Shown here: in pieces, positions 1-42,457 of the stretch | Layout: each line of letters opens with the position of its first letter | Numbering within the stretch: position 1 is the stretch's first letter | Source: Chloroflexota bacterium | GTDB lineage: Bacteria > Chloroflexota > Anaerolineae > J102 | Assembly (NCBI GenBank): GCA_013151415.1 | Contig: JAADII010000051.1 | Span: 1 to 42,457 of the forward strand | Direction of reading: 5' to 3' | Length of the DNA: 42,457 nt | Program-made: the position numbers and the translations under genes | The notes under the pieces: model-generated | What the model was told of the DNA's origin: nothing | Databases searched by the model: none | The model's input: only the letters and a program-made list of their open reading frames with translations

Positions 1-8
1 TCAATCTT

Positions 9-1274
9 ATGCCCCAAAAGTCGTTCATCCCCGTTGCTCCTGATTCGCATTTCCCCATCCAAAATTTGCCCTACGGCGTGTTTAGCGCCGCGGATCGCGG
101 GCCGCGATGCGGCGTGGCCATTGGCGATTATGTGCTCGATCTGGCCGTCTTGGAGGAATCGGGCCTGCTGGATGGCGACTATTTCAACCGCCCCGCGCTC
201 AATGCATTCATGGCCGCGGGCCGGGATGAATGGTCGAGGGTGCGGGCGCGGTTGAAAGAGTTGTTGGACGAAAACACGCCCACGCTGCGCGACAATGCGG
301 CCCTGCGCGAGCGAGCGTTCGTTCCTCTGGACCAGGTCACCATGCATCTGCCCGCGCACATCGGCGATTACACCGACTTCTACTCCTCGCGCGAGCACGC
401 CACCAATGTGGGGACCATGTTCCGCGGCAAAGAGAACGCGTTGCCGCCCAACTGGTTGCACTTGCCCATCGCCTATCATGGCCGCGCCAGCTCGGTTGTG
501 ATCAGTGGAACGCCCGTGCATCGGCCTCATGGTCAGATGATGCCGCCCGGCGCCGAGCGCCCGGTGTTTGGTCTGAGCCGCCTCATGGATTTCGAGCTGG
601 AGATGGGTTTTTTCATCGGCCCGGGCAACGAGTTGGGCCATCCCATCCCGGTGGAGGAGGCCGGAGAGCATATTTTCGGCCTGGTTTTGGTCAACGACTG
701 GAGCGCGCGCGACATTCAGAAGTGGGAATATCAGCCCCTCGGACCTTTCCTGGCCAAGAACCTGGCCACCTCCATCTCGCCCTGGGTGGTCACGCTGGAC
801 GCGCTGGAGCCTTTCCGTTGTTCCGGCCCCCGGCAAGACCCCGAACCCCTGCCCTATTTGCGCGTGGACAAGGATTGGGCGTTCGACATCCATTTGGAGG
901 TGCGTTTGCAGGGCGAGGGCATGGACGAACCCGCGACCATCTGCCGCTCTAATTTCCGTTATCTCTATTGGAACATGCCGCAGCAGCTCGCGCACCACAC
1001 CATCACCGGATGCAACATGCAACCCGGCGATATGCTGGCCTCGGGAACCATCAGCGGGCCAACGCCCGATTCGTATGGTTCGATGCTGGAGCTGGCCTGG
1101 CGCGGGGAGCGGCCCATCCAATTGCCCGACGGAAGCCAACGCGTGTTCCTGCTCGACGGCGATGAGGTGATTCTCACCGGTTGGTGTGAGGGCGACGGTT
1201 ATCGCGTCGGGTTTGGCGAATGTCGCGGCAAGTTGTTGCCGGGTTTGGAGAGGATATTAGGTGTTGGGTATTAG
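9..1274 (+). CDS. fahA: Fumarylacetoacetase (fumarylacetoacetate hydrolase)
   Basis: This enzyme hydrolyses 4-fumarylacetoacetate to fumarate and acetoacetate, the last step of homogentisate (tyrosine/phenylacetate) degradation in the cytosol. The 421-residue protein matches the eukaryotic-type enzyme along its whole length, starting with [20 protein letters not shown]. Residues equivalent to the metal and catalytic residues of the mammalian enzyme are present: D123 in [11 protein letters not shown]130, E196 and E198 in FELEMGFF, and D230 in NDWSARD. The family normally ends near GKLLPGLE; here the last residues (RILGVGY) and the stop codon are supplied by a heptamer repeat (1256-1301). The ATG lies 8 bases from the window edge, so any upstream operon partner is unseen. 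Downstream lie the exporter and homogentisate dioxygenase genes on the same strand. Identification is firm. Confidence 0.95.
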
Positions 1275-1301
1275 ATATTGGATATTGGGTATTAGGTGTT
1301 G
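1256..1301. repeat. Heptamer repeat, TATTGGG-type units (copy 1)
   Basis: Six or so imperfect 7-base units of the form TATTRGR run tandemly (TATTAGG, TGTTGGG, TATTAGA, TATTGGA, TATTGGG, TATTAGG). They overlap the stop codon of fumarylacetoacetase and an alternative GTG start of the next gene. The same unit recurs at 1953-1982, and in inverted orientation at 2018-2065. Function unknown. Confidence 0.8.
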
Positions 1302-1340
1302 TTTTCTTTGTTTTGCGCGTTTTTCTTTGTTCATTTTCTT

Positions 1341-1997
1341 ATGGTTCTTTCTTTTGTTCAAGGCTTTTTTCTGGCTTTGCCCGCGGTCATTGTGCCCAGT
1401 TCGCTGAAAGTGTTTCTCATCTCGCGCACGCTGCGCGATGGCTGGAAGAGCGTGTGGCCGGCCACGTTTACGCCGTTGATTTCCGATTTGCCCATCGCGT
1501 TGCTGGTCATTCTCATTTTGCAGCAAACGCCGGCGTGGTTTTTCCATGTTTTGCAGATTGCCGGCGGCGCGTTCGTCATCTATCTGGCCTGGCGTCTGGT
1601 TCCCTTTTTGCGCGCGGGCGGCGTCACCTATCGAGCCGCTTCGCCCGAGCAAACCGTGCGCACCATGAGCCAGGCCGTGGGCATCAATTTCCTCAATCCC
1701 ATTCCCTATATTTTCGTCAGTTCGGTCATCGTGCCGCGCACCATCAGCGGCTGGAATCAATCGCCCGGCCATGCGTTCGGTTTTTTGTTCGGATTCTACG
1801 CCGCGCTCATTGGCGGCATGTTGTTGCTCATTCTGGTCTTTGATCAGGCCGGAAAGCTGAATCCCAAGATCAATTTCACGCTGCTGGTCATCTCCATCCT
1901 CGCGCTCCTCATCCTCGGCGCGCAGCAAATCTGGCTCGGCGCGGGCGGCATATTAAAGATATTGGGTATTGGGTATTGGATGTTCGAACGATTTTAG
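1341..1997 (+). CDS. LysE/RhtB-family membrane exporter
   Basis: This is a 218-residue integral membrane protein with about six hydrophobic segments. The order and loops of the LysE/RhtB amino-acid and small-metabolite exporters are visible: an N-terminal helix (VLSFVQGFFLALPAV), a loop with SRTLRDGWKSVWPATFTPL, a long central helix pair, and a later GINFLNPIPYIFVSS segment with the conserved N-P. The substrate cannot be read from the sequence; its place between fumarylacetoacetase and homogentisate dioxygenase suggests export of an aromatic or related metabolite. I chose ATG 1341 because the in-frame GTG at 1296 lies inside the heptamer repeat and would add 15 odd residues. The C-terminus (ILGIGYWMFERF) is encoded by another heptamer array, so the original stop may have been lost. 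Confidence 0.75.
   Translation: MVLSFVQGFFLALPAVIVPSSLKVFLISRTLRDGWKSVWPATFTPLISDLPIALLVILILQQTPAWFFHVLQIAGGAFVIYLAWRLVPFLRAGGVTYRAASPEQTVRTMSQAVGINFLNPIPYIFVSSVIVPRTISGWNQSPGHAFGFLFGFYAALIGGMLLLILVFDQAGKLNPKINFTLLVISILALLILGAQQIWLGAGGILKILGIGYWMFERF
1953..1982. repeat. Heptamer repeat, TATTGGG-type units (copy 2)
   Basis: About four tandem units (GATATTGGGTATTGGGTATTGG and flanks) lie in the last codons of the LysE-type gene, in the same orientation as copy 1. Together with the inverted array at 2018-2065 they could form a long imperfect hairpin between the exporter and homogentisate dioxygenase genes. Confidence 0.8.
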
Positions 1998-2017
1998 TGC
2001 GGTCAAAAACGCCCCAT

Positions 2018-2065
2018 CACCCAATACCCAGTATCTCAATACCCAATATCCAATATCCAATATCC
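2018..2065. repeat. Heptamer repeat, inverted array (CCAATAC/CCAATAT units, copy 3)
   Basis: Six to seven tandem 7-base units (CCCAATA, CCCAGTA, TCTCAATA, CCCAATA, TCCAATA, TCCAATA) are the reverse complement of the units in copies 1 and 2. They fill most of the gap before the Shine-Dalgarno of homogentisate dioxygenase, so any promoter for that gene would have to lie in or before them. Confidence 0.8.
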
Positions 2066-2088
2066 ACCACCCACTCAGGAGGTCTGCC

Positions 2089-3246
2089 ATGACGTATTAT
2101 TACAAACTGGGGAACATCCCTCACAAGCGCCATGTGATCTTTCGTCAGCCCAACGGCGAACTTTATCAGGAAGAGGTCATGGGCATTCATGGCTTCGCGG
2201 GTATTCAGTCCATCCTCTACCACATTCACCCTCCCACCGAAATCCACCATGTGGACGTGGTCGGCTCGACCTGCATCGAGTATGAAGAGCAAACTGCGGT
2301 GCGACCGCGGCATTTCTTCACGGCCGGCGCGCCCGCTGGCGGCGACGCGATCAGCGCGCGCGTGCCCATGCTGGGCAACAGCGACGTCGTGCTCTATGTG
2401 GCCCGGCCCGACCGCGCGATGGAATATTGGTACAAGCGAGCAGAGGGCGACGATGTGCTCTTCATCCACGAGGGAACGGGCGTGCTGGAGACGCAATTCG
2501 GCGTGTTGCGCTATCGACCGGGCGATTATCTGGTCATCCCCAACGGCGTGATATGGCGGGTGTTGCCCGATGAGGGCGTGGACCAACGCATGTTCGTCAT
2601 CGAAGCCTACGGCCACATCGATCCGCCCCAACGCTATCTCAACAACTACGGCCAGTTTCTCGAGCACTCGCCCTACTGCGAACGCGACATCCGGCCGCCC
2701 GATGAGTTGGTCACCTATGACGAGGAGGGCGAATTCGAGGTGCGCGTCAAGGCGCGCGGGGTGATCAGTCGCTACATTTACAAATATCACCCGCTGGATG
2801 TGGTGGGCTGGGATGGTCATCTCTGGCCCTGGGCCTTCAATATCGAGGACTTCGAGCCCATTGTGGGCCGCGTGCACCAGCCCCCGCCCGTGCATCAGAC
2901 TTTCGACGGCCCTGGTTTTGTGGTGTGCTCCTTTGTGCCGCGGCTGTTCGACTTCCATCCCGAAGCGATTCCGGCGCCCTATGCGCATTCCAATGTCGAT
3001 TCCGACGAAGTGCTCTATTATGTGGAGGGCAATTTCATGTCGCGGCGGGGCATCGAGGTGGCGTCCATCACCATGCATCCCAACGGCATCCCGCATGGCC
3101 CGCATCCCGGCATGTATGAAGGCTCCATCGGCAAGAAGGAAACTTTGGAACTGGCCGTGATGGTGGACACCTTCAAGCCCCTGTTGGTGGCCAAAGCCGC
3201 GTTGCCAATGGAGGACGAAGATTATGTCTATAGCTGGATCCCCTAA
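2089..3246 (+). CDS. hmgA: Homogentisate 1,2-dioxygenase
   Basis: This iron enzyme opens the ring of homogentisate to give 4-maleylacetoacetate. The 385-residue protein is a two-cupin HmgA. An N-terminal cupin contains HEGTGVLETQFGVLRYRPGD. The C-terminal cupin holds the likely Fe(II) ligands: H300 and E307 in YAHSNVDSDEVLYYVEG, and H336 in GIPHGPHPG. ATG 2089 is chosen because a strong AGGAGG (2077-2082) lies 6 bases before it; the open frame upstream is repeat-encoded and not likely translated. The protein is shorter than the mammalian form, as is usual for the short bacterial group. The next gene follows after 26 bases, so the genes are probably cotranscribed. Confidence 0.92.
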   Translation: MTYYYKLGNIPHKRHVIFRQPNGELYQEEVMGIHGFAGIQSILYHIHPPTEIHHVDVVGSTCIEYEEQTAVRPRHFFTAGAPAGGDAISARVPMLGNSDVVLYVARPDRAMEYWYKRAEGDDVLFIHEGTGVLETQFGVLRYRPGDYLVIPNGVIWRVLPDEGVDQRMFVIEAYGHIDPPQRYLNNYGQFLEHSPYCERDIRPPDELVTYDEEGEFEVRVKARGVISRYIYKYHPLDVVGWDGHLWPWAFNIEDFEPIVGRVHQPPPVHQTFDGPGFVVCSFVPRLFDFHPEAIPAPYAHSNVDSDEVLYYVEGNFMSRRGIEVASITMHPNGIPHGPHPGMYEGSIGKKETLELAVMVDTFKPLLVAKAALPMEDEDYVYSWIP

Positions 3247-3272
3247 TATTTTCAATGCGGAGGAGTGAAGAA

Positions 3273-4961
3273 ATGCCGTTCATGCAACGCACCTATGATT
3301 ACGAGGAATTCGAATACGCGCCCAGTCCGGAAGAGCTTTCGGGCCAGAGCACCCGCTATCCGGTGGTGGTTGTGGGCGCGGGGCCGGTGGGCCTGACCGC
3401 GGCCAATGATCTGGTTTATCACGGCATCCCCGTGGTGGTCATCGACGAGGACAACAAGGTTAGCCTCGGTTCGCGGGCCATTTGCTTCGCCAAGCGCACC
3501 CTCGAGGTGTTCGATCGCCTGGGTTGCGTGGAGCCGATGGAGGAGAAAGGCGTCACCTGGAACGTGGGCCGCGTGTTTTATCGCGACAAGGAGGCTTATC
3601 AGTTCAACCTCTTGCCCGAAGAGGGCCACGGACACCCGGCCTTTATCAATTTGCAGCAGTATTATCTGGAGGAATACCTCATCGAGCCGCTGCGCGACAA
3701 CCCGTTGGCCGAATTGCGTTGGCTGAATCGACTGGTCGATCTGGAAACGCACGATGATTTTGTGCGGCTCACGGTCGCGACCCCGCGCGGCATGTATCAG
3801 ATGGAGGCTGAATGGCTCATCGCCGCGGACGGCACGCGCAGCACCGTGCGCAAGCTGATGGGCCTGGACTACAAGGGCAAGCAGTTCGAGGGCAAGTTCC
3901 TCATCACCGATGTGGTGATGAAAAATGAGGACTTCCCCACCGAACGCTGGTTCTGGTTCGATCCGCCATTCAACCCCGGCTACTCGGCCCTCTTGCACAA
4001 ACAGGCCGATAATGTCTGGCGCATCGATATGCAATTGGGCCGGGATGTGGATGTGGAGGAGGAGAAAGACCCCAACCGCGTTTTACCGCGCATTCGGGCC
4101 ATGTTGGGTGAGGATGCGGATTTCGATCTGGAATGGATCAGCATCTATCGTTTCCATTCGCGGCGTATGGAGCGTTTTGTGCATGGTCGCGTGTTTTTCG
4201 TGGGCGACGCCGCGCACATTGTCTCGCCTTTCGGCGCGCGCGGCGCAAATAGCGGCATCCAGGATGTGGACAATCTCATCTGGAAGCTGAAGTTGGTCAT
4301 GGAGGGCAAGGCTTCGCCCCAATTGCTGGAAACCTACAACGAAGAGCGCATCTATGCGGCCAATGAAAATCTCTTCCACACCGAAACCAGCACCGAATTC
4401 ATCTCGCCCAACACGCCCGGTCAGAAAGCCTTGCGCAATGCGGTGCTCGAACTCTCGCGCGAGTATGAATTCGCGCGACCGCTCATCAACAGCGGCCGGC
4501 TTTCCACGGCCACCATCATGCCCGATTCGCCCTTGAACACGCCCGACGAAGATGAGTGGAACTGCCGGCTCATTCCCGGCGCGCCGGCCGAAGACGCGCC
4601 TGTTGTCCGAGGCGATGAGCGCTCCTACTTCCTCAAGCAGGTGGGCGGCGTTTTCAACGGCGTACTTTTCGTGGACTCCCCTCAGGCCATCCCCACCGAC
4701 ACCCTGGCCGATCTACAGGCTCTGGCCCAAAAGGATGTGCCCATCGAGACCAAAATCGTGGCCCTGGAACCCACCGAAGCGACCGAATATGAGGGGCTCC
4801 CCGTATTTTACGACGCGGACGGCTATATGAAACAGCGGTACGACGCAACGCCGGGCGCTTATTACCTGCTCCGACCGGATCAACACGTATGCGCTCGCTG
4901 GCGCTCGTTCGACCGGGCCAAAGTGGAGGCCGCTCAGAAAAAGGCAGGATATTTGCTATGA
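3273..4961 (+). CDS. mhaA: FAD-dependent aromatic hydroxylase, MhaA/MhpA type
   Basis: This is a 562-residue class A flavin monooxygenase. The N-terminal FAD-binding Rossmann motif is VVVVGAGPVGLTAAN (about residues 30-45). The second FAD motif is GRVFFVGDAAHIVSPFGARG (about residues 305-325). A C-terminal thioredoxin-like region, as in phenol and 3-(3-hydroxyphenyl)propionate hydroxylases, follows from about residue 430. Next to hmgA and fahA, and followed by a small DUF2783-type protein, it fits the MhaA subunit of 3-hydroxyphenylacetate 6-hydroxylase, which makes homogentisate. That substrate is inferred from context. ATG 3273 is preferred over ATG 3255 because GGAGGAG (3259-3265) sits 7 bases before it. 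The stop overlaps the next start (ATGA). Confidence 0.8.
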   Translation: MPFMQRTYDYEEFEYAPSPEELSGQSTRYPVVVVGAGPVGLTAANDLVYHGIPVVVIDEDNKVSLGSRAICFAKRTLEVFDRLGCVEPMEEKGVTWNVGRVFYRDKEAYQFNLLPEEGHGHPAFINLQQYYLEEYLIEPLRDNPLAELRWLNRLVDLETHDDFVRLTVATPRGMYQMEAEWLIAADGTRSTVRKLMGLDYKGKQFEGKFLITDVVMKNEDFPTERWFWFDPPFNPGYSALLHKQADNVWRIDMQLGRDVDVEEEKDPNRVLPRIRAMLGEDADFDLEWISIYRFHSRRMERFVHGRVFFVGDAAHIVSPFGARGANSGIQDVDNLIWKLKLVMEGKASPQLLETYNEERIYAANENLFHTETSTEFISPNTPGQKALRNAVLELSREYEFARPLINSGRLSTATIMPDSPLNTPDEDEWNCRLIPGAPAEDAPVVRGDERSYFLKQVGGVFNGVLFVDSPQAIPTDTLADLQALAQKDVPIETKIVALEPTEATEYEGLPVFYDADGYMKQRYDATPGAYYLLRPDQHVCARWRSFDRAKVEAAQKKAGYLL

Positions 4962-5170
4962 ACGGAAAACTTCACACCGAACCTCGCATCCAGAACCCCG
5001 ATCCGCTCTACAAAGCGCTTTCCGATCTGCACGACGGCCTGAGCGCGGAAGAGAGTCTGCTGGTCGATTCCAAGCTGATCTTTTTCCTCATCAACCACAT
5101 CGGCGATGACGCGGTGGTGATGGAGGCCATCGAACGCGTGCGGCGTTCGACGCGCTCTGCTGAGGCGTGA
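4958..5170 (+). CDS. mhaB: Small DUF2783/MhaB-like partner of the hydroxylase
   Basis: This 70-residue soluble protein has the family pattern DPLYKALSDLHDGLSAEES followed by the conserved block IFFLINHIGDDAVV. I recognise this as the DUF2783 group, usually encoded next to MhpA-like flavin hydroxylases. In pseudomonads the equivalent MhaB is described as a small coupling protein needed by MhaA to hydroxylate 3-hydroxyphenylacetate. The start codon overlaps the stop of the hydroxylase by four bases (ATGA at 4958-4961), so the two are translationally coupled and probably made in a fixed ratio. No catalytic residues are apparent. The family assignment is from memory of the pattern and should be checked with a profile search. 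Confidence 0.65.
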   Translation: MNGKLHTEPRIQNPDPLYKALSDLHDGLSAEESLLVDSKLIFFLINHIGDDAVVMEAIERVRRSTRSAEA

Positions 5171-5258
5171 CGCCGGGTTGATCGTGGTTCATTTCAAGCC
5201 GGAATGAGGCGGTAAGTGAATGCATTTTGACAAAGGCGCTTATCGTTGGCGCCGGCTT

Positions 5259-5269
5259 TATGATAGAAT
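5259..5269 (+). promoter_or_regulatory. -10 region directly before the BTAD regulator start
   Basis: Two overlapping -10-like hexamers are present: TATGAT (5259-5264) and TAGAAT (5264-5269). TAGAAT is followed by six bases and then the ATG at 5276, so the predicted +1 is the start codon itself. A TTGACA at 5227-5232 is too far upstream (31 bases) to pair with it. No Shine-Dalgarno precedes the ATG. A leaderless transcript is inferred. Confidence 0.45.
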
Positions 5270-5275
5270 TCCCGC

Positions 5276-7075
5276 ATGATCCACGGCCGGCTCTATTTGT
5301 TTGGTGATCCTTATCTCGTCGCGGGCGAACGCGCGGATGTGGGTCGCGATGCATTGCTGTTGCTGGCGTATCTGGCTTTGCGACCGACGCGGCCGGTGGA
5401 GCGACGGCGGCTGGCCTTCCTTTTGTGGCCGGATGTGAGCGAGGGCGAGGCGTTTCGTCGCTTGCGTCAACAGTTGCATCGGCTGCGTCGGCTTTTCACC
5501 GGGCGAAAAGCCCTCGACTCGGTGCTGCAAACCGACGCCGGTCATGTGTGGCTAGAGCCGGATCAGGGAATGTGGGTGGATGTATTGGCCTTTCAGAAGT
5601 GGGCCGCGCAAAAATCGCGACGGGCTGAGGCCGCGGCCCTCTATCGGGGTGATTTGATGGCTTCTTATGAGGCCGTGACCTGGCTGAAGCCCATTCGCGA
5701 GCGGTTGCGCGAGCAATATCTGGCCCTTTTGCGCTCGCTCATCGAGTCTGCTCGCCGCGAGCGTCGGAGCGAACAGGCGTTGGCGTATGCGAAGCGCCTG
5801 TTGCAGGCCGCGCCCTGGCGCGAAAGCTCGCACCGCGTTTACATGGAAGTGTTGTGTGAGCAGGGCCGTCGCGTCGAAGCCTTGCAGCATTATCGGCTTT
5901 GGGAAAGGAAGCTGCAAGAGATGTTTGGGATGGAGCCGGCCGCGGAGACGCGAAGACTCTATGAGCGGATTTGTGACGCGTCGGTTTCGCTGCATTCGCG
6001 CCCCTTCGCCTCGGCCATGCCCACGCAACAGGAGCGATCGTCCGGCAATCCTCTGGTGGGAAGGGAAAATGAGTGGCGGGCGTTGGATGAGGGCCTGAGC
6101 CAGGTTTTGGCCGGGCATGGCCGATGCGCGTTCGTGTCCGGCGAGAACGGTCTGGGGCGCTCCTATTTGGTGGAGCAATGGTTGCAGGCCCGAAGCGAGC
6201 ATTTGCTCACGTTTGTGGCCGGTTGCGAAGAGATGTCGGGCCGCGGCCTTTCCATCATGGCTGCGTTGCAGGCCGGCCGCAAGCACATCGATTGGGCCTG
6301 GTTTCCCCCTCAGTATCCGGCTTTGGCCGAGTTTCGGCGCCAAATCGCGGGTGAAATCCCCCATAGGCCTCTTCCGCCTCATCAAATCGGTCAGTTTTTG
6401 CTCACATTGGCCGAGCGCGCGTCGCAGCCTGTGGCTTTGGCGCTGCAAAACATCCATCATGCGGATGAAGAAACCTGGGAGGTGTTGGTTTATGTGGCGC
6501 GACGGTGCGCACGGACGCGGCTTTATCTCCTGGCCACTTGCCAGCCTGAAACGCTCAATGCTCGATGCGCGCGGCTCATGCGTTCGCTTCAGCGCCTTCC
6601 ACATGTTGCCTTTCTTGCGTTGCAACCGCTCACCCGCGAGCAGACCGCCCAACTGGCGCGGCATTATCTCGGCCGCGAGCCGGAGCCTGCTTTTGTGGAT
6701 GCGCTTTATCGTCTCACCGAGGGCTATCCCTATTTCATCGTCGCCTATGTGCAGGCCGCCCAACGTCATGGCCAAACCATCCGCCTGCCCGCTTTGCCCA
6801 TGCCGGTGAACGAACTCATGCGCGAATGCCTGGCGCGAGTGGGCGCGGAGGGTCAGGCATTGTTGGCTGCGGCCGCGCGGCTGGGCTCGGAGTTCGATCT
6901 GGTTTCTCTGGCCGAGTCCACGCCCGACCTGGACGAAGAGCGGCGTTTGGCGGCTTTGGAAACATGCCTGCATCGCGGCTTGTTGCAGGAAACCCCCCGC
7001 GGCTACCGTTTCTCGCACATCCAGATTCGCCGCGCGGCCGAAGGCGCACAGTCGCATGAATGGCAACTCGAATAG
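5276..7075 (+). CDS. BTAD/SARP-type regulator with degenerate NTPase domain
   Basis: This 599-residue protein starts with a winged-helix-like DNA-binding region (residues 1-75; LAFLLWPDVSEGEAFRRLRQ is typical of this class). A bacterial transcriptional activation domain of helical repeats follows (about 100-235), ending in FGMEPAAETRRLYERI. An AAA/STAND-like NTPase region starts at NPLVGREN (about 259). The NTPase looks dead. The Walker A stretch GENGLGRS (289-296) has R295 where the essential lysine should be. The Walker B stretch reads VALALQNIHHAD, with Q391-N392 in place of acidic residues. The C-terminal TPR or LuxR region common in such regulators is missing. It lies between the homogentisate genes and a crotonase on the same strand, so it may control one of them; that is inference. 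Confidence 0.75.
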   Translation: MIHGRLYLFGDPYLVAGERADVGRDALLLLAYLALRPTRPVERRRLAFLLWPDVSEGEAFRRLRQQLHRLRRLFTGRKALDSVLQTDAGHVWLEPDQGMWVDVLAFQKWAAQKSRRAEAAALYRGDLMASYEAVTWLKPIRERLREQYLALLRSLIESARRERRSEQALAYAKRLLQAAPWRESSHRVYMEVLCEQGRRVEALQHYRLWERKLQEMFGMEPAAETRRLYERICDASVSLHSRPFASAMPTQQERSSGNPLVGRENEWRALDEGLSQVLAGHGRCAFVSGENGLGRSYLVEQWLQARSEHLLTFVAGCEEMSGRGLSIMAALQAGRKHIDWAWFPPQYPALAEFRRQIAGEIPHRPLPPHQIGQFLLTLAERASQPVALALQNIHHADEETWEVLVYVARRCARTRLYLLATCQPETLNARCARLMRSLQRLPHVAFLALQPLTREQTAQLARHYLGREPEPAFVDALYRLTEGYPYFIVAYVQAAQRHGQTIRLPALPMPVNELMRECLARVGAEGQALLAAAARLGSEFDLVSLAESTPDLDEERRLAALETCLHRGLLQETPRGYRFSHIQIRRAAEGAQSHEWQLE

Positions 7076-7096
7076 ACACACAATTGGTCACTTCTC

Positions 7097-7897
7097 ATGA
7101 ATTACGACGATTTCCAACACATTCTTTTCGAGCGCCGCGAGCCGCACATCTTGTGGATGACGCTGAACCGGCCCGAGGTGCTCAACGCGGCCGACGCGCG
7201 CTTGCACACCGAGCTGGTGGAAGTGTGGAAGACCATCGACCGCGACCCCTGGGTGCGCGTGGCCGTGGTCACGGGCGCGGGCCGGGCTTTTTCCGCGGGC
7301 GGCGACTTGAAGCTGGTGGAGAACGCATATCGCAATTTCGAAGAGATCGCGCGTATTCTCGATGAAGCGCGCGATCTGGTCTACAATATCCTGAATTGCG
7401 ACACGCCCATCATCTCGGCCATCAATGGCGCGGCCGTGGGCGCGGGTTTGGTGGTGGCGCTGCTCGCCGACATCAGCATCGCCTCGGACCGGGCGCGGCT
7501 GGCCGATGGGCATGTGCGCATGGGCGTGGCCGCGGGCGATCACGCGGCCATCATCTGGCCTTTGCTGTGCGGCATGGCCAAAGCCAAGTATTATCTCATG
7601 ACCAGCGATTTCATCAGCGGACCCGAGGCCGAGCGCATCGGGCTGGTGAGCATGTGCGTTCCGCACGAGGAACTGGAGCCAAAAGCCATGGAAGTGGCGA
7701 AAACCCTGGCCACCGGGCCTCGATACGCCATCAAATACACGAAACGGGCGCTGAATCAATGGTTGCTGCAAGCCGCGCCCATTTTCGATCATTCCCTGGC
7801 CCTGGAAATGATGGGGTTTTTCTACGAGGACATGATGGATGGGGTGAACGCGCTGCGCGAAAAGCGGCCCCCGCGCTACACTTCGGGTTCGCGGTGA
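7097..7897 (+). CDS. Enoyl-CoA hydratase/isomerase (crotonase) family protein
   Basis: This 266-residue crotonase-fold protein has the acyl-CoA oxyanion-hole segments [11 protein letters not shown] and [21 protein letters not shown]. The two glutamates that hydrate the double bond in classical enoyl-CoA hydratase appear to be replaced: V119 sits where Glu144 of the rat enzyme would be, and H139 (DGHVRMG) where Glu164 would be. The GVAAGDHAA segment instead resembles a crotonase subgroup with GLVAGDGG. The true reaction (hydration, isomerisation, hydrolysis or other) is therefore open. The gene starts 21 bases after the regulator stop and is probably cotranscribed with it. The C-terminal PPRYTSGSR tail is normal for the fold. 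Confidence 0.8.
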
Positions 7898-8224
7898 GAG
7901 CGGCGCCCGTTTCTCCAAATTCGCCTCTTTTCGGGCTGATCTTGCTTTGAAAATAAGCCCGAGGTCGGTCGCACAGGTCATGTGGTGATGAGCGGCCAGA
8001 CCAACATGGACCATAGGACCAACATAGACCAAAAGGCCCATCGTCCACCTTGGTCTACTTTGGTCGGCGCAAGCGATTTTCATCGGCGGGGGTCGCCCGT
8101 AAAGCCTGTTTTGTGCTATGATAGCGCTTGGACGGCTGTTGTTCCCGACCTTCGGCAAGAAAACCCACTTGTTTTCAGCGGCAAGACCATTTTTAAAACA
8201 TCAACCCGCTCTTCATCTGTTGGC
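7898..8224. other. 327-bp intergenic region with dispersed hairpin element and a promoter
   Basis: No gene is visible. The region holds one copy of a dispersed hairpin repeat (8001-8084) and an extended -10 promoter candidate, TGC-TATGAT (8114-8122), with no good -35. The latter would give a leader of about 96 bases before the acyltransferase. An open frame continues through the area but has no similarity that I recognise. Confidence 0.5.
8001..8084. repeat. Dispersed GACCA/TGGTC hairpin element (copy A)
   Basis: Short imperfect units of GGACCAACAT/GGACCATA type are followed by inverted units TTGGTCTACT/TTGGTCGGCG. The arms 8017-8032 and 8050-8065 pair at 14 of 16 positions. The right part, 8039-8084, matches 35614-35659 at 43 of 46 bases, including an identical tail TTGGTCGGCGCAAGCG. 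Both copies lie upstream of a gene. Confidence 0.75.
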
Positions 8225-8854
8225 ATGATGCAAAACACTTCGCGAATCAAGGCCCTGGTGCAGTGGATTAGCCTGCACATCCTGAAGCTCTTTGGCTGGA
8301 AGGTGGTGGGCAAGCGACCCGACGCGCGGCGCTATGTGCTCATCGCCGCGCCGCACACCTCCAACCTCGATTTCTTCATCATGTATCCCGCCACCAAGGT
8401 TTTGGATATCAAGATCAATTGGATGGGCAAAGCGTCTTTATTTCGCGGGCCGTTGGGACCCATCGTGCGCGCGTTGGGCGGCATCCCCGTGCGGCGGGAC
8501 ATACGTAGCAACATGGTGGAGCAAATGGCGCAGGCGTTGCGCGAGGCCGACGACATGGGCTTGCTCATTCCGGTGGCGGGCACGCGCAAGAAAACGCCCT
8601 ATTGGAAATCCGGTTTTTATTACATTGCTTTGCAGGCCGATGTGCCGGTCGCGTTGGGGTTTCTCGATTATGCGCGTAAAGAGGCGGGCATTGGTCCGGT
8701 TATTCGACTCACAGGTGATGTGAAGGCCGATATGGACAAGATTCGGGCCTTTTACAAAGACATTCAGGGACGTTTTCCCCACGAAAAGAGCGTTGTGAGG
8801 CTTAAAGTGGAGGACGAAGAGAACGAAAACGCGTCTCCCCAGGCCCAAGCCTGA
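8225..8854 (+). CDS. PlsC-like 1-acylglycerol-3-phosphate acyltransferase family protein
   Basis: This 209-residue protein has the acyltransferase HX4D motif (H44-TSNL-D49 in AAPHTSNLDF), followed by the GGIPVRRD motif and a KSGFYYIALQADVPV segment typical of a small single-domain PlsC group. The third motif, normally PEGTR, reads VAGTR (117-121): the conserved glutamate is alanine. That residue normally helps bind the glycerol phosphate, so activity or acceptor may differ from classical PlsC. An amphipathic N-terminus (ALVQWISLHILKLFGWK) probably binds the membrane. Two adjacent ATGs (8225, 8228) are possible starts, and no clear Shine-Dalgarno decides between them. The acidic C-terminal tail (EDEENENASPQAQA) is lineage-specific. 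Confidence 0.75.
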   Translation: MMQNTSRIKALVQWISLHILKLFGWKVVGKRPDARRYVLIAAPHTSNLDFFIMYPATKVLDIKINWMGKASLFRGPLGPIVRALGGIPVRRDIRSNMVEQMAQALREADDMGLLIPVAGTRKKTPYWKSGFYYIALQADVPVALGFLDYARKEAGIGPVIRLTGDVKADMDKIRAFYKDIQGRFPHEKSVVRLKVEDEENENASPQAQA

Positions 8855-8969
8855 CATAGATCATGATGCCATTCCCGTTCATCATGTACAATAGAAGCGC
8901 CTCTTGATCGCTTCCTGGCCTTGTCCCTCTTTGTTTCAGTCCTTTTTTCACTCTTTGTTCTCGCGTTCT

Positions 8970-9767
8970 ATGTCCACAACCATTGCAGTGGCCGGAAAAG
9001 GCGGCGTCGGTAAAACCACGGTCGCGGCCATGATCATTCGTTATCTCATGGAGAATCGCGAAGGCTCCATCTTGGCCATCGACGCGGATCCTAGCAGCAA
9101 TCTCCATATGGTTTTGGGGCTGGAATTAGAATGGACCGTGGGCGACATTCGCGAAGACATGTTGGCGCAGGTGAGGCAGTCGCTTACGGCTCGCGGCGCG
9201 GCCATGGGCTCCTTGCGCGGGGGCGTCACCAAACGAGAATATCTGGAATATGAAATTCGGGCCTCGCTGGCCGAGGGCGAGCGTTTCGATCTCATCGCCA
9301 TGGGCCGTTCTGAGGGGCAGGGATGTTACTGCGCAGTGAATCACAACCTACGCGAAGTGATCGACAGCCTCAGCAGCCACTATCGCTGGGTGGTGATCGA
9401 CAACGAGGCCGGCATGGAGCATCTTAGCCGCCGCACGACGCGCGACGTGCAGCATTTGCTTATCGTCAGCGATCCCACGCGGCGCGGGCTGGTTGCGGCC
9501 AAACGCATTGGCGCGTTTCGCCACGAGTTGGATATCCAGATCGAAAACGCCTACCTGGTCCTCAACCGTCTTCCCACCCCCGAAATTCCCGCGGCCATCC
9601 AGAACTTCATCGAGCAAGAGTTGGATTTCCCCTTGTTGGGCGCTATCCCGGCGGACGAGGCGGTGACCGAATTCGAATTCAGCGGCCGGCCTCTTGTGGA
9701 AATGGGGGCGAACTCACCGCTCTATCAGGCTGTGGTCGCGATGATGGAGCGGCTCGCACTTTCTTGA
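8970..9767 (+). CDS. CooC-like ATP-dependent nickel-insertion/maturation protein
   Basis: This 265-residue SIMIBI/MinD-class ATPase has a deviant Walker A GKGGVGKTT (10-17), the DADPSSNL segment, and the CXC metal motif C119-Y-C121 in GQGCYCAVN that marks CooC proteins. It also has a Walker B-like VVIDNEAGMEH and a later SDPTRRGL signature. CooC proteins insert nickel into carbon monoxide dehydrogenase or the related acetyl-CoA synthase complex. No cooS, acs or other CODH gene is in this window, so the client is unknown; it may lie elsewhere or be another metalloprotein. ATG 8970 is chosen because it directly precedes the P-loop as usual. The upstream in-frame stretch is pyrimidine-rich and unlike the family. 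Confidence 0.8.
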   Translation: MSTTIAVAGKGGVGKTTVAAMIIRYLMENREGSILAIDADPSSNLHMVLGLELEWTVGDIREDMLAQVRQSLTARGAAMGSLRGGVTKREYLEYEIRASLAEGERFDLIAMGRSEGQGCYCAVNHNLREVIDSLSSHYRWVVIDNEAGMEHLSRRTTRDVQHLLIVSDPTRRGLVAAKRIGAFRHELDIQIENAYLVLNRLPTPEIPAAIQNFIEQELDFPLLGAIPADEAVTEFEFSGRPLVEMGANSPLYQAVVAMMERLALS

Positions 9768-9809
9768 TAGCGCGTTCGCCTTGCGAGGGGATGCTCTTTG
9801 GGAGAACGA

Positions 9810-10535
9810 TTATTGGGTCCACGCGTTGTAAATGCGTGGAGGAATGGGCAGCCTCATGCTCATGCGTCGAACATTATCGCCATCATGGCGGCTAATGCGC
9901 ATAACAACCACGGTCAGATCATCGTTAGGACGCCCCTGCTCGCTTTGTAAGGCGTGCGCCAAGATATCGTTGGCCAGCGCCTCGGCGCCCAAGGTGGGGG
10001 GCAGTCCTTGCACCACATCGAGCAGGTTCATGGGGCGCCCTTTGCGCTGGCCTGCGCTCCAAACGCCATCGCTCACCGCCACGGCCCAAAGCCCCGGGCG
10101 TAAAGGGTATTCCTCAATGTGAGGGCGCGTGCGCGCATGAACGCCCACGCGTCCGGCCGGCGCATCCAAAAGGCTCCACTCGGTTTGATGGTGAATCAAT
10201 ACGGGCGTTTCGGTGTAACGGGAGACCACCATGCTGCCTGTTTCCAGGTCAGCGGAAAGGATGATGAGCTCGGCGCTCACCTTGCCCCCGCGATAGGCGC
10301 GCAAATAGTCGTGCGCCGCGCGCGCGGCCGCGCCATCTCGCACGCCTTCGGCCAGCAAGGCAATGGCCTTGCGCGCGACCAAATTGCTGATGGCTTTGGC
10401 GGATTTTCCGCTACGTTGGCCGTCCACCAGAACGATGGACACGCCCCCGTGTGGACGCTCCACCACCTCCACCGTATCTCCCGACTCGCCCACAGCATAT
10501 TTTTCCACTTTGGCGACGGCGATTTCGATGCGCAT
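9810..10535 (-). CDS. SpoIIE/RsbU-type PP2C serine phosphatase
   Basis: This 241-residue protein consists of a single PP2C/SpoIIE phosphatase domain. Visible motifs are SIVLVDGQRSGKSAKAISN near the N-terminus, the metal-binding AVSDGVWSAG, and the C-terminal NDDLTVVVMRI. Such phosphatases dephosphorylate anti-anti-sigma factors or other Ser/Thr-phosphorylated partners. No sensor domain is attached, so the input must come from a partner. The next gene upstream on the same strand is the stalked surface protein, 178 bases away. ATG 10535 is preferred over a TTG at 10553; a weak AAGAG lies before it. The substrate is unknown. Confidence 0.8.
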   Translation of the reverse strand: MRIEIAVAKVEKYAVGESGDTVEVVERPHGGVSIVLVDGQRSGKSAKAISNLVARKAIALLAEGVRDGAAARAAHDYLRAYRGGKVSAELIILSADLETGSMVVSRYTETPVLIHHQTEWSLLDAPAGRVGVHARTRPHIEEYPLRPGLWAVAVSDGVWSAGQRKGRPMNLLDVVQGLPPTLGAEALANDILAHALQSEQGRPNDDLTVVVMRISRHDGDNVRRMSMRLPIPPRIYNAWTQ

Positions 10536-10713
10536 GACTCTTGTGATTGGCAAATAACGTCCGAAGCCCTATGCTCTGTTTCAGACCGATCCGCGTGACC
10601 GGGGGATGATGAGACGACGGCGCGAAAAGGCGGTTGCTCGTTTTGGCTTGCGTTGGTCTATTTTCGGCCTGGTTGCTCTTCTCCTCTATGGGGCGCAGGT
10701 TGCTAACGCTCTC

Positions 10714-12234
10714 TCAAGGCGCGATGACGGTGATGGGGATATTACGGAAAAACGAGGGATCGAGCACCGAAAGCGCGCCCAATTGCAACGATCCCTGGCC
10801 GCCCGACGCGCCGGATGGGAACGTGAATCGCACCCATGCTTGCGTCGATGCGCCCGGGGGAACGCTATCGGTGGTGATGGACGCACTGCTGCAATCGGAT
10901 GCATTCTTGCACACCACCACACTCCATCCCGGAGGCAGCTGCAAATCGCGAATCGAGAGTGCGAGTTGATCGGCCAGAGCGCCCCGATTGGTGAATGTGA
11001 AGGCTATCTCATCGGCCGAACCATGATAGCTCTCGGGCGAGATGGACCAATCCACATAGAAAGGCGTGGGCGTGGGCGTGGGTTGGATGGTGGGCGTGGG
11101 CGTGATGGTGGGCGTGCGGGTGGGCGTGGGCGTCGGTGTTTTGGTTGGGGTGACGGTGGGCGTGGGGCTTGGGGTGGCGGTGGGCCAGAGGGTGGCCGTA
11201 TGGGTGGCTGTGGGGGTTTGGGTGGGCGTGCCCGCACTTACGGTGATGGTGAGGGTTTTCTTGATGGTTGCGCCTTGAAGATCGATCACCGTTAGGGTGT
11301 AAGTGGTTGTTTTGAGCGGGCACTCCTCCTTGCTGCCGTTGCCGGCCACGCCAGCACCTTCATAATACACTTTCGACGCGTTTTTCACCGACCAGGCGAT
11401 AGTCGTGCATTGGCCTTCGACGATGCTGGTTTTCGAGGCGCTGAAAGTGATCACCGCGCCCGCTGGCGTAGGCGTGCGAATAGGCGTGGCGATAGGCGTG
11501 GCCGTGGGCGGCGGGCGTCGCGTTAAGGTGGGCGGCGGGCGTCGCGTGGGCGTGGGCCGAACCGTCACCGTCACCTGAACCGGTGTGGGCGTGTTGGTGG
11601 CGGGGGGGCGCCCCTGATCCGGCGCGAGCGTGGGCGTGTCGGTGGCGGGCGCGACGATGATGGGCGGAATTTCGGGGGTGAGGGTGTTTTCCGGCGAAGG
11701 AGGAATAATGATGACCGGTCCAGAAGGCGTAGCGCTGGGCGTTGTCTGAGCAATGGCGGTGACTTCGGGCGTTGGCAGCGCCGTGGCCAAGAGCGCGCGC
11801 AGACTAAAATAGGCCGCTATGCTTCCCATGCAGAGGAATACGCCCACCAGGATGCCGCCCAAAATGACGGCCAGCGACCAATCTTTGCCATGCGGCTGCG
11901 CCGCATAAGGCGCGGGCGTCGGCGCATAGGTCATGACCGCGGGCGGCGCGGTTGACGTCGCGCGCGGGGCTCCCTCCTCCTCTTCTTCAGAGGGCGTATA
12001 AGGCGGTGGCAGAGGCGCGGTCTCGATGGTCGCGTCCGCTTGGGGTGGGCCATGCAGCGCCATATAGCGCGGACAGCTTTTGTATTGTCCTCCCAGGCAA
12101 AACACCGCCTGCTCCGACATCGGGATCGACTCGCGCGCGACCGTCGCATAGCATCGATTCTCGAAGCTGGCGTAGTTTAGGTGCGCTTCGGGGTCGTCAA
12201 GCAATCCCAAATAAGGGCAAACACTGGCAGGCAT
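10714..12234 (-). CDS. Membrane-anchored surface protein: four-Cys N-terminus, Thr-Pro stalk, Ig-like domain
   Basis: In this 506-residue protein the N-terminal 57 residues hold four cysteines (C6, C28, C46, C54; motif CPYLGLLDDP ... RCYA ... CLGGQYKSCPRY), possibly a metal site facing the cytoplasm. One transmembrane helix follows at about 119-145. Then come a Thr/Pro-rich stalk, an Ig-like domain (ITFSASKTSIVEGQCTTIAW onward), a second TPTPT stalk, and a C-terminal beta domain starting DWSISPESYHGS. The Cys block resembles one I have seen on other Chloroflexota proteins, but I cannot name it. ATG 12234 is chosen because it lies exactly at the predicted +1 of a good promoter (12241-12269). 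The role is probably cell-envelope binding or sensing; it could signal to the neighbouring PP2C phosphatase. Confidence 0.7.
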   Translation of the reverse strand: MPASVCPYLGLLDDPEAHLNYASFENRCYATVARESIPMSEQAVFCLGGQYKSCPRYMALHGPPQADATIETAPLPPPYTPSEEEEEGAPRATSTAPPAVMTYAPTPAPYAAQPHGKDWSLAVILGGILVGVFLCMGSIAAYFSLRALLATALPTPEVTAIAQTTPSATPSGPVIIIPPSPENTLTPEIPPIIVAPATDTPTLAPDQGRPPATNTPTPVQVTVTVRPTPTRRPPPTLTRRPPPTATPIATPIRTPTPAGAVITFSASKTSIVEGQCTTIAWSVKNASKVYYEGAGVAGNGSKEECPLKTTTYTLTVIDLQGATIKKTLTITVSAGTPTQTPTATHTATLWPTATPSPTPTVTPTKTPTPTPTRTPTITPTPTIQPTPTPTPFYVDWSISPESYHGSADEIAFTFTNRGALADQLALSIRDLQLPPGWSVVVCKNASDCSSASITTDSVPPGASTQAWVRFTFPSGASGGQGSLQLGALSVLDPSFFRNIPITVIAP

Positions 12235-12240
12235 GGGCAC

Positions 12241-12269
12241 ATTATAGGGCAGATGAACGCGAAAAACAA
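12241..12269 (-). promoter_or_regulatory. Sigma70-type promoter, leaderless for the surface protein
   Basis: On the minus strand TTGTTT (12264-12269) is separated by 17 bases from TATAAT (12241-12246). Six bases then precede ATG 12234, so the predicted +1 is the start codon and no ribosome binding site exists. Confidence 0.6.
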
Positions 12270-12383
12270 TCTAACGTCGGCGATCAACGCTTCATAAACA
12301 AGAGGCGCGCGGGGATTGAACGCGCTCGATTGCATCGTAGCTTGTCGATTAGCCTGCGCCAACCCGCTGTGCGACCGGTTTTA

Positions 12384-13874
12384 TCAATGTGTTTCTTTCA
12401 GCAGGTTGCGGATAAAGGCCAGGGCTTCTTCGCGATCGGTCACTTGTCCTGCCGCCTGGGCTTCTCTTAGGCTTTCTAACAAGCGACCCAATTGCGGTCC
12501 TTGCTCCAATTGAAAATGAGCCATGATTTCGCGACCGTTGAGCAGAGGTTTGGGCAAAATAGGTGCGACGCGATCGAACGCCGGAGCCAGCAACGAGCGC
12601 GCGAAATCAACTTGCACTGCAAATGTTTCTGCCGATAGATCGGGGCCATAAGTGGCCAGATGGTCGGCCAAATGCATGAGAATGACGCCTACGGCCGCGT
12701 CGCCCAGATCGCGATAAAAACGATAGAGACTTCGACGAGTGGGCGGTCGCGGCCCGCGGCTCAGATGGATGGGGCGCATGTGCCCGCGGCATGTTTCTCG
12801 CACGAAGATGATCTCGGCGCTCGCGCAGTGAAAGCGTTTCAACCAGGCTGCGGCCAGCTTGCCGCTGAGTTTCTCATGATGATAGAAGTGCACGCGACCC
12901 CGTTCATCAGTGGTTTGGGTTTTGGCTTTGCCCCAATCATGCGCCAAAGCCGCGAAGCGGAGCCAAAGCCAGCGCTCGCGCTGACTGGCCAGCGTCTCTG
13001 TCAAATACTCGCGTAATCGCCCTTGATAATCGTGCAGGCCGCTTTTCAGCGCGCGCTCATACTCGTCGCGCCATTTTTCATCCAAACGAAAAAGTCTATC
13101 GATGCGAGCCATCCAGTGCAACGAATGTAAACTGTGTTCGTAAGCGCCGTGCGCATGAGGCGGCGGTTGCTCGATGTGTTTGAGCGCCTCCAGCTCCGGC
13201 AATAAAGAGGCAATGACGCTCCAATTATCTAGATGCGACAAGGCTTTTTCGGGCGTCGCTAGGCCCAATAAGCGAAGAAACTCGTCTCGTTGGCGTTCAA
13301 CGCTCACGCGCGGCAGCAGAAATGCGGCCGCGGCGGCCAGTTCGGCAAAGCCTTGTTCTGGTTGCAGATCAAAGGCCGTCAAAAAGCGCGCGGCTCGCAA
13401 CACGCGCACGGGGTCTTTGCGCAAACTCTGCGATGAGCAAGGCCGCAAGCGCCGGGCCAACAGGTCTTCGCGGCCATGCAACGGGTCATAGAGGCTCCCG
13501 TCGCTTAATAGGGCCATGGCGTTTATGGTGAAATCTCGCGATCTTAGATCATGAATAAGCTTCTTGCCCGATAATTCTGAAATGTCGATCACCAGAGGCG
13601 TGGACGCATTTGTTTCGCGCCACACCACGCGACCCACCCCGCGCGCTTTATCGAGCGGATAATAAGCCGCGCCCAGCGCGTCGGCCGCGCGTCGCGCCAG
13701 ATGCAGGGCCGAGTGAGGGGTCACGAAGTCGAGATCATGGAGAGGGCGATGTAAAAACAAATCGCGCACAGCCCCGCCCACCAGGGCCGCGTCTGCATCG
13801 AAGCCGATGACGGTTGCATAAGCGCGATACGCGCGGCCGTGCTGTTTGAGTTGCATCATGGGTGAGGAGCTCAT
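12384..13874 (-). CDS. cca: CCA tRNA nucleotidyltransferase/poly(A) polymerase-type protein with HD domain
   Basis: This 496-residue class II nucleotidyltransferase has the head motif LVGGAVRDLFLHRPLHDLDF with the metal-binding DxD (DLDF). The neck residues RSRDFTINAMA, SLYDPLHGREDL and RKDPVRVLRAARF follow, which select nucleotides in CCA-adding enzymes. A C-terminal HD domain (AYEHSLHSL and ALAHDWGKAKT) is likely a phosphohydrolase. It probably adds or repairs CCA ends of tRNAs; the tRNA-Lys in this window has no encoded CCA, so such an enzyme is needed. Separate A-adding activity cannot be excluded. A TATAAT (13884-13889, minus) lies 9 bases before ATG 13874, with no Shine-Dalgarno, suggesting a very short or absent leader. 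Confidence 0.85.
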   Translation of the reverse strand: MSSSPMMQLKQHGRAYRAYATVIGFDADAALVGGAVRDLFLHRPLHDLDFVTPHSALHLARRAADALGAAYYPLDKARGVGRVVWRETNASTPLVIDISELSGKKLIHDLRSRDFTINAMALLSDGSLYDPLHGREDLLARRLRPCSSQSLRKDPVRVLRAARFLTAFDLQPEQGFAELAAAAAFLLPRVSVERQRDEFLRLLGLATPEKALSHLDNWSVIASLLPELEALKHIEQPPPHAHGAYEHSLHSLHWMARIDRLFRLDEKWRDEYERALKSGLHDYQGRLREYLTETLASQRERWLWLRFAALAHDWGKAKTQTTDERGRVHFYHHEKLSGKLAAAWLKRFHCASAEIIFVRETCRGHMRPIHLSRGPRPPTRRSLYRFYRDLGDAAVGVILMHLADHLATYGPDLSAETFAVQVDFARSLLAPAFDRVAPILPKPLLNGREIMAHFQLEQGPQLGRLLESLREAQAAGQVTDREEALAFIRNLLKETH

Positions 13875-13883
13875 CTTGCACAG

Positions 13884-13889
13884 ATTATA
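13884..13889 (-). promoter_or_regulatory. -10 box immediately before cca
   Basis: A consensus TATAAT on the minus strand sits 9 bases upstream of the cca ATG; no strong -35 is visible. The leader would be about 3 bases or none. Confidence 0.45.
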
Positions 13890-13906
13890 CAGGCGCAGAC
13901 GCCAGC

Positions 13907-13935
13907 TTGTTTGTAGGATGCGAAAAGGGTAGAAT
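13907..13935 (+). promoter_or_regulatory. Promoter of the CNNM-CNNM-HtrA operon
   Basis: TTGTTT (13907-13912), a 17-base spacer, and TAGAAT (13930-13935) precede the first CNNM gene by about 40 bases. It faces away from cca in a 101-bp divergent region. Confidence 0.5.
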
Positions 13936-13975
13936 GATGGAGCCGTGAAAAGAACATGGCTCTTATCGAATTAAT

Positions 13976-15307
13976 ATGCCTGGATTTGTCGCTTTTCTCA
14001 TTATCGCGCTGTTGATTTTGCTCAACGCGCTCTATGTAGCAGCAGAATTCGCCACGGCCAGTTCTCGTCGCTCCCGTTTGGCGCAAATGGCGGAAGAGGG
14101 GAACCGTTTGGCGGGCATGGTGCTGCCCATCGTCGAAAGACCGGAGGCGTTGGATCATTATATCGCGGCTTGTCAATTGGGCATCACCGTGACCAGCCTG
14201 GTGTTGGGTTATTTTGGTCAGGCCACGCTTGCCGTTTATTTGGAGCCTATGTTGGCGCGCAGGGGCATGGACGAGGTCGCGGCGCAATCCATCGCCGTCA
14301 CCATTGTGCTGCTTTTACTCACTTTTTTGCAAGTGTTGTTGGGCGAGTTGGTTCCCAAAAACATTGGCATACGTTATCCCGAACGTTTGGCCGTGGCGAC
14401 GGTGACCCCGCTCCGTTGGTCCATGAGCCTTTTTCGGCCATTGATTTGGGTTTTCAACGGCAGCGCTCGGGTGCTTTTGAAATGGTTGGGTCATGAGCCG
14501 GTGCAGGAGCATGGCCACATTCATCATCCTGATGAGATTGTGTTGTTGGTGCGCGAAAGCAGCGCGGGCGGCATTATCGATATTGGGGAACGCATGTTGG
14601 TGGAAAAGACGCTGCAAATGCACGAGCAAACGGCTCGGCAAGTGATGACCCCGCGCACGGCCATTTTGGCTGCATCGGTGGAGACGCCCGTGGCCGATCT
14701 ATTTCGCATGTTGGCCAATTCCCCTTACTCGCGCATGCCTTTATACGAGGGCAGCATCGATCGCGTGGTAGGCGTTATTCACTTGAAAGATCTCCTTTGC
14801 CTTCACACGGTGGATCAAGCTCGAAGCGTGCGCGATCTCATGAAACCACCCTTTTTCATCCCCGAAACCATTGCCGTTGATGATCTGTTTCGCCAAATGC
14901 AACGGGCCAGGCAACATATGGCCATTGTGGTGGACGAATTTGGCGGCACCGCGGGGCTAATCACCCTGGAGGATTTGCTGGAGGAAATTTTTGGCGAGAT
15001 TCAGGATGAGTTTGATCAGGAGATCGTTTTCATTCAGAAGCAAGATCAAACCCATGTGCGAGTGCGAGGCGATTTGCCCGTGGGTGATTTGAACGATTAC
15101 TTGGATCTGGATTTGCCCGAGGACGAGGCAACCACAGTGGGCGGTTTGATTTTGAACCGTTTGGGGCATGTGCCTCGCGAGGGCGAAAGCGTGCAAATTG
15201 GCGATGTCGTTTTGCGCGTCGAGCGCATGCAGGGCAATCGTATGAGCGTGGTGAATGTTGAAGCGCCCGCCGAACACATCGCTCATCTACAAGAGGTGGA
15301 ATGGTGA
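13976..15307 (+). CDS. CNNM/CorC-type membrane protein (DUF21-CBS-CorC_HlyC), paralogue 1
   Basis: This 443-residue protein has the standard layout of the hemolysin-C/CNNM family. A DUF21 membrane region with 3-4 helices (residues 1-190) contains ALYVAAEFATASSRRSR and ACQLGITVTSLVLGY. A pair of CBS domains (about 210-330) contains VMTPRTAIL and IVVDEFGGTAGLITLEDLLE. A CorC_HlyC domain (about 345-435) contains DEATTVGGLILNRLGHVP. Family members act in magnesium or other cation efflux; the historic hemolysin name is misleading. The stop overlaps the start of a close paralogue by 7 bases (15301-15307), so the two probably form a heteromeric pair or duplicated transporter. No Shine-Dalgarno is evident before ATG 13976. 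Confidence 0.88.
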   Translation: MPGFVAFLIIALLILLNALYVAAEFATASSRRSRLAQMAEEGNRLAGMVLPIVERPEALDHYIAACQLGITVTSLVLGYFGQATLAVYLEPMLARRGMDEVAAQSIAVTIVLLLLTFLQVLLGELVPKNIGIRYPERLAVATVTPLRWSMSLFRPLIWVFNGSARVLLKWLGHEPVQEHGHIHHPDEIVLLVRESSAGGIIDIGERMLVEKTLQMHEQTARQVMTPRTAILAASVETPVADLFRMLANSPYSRMPLYEGSIDRVVGVIHLKDLLCLHTVDQARSVRDLMKPPFFIPETIAVDDLFRQMQRARQHMAIVVDEFGGTAGLITLEDLLEEIFGEIQDEFDQEIVFIQKQDQTHVRVRGDLPVGDLNDYLDLDLPEDEATTVGGLILNRLGHVPREGESVQIGDVVLRVERMQGNRMSVVNVEAPAEHIAHLQEVEW

Positions 15308-16635
15308 GCGATTATCTCTTACCCATCGCGATTATCGCGCTTCTCATCGTTATCAACGGGCTCTTTGTCGCGGCCGAGTTTGCGGTGGTGGCCGCTCCTT
15401 ACAGCCGCATTGCTCAACTCGCGGCCGAAGGCTCGGCCGCGGCCGCACGCGTGTTGCCCTGGCTGAAAGACCCTGAAAAGCGCAACCGCTACATTGGCGC
15501 GGCCCAGGTGGGCATCACCATCGCCAGCTTGGGCCTGGGCATGTATGGTGAAGAGACCGTGGTCGCCTGGCTCTTGCCCCCGCTGGAGCATTATCTTGGT
15601 TTGAGCGAAGCCGCGCTGCACACCGTCGCCGTAATTATTGGCGTGGGCATTCTCACCTATCTCCATGTGGTGGTGGGCGAAATGATTCCCAAGAGCCTGG
15701 CCATTCAATCGGCCGAAGCGACGCTTCTTGGCCTGGCTCGATTTATGGCTGTGGTGCAAAAACTATTTTCGCCATTGATCCTTTCGCTCAACGCCGCGGC
15801 CAATCTTATCACGCGGCTTATGGGCATCCCGCCGGCCGGAGAAAAGGACCGTCTCTTCTCGTCGGAGGAATTGGAATACATTGTCGAAGAGGCCGTGTTG
15901 GAGGGATTGCTCGATCCCTCTGAGCGCATCTATGTGGAGAATATCTTCGATCTTTCAGAACGCACGGTTGGGCAAGTGATGACCCCGCGCAACCGAATTG
16001 TGGGCATTGAGCACACGGCTCGGCCCGAAGAAGTCATCGCCTTTATTTGCGCCAATCGTTACTCGCGCTATCCGGTCTACGAAGAAGACCTGGATCATGT
16101 ATTGGGCGTGGTTCATGTCAAATCGGTGGCGCGCGAGTTGGCCAATGGCGGCCGCGAGTTCGATATCACGGCGCTCATGAAAGAGCCGCTGATTGCACCC
16201 GAAATGACGCGCGTCAGCGAGATGCTCCGCCTCTTTCGACAGAAGAAAGAGTATCTGGCCATTGTCATTGATGAATATGGCGGCGTAGCCGGCCTGGTGA
16301 CCATGGAGGACCTGATGGAGGAGGTCGTGGGTGAGATCCAGGATGAATATGATCAGGAAACGCCGCCCATTCGCGAGATCGACGATCATCTGCTGGAAGT
16401 TCGGGGTGATGTTTTATTGGATGAACTGAACCAGCATTACGATCTACGTCTTTATAGTCGCGACGCCGACACGGTGGGCGGGCTAGTCATGGCCCTGTTG
16501 GGCCGCGTGCCCCAGGTCGGGGATGAGGTCGAGTTGCAGGGCGTGCGGCTGAGCGTTCAATCGGTGGATGGCATGGCCGTGGGCGCGGTGCGCGTGCATT
16601 TGCCGCTAAGAGAGGAGACGCAGTCGGACGCGTGA
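15301..16635 (+). CDS. CNNM/CorC-type membrane protein, paralogue 2
   Basis: This 444-residue protein has the same domain order as its upstream neighbour: DUF21 membrane region (GLFVAAEFAVVAAPYSR, GAAQVGITIASLGLG), CBS pair (VMTPRNRIVG, IVIDEYGGVAGLVTMEDLME) and CorC_HlyC domain (DADTVGGLVMALLGRVP). The two are clearly related but not near-identical, so this is an old duplication. Its start overlaps the previous stop by 7 bases, and its own stop overlaps the HtrA GTG start (GTGA, 16632-16635), showing tight translational coupling of three envelope genes. Likely role: cation (magnesium) efflux regulated by nucleotide binding to the CBS pair. Direct evidence for the ion is absent. Confidence 0.88.
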   Translation: MVSDYLLPIAIIALLIVINGLFVAAEFAVVAAPYSRIAQLAAEGSAAAARVLPWLKDPEKRNRYIGAAQVGITIASLGLGMYGEETVVAWLLPPLEHYLGLSEAALHTVAVIIGVGILTYLHVVVGEMIPKSLAIQSAEATLLGLARFMAVVQKLFSPLILSLNAAANLITRLMGIPPAGEKDRLFSSEELEYIVEEAVLEGLLDPSERIYVENIFDLSERTVGQVMTPRNRIVGIEHTARPEEVIAFICANRYSRYPVYEEDLDHVLGVVHVKSVARELANGGREFDITALMKEPLIAPEMTRVSEMLRLFRQKKEYLAIVIDEYGGVAGLVTMEDLMEEVVGEIQDEYDQETPPIREIDDHLLEVRGDVLLDELNQHYDLRLYSRDADTVGGLVMALLGRVPQVGDEVELQGVRLSVQSVDGMAVGAVRVHLPLREETQSDA

Positions 16636-17873
16636 CGAACATGACTGCTCGTTCTCGTTTCTCTGCGTTTTTGTTATTGTTTTTCGTAGCGCTCTTTGCC
16701 TGTAGCGGCGGGCTTAGCGCGGGGTTGCTGGTGGGCATGAATGCGTCCTCTTTATTCCCAGCGCTTTCGCCCGCGATAGAGCCCACTTTGCCGGCCGCGG
16801 CTTCCCAGGCGGCTTCACCCGCCCCCCCCACTCCCACCCCTTCGCCCGTTCCGCTCCCCTCTGTTTCCGACGCATCCGATCCCGAAGCGTCGCTCATCGC
16901 GCTCTACCGAAACGCCAGTCCGGCCGTGGTGAACATCACCACCCGAATTCTGCGCCGCGATTTCTTTTTCGGCGTTGTGCCTGAAAGCGGGTCGGGTTCG
17001 GGTTTTGTATGGGATGCTCAGGGACATATTGTCACCAACTATCATGTCATCGAAGACGCCAGCAGCATCGATGTAAGCTTTGGCGAAGACTTGATCTTCG
17101 AAGCCGAGGTGGTTGGCGTGGATCCGCCCAACGATCTGGCCGTGCTTCGAGTTCCCGAATTGCCGTCCGGCGTTCAGCCTTTGCCGCTGGGCGATTCGGG
17201 CGCCTTGGAGGTGGGGCAAATGGTGGTGGCCATTGGCAATCCCTTTGGTCAATTCCAGCGCACCCTCACTTTTGGCGTTATTAGCGCGCTAAATCGCACC
17301 ATCGAAGTGCAAAACGAGCGCGTGTTGCGCGGGATCATTCAGACGGATGCGGCCATCAATCGCGGCAACTCGGGAGGGCCTTTGCTCGATTTGCAAGGCC
17401 GCGTGATCGGCATCACCACGGCGATTTATTCGCCTACCGGCGCAAACGCGGGCATTGGTTTGGTTATTCCCATCAATACGGCCAAGCGCGTGGTTCCCGT
17501 GCTCATTGCCGAAGGGCGATACCGACATCCCTGGCTGGGCATCGAGAATTTGGGTTACGCCATCACCCCCAACCTGGCTCACGTGCTGGACCTTCCCGTC
17601 ACTCAGGGGCTTCTCATTGCTCGAGTTTATCCTCATTCGCCCGCGGCTCTGGCTGGCGTGCGTGGGGCCACGCGCGAGATTTATTTAGGCAATCGTCGCG
17701 TGCTCATCGGCGGCGACATTCTCACTGCCATCAATGGTCATCCCCTCAAGAGTTGGGAGGACCTAAACGCCTATTTGGAAGAAAACACCCGCGTCGGCCA
17801 AACCGTGACCCTGGAAATCCTTCGCGGCGACCAGCAACTCGAGATCGCCGTGGTGGTGGGCGAAGCGCCATAA
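16632..17873 (+). CDS. HtrA/DegP-type serine protease with one PDZ domain
   Basis: This 413-residue protein is an envelope quality-control protease. An N-terminal hydrophobic segment (RFSAFLLLFFVALFACSGG) serves as a signal anchor; a lipobox-like LFAC is present but weak. After a Pro/Ala linker the trypsin-like domain carries the triad H138 (TNYHVIED), D168 (PPNDLAVL) and S247 (NRGNSGGPLLD). A single C-terminal PDZ domain (about 300-405) contains RVLIGGDILTAINGHPLK. The start is GTG 16632, overlapping the CNNM2 stop; ATG 16641 three codons on is an alternative. Coupling to the two CNNM genes suggests it may act on or with them, which is inference. The 3' end converges with the tRNA gene 10 bases away. 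Confidence 0.9.
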   Translation: MTNMTARSRFSAFLLLFFVALFACSGGLSAGLLVGMNASSLFPALSPAIEPTLPAAASQAASPAPPTPTPSPVPLPSVSDASDPEASLIALYRNASPAVVNITTRILRRDFFFGVVPESGSGSGFVWDAQGHIVTNYHVIEDASSIDVSFGEDLIFEAEVVGVDPPNDLAVLRVPELPSGVQPLPLGDSGALEVGQMVVAIGNPFGQFQRTLTFGVISALNRTIEVQNERVLRGIIQTDAAINRGNSGGPLLDLQGRVIGITTAIYSPTGANAGIGLVIPINTAKRVVPVLIAEGRYRHPWLGIENLGYAITPNLAHVLDLPVTQGLLIARVYPHSPAALAGVRGATREIYLGNRRVLIGGDILTAINGHPLKSWEDLNAYLEENTRVGQTVTLEILRGDQQLEIAVVVGEAP

Positions 17874-17883
17874 AAACAAACAA

Positions 17884-17956
<73 letters not shown>

Positions 17957-17967
17957 GGATTGTGTAA

Positions 17968-17997
17968 ATTATAATCGGCAAACGCGTTTTGTGTCAA
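17968..17997 (-). promoter_or_regulatory. Consensus promoter of tRNA-Lys
   Basis: On the minus strand a perfect TTGACA (17992-17997) and a perfect TATAAT (17968-17973) are separated by 18 bases. The predicted start is about 5 bases before the tRNA. Confidence 0.8.
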
Positions 17998-18058
17998 ACC
18001 TGGGCGCTTCAGGCGCGTTTCCTTTCGCGCATTCGCATCGTCGTATCGCCTTTTTCTT

Positions 18059-19939
18059 ATGAACCGCCTATTCTCCCGAACACCCCCCTACGCGCTTCTC
18101 ATTGTTAGTTTGGGGCTATATGCCATCACCCTGGCGCCCACGGTCGTCACCCTTTTCGACGACTCATTGGAATTGCAGCTGGCCTTGCCCACTCTGGCTA
18201 TCATTCATCCTACGGGCTATCCTCTTTATTCCATTTTAGGTTGGTTGGCGGTCAAACTTATTCCCCTGGGTGACGCCGCCTATAGAGCGAATCTTTTCTC
18301 TGCCCTGGCTGCGGCGGGGGCCGTGGTCATGCTCTACGCGGTCGCTCGTCGGCTGGGCTCATTGGCCCTTCCCGCGCTCGCGGCCGCGCTTCTTTTCGCT
18401 ATTGGCCCGGTTTGGTGGTCTCAGGCCACCATCGCCGAGGTCTACGCCCTTCAAGGGTTCCTTACCCTCATCATACTTTTCGCCCTCCTTCGGTGGGATG
18501 AATGCATCGCTGCGAGCAAAATCGGTCTCAATGGCCACCGCGCGTCGATGCAGGGCCGATTTTCCGCCAATGCATGGCTTACTTTCGTTGGTTTCAGCTT
18601 TGGGTTGGGTTTGGCGCATCATCGTCTCACCCTCTTGCTCATGCCGCCCGCGCTTCTTTTCATTTTTTGGACAGCTCCCAACCTGATTCGTCGGCCTCGC
18701 GTCTGGCTTGCTCCCATCCTTGCTTTTTTCATCCCGCTTCTTCTTTATTTCACCATACCCTTACGCAGTCACATCGGCTCTCTCGATGGAACCTACGCAC
18801 AAATTGGCTTTTGGGGATGGATTTTGGGCGGCGGATACAGTGTTTTCTTGCGCGACAACCCTTTTGGCGTAGAGCGCGACCTCTTTGACCTTTTGCGCAT
18901 TGCTCTCGATCAATATGGCTGGCTCGGCTTTCTGGCTGCGCTTCCCGGCTATTCCATTTGGCGTGAAAAACCACGCCAGTTCACCCTTCTCTTTCTCATC
19001 GGCCTGATAGACCTTCTCTTCGCGTCTCGCTACCTTGTCGCGGATATCGAAGTCTTTCTCATCCCGCTTTTCATTGTTTGGGCTCTCTTCCTCGCGGTTG
19101 GTCTCACTGCGTTCTTGCGATTTCTCGCCCCTTTGTTTTCTCGAGCCGCCTTCACCCCTTTGTCTCGGCTCTTCGCGCTTTTTCTTATCCTTTGGCCACT
19201 TCTTCTCATCCCATCTCGGCTGCCCCAGCAAGATCGCAGTCAACCGCCCGCTCGCGCTTGGGGCGTTTACGACTATGGATTGGACATGATGGAGCATATG
19301 GAAGTTGGAGGCTCGGTTGTGGGTTTGCTTGGCGAAATGACGCTTATTCGTTATTTCCAGCGCACAGAAGGGCTTCGTTTAGATATCGAAACCGTGGCCG
19401 CTGATCCCGAGCCTGAGCGATTGGCCGCGATTCGCGATCGAGTCGAAAAGGCTCGCCCCACCTACACCACCCGCCCCCTCACCGGTCTGGCCGAAGCCTA
19501 CAGCCTTGAGGCGGCCGGCCCACTTGTTCGCGTCTGGCCGGCCGCCGCGACGCGTCAACATCGTCTTGTCAACGCGGTTTCAGCGCCTCTTACGCCGCAA
19601 ATTTCACTCATCGGCTGGCAAACCACTTTGCGCCATCTTCGCAGCGGTCCGGCGCTGCGGGTCGAGCTTCTATGGCGCGTGCACGCCGTTCCTGAAGCCG
19701 ATTTCAAAATATCGGCTCGCGTCCTCGCGGCCGATGGTCAGCCATTGGCTCAGAAAGACGATTTTCCTGTTCACAATGCGTATCCTCCCACTCGTTGGCG
19801 CGCAGGCGAGACCATTCTCGACGCCTATGATCTTCTCCTGCCTGCAACGACCGCGCCTCTCTCGCGTTTGCAGATCATTGCGTATGATCCGCAAACTGGT
19901 CAGGAGATCGCGCGTTGGGAGCAAGACCTGAACGAGTGA
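18059..19939 (+). CDS. DUF2723 family membrane protein (predicted protein glycosyltransferase)
   Basis: This 626-residue protein has about 10-11 transmembrane helices in the first 380 residues and a soluble C-terminal part. The N-terminal loop with DDSLELQLALPTLAIIHPTG and YPLYSILGWLAVKL is the signature of DUF2723, related to GT-C protein O-mannosyltransferases such as TMEM260. The acidic pair in the first extracellular loop (DD at about 34-35) is where GT-C enzymes place catalytic acids. The C-terminal region (about 480-626) looks like a beta-rich domain that I do not recognise. It probably glycosylates envelope proteins from a lipid-linked sugar; sugar and target are unknown. No Shine-Dalgarno is clear before ATG 18059. 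Confidence 0.75.
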   Translation: MNRLFSRTPPYALLIVSLGLYAITLAPTVVTLFDDSLELQLALPTLAIIHPTGYPLYSILGWLAVKLIPLGDAAYRANLFSALAAAGAVVMLYAVARRLGSLALPALAAALLFAIGPVWWSQATIAEVYALQGFLTLIILFALLRWDECIAASKIGLNGHRASMQGRFSANAWLTFVGFSFGLGLAHHRLTLLLMPPALLFIFWTAPNLIRRPRVWLAPILAFFIPLLLYFTIPLRSHIGSLDGTYAQIGFWGWILGGGYSVFLRDNPFGVERDLFDLLRIALDQYGWLGFLAALPGYSIWREKPRQFTLLFLIGLIDLLFASRYLVADIEVFLIPLFIVWALFLAVGLTAFLRFLAPLFSRAAFTPLSRLFALFLILWPLLLIPSRLPQQDRSQPPARAWGVYDYGLDMMEHMEVGGSVVGLLGEMTLIRYFQRTEGLRLDIETVAADPEPERLAAIRDRVEKARPTYTTRPLTGLAEAYSLEAAGPLVRVWPAAATRQHRLVNAVSAPLTPQISLIGWQTTLRHLRSGPALRVELLWRVHAVPEADFKISARVLAADGQPLAQKDDFPVHNAYPPTRWRAGETILDAYDLLLPATTAPLSRLQIIAYDPQTGQEIARWEQDLNE

Positions 19940-19945
19940 GGGCTG

Positions 19946-19965
19946 AGCCGCATCAAGATGCGGCT
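19946..19965. terminator. Hairpin between convergent genes
   Basis: A perfect 9-base inverted repeat (AGCCGCATC and GATGCGGCT, two bases between) lies at the junction of two convergent genes. No T-run follows on either strand, so intrinsic termination is only possible, not shown. Confidence 0.3.
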
Positions 19966-20672
19966 GGCCGAGCGGCTTGTGCGTCTGGAATGATATCCAA
20001 CTCGCGGGTGGCGATCATGAAACCAAGGAACATGAGCACCGCGCCCAAGAATTCGCCCACATAAAGCGTGTAGGGAATGCCCGCCCGCTGAAATGCACCG
20101 CCAAACGCCGGGGCCAGCGCGCCCACGGCGATGAGAATGTTGCCCACCGTGCGATGAAGCAGCACGCGTTTGCGCCAGAAAAGCCATGCCGAATAAATGG
20201 CTCCGCCCACCAGCAAGAACACGCCATAAAGATTAAAGAAAGGCGTTAGCACCCTCACGCCAGGCGTTATGATGGCATGACCGCTCAATTCTCCGCCGAT
20301 CATTCGAGTGGGATCGAGTTCGGCCGTGAACACCTTGAACGTGGCGTAAATGGAGCCGACCAGCAAAATCCAAAACAAAATCCAGGCTGTGCGTTTTTTC
20401 ATGAGCAAAAAGGCCGTGCCCTGCCCTAACCAGGCCGCGACCAGCACCGCTCCGAAAAGATACCACAATCGATACACCAGCGGATTCCACCCAATCAACC
20501 CGTAATAAGCCTCCATGGCCCCCCCGATGCCATAAAACACCAGGCCGACGCCCCAAAAAAGCAAATGCAAACGACGACGATGGCGCCATCGTCTGAACAC
20601 GAAAAATGCAAATACAAAAGTGATGATCGAGGAAAGGAGCGGCAAAACGCCGTTGAGCAAATCAGCTGACAT
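19953..20672 (-). CDS. Seven-helix membrane protein of unknown function
   Basis: This 239-residue protein has about seven hydrophobic helices and short loops. The first helix pair is linked by a very basic loop (RRWRHRRRLH), so the N-terminus is probably outside. Conserved-looking features include GGAMEAYYG in the second helix and LHRTVGNILIAVGALAPAFGGA late in the protein. I cannot assign a family; it could be a small sensor or carrier. ATG 20672 is supported by CAGGAG about 9 bases upstream. A tiny membrane protein gene lies 45 bases upstream on the same strand, and both probably use the consensus promoter at 20898-20927. Confidence 0.65.
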   Translation of the reverse strand: MSADLLNGVLPLLSSIITFVFAFFVFRRWRHRRRLHLLFWGVGLVFYGIGGAMEAYYGLIGWNPLVYRLWYLFGAVLVAAWLGQGTAFLLMKKRTAWILFWILLVGSIYATFKVFTAELDPTRMIGGELSGHAIITPGVRVLTPFFNLYGVFLLVGGAIYSAWLFWRKRVLLHRTVGNILIAVGALAPAFGGAFQRAGIPYTLYVGEFLGAVLMFLGFMIATRELDIIPDAQAARPAAS

Positions 20673-20717
20673 GATGACAGACTCCTGCGAAAGTGTTCAA
20701 GACGGATTAGGCGCTGT

Positions 20718-20855
20718 TCATTCCGGCCACCAGCCGAAGAGAACAGCCACCGCGATGATCCCCACCAGCGCGGTGAGGATCACCAAAATGACCAACACGA
20801 TGGGGATGACGCGTTCGTAAGCCGAAGGCGCCTGGCGGGGTTTCCGTTCATTCAT
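20718..20855 (-). CDS. 45-residue single-helix membrane protein
   Basis: This tiny protein has a basic, proline-containing N-terminus (MNERKPRQAPSAYERV), one long hydrophobic helix (IPIVLVILVILTALVGIIAV) and the C-terminal sequence LFGWWPE. ATG 20855 follows a strong promoter by about 36 bases with AAGGCGA as a plausible ribosome site. No family is recognised. Such peptides often modulate a neighbouring membrane complex; the seven-helix protein just downstream is the obvious candidate, by position only. Confidence 0.6.
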   Translation of the reverse strand: MNERKPRQAPSAYERVIPIVLVILVILTALVGIIAVAVLFGWWPE

Positions 20856-20897
20856 GATCGCCTTAAACTTGAGTAAAGTTGCAATAAATTGGCAAAA

Positions 20898-20927
20898 ATT
20901 ATACAAGGAGGAAGCGCATTGTGTCAA
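20898..20927 (-). promoter_or_regulatory. Consensus promoter for the two small membrane protein genes
   Basis: On the minus strand a perfect TTGACA (20922-20927) and a perfect TATAAT (20898-20903) are separated by 18 bases, the same arrangement as the tRNA-Lys promoter. Confidence 0.75.
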
Positions 20928-20951
20928 AACACTCTTTGCCTTCGAACGCGA

Positions 20952-20980
20952 TTGACAACCGGCGCACAACCTGTTAAGCT
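20952..20980 (+). promoter_or_regulatory. Promoter candidate for the eRF1-like gene
   Basis: TTGACA (20952-20957), 17 bases, TAAGCT (20975-20980). The -10 is imperfect. It would give a leader of roughly 197 bases. Confidence 0.45.
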
Positions 20981-21183
20981 TGTAATAGGTTCGTGAAGGA
21001 AGGTATCTCTGCGCTCGTCTATGCGGCTTTGATGTGCAGGAGACGCTGACACTAATGACCATGCTTGACTAATCGATTATCCTTGCGGCAGTGAACCCTT
21101 GGGGCGTTGCAACGTCCGGCGTTCGCTGCCGTTTGTTTTTCATATCACGCGCCCTTTGGGCTCATATATCAAGGAGGCGAATC

Positions 21184-22281
21184 ATGCTACGCGAGTCGGA
21201 TTTGCGCGAGTTGGTCGAATTTGACGGGCGGGGCAACCCGGTTTTGAGCCTCTATTTGAACGTGGATCCTCGCCATGTATCTGTTGATCGATATAAACTT
21301 AAGCTTCGCCACCTTTTCGAAGACGCGCACGACGTTGACCCCGCGGATCGGGCGCGCGTCGAGCGCTTTTTCGATCTCGAATATGACCGTCAGGCCCGGG
21401 GCGTCGCTTGTTTTTCCTGTCAGAAGCAAGGGTTTTGGCGAGCATTCACTTTCAACGTCCCTGTAGAAAACGCGATTATGGTGGATCGTCGGCCTTTGGT
21501 GCGTCGTCTTGTCGATCTGTTGGAAACCTATGGTTATTTGGGCGTGGTGGCCATCGACCGGCAAGGCGCGCGTTTTTTCTCATTCCACCTTGGTTCATTG
21601 GAAGAGGCCGCCGGTGAGCTGGGTGAAGATGTAAAGCGTCACAAACAGGGTGGCTGGGCTGCGTCTCGATATCAACGTCATGAAGATGAAGCCGCGCTGA
21701 GAAATCTGCGCCGCGTCGCGGAACTTACAGAGACTTACACTCGTCAATATGGATGGCGACGGCTTGTCCTGGCCGGCGCTGATGACAATCTGGCCGCGTT
21801 CCAGCACATGCTTTCGCCCGAAATGAGGCGGTTGGTGGTGGGAACCACGCCTCTGGATCCCAACGCCAGCATTCAGCAAGTGCGCGAACGGGCCGAAACC
21901 GTGGCCTTAGAGGCTCGACAGGACTACCAACGCCGGCTCGCCGCCGACTTGGTGGTGGCCGCAGGCAAAGGCGCTGGCGCGGCCCTGGGCCTCAATCCCA
22001 CTTTAGATGCGCTGCAAAGCGGACGCGTGTATCAGTTGCTCTTCACCGAAAAATACGAGACGCCCAATGGATTGGTGCGTCGTTGCACAGCCTGCGATTA
22101 TCTTTCCACCGAAGCCGCCAATGGGTGCCCCATCTGTGGACGCGCCACCGAACCTTTGCCCGACGCGGTGAACACCATAGCCAGACGAGCCATTGCCCAA
22201 GGCGCTCAGGTGATCATTTTGCCACCCAGCAATCCGCTCAACGAACAAGGTGAGAATATTGGCGCATTCCTTCGCTATTGA
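21184..22281 (+). CDS. Bacterial eRF1/Vms1-like protein (baeRF family) with zinc ribbon
   Basis: This 365-residue protein has the layout of the bacterial archaeo-eukaryotic release-factor-like families. The N-terminal region includes NPVLSLYLNVDP. A central domain has a GGQ-like loop KQGGWAASRYQR (Q155-G156-G157-W158). The C-terminal L7Ae/eRF1-like domain carries a zinc ribbon, C301-x2-C304-x10-C315-x2-C318. Related proteins (eRF1, Vms1/ANKZF1) cleave peptidyl-tRNA on the ribosome. In the bacterial group the role is less clear, with proposals of ribosome rescue or stress response. The glutamine of GGQ is not in the canonical place, so catalysis is open. ATG 21184 follows AAGGAGG (21171-21177) by 6 bases. 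The next gene starts 7 bases downstream. Confidence 0.7.
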   Translation: MLRESDLRELVEFDGRGNPVLSLYLNVDPRHVSVDRYKLKLRHLFEDAHDVDPADRARVERFFDLEYDRQARGVACFSCQKQGFWRAFTFNVPVENAIMVDRRPLVRRLVDLLETYGYLGVVAIDRQGARFFSFHLGSLEEAAGELGEDVKRHKQGGWAASRYQRHEDEAALRNLRRVAELTETYTRQYGWRRLVLAGADDNLAAFQHMLSPEMRRLVVGTTPLDPNASIQQVRERAETVALEARQDYQRRLAADLVVAAGKGAGAALGLNPTLDALQSGRVYQLLFTEKYETPNGLVRRCTACDYLSTEAANGCPICGRATEPLPDAVNTIARRAIAQGAQVIILPPSNPLNEQGENIGAFLRY

Positions 22282-22288
22282 ATGATAG

Positions 22289-23284
22289 ATGAACCGCACC
22301 AACAACGTTCTTCTTCAGCAAATTCTTATTGCATTGGTGGTGGCGGTGGCCGTCTTCACCGTGGGCTTGCTTGCCATCACCTTTGCTTTGCGCGCGAACG
22401 CGGGACGCACGCCGCCGCCCACCCCCACAGTAGACTTGGCCAGCTTACCCTTCACGCCCATTTTCACCCCAACCCCCGCACCCAGGCCGACATTCACGCC
22501 CACCGCCACTTCCACCCTGGCTGCCACGCCTTCGGCCACTGCAACCGCCACGCCCACCCCCACGGTTTCGCCCACGCCCACCCCAACCGTCGAGCCGTCG
22601 CCTTCGCCGACGCCGCGGCCCACGCCATATGCGGGGCCTTTGCGCCAGAATGGCGGTGACTATACAATCGTTCGTCGCGAAGGCATTGTGGTCAATGCAG
22701 ACCTGAGCGACTGGCGGGATGTCGCGCCCTTGCTGGTCGCGAGCGTTCAGCAAGGCGCCGACAATGTCACCGGTCCTGAAGACCTTGCCGCCTTCATTCG
22801 CATGGCCTGGGACGACGCCTTCCTTTATTATGTGGCCGAAGTGGGCGATGATGTGCATGTCCAGGCCTTGCGCAGTTATCAGATTTTCAATGGCGATTCG
22901 GTCGAATTGTGGCTCGATACGGACCTGGCCGGAGATTTCAACGATGTTGGCCTGAACGCCGACGATTATCAATTTGGTTTTTCCGCTGGCGATTTTATCA
23001 GCAGCCCTGCGGAAGCGGTGGTTTGGTATCCGCGACGCAGCCCGCAATGGAACGCCTTGATTCAGATAGCCGCTCAACCCGTTGGACAAGGTTATATCAT
23101 AGAAGCCGCGATTCCCTGGAGCCTCCTTGGCTTACAACCCGTCGCGGGGATGGTCATGGGCTTTGCCGTGGGTGTCAACGACAACGACGTTCCCGCCACC
23201 GCGGCCCAGCAAACCATCCTTGTCTCGCCCCCGACCATGTTCTGGGGCCGGCCCACCACCTTCGCCAACCTGCGCTTCGAGTAG
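22289..23284 (+). CDS. Membrane-anchored CBM9-like carbohydrate-binding surface protein
   Basis: In this 331-residue protein an N-terminal transmembrane anchor (about 10-32) is followed by a Thr/Pro-rich stalk (about 42-115) and one C-terminal beta-sandwich domain. The domain has the hallmarks of CBM9/DOMON-type sugar-binding modules: VNADLSDWRDVAPLLVAS, MAWDDAFLYYVAEVGDD, GDSVELWLDTDL and GYIIEAAIPWSLLGL. It lies 7 bases after the eRF1-like gene, so they share a transcript, though no functional link is obvious. The stalk resembles that of the 10714-12234 protein. It probably binds polysaccharide or a ligand at the outer cell surface. Confidence 0.75.
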   Translation: MNRTNNVLLQQILIALVVAVAVFTVGLLAITFALRANAGRTPPPTPTVDLASLPFTPIFTPTPAPRPTFTPTATSTLAATPSATATATPTPTVSPTPTPTVEPSPSPTPRPTPYAGPLRQNGGDYTIVRREGIVVNADLSDWRDVAPLLVASVQQGADNVTGPEDLAAFIRMAWDDAFLYYVAEVGDDVHVQALRSYQIFNGDSVELWLDTDLAGDFNDVGLNADDYQFGFSAGDFISSPAEAVVWYPRRSPQWNALIQIAAQPVGQGYIIEAAIPWSLLGLQPVAGMVMGFAVGVNDNDVPATAAQQTILVSPPTMFWGRPTTFANLRFE

Positions 23285-23344
23285 GTTCCAGATTCAGAGT
23301 TCAAGCCTTTTCCTTTTGCCTCATACGTAACGCGAGACGCGATC

Positions 23345-25867
23345 ATGCAATTCGAACGATACACCGATCGCGCGCAAGATGCACTGATGCGCGCATATGA
23401 AATATTGCACCGGTTCCAACATAGCCAGGCCGACACCGAGCATCTCTTCCTCGCTTTAGTGGAGCAGCCCGATGGTATGGTGCGGCATATCTTGAGCCAT
23501 TTGGGCGTTGATCTAGCCCGATTGGAAAACGATCTCGTCGCTCTGCTCAAGAGCGCGCCGCGCACCGGCGGACCGGATATCGCCCTGGGCGCAGCCGGAC
23601 AGATCTACATCACCCCGCGATTGCATCGCTTGAACCAGATGGCCGTGGAAGAGGCCGAACGCCTGAGCGACGCCTACATCTCCACCGAACATCTGCTCCT
23701 GGCCATCGCCCGCGAAAAGAATACGCCCAGCGCCAACTTATTACGACAGCACCGCGTGAGCCGAGAAGCCATCTATCGTTCTATCGAAGAGCTGCGCAAG
23801 GGCGGCCATGGCAAGCCGCGTCGCGAAGAATCGCGCTATCGCACTCTGGAAAAATACGCTCGCGATCTAACGGCTTTGGCCGCAGAGGACAAACTCGATC
23901 CGGTTATTGGTCGTCAGCAAGAGATATTGCGCGTGATCCAGGTGCTTAGCCGCCGCACCAAGAACAATCCCGTATTGGTGGGCGAGGCCGGCGTGGGCAA
24001 AACCGCTATTGTCGAGGGGTTGGCCCAACGCATCGTGAGCGAAGACGTTCCTGACTTGTTGTTGGGCAGGCGCATTATGGCGTTGGATTTGGGCGCAATG
24101 ATCGCGGGAACACGTTTTCGCGGCGAGTTCGAAGAGCGGTTGAAGGCCGTCATGGACGAGGTGCGCAAATCAGAAGGTGAAATTATCCTGTTTTTGGATG
24201 AGCTGCATACGGTGGTGGGCGCGGGCGCGGCCACAGGCGCCATGGATGCCAGCAACATGATGAAGCCGGCGCTCGCGCGCGGGGAATTGCGCGTCATTGG
24301 CGCGACCACGCCCGACGAATTCCGTCAATATGTCGAGCGAGATTCGGCCCTCGAGCGTCGCTTCGCGCCCATTTGGGTGGAGGAGCCGACCATCGAAGAG
24401 ACCATCGAAATCCTGCAAGGCTTGCGCTCTCGCTATGAGGAGCATCATGGCGTGCAATTTACGGACGAAGCTCTGAGCGCGGCCGCGCATCTGGCCCATC
24501 GGTATGTAAGCGAACGCCGCCTGCCCGACAAAGCCATCGATGTGATGGACGAAGCCGCGGCCAAGATACGCGTGGCCATGCATTCTGAACCCGCCGAACT
24601 GAAGGCGATTCGAAAACGCATCGGCGATCTGAAAAAACAGGAGGAGGCCGCCTGGACCGCGCGCAATTATGCTCAGGCCGCGGAGCTGAAAACCGAAGCC
24701 ATCCGTCTGGAAAAGGAATATAAAGCCCAAGCGGCCGAGTGGCGCGCCCAAACCGGCCTGGATGGCTATGTGACGGATAAACACATCGCCGAAGTGGTGC
24801 ATGCCTGGACCGGCATCCCCGTGAGCCACTTGCTGCAATCGGAGACCGAAAAGCTATTGCACATGGAGGCGTTTCTGCACAAGCGCATCGTGGGGCAGGA
24901 TGAGGCCATTATCGCACTTTCGGACGCGATTCGGCGTTCGCGGTCTGGGCTAAAAGATCCGCGGCGTCCCATTGGCTCCTTCATCTTTCTCGGCCCAACC
25001 GGCGTGGGCAAGACCGAGCTGGCTCGCGCCCTGGCCGAGTTCCTCTTCGACGACCCGGACGCGCTGCTACGCGTGGACATGAGCGAGTATCGCGAGGCGC
25101 ACACGGTTAGCCGTCTTATGGGCGCGCCTCCGGGTTATGTGGGCTATGATCAGGGCGGCCAGCTCACCGAGGCCGTGCGTCGTCGACCCTATCAGGTGAT
25201 CCTTTTCGACGAACTGGAAAAAGCCCATCCCGAAGTGTGGAACACGCTCCTGCAGATTCTGGAGGATGGCCGTCTCACCGATGGCCAGGGTCGCACCGTG
25301 GACTTTCGCAACACGGTGATTATCATGACCACCAATGTGGGCTCGCACCATGTCACGCGCACCAAACGCATGGGCTTTCAGGCCGACGCGGGCCTGGATG
25401 AAAAGCGTCTTTTGGCCGACATCCGCCGTGAGCTCAAACGCACCTTCCGGCCCGAATTCCTCAATCGCGTGGATGAGATCATCCCCTTCCATGTGCTCAC
25501 GCCCGAACAGGTGTTGCAGATTGTGGATTTGCAGGTGGCCGAGATCGCGGCGCGGCTGGCCGAACTGGGGCTGAGCATCGAGCTTACCGACGCCGCGCGG
25601 CGAGCGCTGGCCGCGCAGGGTTATGATCCCGAATACGGCGCGCGACCGCTGCGTCGGCATCTGCAACGCGTTATCGAGAACCCACTGAGCAAGCGCCTGC
25701 TGGCGGGCGAGTTTGGCACAGGCGATCTCATCGTGGTGGATGCCGAGATTGAGGGCGACCCCGCGGACGAAAAGGCGCTGCGCGCGGCCAAGATCACTTT
25801 CCGTAAGGGCGAACAGGTGCCCATCGCGGTGGAATTGCCCCTGAACATGGAACAAGAGGCGGCATGA
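23345..25867 (+). CDS. clpC: ATP-dependent Clp protease ATP-binding subunit ClpC
   Basis: This 840-residue Hsp100 unfoldase hands substrates to ClpP. Two N-terminal Clp repeats (about 1-145) begin [18 protein letters not shown]. The first AAA+ domain has Walker A GEAGVGKT (about 214-221) and Walker [11 protein letters not shown] short middle domain contains a UVR-like coiled region ([20 protein letters not shown]), which marks ClpC rather than ClpB or ClpA. The second AAA+ domain has Walker A GPTGVGKT (about 549) and [14 protein letters not shown]. Both ATP sites look intact. No CtsR box or CIRCE is seen in the 60-base upstream gap. The stop overlaps an ATG (25864) of a truncated frame, showing that a coupled gene once followed. 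Confidence 0.95.
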
Positions 25868-25937
25868 TGGCTGAACAGTGGGATTCGACGCCGAACGATG
25901 CGCCACCCCTCGAGCCGGTGGATTGGGAGCAACGAGG
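25864..25937 (+). pseudogene. Truncated gene start coupled to clpC, cut by mazEF
   Basis: An ATG overlaps the clpC stop (ATGA) and has AAGAGG six bases upstream, as a real coupled start would. The frame reads [20 protein letters not shown] and a few more residues, then runs into the 3' end of the oppositely oriented mazF. The next plus-strand gene, the FemAB-type transferase, begins abruptly after the module in the same reading frame. I infer that this is the original N-terminus of that gene, separated by insertion of the toxin-antitoxin pair. An unrelated lost gene is also possible. Confidence 0.4.
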
Positions 25938-26270
25938 CTATGTTAGCAGAAGCATCAATCGATTCAGCACCTGTTGCACATTCTCTTCCGGCAGTTTGCA
26001 TACAAATTCGGCCGATCGGATTCGCCAGTCCAGGCTCTTGATTTGATCAGATAACACCACCCCACGAATAGCCAGATTCCCCCGCAACTCGACTTCAAAA
26101 GGATAGCCCTTTGCTTTGGTCGTTATCGGACATAACAAAGCTAGACCCACTCTGCCATTATAGCTCGCCGGTGAAAGCACCAACGCTGGTCTCCTCCCGG
26201 CCTGCTCGTGTCCCGCTTGGGGATTGAAGCTGATCCAAACGATATCTCCCCGATCGGGTATATAGCTCAT
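25938..26270 (-). CDS. mazF: MazF/PemK-type mRNA interferase toxin
   Basis: This 110-residue protein is closely similar to the MazF group: it begins YIPDRGDIVWISFNPQAGHE, followed by QAGRRPALVLSPASYN, CPITTKAKGYPFEV and VLSDQIKSLDWR. These include the conserved R of GRRPA and the TTK segment used in RNA cleavage. MazF cuts single-stranded mRNA at short sequences when its antitoxin is degraded. The start lies 3 bases after the mazE stop with GTGAAG before it, so the pair is one transcript on the minus strand. It lies between clpC and the FemAB gene, which point the other way, a sign of insertion. Confidence 0.92.
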   Translation of the reverse strand: MSYIPDRGDIVWISFNPQAGHEQAGRRPALVLSPASYNGRVGLALLCPITTKAKGYPFEVELRGNLAIRGVVLSDQIKSLDWRIRSAEFVCKLPEENVQQVLNRLMLLLT

Positions 26271-26273
26271 TCT

Positions 26274-26516
26274 TCACCATACCTCATTGCCTACAGCGGG
26301 ACCCGTGTCAATCTCGGCATGGATGTTTTCTTCCGTGATTTGATTCAACAGGTCTTCCAGGGTTAGTTCTGATTCTTCAGTAGGCTCGATGATAAGTTTG
26401 CCGTCAATCGTAACCATATCCACCTCGGAGTCGGCGGTGATGGCGATTTCTTCGGCAATCGGCTTGGGGATGCGCACAGCGAGGCTGTTTCCCCATTTTC
26501 GAACTCGAGTTTTCAT
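26274..26516 (-). CDS. mazE: MazE/AbrB-type antitoxin
   Basis: This 80-residue protein has an N-terminal swapped-hairpin AbrB DNA-binding domain (MKTRVRKWGNSLAVRIPKPI). An acidic, probably disordered C-terminal tail (TEESELTLEDLLNQITEENI) would wrap around MazF. Together they neutralise the toxin and repress their own promoter. AGAGGA lies about 12 bases before ATG 26516. A direct repeat ATACA...ATACA (26541-26554 region) lies upstream and could be part of an operator, but I see no clear palindrome. The pair probably arrived together with a short flanking segment. Confidence 0.9.
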   Translation of the reverse strand: MKTRVRKWGNSLAVRIPKPIAEEIAITADSEVDMVTIDGKLIIEPTEESELTLEDLLNQITEENIHAEIDTGPAVGNEVW

Positions 26517-26568
26517 GGGCCTAATCCTCTAGAAGTAGATACAATGATGATACATTCGCTTGGTTAAA

Positions 26569-27621
26569 ATGGCAAGATTCGAGCCGAACAATGGGCATGC
26601 CTCGGGTGTTTCCGCGGGGCGATGCGATCAAATTCTGTTACGCTTTTCACGGCCGCATGTGTTGCAGACCAGCCATTGGGCCGCGCTGAAAGCGCCGGTG
26701 TGGGAGGCCGAACATGTGGCGTGGGGTTCAGATGACCATCCTCTGGCCGCGGCCGTCATTCTCACCCGACGCTTGCCGCGGCTGCCGGTGCGCATCCAAT
26801 ATGTGCCCAAAGGCCCCGTCGTGCGGCAAGACCTGGACGCGTGGCGCGAGGTCCTGGCTGGATTGGAGGAACACGCGCGGGCCTCAGGCGCTTTGTTCAT
26901 CAAGATCGATCCCGATGTGGACGCGGAGAGCGAGTTGGGAATGGCGTTGATGGCCGAATTGCGTTCGCGCGGGTGGGTGTTCAGCGCTGAGCAGATCCAG
27001 TTTCGCAATACGGTGCTCAGCGATTTGACCGTAGGCGAGGATGCGCTATTGGCCGGCATGAAGCAGAAGACGCGTTACAATGTGCGTCTGGCCGCGCGGC
27101 GGGGGGTGCAGGTGCGCGAAAGCGATGATTTCGACGCGTTCTACGCGCTCTATGAGGAGACCGCGGCCCGCGACGGTTTTCTCATTCGTCCCAAAGCCTA
27201 TTATCTGGCCGTGATGACGCGGATGCAGAACGCGGGGTTGGGCCAATTGTTGCTGGCCTATGTTGAGAATGAGCCAGTGGCGGGACTGTTTTTGCTTTGT
27301 TTTGGGCCCACGGCTTGGTATTTCTATGGCGCGTCCTCGAACAAGCGGCGCAAGCTCATGCCCAGTTATCTGTTGCAGTGGGAGGCCATGCGTTGGGCTA
27401 TGGCGCAGGGATGCACGGTGTATGATTGGTGGGGCGCGCCCAACGAGCTGAGCGAAAACGACCCCATGTGGGGGGTCTATCGGTTCAAGATCGGCTTTGG
27501 CGGGTGCTTCACGCGCTGGATCGGCGCCTGGGATTTCGCGCCCCACTCGTCGCACTATCGCGCCTATACTCAGATCATGCCTCGAATTTTGAATTGGATG
27601 CGTCGTAAGAATGCAAGCTGA
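26569..27621 (+). CDS. FemAB-type peptidyltransferase (peptidoglycan bridge formation, GNAT fold)
   Basis: This 350-residue protein has two GNAT-like halves, with segments typical of FemAB/FmhB enzymes. PHVLQTSHWAALK lies near the N-terminus, followed by PVRIQYVPKGPVV and MKQKTRYNVRLAARRGVQVR. Late in the protein comes YLLQWEAMRWAMAQGCTVYD, then WWGAPNE and YRFKIGFGG. Such enzymes transfer an amino acid from aminoacyl-tRNA to the lipid II side chain. The first about 18 residues (MARFEPNNGHASGVSAGR) look unlike the family and lie next to the mazEF insertion, so they may be recruited sequence replacing the lost N-terminus. A TTG at 26560 is an alternative start. It converges with ribH after 12 bases. 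Confidence 0.8.
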   Translation: MARFEPNNGHASGVSAGRCDQILLRFSRPHVLQTSHWAALKAPVWEAEHVAWGSDDHPLAAAVILTRRLPRLPVRIQYVPKGPVVRQDLDAWREVLAGLEEHARASGALFIKIDPDVDAESELGMALMAELRSRGWVFSAEQIQFRNTVLSDLTVGEDALLAGMKQKTRYNVRLAARRGVQVRESDDFDAFYALYEETAARDGFLIRPKAYYLAVMTRMQNAGLGQLLLAYVENEPVAGLFLLCFGPTAWYFYGASSNKRRKLMPSYLLQWEAMRWAMAQGCTVYDWWGAPNELSENDPMWGVYRFKIGFGGCFTRWIGAWDFAPHSSHYRAYTQIMPRILNWMRRKNAS

Positions 27622-27633
27622 GCCTAAAGGGCG

Positions 27634-28101
27634 TTATCTCAGCTGGGCCAACAGGTTGGCCATCTCGATGGCGGCCAGCGCGGCTTCCGCCCCTTTGTTT
27701 CCGGCTTTGCTTCCGGCCCGCTCAATGGCCTGCTCGAGGGTGTCGCTCGTGATAACGCCGAATGTCACAGGGATTCCGGTTTGCAGGCTAACCTGAGCCA
27801 CGCCTTTGCTCGCCTCGGCAGCGACATACTCGAAATGCGGCGTTGCGCCGCGAATGACCACGCCCAAGCAGACGATAGCATCGTAACGTCCGCTTTCCGC
27901 CATTTTTTTGGCGACGAGGGGCAGTTCAAAGCTTCCGGGAACCAAAGCGATATCGACGTCCTCTTCGCGAACATCGTGTCTGAACAGCGCGTCCTTAGCG
28001 CCTTCTAATAACCTGCTTCCCATGAAATCGTTCCAACGCGAGGCGACAATGCCGATTTTCAATCCGTTTCCTACAAGTTTGCCTGAAAACAACTGGCTCA
28101 T
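27634..28101 (-). CDS. ribH: 6,7-dimethyl-8-ribityllumazine synthase
   Basis: This enzyme condenses 3,4-dihydroxy-2-butanone 4-phosphate with the pyrimidine intermediate to give lumazine, the direct precursor of riboflavin. The 155-residue protein has all of the family segments: [54 protein letters not shown] and [17 protein letters not shown], including the catalytic histidine in TPHFEY. ATG 28101 overlaps the ribB stop (ATGA) and is preferred over a GTG nine bases upstream. It is the last gene of the FMN-controlled operon. Confidence 0.95.
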
Positions 28102-28835
28102 GTTTTGCACCTGAAATTTTTTGAGAGGGGAGGGTGGAGTTTTGCGGATGGGGACGAGGAAAAGATGGGGTTAGCCGTTGCCGAGAGATAAGATTGGGCC
28201 TGGGCGCGCGCGTCTCGCATCAGCCGATAGTTCACCAGATCGGCGATGGAGATGATTTTCAGCCTGTGTTCATCGGCGAATCGATGCAACTCGGGCAAGC
28301 GCGCCATAGAGCCATCTTCGGCCATTATTTCGCAGATCACCGCTGCCGGAGTTAGTCCGGCTAACCGGGCCAGATCCACGCCGGCTTCGGTGTGGCCGCG
28401 GCGCGCCAACACGCCTTGGGGATGCGCTCGCAAGGGGAATATATGGCCGGGCATGGCGATATCTTCAGGCGCGCTCGAGGGGTCGATCAAAACTCGAATT
28501 GTCTGGGCGCGATCATAGGCGGAAATGCCAGTGGTCACGCCAGTGCGAGCGTCCACCGAAATGGTGAAAGGGCTGCTGAATTCCGATGTGTTTTGCGCCG
28601 AGGGGACCATCAATGGAATGCCTAGCCGATCGAGCATGGGGCCGGGCATGGCGATGCAAATAAGCCCCCGAGCTTTGCGGGCCATAAAGTTGATGATCTC
28701 AGGCGTGGCGAACTGCGCAGCGATGACGAGATCGCCTTCGTTTTCGCGATCTGCGTCATCTACAACGATTATTGGTCGAGCCGCTCGGAGATCGCGCAAA
28801 GCCTCTTCGATAGCATTTAAGCGGAGTTGTGACAT
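28098..28835 (-). CDS. ribB: 3,4-dihydroxy-2-butanone-4-phosphate synthase (RibB only)
   Basis: This enzyme converts ribulose 5-phosphate to the four-carbon unit of riboflavin. In the 245-residue protein the full RibB domain is present: [17 protein letters not shown] with acidic metal ligands, [20 protein letters not shown], and [17 protein letters not shown], ending [15 protein letters not shown]. In many bacteria this point leads into a fused GTP cyclohydrolase II (RibA); here only an unrelated-looking tail of about 35 residues follows, with no RibA. The gene is preceded by GAGGAGAT, 14 bases after ribE. The tail may mark an old loss of the RibA half. Confidence 0.92.
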
Positions 28836-28849
28836 CGATATCTCCTCGG

Positions 28850-29494
28850 CTATTTGTAGCCGTGTTCGGCCAGAAAATCGAAGCTAACGCCTTCTGTGCG
28901 GAGAGATTGCGTTGTCATGATGCGCTCCACATATTTGCCCAAAATATCCACTTCGATGTTCACATGATAGCCGATGGATTGTCGCGCCAGAGCGACGTGT
29001 TTCTGGGTGTAAGCCACCAGAGTGACGGTGAAGCTGTTCTCGAATACGTCCACAACTGTGAGGCTGATTCCATCGAGCGCCACAAAGCCCTTGGGAACAA
29101 TGTAGCGCATAAGCTTGGGCGGCGTTGCAACCGTGAGCCACAGGGCGTCGGCGTCGGGGCGAATATGAGTGATGACGCCGACGCCATCCACATGCCCTTG
29201 CACAAAATGGCCTCCCAACCGCGTGGCGGGCGTGAGGGCTCTTTCCAGGTTGAGCGGTTCTCCCTTGCGTAGGCGCTTGAGATTGGTGCGGGCCAGGGTT
29301 TCGGGCGCAAGGTTGACTGTGAACGTGTTGGCGTCGAAATCGACCACGGTGAGGCAAACGCCATTGACCGCGATGCTATCGCCCAATCGGATATCGGATA
29401 ACACCGATCCGGCTTCGATGGTGAGATAGACGCCCTGGCCGGTGCGCGACCAACGAGCGACCAAACCAACTTCTTCAACGATTCCTGTAAACAA
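28850..29494 (-). CDS. ribE: Riboflavin synthase alpha chain
   Basis: This enzyme dismutates two lumazine molecules to riboflavin and the pyrimidine intermediate. The 214-residue protein has two lumazine-binding repeats: FTGIVEEVGLV with GDSIAVNGVCLTVV, then GGHFVQGHVDGVG and VALDGISLTVVDV. The start codon is TTG (29492-29494), supported by AGGAGG (29503-29508) eight bases upstream; no ATG fits the conserved N-terminus. It lies 38 bases after the ABC ATPase gene and 14 before ribB. Confidence 0.94.
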   Translation of the reverse strand: MFTGIVEEVGLVARWSRTGQGVYLTIEAGSVLSDIRLGDSIAVNGVCLTVVDFDANTFTVNLAPETLARTNLKRLRKGEPLNLERALTPATRLGGHFVQGHVDGVGVITHIRPDADALWLTVATPPKLMRYIVPKGFVALDGISLTVVDVFENSFTVTLVAYTQKHVALARQSIGYHVNIEVDILGKYVERIMTTQSLRTEGVSFDFLAEHGYK

Positions 29495-29532
29495 GGTTTA
29501 CGCCTCCTGGTCCTATCAATTTGATTTGGGGT

Positions 29533-30300
29533 TCAACGCTCTTGATAAGGGCTGTCAATGGCCATTCGCACGCGGCGCATCAGGGCAAGATAGTTGGGAT
29601 CCACCAGCGTTTCGTCGGTTCGGGGGTGTGGCAAAGTGATGGGGATCTCGCACTTGATGGACCCTGGTCGTTGAGATAGCACCAACACGCGATCGGCCAA
29701 AAAAACGGCTTCATTGATGGCGTGAGTGACCATGAAAATGGTTTGGTTGCGTATGCGACGGATGCGAAGCAGCTCCTGATTAAGGCGTTCTCGCGTGATC
29801 GCGTCCAGCGCGCCGAAGGGTTCGTCCAAAAGGAGAATTTCCGGATTTTGAGCCAGGGTGCGAGCAATGGCCGCGCGTTGCTGCATCCCGCCCGAAAGCT
29901 GATGCGGATAACTGTGCTCGAAACCGGTTAAGGCCACCAACTCCATGAGTTGTTGGGCGATGGCATAACGTCGTCCGCGAGGTTCGCCGGCCAGCTCCAG
30001 GGGCAGAGCGATGTTATCGCGCACGGTGCGCCAAGGCATCAGATTCACATTTTGGAAGACAATGCCCACGCGCGGGCTGGGCTCGCGCACAGGTTTTCCA
30101 TCTAGCAATATCTCACCGCTGGTGGGATGGAGCAGCCCCGCAACCAGGCGCAACAGGGTTGACTTTCCCCCGCCGCTCGGTCCCACCATGCACACCAATT
30201 CTCCCCGCTCGATCGCGAAGCTGATATCGCGCAACGCGTGGAGCGGGTCCTCAGGATCGCCGTAGGCCTTGTAAACGTGACGAAGTTCGAGTAGCGGCAT
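29533..30300 (-). CDS. ABC transporter ATP-binding protein, flavin importer
   Basis: This 255-residue ABC ATPase is of the SsuB/TauB/ThiZ type. Walker A is GPSGGGKSTLLRLVAG, the Q-loop lies near VFQNVNLMPWRTV, the signature is LSGGMQQRAAIARTLA, Walker B is ILLLDEPFGALD, and the switch histidine is in VTHAINEAV. All catalytic residues are present. It powers the adjacent permease and works with the lipoprotein. Its place between the binding protein and ribE, under an FMN riboswitch, indicates import of riboflavin or a flavin precursor, although the sequence type alone is shared by sulfonate and pyrimidine importers. Confidence 0.9.
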   Translation of the reverse strand: MPLLELRHVYKAYGDPEDPLHALRDISFAIERGELVCMVGPSGGGKSTLLRLVAGLLHPTSGEILLDGKPVREPSPRVGIVFQNVNLMPWRTVRDNIALPLELAGEPRGRRYAIAQQLMELVALTGFEHSYPHQLSGGMQQRAAIARTLAQNPEILLLDEPFGALDAITRERLNQELLRIRRIRNQTIFMVTHAINEAVFLADRVLVLSQRPGSIKCEIPITLPHPRTDETLVDPNYLALMRRVRMAIDSPYQER

Positions 30301-30396
30301 GGTGGGAGAACGAACGGACGAAGGGGGCGATGGGCGAGAGGGGCGGGAGAGCGAGAAGTCGATAAGCGCGCGTGTGGCAATAGTTGAAGCGAGAAT

Positions 30397-31434
30397 TCAG
30401 TCGATTCCTGCCGTTTCGACGAATTCGTTGGTCCAAAGGCCGTTGGTTTCCACCAGCTTGTCCACCAACCCGGCCTCGAACATGAATGTGGCGGTTTGAG
30501 GCCAGATGTCAGGATCGGTGTAGCCAAGGCCTCGTCCTTTGGGCGGCGTCCACAGCTCAATGGAAGCGTCGAAAATGGCCCGATTCACCTCACGCTCTTG
30601 AGCGGCTTCAGGCACGAATTTCAGGCTTATCTCAAAGGCTTCGTCAGGATTGTCGAGGGTGTATCGCAGGCCGCGCAGAAACGCTCGCACCATGCCCTGA
30701 ACGAGCTCTCGGTTCTCGGTGATGGTCTGCTGGTTGGTCACCAGCCCGTTGGCCGGAAGTTTGAGATAATCATCGATGACGATGATATTCACTTCTTGAC
30801 CGGACAAACGCATTTGCACCGGGCCATTGACAATGTAATCCACGGCTGCGTCCACCAGACCTTCTTGCACGGCTGCGGCCTGAGTGAAGCCGATGCTTTC
30901 CAGGGTGATGGCCTCTTCGTCCACGCCAGTGGCGTAGATCAATCCTTTCCAAGCCACATAGCTTGCGCCAAAGAGGCCGGGGATGCCCACTTTCTTGCCC
31001 TCCAAATCCTCTGGCTTGCTGATGCCGCTGGATTGGGGCGCAAACACCACCACCGGAAAACGGGGAAACCAGTTGGCCACATATACTACGGGCAGTTCTT
31101 GCGCTGCACCCAAAATCATTTGCTCTCCGCTTGCGATAATGAACTGGCGTTCGTTCGTGCCCACCAGTTTGAGAAAATCGGTCTCGAAGCCGTATTCCAT
31201 CTCGAGAGCAATGTTTTCGTCGGCAAAAAAGCCTTTGTCGATGGCGACGTAAAGCGGCGCGAATTGAACACTGGGAATAAAACCGACGCCGAGCTTGATT
31301 TGGGTGGGTTCAGGCGGCGACGTGGGCGTCGGCTTGGTGGCGGGAGCGGCGGGCGGCGCTGGCGGCGCACAAGCAGCCAACAAAACAACGAACAAAAGAA
31401 CGAAGATGAAAAGATGTGGGGTTCGTATTGTCAT
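30397..31434 (-). CDS. ribY: NMT1/THI5-like substrate-binding lipoprotein (RibY-type)
   Basis: This 345-residue protein has a lipoprotein signal peptide ending LLAAC (lipidated C22). A short Pro/Thr-rich linker leads to a periplasmic-type binding fold: IKLGVGFIPSVQFAPLYVAI, KGFFADENIALEMEYG, EDLEGKKVGIPGLFGASYVA and a C-terminal helical part. Its class, NMT1/THI5-like, is known for thiamine-pyrimidine, sulfonate and, in Chloroflexota, predicted riboflavin importers (RibXY). The FMN riboswitch and downstream rib genes favour riboflavin. ATG 31434 is chosen; a TTG at 31440 is possible. It is separated by 67 bases from the permease and 96 from the ATPase. Confidence 0.8.
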   Translation of the reverse strand: MTIRTPHLFIFVLLFVVLLAACAPPAPPAAPATKPTPTSPPEPTQIKLGVGFIPSVQFAPLYVAIDKGFFADENIALEMEYGFETDFLKLVGTNERQFIIASGEQMILGAAQELPVVYVANWFPRFPVVVFAPQSSGISKPEDLEGKKVGIPGLFGASYVAWKGLIYATGVDEEAITLESIGFTQAAAVQEGLVDAAVDYIVNGPVQMRLSGQEVNIIVIDDYLKLPANGLVTNQQTITENRELVQGMVRAFLRGLRYTLDNPDEAFEISLKFVPEAAQEREVNRAIFDASIELWTPPKGRGLGYTDPDIWPQTATFMFEAGLVDKLVETNGLWTNEFVETAGID

Positions 31435-31501
31435 GGTCAATTTTCCACTTCAAGTTATGAATGTTTTGGCGAGATGATGAGAACGCATCTGTTAGCGGGA
31501 A

Positions 31502-32326
31502 TTATTCCGCGCGTTTCCACGCAAGAAAATGGTGTTCGAGCAAGCTGACCAGGGTGTATAGACCAAGTGCAATGCCCACCAGGGTGAACAAGGCTACAAA
31601 GAGCAAGGGGGTGTCGAGCAAACCGCGAGAGAGATTGATAAGAAAACCCAATCCGCGATTCGCGCCTACGAACTCGCCTATGACCGCGCCAATGACGGCC
31701 AGGGTCGCGCCCACTTTCAGGCCGCCAAACAGGACGGGCAAAGCCGACGGCGCTTCCAATTTGGTGAATATTTGCCAACGAGTCGCTCGTAATGATCGCA
31801 TCATGGCCAGCAATTCGGGCTCGACCGAGCGCAGCCCGACTATGGTGTTGACCAAGGCCGGAAAGAACAGGGTGAGAGCGCAGATGAGGATGGTGCGGAC
31901 CAGGCTGTCGCTAATCCAGATGACTAAAAGGGGGGCTATGGCGATGATGGGAAAGGCCTGAAGCGCGACGATATAGGGCGAGAGAAGCTGATTGAGCGTG
32001 GATGATCGGGCCAAGATATAGCCCAACACCGTGGCCACGGCTAGACCCAACGCCAAACCGGCGATGATCTCGATAAAGGTTGTGCTGGCGTGCCGCCACA
32101 GGGTGCCGTCATCCACCATCAGCAAGAATTTGTCCCACACGTCGATGGGCCGCGGCAGAATGAATGTGGGATAGTCTCGCCATTGCACCAATCCCTCCCA
32201 TAGGAATAGAAATGCGATAACTGTGACAGGCGCGAGCAAGATGCGCGCCCAGCGTAATCGCGCGCCATTTCGCCAGGCTCGCGCCAGAAAATTGCCTGTC
32301 GGGATGGGAATTTGTTCAGTGGTCAT
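31502..32326 (-). CDS. ribX: ABC transporter permease (RibX-type)
   Basis: This 274-residue inner-membrane permease has six helices and the BPD_transp_1 fold. The first helix is APVTVIAFLFLWEGLVQW. The coupling-helix loop is ELLAMMRSLRATRWQIFTKL followed by EAPSALPVLFGGLKVG (the EAA-like motif). It is the first gene after the riboswitch and terminator, followed by the binding protein and ATPase. ATG 32326 begins MTTEQIPIPTG; a GTG at 32389 in the same frame would add 21 residues and place the start only 17 bases after the terminator T-run, so it is less likely. Predicted substrate: riboflavin or a related flavin. Confidence 0.82.
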   Translation of the reverse strand: MTTEQIPIPTGNFLARAWRNGARLRWARILLAPVTVIAFLFLWEGLVQWRDYPTFILPRPIDVWDKFLLMVDDGTLWRHASTTFIEIIAGLALGLAVATVLGYILARSSTLNQLLSPYIVALQAFPIIAIAPLLVIWISDSLVRTILICALTLFFPALVNTIVGLRSVEPELLAMMRSLRATRWQIFTKLEAPSALPVLFGGLKVGATLAVIGAVIGEFVGANRGLGFLINLSRGLLDTPLLFVALFTLVGIALGLYTLVSLLEHHFLAWKRAE

Positions 32327-32405
32327 TTTGGAGCTGCAATGATTGGCGACTAAAGGGTTGGGTGCACAAAAAAGAACGTTTTCTTTCACGTGCTATGGAC
32401 AAACA

Positions 32406-32434
32406 AAAAAGCGGCCAGGTCGTGCCTGGCCGCC
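32406..32434 (-). terminator. Intrinsic terminator, expression platform of the FMN riboswitch
   Basis: On the minus strand a perfect 9-bp stem GCGGCCAGG/CCTGGCCGC with a 5-base loop is followed at once by six Ts, then G and more Ts. It lies between the FMN aptamer and the first transporter gene, as expected for FMN-dependent transcription termination. Two further small hairpins (for example CGCCC/GGGCG at 32463-32477) lie between aptamer and terminator and could form the alternative antiterminator. Confidence 0.88.
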
Positions 32435-32496
32435 GCGCGCGTGCATACACAAACGCGCATCTCGCCCATACAGGGCGACATGCTTGCTCGGGTCAC

Positions 32497-32740
32497 GACC
32501 TTCTCCCATCCGGACTATACCGTCGGCTCCGGCCTCTCACCGGATCTGCTGTCACCTCGTTGGCGCCATCGCGCCCGGCCATCTCCTTGGGTGGGATAAT
32601 GGCCCGAGGCCGCTCGCGGGCTCGGCGTCCTTAACGCTTCTGCAACAAGGCAGCGACTTTTCAGACGCCATACCGCCGGTCGGGAATTGCCGCTTGCAAG
32701 ACCTGGCGGTCTATCCGCGGCTCACCCTGCCCCGAAGGTC
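32497..32740 (-). ncRNA. FMN riboswitch (RFN element)
   Basis: The conserved RFN core is plainly readable on the minus strand. P1 arms are GACCTTC (32734-32740) and GAAGGTC (32497-32503). GGGGCAGGGTGA begins P2, AATTCCCGACCGGCGGT follows, then GCCCGCGAGC. GATCCGGTGAGAG leads to CCGGAGCCGACGGTATAG and TCCGGATGGGAGAAGG. Two parts are longer than usual: a 33-nt hairpin inside the P2 loop (32689-32721) and a long variable region before the second half, making 244 nt in all. Binding of FMN should favour the downstream terminator and reduce expression of the importer and ribEBH. Confidence 0.95.
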
Positions 32741-32763
32741 ATTCGGTTATGGAGTTTGGAATA

Positions 32764-32792
32764 ATGATAACAGAGTTGCCATGCGCTGTAAA
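32764..32792 (-). promoter_or_regulatory. Promoter of the flavin importer-rib operon
   Basis: On the minus strand TTTACA (32787-32792) and TATCAT (32764-32769) are 17 bases apart. The predicted start lies about 17 bases before the riboswitch P1. Confidence 0.6.
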
Positions 32793-32842
32793 GTTGGGCC
32801 AACGCGTGAGAGAGGCGCGCGCCAGGCCAATTCCTCTTGAGC

Positions 32843-32872
32843 TTGGTCAACTTGTGCGAGATATGTTAGACT
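32843..32872 (+). promoter_or_regulatory. Promoter candidate of infA
   Basis: TTGGTC (32843-32848), 18 bases, TAGACT (32867-32872), about 68 bases before the start. It faces away from the riboswitch promoter. Confidence 0.35.
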
Positions 32873-32939
32873 ATCAAGACTTTTCTCATAGGCTTTTCCT
32901 TCTCATACCCATTCTTCATGAATCAGGAGGCATAAACAC

Positions 32940-33185
32940 TTGGCCAAAGCAAGAACTCCTCGCAAAAAGAAAAAGGACAAAATCGAACTCGAGGGCACGG
33001 TGATCGAAGCGCTGCCCAACACCATGTTTCGCGTGCGTCTCGACAACGGACACGAAGTGCTGGCTCATATTTCGGGTAAGATGCGCATGTATTATATTCG
33101 CATTGCGTTGGGTGATCGCGTGACCGTGGAGCTTTCACCCTACGATCTCACCCGCGGGCGCATTGTTTACCGCCATCGCAATTGA
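32940..33185 (+). CDS. infA: Translation initiation factor IF-1
   Basis: This 81-residue protein is a single OB fold that occupies the ribosomal A site during initiation. Family segments are clear: [39 protein letters not shown] and [20 protein letters not shown], ending RHRN. A basic N-terminal stretch ([13 protein letters not shown]) extends it slightly. The start is TTG 32940, supported by AGGAGG (32925-32930) with a 9-base spacer; no ATG fits. It stands alone, outside a ribosomal protein operon. Confidence 0.95.
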
Positions 33186-33238
33186 TGTGCAGCGAACCCG
33201 CGCGCTCGAACCGTTATTTGTTTCGATGCCCTTATCAC

Positions 33239-35422
33239 TTATTCGTCCAATTCATCCTCGATGAGCACTCGGCGCCCGCTGCGCGGATCGACTTCCGCCC
33301 CGATGATCCCTTTAGCTTCGAGCTCCTCCATAAGCCGGGCCGCGCGCGGGTGACCAATGCCCAGGATTCGTTGCAACGCCGATGTGGTGATGTATTGTCG
33401 GCCCCGTAGACTCTCCACCGCTTTCTGGAAGAGGTCGTCGGCCGTGGCCTCTTCCACCATAAGTTCGCTCCAGGGATAACGGGGTTGGAGGGGATCGCTC
33501 GTTTCGGGCGGAATGGCCTGTTTCCACCAGTTCACCAGCGCCATAATTTCGCCATCGCTGACAAAACACCCCTGAATACGGCGCAACTTGGCGCTGTCCG
33601 AAGTCATGAGCAGACCGTCGCCGCGGCCTAACAGCTTTTCCGCGCCGGGCGCATCGAGGATAACGCGTGAATCCACCTGACTGGTGACGGCAAACGCGAG
33701 CCGGGCTGGGAAATTGGCCTTGATAAGCCCAGTGACCACATTGACCGAGGGACGCTGCGTGGCCACCACGAGATGAATCCCGGTGGCGCGCGCCATTTGG
33801 GCCAAACGCACAAGCTTGGCCTCAATGGCGCCCGATGACGTGACCATCAAATCCGCCAGTTCGTCGATGATAAGGACAATGTAAGGCAGACGTTGGGATG
33901 CATGCACCTTGCGATTGTATCCGCCAATGTCGCGTGCGCCCGCTTCACTAAAAAGACGGTAACGCTCGTCCATGGTGATCAGCAGCCAGGTGAGCGCGCC
34001 TTCTGCGTGCTCCATATCGGTCACCACCGGTGCGATAAGATGGGGAACGCCGTTATAGCCGGGAAATTCAACCCGTTTGGGATCGATGAGAATCAGTTGC
34101 AAGCTGTCGGGCTGGTTGTTGAAGAGTAGGGCGCAGATAATGCTGTTAAGGGCCACCGATTTGCCAGAGCCGGTGGCTCCGGCAATGAGTAGATGAGGCA
34201 GGTGGTGAAGGTCCACGGCCACGGCCGCGCCGCTTACATCGCGGCCAATAGGGATGGCAAGCGGGCTTTTCAGGGCCTTGAAGGCTTTGGCCTCGAGCAA
34301 TCGCCGGAGGCTGACCATGCTGGTCTCGGTGTTGGGCACTTCGACGCCGATATAAGGCTTGCCCGGCACAGGCGCTTCAATGCGTATGGGGCTGGCGGCC
34401 AATGCCAGGGCGAGATCGTCGGCTAAAGCGACGATTTTGCTCACGCGCACGCGCACAACGCGATCCCCCACCGTTTTTACGCCCGGGGTCACGCCAAATT
34501 GGGTGACCGTGGGGCCAATGTTGATATCGGTGACGGTGGCCGGGATGCCGAATCCTTGTAAAGTGTCTTCGATGATCTTGGCCTGAATGCGCGCCTGTTC
34601 TTCACTCGAACCGCCGCTATCCGCAGTGTGCAACAGATCGAGCGGGGGCAGGCTTTTGGCCCGCTTGGGTCGAGCTGGGCTTGCGGTGGGCGCGGTCCGA
34701 CGTTTTGGTTTGGGTTTGGGGCTGGATTTCGATTTGGGTTTGGGCTTTGGTTTCGGTTTGGGCGCGGCTCTGGGTTTTGGTTTTGGTCGCGATGAGGGTG
34801 CGCTCGCGGCTTTGGGTTTTGAGCTCGCTTTTTCAGGCCGCGGTTCGGGCGGATGTTCATCGTCAGGCATGCGGCGGGCGCGAGATTGAAGCGGGTTTGG
34901 GAGGGAAAAAGGGGGCGGCGAGCCAAGGGAAAGATATCGCAAGGGGGTGTAGGTGTAAATGAGAGCCAGCCCCAACAACATGAGCAATAAGACGACGCCC
35001 CAAGTAAACGACGCCCCCAACATTGTGTTTAGGCTTTCGGCCAAAGCCCAGCCCACCAGGCCGCCGCCGCTCCCCACCTGCGCAGCGAGATAGTTTGTGG
35101 CGCCCAAACGCAAGTGCATGGCGATAAGGGCCGCAAGCAAAAGAAAGAAAAAGCCCAGTAAGGATTCAGGATACCAATGCGGGCCAACCAAGGGGGCGAG
35201 CATGCGCCGAAAGACGAGCATTAAACCCACCCAAACAAGTGCAAAGGCCACCGGATAAGCGCCGATTCCAACCAGGATTTCAAGAGACGTTGGCCCTTCG
35301 TCTGTGAGAAAAAGATCCAGAAGCGCGAGCAGCCCCACAGCCAAAAGGATTAAGCCCACGGTTTCATACTGACGGATCGCGGCCGAGGAAATAGGGGAGG
35401 GTTTGTCCTTTTTGCGCGCCAT
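33239..35422 (-). CDS. ftsK: DNA translocase FtsK/SpoIIIE
   Basis: This 727-residue DNA pump acts at the division septum for chromosome segregation. Four transmembrane helices lie in the first about 170 residues. A linker very rich in Lys-Pro-Ala follows (about 195-270, PKPKPK repeats). The alpha domain begins IIEDTLQGFGIPATVTDINI. The RecA-like motor has Walker A GATGSGKSVALNSII (about 412-426) and Walker B VLIIDELADLM. The C-terminal gamma winged helix is ALQRILGIGHPRAARLMEEL, which reads polarity sequences. ATG 35422 is chosen; upstream in-frame codons lack family character. A TATTAT lies 10 bases before it with no Shine-Dalgarno, so the leader may be absent. Confidence 0.93.
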   Translation of the reverse strand: MARKKDKPSPISSAAIRQYETVGLILLAVGLLALLDLFLTDEGPTSLEILVGIGAYPVAFALVWVGLMLVFRRMLAPLVGPHWYPESLLGFFFLLLAALIAMHLRLGATNYLAAQVGSGGGLVGWALAESLNTMLGASFTWGVVLLLMLLGLALIYTYTPLRYLSLGSPPPFSLPNPLQSRARRMPDDEHPPEPRPEKASSKPKAASAPSSRPKPKPRAAPKPKPKPKPKSKSSPKPKPKRRTAPTASPARPKRAKSLPPLDLLHTADSGGSSEEQARIQAKIIEDTLQGFGIPATVTDINIGPTVTQFGVTPGVKTVGDRVVRVRVSKIVALADDLALALAASPIRIEAPVPGKPYIGVEVPNTETSMVSLRRLLEAKAFKALKSPLAIPIGRDVSGAAVAVDLHHLPHLLIAGATGSGKSVALNSIICALLFNNQPDSLQLILIDPKRVEFPGYNGVPHLIAPVVTDMEHAEGALTWLLITMDERYRLFSEAGARDIGGYNRKVHASQRLPYIVLIIDELADLMVTSSGAIEAKLVRLAQMARATGIHLVVATQRPSVNVVTGLIKANFPARLAFAVTSQVDSRVILDAPGAEKLLGRGDGLLMTSDSAKLRRIQGCFVSDGEIMALVNWWKQAIPPETSDPLQPRYPWSELMVEEATADDLFQKAVESLRGRQYITTSALQRILGIGHPRAARLMEELEAKGIIGAEVDPRSGRRVLIEDELDE

Positions 35423-35432
35423 GAGAGAGGGA

Positions 35433-35463
35433 ATAATAAGGTTGGCGGTTGGTGTCGTTTCAA
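35433..35463 (-). promoter_or_regulatory. Promoter candidate of ftsK
   Basis: TTGAAA (35458-35463) and TATTAT (35433-35438) are 19 bases apart on the minus strand. The -10 ends 10 bases before the ATG, giving a leader of about 4 bases. Confidence 0.35.
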
Positions 35464-35554
35464 AAGGGCATTTAGTTTGCAACCCACAGTGTAATGACAA
35501 ATACTGATTTAGCGCAAATTCGGCTTTGAGAGGGGCTGAAAATAGACGATAAGC

Positions 35555-35682
35555 CCATAAGACGATAGGACGATGGGGTTAGGTTCGGTCATGGTCTCAT
35601 CGTCCTATGGTCCCATCGTCTACTTTGGTCTACGTTGGTCGGCGCAAGCGATTTTCATCCGTATCAATGCGGGCAAGCCCGC
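35555..35682. repeat. Dispersed hairpin element (copy B)
   Basis: Short units such as AGGACGATG, TCGTCCTA, TGGTCCCA and TTGGTCTACG are arranged as an inverted repeat. The arms ATAGGACGATG (35565-35575) and CATCGTCCTAT (35598-35608) are a perfect 11-bp match. The stretch 35614-35659 matches copy A (8039-8084) at 43 of 46 bases. A second perfect hairpin, GCGGGC-AA-GCCCGC (35669-35682), follows. Confidence 0.75.
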
Positions 35683-35784
35683 CGTCGGACTGTTGGGGAA
35701 AGGCGTCCGAAGTCTGCGGGCTTGGCCGCTTCTCGTCAAAGGGGAAATGGAGCCTTGATGTGTTTCGAGTTCTGGGCCGAGTTA

Positions 35785-35793
35785 TGGTATGAT
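35785..35793 (+). promoter_or_regulatory. Extended -10 promoter of hrcA-grpE-dnaK
   Basis: TGG-TATGAT (35785-35793) is an extended -10; the -35 is weak. The start point would be near 35800, directly before CIRCE. Confidence 0.5.
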
Positions 35794-35804
35794 ACCGAGG
35801 CGAG

Positions 35805-35839
35805 CGCATTAGCACTCGCGTTATGAGAGTGCTAATGCG
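35805..35839. promoter_or_regulatory. CIRCE operator (HrcA binding site)
   Basis: A perfect TTAGCACTC-N9-GAGTGCTAA lies at 35809-35835, and the pairing extends to 13 bp per arm (CGCATT outside). It lies just after the predicted transcription start of hrcA-grpE-dnaK, so HrcA bound here would block transcription until heat stress inactivates it. Confidence 0.97.
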
Positions 35840-35952
35840 GGTGCGTCTCTCCAATCCCTTGTTGTTTGCGCCCCTCTCGCGCTGCTTTTTCGTTTCTTCT
35901 GAGTTTTTATCGCCGCAGAGCGTCTGGCGCAATGCATGCCATGAAAGCGAGA

Positions 35953-37014
35953 ATGTCCACTTCAGCCAATCCCACGCCATCTTCCGAGCTCACCGAACGC
36001 CAGCAAGCGATTCTCGGCCTCATTGTACGAGAATTTGTAAATCGGGCGGAGCCGGTGGGTTCGCGCACGTTGGTCGAGACATACAATTTGGGCGTGTCTG
36101 CGGCCACGGTTCGCAATGAAATGAAGAGGCTAGAGGAGTTGGGTTATCTCACCCATCCTCACACCTCGGCCGGGCGCGTGCCCACACACAAAGGCTATCG
36201 TTATTTTGTGCAATATATTTTGCGCGAGTCCGCGCTCTCGCCCGTGTTGGAAGACACCATTCGTCATCAGTTCTATCAAATTCAGCAGGAATTGGACCAG
36301 TGGGTGCGGCTTTCGGCCAATGTGCTTGCGCGCACAGTGCGCAGCGCGGCCATCACCACCTTGCCGCGGCCAACCAGCGCTCGTTTCAAACATGTTGAGC
36401 TCATTAGTCTTCAACCTCAGGCCGCGCTCATGGTGTTGGTGTTGGTGGGCGGCAGTGTGCGCCAGCAATTGATCGCTTTGGAAGAGCCATGGACCCAGCA
36501 AGAACTATATCAATTAAGCGCGGAGCTCAACGAACGCCTGGAAGGGCTTGACTATTTTGGCGTGCGCGGTCAGGAAGAGGATGCAGACCCCTTTGCCAGG
36601 CAGATCACCGACATCATCGCCGAAACACTGCATCATGAGGACGAACGTAGTGATCGCATTTATCGAGACGGCCTGGCCCATGTTTTGGAGGCGCCGGAAT
36701 TTTCAGAGCCGGAAGAAGCGCGGCGTTTTGTTGAGATATTCGAGACGCCTTCGCGCATCGAACCCATCATTCATGAAGCGCGACGCCTGCCCGGCGTCCA
36801 GGTTATTATCGGCGGCGAAAGCCCCTATGACGACCTGCCCGATATCAGCCTGGTGCTCTCGCGTTATGGCCAGCCCAGCCGCGGCGCGGGCATCCTTGGC
36901 GTGATCGGCCCCATTCGCATGCCTTATGGCCGCACCATTTCAGTGGTGCGCTTTATGTCGCAACTGATGAGCAATCTTGTCGCCAATCTCTATGGAGATG
37001 AAGAGGTCTCATGA
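35953..37014 (+). CDS. hrcA: Heat-inducible transcription repressor HrcA
   Basis: This 353-residue repressor binds CIRCE. The N-terminal winged helix is clear: LTERQQAILGLIVREFVNRA, EPVGSRTLVE and VSAATVRNEMKRLEELGYLT, then HPHTSAGRVPTHKGYRYFV. The dimerisation and GAF-like core follows, ending with GILGVIGPIRMPYGRTISVV, typical of the family C-terminus. Three in-frame ATGs (35932, 35941, 35953) are close together. I chose 35953 because it gives the usual short lead before LTERQ; no Shine-Dalgarno is decisive. It autoregulates through the CIRCE element 118 bases upstream. The stop overlaps the grpE start (ATGA). Confidence 0.93.
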   Translation: MSTSANPTPSSELTERQQAILGLIVREFVNRAEPVGSRTLVETYNLGVSAATVRNEMKRLEELGYLTHPHTSAGRVPTHKGYRYFVQYILRESALSPVLEDTIRHQFYQIQQELDQWVRLSANVLARTVRSAAITTLPRPTSARFKHVELISLQPQAALMVLVLVGGSVRQQLIALEEPWTQQELYQLSAELNERLEGLDYFGVRGQEEDADPFARQITDIIAETLHHEDERSDRIYRDGLAHVLEAPEFSEPEEARRFVEIFETPSRIEPIIHEARRLPGVQVIIGGESPYDDLPDISLVLSRYGQPSRGAGILGVIGPIRMPYGRTISVVRFMSQLMSNLVANLYGDEEVS

Positions 37015-37670
37015 GCGCACATCAGAATCTCACCATTGAAGCCAAAGAGGATCTCATGGAAGAAAAGAACGAACGCACGGATGCAAACATACGAGAAAGC
37101 TCGATAGCCGATGAAGCTCAGCGCCCCTCCGACGAAGCGGAAACAACGGCCGCTCAGGTCGAGGACGCGGTGGACGAAACGACGGAGTCTGCAGAGGAGC
37201 AAATCATCGCCACGTTGACGGCCGAACTGGCCGAAGCTCGACGTCAGGCCGATGAGGCGCTCGATAGAGCTTTACGCGCGCAGGCCGAATTGCAAAACTT
37301 CCGGCGGCGCAAAGAACGGGAGACCGAGGAGCGCGTGGCCCATGCCAACGCGCGCATTCTTGGGGAGATATTGCTGGTCATCGACGACTTTGAACGAGCG
37401 TTCGACAACGTGCCCGACGACCTTCAGGGCGAGGAGGCCGCCTGGGTGGAGGGCTTTCGATTGATTTTGCGTAAATTGCAAGCATTGCTCGAGCGCGAAG
37501 GGGTGACCGCCATCGACGCCAGCGGCGAATTCGATCCCAATTTGCACGAAGCAGTGAGCCTGGAGCCGAGCGATGAGGTGGAAAGCGGCAATATTATCGG
37601 CGAAGTGCGTCGGGGCTATTTGCTGCGCGATCGCGTGCTCAGGCCCAGCGCAGTGCGCGTTGCGCAGTAA
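37011..37670 (+). CDS. grpE: Nucleotide exchange factor GrpE
   Basis: This 219-residue co-chaperone releases ADP from DnaK. An acidic, probably disordered N-terminus (1-60) leads to a long coiled coil (EEQIIATLTAELAEARRQAD onward, then RAQAELQNFRRRKERE). The C-terminal beta domain contains FDPNLHEAVSLEPS and GNIIGEVRRGYLLRDRVLRP SAV. ATG 37011 overlaps the hrcA stop with AGAGG upstream; ATG 37056 also has an AGAGG and could give a 204-residue form. It is followed by dnaK after 67 bases. Confidence 0.94.
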   Translation: MSAHQNLTIEAKEDLMEEKNERTDANIRESSIADEAQRPSDEAETTAAQVEDAVDETTESAEEQIIATLTAELAEARRQADEALDRALRAQAELQNFRRRKERETEERVAHANARILGEILLVIDDFERAFDNVPDDLQGEEAAWVEGFRLILRKLQALLEREGVTAIDASGEFDPNLHEAVSLEPSDEVESGNIIGEVRRGYLLRDRVLRPSAVRVAQ

Positions 37671-37737
37671 AGGACGGACGCATTCACACCCCCTTTTTCC
37701 ACACCACACATACGCAATACAAAATTAGCGCAACCTT

Positions 37738-39636
37738 ATGTCCAAAATTATTGGCATCGATCTCGGCACGACCAATTCGGTGGTCGCTGTGCTAGAGGGT
37801 GGCGAGCCCATCATCATCCCCTCCGCCGAAGGCGATCGGCTTGTTCCTTCGGTGGTGGCCATCAATCCCAAAACCGGAGAACGCATGGTGGGGCGCGTGG
37901 CGCGACGGCAGGCCATCACCAATCCTGAAAACACCGTTTTCTCCATTAAACGTTTCATGGGGCGTCGGTTCGACGATCCCGTAGTGCAGGAGGCGCGTTC
38001 ACATGTGCCTTACGCCATCACCGAAGCGACTGGCGGCGATGTGCGCGTGCGCATGGGGGGGCGCGAGTATGCGCCTCCCGAGATTTCGGCCTTCATCCTG
38101 CAAAAGATACGCGCGGATGCGGAGGCGTTTCTAAACGAGCCTATCACCCAGGCCGTGATCACGGTTCCGGCTTATTTCAATGATGCGCAACGACAAGCCA
38201 CCAAAGATGCGGGCAAGATCGCCGGGCTGGAGGTTTTGCGCATCATCAATGAACCGACGGCTTCGGCCTTGGCCTATGGACTAGACAAAAAGCAGGAAGG
38301 CAAAATTGCGGTCTATGATCTCGGCGGGGGCACGTTCGACATCTCCATTCTGGATATTGGTGATGGCGTCTTTGAGGTGTTGAGCACCAATGGCGATACA
38401 TTTCTGGGCGGCGATGATTTTGACCGACGCATTATCAACTGGTTGGCCGATGTGTTTTACGCGCAACATAACATCGACCTGCGTCAGGACCGTTCGGCTC
38501 TGCAACGTTTGAAAGAGGCGGCCGAGAAGGCCAAGATCGAGCTGTCCACCATGCTCGAGACCGAGATCAACCTGCCCTATATTACGGCCGATGCGAGCGG
38601 CCCCAAACATCTGGCGGAACGCTTGACGCGCGCCCGCTTGGAGCAACTGACGGCCGATCTCGTTGAGCGCACCATCGGCCCTTGTCGTCGGGCTTTGGAG
38701 GATGCAGGGATTCGGGCCGAGGAAATCGAGGACGTGATTCTCGTAGGCGGCATGACGCGCATGCCCGCGGTGCAAGAGGCGGTGCGACGCTTTTTTGGTC
38801 GCGATCCCCATCGCGGAGTTAATCCTGATGAAGTGGTGGCCTATGGCGCGGCCATTCAGGGCGGCGTGTTGCGCGGCGATGTGACCGATATCTTATTGCT
38901 CGATGTGACCCCGCTCACCCTCTCTATCGAGACTTTGGGCGGGATGGCCACCCCTATGATCGAGCGGAACACCACCATTCCCACGCAAAAGACGCAGCTC
39001 TTCACCACGGCGGCTCATAACCAGACACAGGTGGAAATTGTGGTTACGCAAGGCGAACGGCCTTTGGCCAAAGACAACAAGCTGCTGGGACGGTTCATTC
39101 TGGATGGCATTCCCCCGGCCCCGCGCGGGGTTCCACAAATCGAGGTCACCTTCGATATAGACGCCAACGGCATTCTTCACGTGAGCGCTCGCGATAAGGC
39201 CACTGGTCGCAAACAGGCCATCAAGATCACGGCCAGCTCAGGCTTGAGCCATGAGGAGATTCAGCGTATGATCGAGGAGGCCGAGGCCCATCGAGCGGAG
39301 GATGAAGCCCGGCGAAAACAGGTCGCGGCGCGTAACCGAGCGGATGCAATCATCCATCAAACCGAAAAGCTGCTGGAAGAAGCGGGAAACCGCACGCCTC
39401 AAGCGCTGCGCGAAGAGATCGAGACCCAGATCGCGCTCGTGCGCGAAGCGGTTCAGGGTGAGAATGTGGAGGCCATGGAGAAGGCCATAGACAAACTCGC
39501 GCTCCTTTCGCAGAAGCTGGGCGCTCATCTCTCTTCGCAGACCCAGCCAGATGCGCCTGAGCGGGCCGATATCAGAAACGAAGGGCGTACCGAAGGGGAG
39601 GAGGAAGACGTCATCGATGTCGAGTATGAGGACTGA
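37738..39636 (+). CDS. dnaK: Molecular chaperone DnaK (Hsp70)
   Basis: This 632-residue Hsp70 has the ATPase-domain motifs [57 protein letters not shown] and [15 protein letters not shown], followed by the linker [19 protein letters not shown]. The substrate-binding beta domain and helical lid end in the usual acidic [12 protein letters not shown] tail. Length and motifs are normal. It is the third gene of the CIRCE-controlled operon. No dnaJ follows, unlike in many bacteria; the J-protein must be encoded elsewhere. Confidence 0.97.
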
Positions 39637-39654
39637 ATACGCGGCGTTCGGTAT

Positions 39655-39683
39655 TTGACACCGGGCGCGCATCAGGTGATACT
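39655..39683 (+). promoter_or_regulatory. Promoter candidate for the GNAT gene
   Basis: A perfect TTGACA (39655-39660) and GATACT (39678-39683) are 17 bases apart, about 60 bases before ATG 39745. It suggests transcription independent of the dnaK operon. Confidence 0.45.
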
Positions 39684-39744
39684 TTACGCATTGCGTATAG
39701 ACGTCCCTTGTCGATCTTTGATCTCTCCACCTTTGATTTTTCTC

Positions 39745-40755
39745 ATGGTCGTCTCCCCACTTTCCGCCGCGTCAGGAGCCAGCGAGGGCGTCCGCCCCAT
39801 TAACCTGCATCGCGATTTGGCCGCGATCGCGGATCTGATAGACGAAGCGTTTCATGATGAATTGGATGCATCAGGTCTGGCGTCGTTGCGCGAGATGCGC
39901 ACCATGGCTCGGCTCGGCCCCCTCCTCTATTTACTCCTTCCTTCGGGTGGAGAATTGGGCGGCTTTTATCGCGGTTATGTGTGGGAGAGCGACGGCAAAA
40001 TCGTGGGAAACGTGACCATTCAGCCGCTGGATGATTACGGCCGGCGTTGGATGATTGCGAATGTGGCCGTGCAAAAGAATTACCAACGTCGCGGCATTGG
40101 GCGGGCATTGATGATGCAAGCCTTGGATCGCATCCGCCAGAGCGGGGGGCGATGGGCCGTGTTGCAGGTGCGCGAGAGCAACGAAGTGGCCTGCGCATTG
40201 TATCGTAAAATGGGATTCGAGCAGGTGTTGATCGAGACGCATCTGCGCGCGTTCGAGCCAAGCGATGCGTCCGAACCGGCCGCGCCCTCTGGGCTCGCGC
40301 TGGCGCCGGTGCGCGACGAACATTGGAAAAAGATCCAAAAATTGCTGCGAGCCAGTTTGCCATCATCGGCCCGGTGGTGGCGAGATTCCCGCACGCCCGG
40401 ATTCTACCGCAACAGCGCTTCCGCTTTAGGGCGTTTTTGGGGGCGGCTTACAGGCCAGGGGTGGCGAATCCGCTTGGGCGTTTGGCAGGCGGAGGAGTTG
40501 AAAGGCGTGCTCGATGTGGATATCCGTTTACGCGGCGAGCATCGTCTCGATTTGCTTTTGCACCCCTCATTACGCGGGCGGGTCGAGCCGTGGCTGGTGG
40601 CGCGAGGGTTGAGCATTTTGCGCGAAGGACATCCCTTCCGTCCCATCGCGGCCACGTTGTTCGATTATCAACAATACGCGATTGAGGCCATGCGCGAGCG
40701 GGGCTTTCAGGAAGTGCGTTCGTTGGTGACCATGCGAAAGTCGATGCAAGAGTAA
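39745..40755 (+). CDS. GNAT family N-acetyltransferase (tandem domain)
   Basis: This 336-residue protein has an N-terminal complete GNAT fold (about 15-175) with the acetyl-CoA binding motif NVAVQKNYQRRGIGRALMMQ and the C-terminal strand VACALYRKMGFEQV. A second, poorly conserved GNAT-like half (about 190-335) lacks an evident acetyl-CoA loop and may be structural, as in several tandem-GNAT enzymes. The substrate cannot be read from sequence. ATG 39745 begins MVVSPLSAASGASEG; the open frame extends upstream to 39655, but that stretch carries a likely promoter. Its place after dnaK looks incidental. Confidence 0.75.
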   Translation: MVVSPLSAASGASEGVRPINLHRDLAAIADLIDEAFHDELDASGLASLREMRTMARLGPLLYLLLPSGGELGGFYRGYVWESDGKIVGNVTIQPLDDYGRRWMIANVAVQKNYQRRGIGRALMMQALDRIRQSGGRWAVLQVRESNEVACALYRKMGFEQVLIETHLRAFEPSDASEPAAPSGLALAPVRDEHWKKIQKLLRASLPSSARWWRDSRTPGFYRNSASALGRFWGRLTGQGWRIRLGVWQAEELKGVLDVDIRLRGEHRLDLLLHPSLRGRVEPWLVARGLSILREGHPFRPIAATLFDYQQYAIEAMRERGFQEVRSLVTMRKSMQE

Positions 40756-40767
40756 ACCGGCGTTTGG

Positions 40768-41532
40768 TTAATCTCTTGGCTGCGCTTCTCGGCGCCAGGG
40801 TCGTTTTGCAGGACCGCCCAGGTCCAACAGCAGGTCCGCGTGCACGCGACGACGATCCTCTTCGGAATCGAAGCTGAGATAGGCTATATCGGTCACCTCT
40901 TTGCCCGTCTCTGGTTCGCCCCATTTTTCTGGGCGGGTGTAGATCAGTTTCAACGCGGGCGTTGGACGCCCACCGAAGAACAATTCCCCAGGGATCACTT
41001 CGTGCAAGGCTTCCGGCGTGATGAAAATATACCACATATGTTCGATTTCGGGATTGGAAGTCGCGAGGCCGAGCACGCGGGTGGGCGTATTTCGCGCCAT
41101 AATGGCGTGTTCGCGGGTTTCGAAAGTGCGATAATAGGCGAGAAGATTGGGGAAGTCGTGCTCTTTTTGGCGCACGAAGAAATGCCCTGTGGCGCGCAAT
41201 AAGAGCTTATCATCCGGCCAAAGGGGCGGCTCTTGTTTGGGGCGCTGAGGGGATTCGTCGGGTCGAAAATGCACGAAATAGCGTCGTTGCGCCCAGCGGC
41301 GGCTCAGACTTAAGATAAGCGCCAAAATCGCGCAGGCTAGAGCCAGGCCGCGGCCGCCCCCAACAACCCCCAACCAGGATAATAAGCCCAGAAGCAAGAG
41401 CAGGAAATTCAGCCAACTACTCAGCCGAATATCGAAAAAGTAATGCCGAGCCGCATCATGTAAAAAACGGAGATAGAGACCCAGGAGCGCGTGCATAGCT
41501 GCATGGCGTTTGTTCTCATGCTGCGGCTGCAT
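40768..41532 (-). CDS. Membrane protein of unknown function
   Basis: In this 254-residue protein an N-terminal region with two close hydrophobic helices (LNFLLLLLGLLSWLGVVGG and LALACAILALILSLS) is followed by a basic turn (RRWAQRRYF). A soluble C-terminal domain of about 150 residues contains LLRATGHFFVRQKEHDFPNL and TDIAYLSFDSEEDRRRVHAD. I do not recognise the domain; the last part looks PH-like in pattern, but that is weak. ATG 41532 overlaps the ftsH 3' end by 17 bases, so it is probably cotranscribed with ftsH; ATG 41496 is an alternative start. Confidence 0.6.
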   Translation of the reverse strand: MQPQHENKRHAAMHALLGLYLRFLHDAARHYFFDIRLSSWLNFLLLLLGLLSWLGVVGGGRGLALACAILALILSLSRRWAQRRYFVHFRPDESPQRPKQEPPLWPDDKLLLRATGHFFVRQKEHDFPNLLAYYRTFETREHAIMARNTPTRVLGLATSNPEIEHMWYIFITPEALHEVIPGELFFGGRPTPALKLIYTRPEKWGEPETGKEVTDIAYLSFDSEEDRRRVHADLLLDLGGPAKRPWRREAQPRD

Positions 41533-42457
41533 CGCCCGAGGACATCAGGCGCTTGAACTCATCTGCATCCACTGTCTCCACTTCCAGCAGACGGCGGGCG
41601 AGAAGCTCGACCTTGTCTCGATGCTCGCGGATGGTCTTGAGCGCTCGCTCGTGCGCTTCGAACACTAGTTTGCGCACTTCATGATCGATCTCTCTTGCGA
41701 TTTCCTCGCTGTAATTTCGCTGTTCGCTGATCTCTCTGCCAAGAAATACCAGCTCATCGCGACGCCCAAAGGTCAGCGGGCCTAGTTTTTCGCTCATGCC
41801 CAGGCTGGTGACCATGGCTCGAGCCAGCCGCGTCACCTGTTCCAGGTCGTTGGATGCGCCCGTAGTCACCTTTTGGAAGAAGACCTCTTCGGCCGAGCGC
41901 CCCCCTAGGAGAAATGCCATCATGTCGCGAAAACGGTTGCGGGTCTCCACCGCGTCTTCATCGGGAAGGGGCATGACATAACCGCCGGCCATGCCGCGCG
42001 GCACGATGGTCACTTTTTGCACAGGATCGGTGTGTTCCAGAAAATAACCCACCACCGCGTGGCCCGCTTCATGGTAGCTGATGATCTCTTTTTCCCGCGG
42101 CGTGATAAGCCGACTTCGGCGTTCAGGACCCAATCGCACCCGTTCAATGGCTTCCTGGAGTTCATCCATGCCAATGGTGCGTTTGTTGCGTCGCGCGGCC
42201 AGAATCGCGGCTTCGTTAATGACATTCTCGATGTCGGCGCCGACAAACCCGGGCGTCAGACGGGCCAATGTCGCCAAATCAACGTCCGAAGCCAGTGGTT
42301 TGCCCCGCACATGCACTTGGAAGATGGCCTCACGACCTTTGATATCGGGACGATCCAGCACCACCTGACGATCAAACCGTCCTGGTCGCAAGAGTGCGGG
42401 GTCGAGGATGTCGGGCCGGTTGGTCGCGGCGATGATGATGATGTTCGTGTCCGTGTC
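41516..42457 (-). CDS. ftsH: ATP-dependent zinc metalloprotease FtsH (3' part, cut by window edge)
   Basis: This is the last 313 residues of a membrane-bound AAA+ protease; the transmembrane helices and Walker A lie beyond the window. The visible sequence begins in the second region of homology (IIIIAATNRPDILDPALLRP GRFDRQVVL) with the arginine fingers. It continues through the AAA lid to the zinc protease domain with HEAGH in SYHEAGHAVVGYFLEHTDPV, VTIVPRGMAGGYVMPLPDED and the third zinc-ligand region (ATTGASNDLEQVTRLARAMV-like TGASNDLEQVTRLA). The C-terminus is short and ends DAAAA. Sites look intact. FtsH degrades unassembled membrane proteins and some regulators. Confidence 0.95.
   Translation of the reverse strand, partial: DTDTNIIIIAATNRPDILDPALLRPGRFDRQVVLDRPDIKGREAIFQVHVRGKPLASDVDLATLARLTPGFVGADIENVINEAAILAARRNKRTIGMDELQEAIERVRLGPERRSRLITPREKEIISYHEAGHAVVGYFLEHTDPVQKVTIVPRGMAGGYVMPLPDEDAVETRNRFRDMMAFLLGGRSAEEVFFQKVTTGASNDLEQVTRLARAMVTSLGMSEKLGPLTFGRRDELVFLGREISEQRNYSEEIAREIDHEVRKLVFEAHERALKTIREHRDKVELLARRLLEVETVDADEFKRLMSSGDAAAA

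Follow-up and report, generated by a model that had tools for sequence, protein, structure and literature searches.

The FMN riboswitch aptamer encoded in the window, a 42,457-nt stretch of contig JAADII010000051.1 from a Chloroflexota bacterium (assembly GCA_013151415.1), carries a 33-nt hairpin in the T-loop of P2, which is a real and correctly placed feature and a further example of a known, widespread kind of insert. The riboswitch is very probably functional, terminating a riboflavin-uptake and riboflavin-synthase operon at high FMN, with P2 bearing an optional helix at a permissive site.

A full-length FMN riboswitch upstream of riboflavin genes

The features of the locus, in the order of transcription, are as follows.

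32764-32792, minus strand: promoter-like site TTTACA-17-TATCAT with an extended -10 TG, upstream of the aptamer (consensus scan)
32494-32743, minus strand: FMN riboswitch aptamer, full length, 250 nt (cmscan against RF00050)
32689-32721, minus strand: 33-nt hairpin interrupting the P2 T-loop between its nucleotides 3 and 4 (UGA^AA) (sequence)
32494-32501, minus strand: P1 3' strand region AGGUCGUG, candidate antiterminator (complementarity to the terminator)
32410-32434, minus strand: intrinsic terminator GGCGGCCAGG-CACGA-CCUGGCCGCU followed by a U run (10 pairs, 8 of them G-C)
31502-32389, minus strand: ABC permease, presumably RibX-like, first gene of the operon (Pfam BPD_transp_1)
30397-31440, minus strand: substrate-binding protein with an NMT1/THI5 domain, presumably RibY-like (Pfam NMT1, 3.2e-44)
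29533-30300, minus strand: ABC transporter ATPase (Pfam ABC_tran, 3.2e-36)
28850-29494, minus strand: riboflavin synthase, ribE (NCBIfam NF006767, 231 bits, above the cut-off)

Positions 32743-32494 of the minus strand matched RF00050 over the full model (1-138) in cmscan with 83.4 bits (E 1.2e-17), above the gathering score of 66.2 bits, bearing out the identification of an FMN riboswitch in the original prediction. This copy is the single match in the 4.5-Mb genome, where no second FMN riboswitch was found. The six-stem junction and the conserved P2, P3, P5 and P6 blocks are all present in the alignment, in which one non-standard pair (two positions) is flagged. The score is lower than that of most relatives, the better of which reach 90-114 bits, but the window aptamer also has long arms at P3 and P4. 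The full-length match supports the expectation that the rest of the aptamer core is intact and probably functional. P3 and P4 comprise 45 and 55 nt in the alignment, compared with 10 and 11 in the consensus; the long P3 and P4 occupy 32667-32540 of the minus strand, and P4 is predicted to fork into two hairpins.

The 3' strand of P1 contains AGGUCGUG (32501-32494), all 8 nt of which are reverse-complementary to CACGACCU (32424-32417) within the terminator, whose hairpin also appears in the MFE fold. The terminator and the 8-nt complementarity to P1 would form a P1-linked expression platform, and the arrangement is probably a P1-sequestering transcription switch of the usual type. The promoter-like site has 10 of 12 consensus matches, with one such site found versus 0.2 in shuffles, and is a consensus match only. 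Beyond the promoter region, a divergent frame (32941-33185, plus strand) appears by eye to be IF-1-like with a Lys/Arg-rich N-terminal extension.

The genes downstream of the aptamer are for riboflavin transport and synthesis, the context expected of RF00050. We take the permease and the NMT1-type binding protein to be RibX- and RibY-like. The BPD_transp_1 match of the permease (3.5e-26) was measured on a shorter frame (31502-32326), and its start codon may be either the GTG at 32389 or one further inside the frame. Overall, the window aptamer resembles the FMN riboswitch or RFN element (RF00050): it matches the full model, has every conserved block, precedes riboflavin genes and has a putative P1-linked terminator, but it differs in carrying additional long hairpins at P2, P3 and P4.

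The insert is a helix that extends P2

The P2 loop reads GGGUGA-GCCGCGGAUAGACCGCCAGGUCUUGCAAGCGGC-AAUUCCC, in which the insert is exactly 32721-32689; P2 without these 33 nt is UGAAAUUCCC. The insert folds into an outer stem GCCGC/GCGGC and an inner stem AGACC/GGUCU closed by the loop GCCA, with a free energy of -18.2 kcal/mol against a mean of -9.4 kcal/mol for shuffled sequences (z -3.65; 1 of 200 shuffles equally good), confirming the 33-nt hairpin in the P2 loop with the fold originally claimed. An extra G-C pair is placed inside its internal loop by the folding program. Moreover, the MFE structure of the entire 250-nt aptamer contains P2 as well as the inserted hairpin.

The P2 site is a known optional insertion site that was already described in 2007, and T-loops of FMN aptamers can be interrupted by an intervening helix, according to Barrick & Breaker (PMC2258182). 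With its position inside the GNR triloop and its 5-bp outer stem, the window insert is a helix-interrupted P2 T-loop. Like the helix-interrupted T-loops described there, it is a base-paired helix at one specific position within the GNR triloop of the P2 T-loop, and nothing essential about it is different.

Pairing was further analyzed in a set of 137 distinct inserts from 140 accepted insert-bearing loci that have a P6 motif downstream (AGUCCGGAUGG, up to 2 mismatches allowed). Nine loci were dropped by this strict motif; some resemble coding-sequence false positives (for example L082 and L151, neither of which matches RF00050), and others (for example L083 and L117) are probably true aptamers. 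All four end positions are paired in 93 of the 137 inserts, a number that averages 6.7 and never exceeds 16 when the ends are re-paired between loci 2000 times, and at least three are paired in 128 of 137 (mean 33.0, maximum 47 over the same trials). G-C, C-G, A-U and U-A pairs are each seen at every one of the four positions. Because the ends pair and covary, covariation at the outer end supports the insert as a helix extending P2. Towards the inside the inserts differ freely in sequence, as they do in length, also within one family.

Inserts at the same site are frequent in many bacteria

Two pattern samples, which cover only aptamers exactly matching GGGCRGGGTG...TTCCC-N-RYCGGYGGT, were used to count inserts at the P2 site. 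A pattern search of 400 Chloroflexota genomes gave 150 aptamers among the matches listed, of which 95 are without an insert, 32 have 10-20 nt and 23 have more than 20 nt; inserts of at least 10 nt are thus found in 55 of the 150 listed (37%). In the Bacillota pattern sample (n = 60), the corresponding numbers are 45, 6 and 9, giving 15 aptamers (25%) with at least 10 nt. No inserts of 1-9 nt occur among the 150 listed Chloroflexota or the 60 Bacillota aptamers, and none of any length was found in the small samples of 12 Pseudomonadota and 2 Bacteroidota pattern matches, from which seed genomes were excluded. The view that the two halves of the conserved sequence are normally almost continuous therefore holds for the majority of aptamers in both phyla, but fails for the 37% of Chloroflexota (among the matches listed) and the 25% of Bacillota with inserts of at least 10 nt.

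At closer range, inserts at the exact window site are frequent among 61 same-family or same-class genomes, and in the window's own family 10 of 12 FMN aptamers, read by eye, have one. A wider scan, covering 84,980 species genomes and inserts from about 21 nt upwards, yielded at least 118 stretches with such an insert at the P2 site, from Chloroflexota, Bacillota, Acidobacteria, Spirochaetes, Bacteroidota, Verrucomicrobia, Gammaproteobacteria and others. When 20 loci were checked by cmscan, 17 scored over the RF00050 cut-off; the three failures were L082 and L151, picked as suspected false positives, and L142, whose match sits near the end of its sequence stretch.

The original prediction had presented the insert as notable and had proposed counting P2-loop inserts over 20 nt, many of which would tell against it. 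That count, 23 of 150 Chloroflexota aptamers (among the matches listed) and 9 of 60 Bacillota aptamers, goes against the claim, as do the frequent same-site inserts across Chloroflexota, Bacillota and other phyla. The window insert is ordinary, because it uses a known insertion site shared by many bacteria. These counts of P2 helices for two phyla are added here to the earlier description, the consulted text of which (PMC2258182) gives no P2 count.

The T-loop and its contact with L6

In the known FMN aptamer structure, L2 forms a T-loop (UGAAA) whose nucleotides 4 and 5 take up an intercalating L6 adenine between them (PMC3764141). The window aptamer keeps all five T-loop nucleotides; its insert separates nucleotides 3 and 4 and leaves the 4/5 gap untouched. 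Each of the 140 accepted insert-bearing loci has the L6 adenine, a figure to which the filter motif itself contributes by favouring that adenine. Since the T-loop retains all its nucleotides, the L6 adenine is kept and the insert is outside the 4/5 gap, the proposal that the contact of the P2 loop should be altered or replaced by the insert is not supported. Judged from the sequence, the L2-L6 tertiary contact is probably preserved, and the window sequence appears compatible with the trans U-A geometry of the T-loop.

Among the Chloroflexota matches listed, 53 of 55 insert-bearing aptamers have A as T-loop nucleotide 3, versus 43 of 95 insert-free ones (Fisher p 1.4e-11, uncorrected for shared descent). 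Across phyla, when an insert is present, this nucleotide is A in 118 of 137 cases and C in 18. The inserts seem to be all-or-none, with 0 or at least 10 nt in the two pattern samples, and A3/A4 may therefore form a fixed stacking platform. That the T-loop adapts to the inserted helix in this way, which could tune L2-L6 docking, is a reading that we hold to be doubtful.

Alternative explanations and proposed mechanism

The insert helix might instead make a new tertiary contact, for example with the long P3 or P4 arm, replacing L2-L6 or tuning affinity. The length of both arms in the window aptamer would fit such a contact, as would the weak correlation that Chloroflexota show between the length of the insert and the P3-P6 span (rho 0.35, p 0.04), but over all loci the two are uncorrelated (rho -0.05, p 0.52) and the span shows no difference with and without an insert. 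In addition, the contact nucleotides of L2 and L6 are kept and the inner insert sequence is unconserved even among family members, leaving a new contact improbable. A general coupling of P2 insert length to P3-P6 length was rejected as absent overall. We consider it still less probable that the insert marks a regulatory subtype, such as transporter- versus biosynthesis-controlling riboswitches, even though 25 of 33 Chloroflexota genomes with two pattern-matching copies (among the matches listed) combine an insert-bearing copy with an insert-free one. By gene calls made by eye, a biosynthesis gene follows the insert-bearing copy in G401, G288, G249, G219 and G370, and a RibX-type permease follows the insert-free copy in G288, G219 and G370. 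However, the direction is reversed in the window's family, where a permease follows the insert-bearing copy in G000 and G010 and a ribH-like gene follows the insert-free copy of G010; furthermore, G396 has inserts in both copies, and G211 and G264 in neither. Because the direction reverses between lineages, insert state does not consistently follow gene type in the loci whose downstream genes were read, suggesting that it tracks descent rather than the downstream gene. The association of insert with gene type, strong-looking in part of Chloroflexota, was rejected on the same reversal. The two-copy genomes include G108, G219, G249, G288, G370, G401 and others (L197-L208).

The strong divergence of insert sequence between relatives at a constant position could also be produced by a mobile or repeat element, such as a REP-like hairpin, landing in the riboswitch, but this origin is extremely improbable. 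The inserts lie at the same nucleotide, remnants of 1-9 nt are absent from the two samples (for Chloroflexota, the matches listed), and no other copy of the 33-nt insert occurs within 3 mismatches in the 4.5-Mb genome, on which ground a repeat origin was rejected.

In the preferred explanation, that of a functional switch with an optional P2 helix, the window aptamer would bind FMN when it is plentiful and transcription of the riboflavin-uptake and riboflavin-synthase operon would end, termination being the predicted output of the switch. The extra P2 helix most likely points outward in a stack beyond A3/A4, and the T-loop, the 4/5 intercalation gap, the L6 adenine and the FMN pocket would stay as in ordinary members; the helix may be structurally neutral or mildly stabilising. 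The prevalence of P2 inserts is a caution against calling them new contacts. In many phyla, the P2 T-loop of the FMN riboswitch accommodates helices at one nucleotide position, ranging from 10 to over 50 nt, and this permissive site is of practical use as a point where reporter hairpins or crystallisation modules can be joined to the aptamer.
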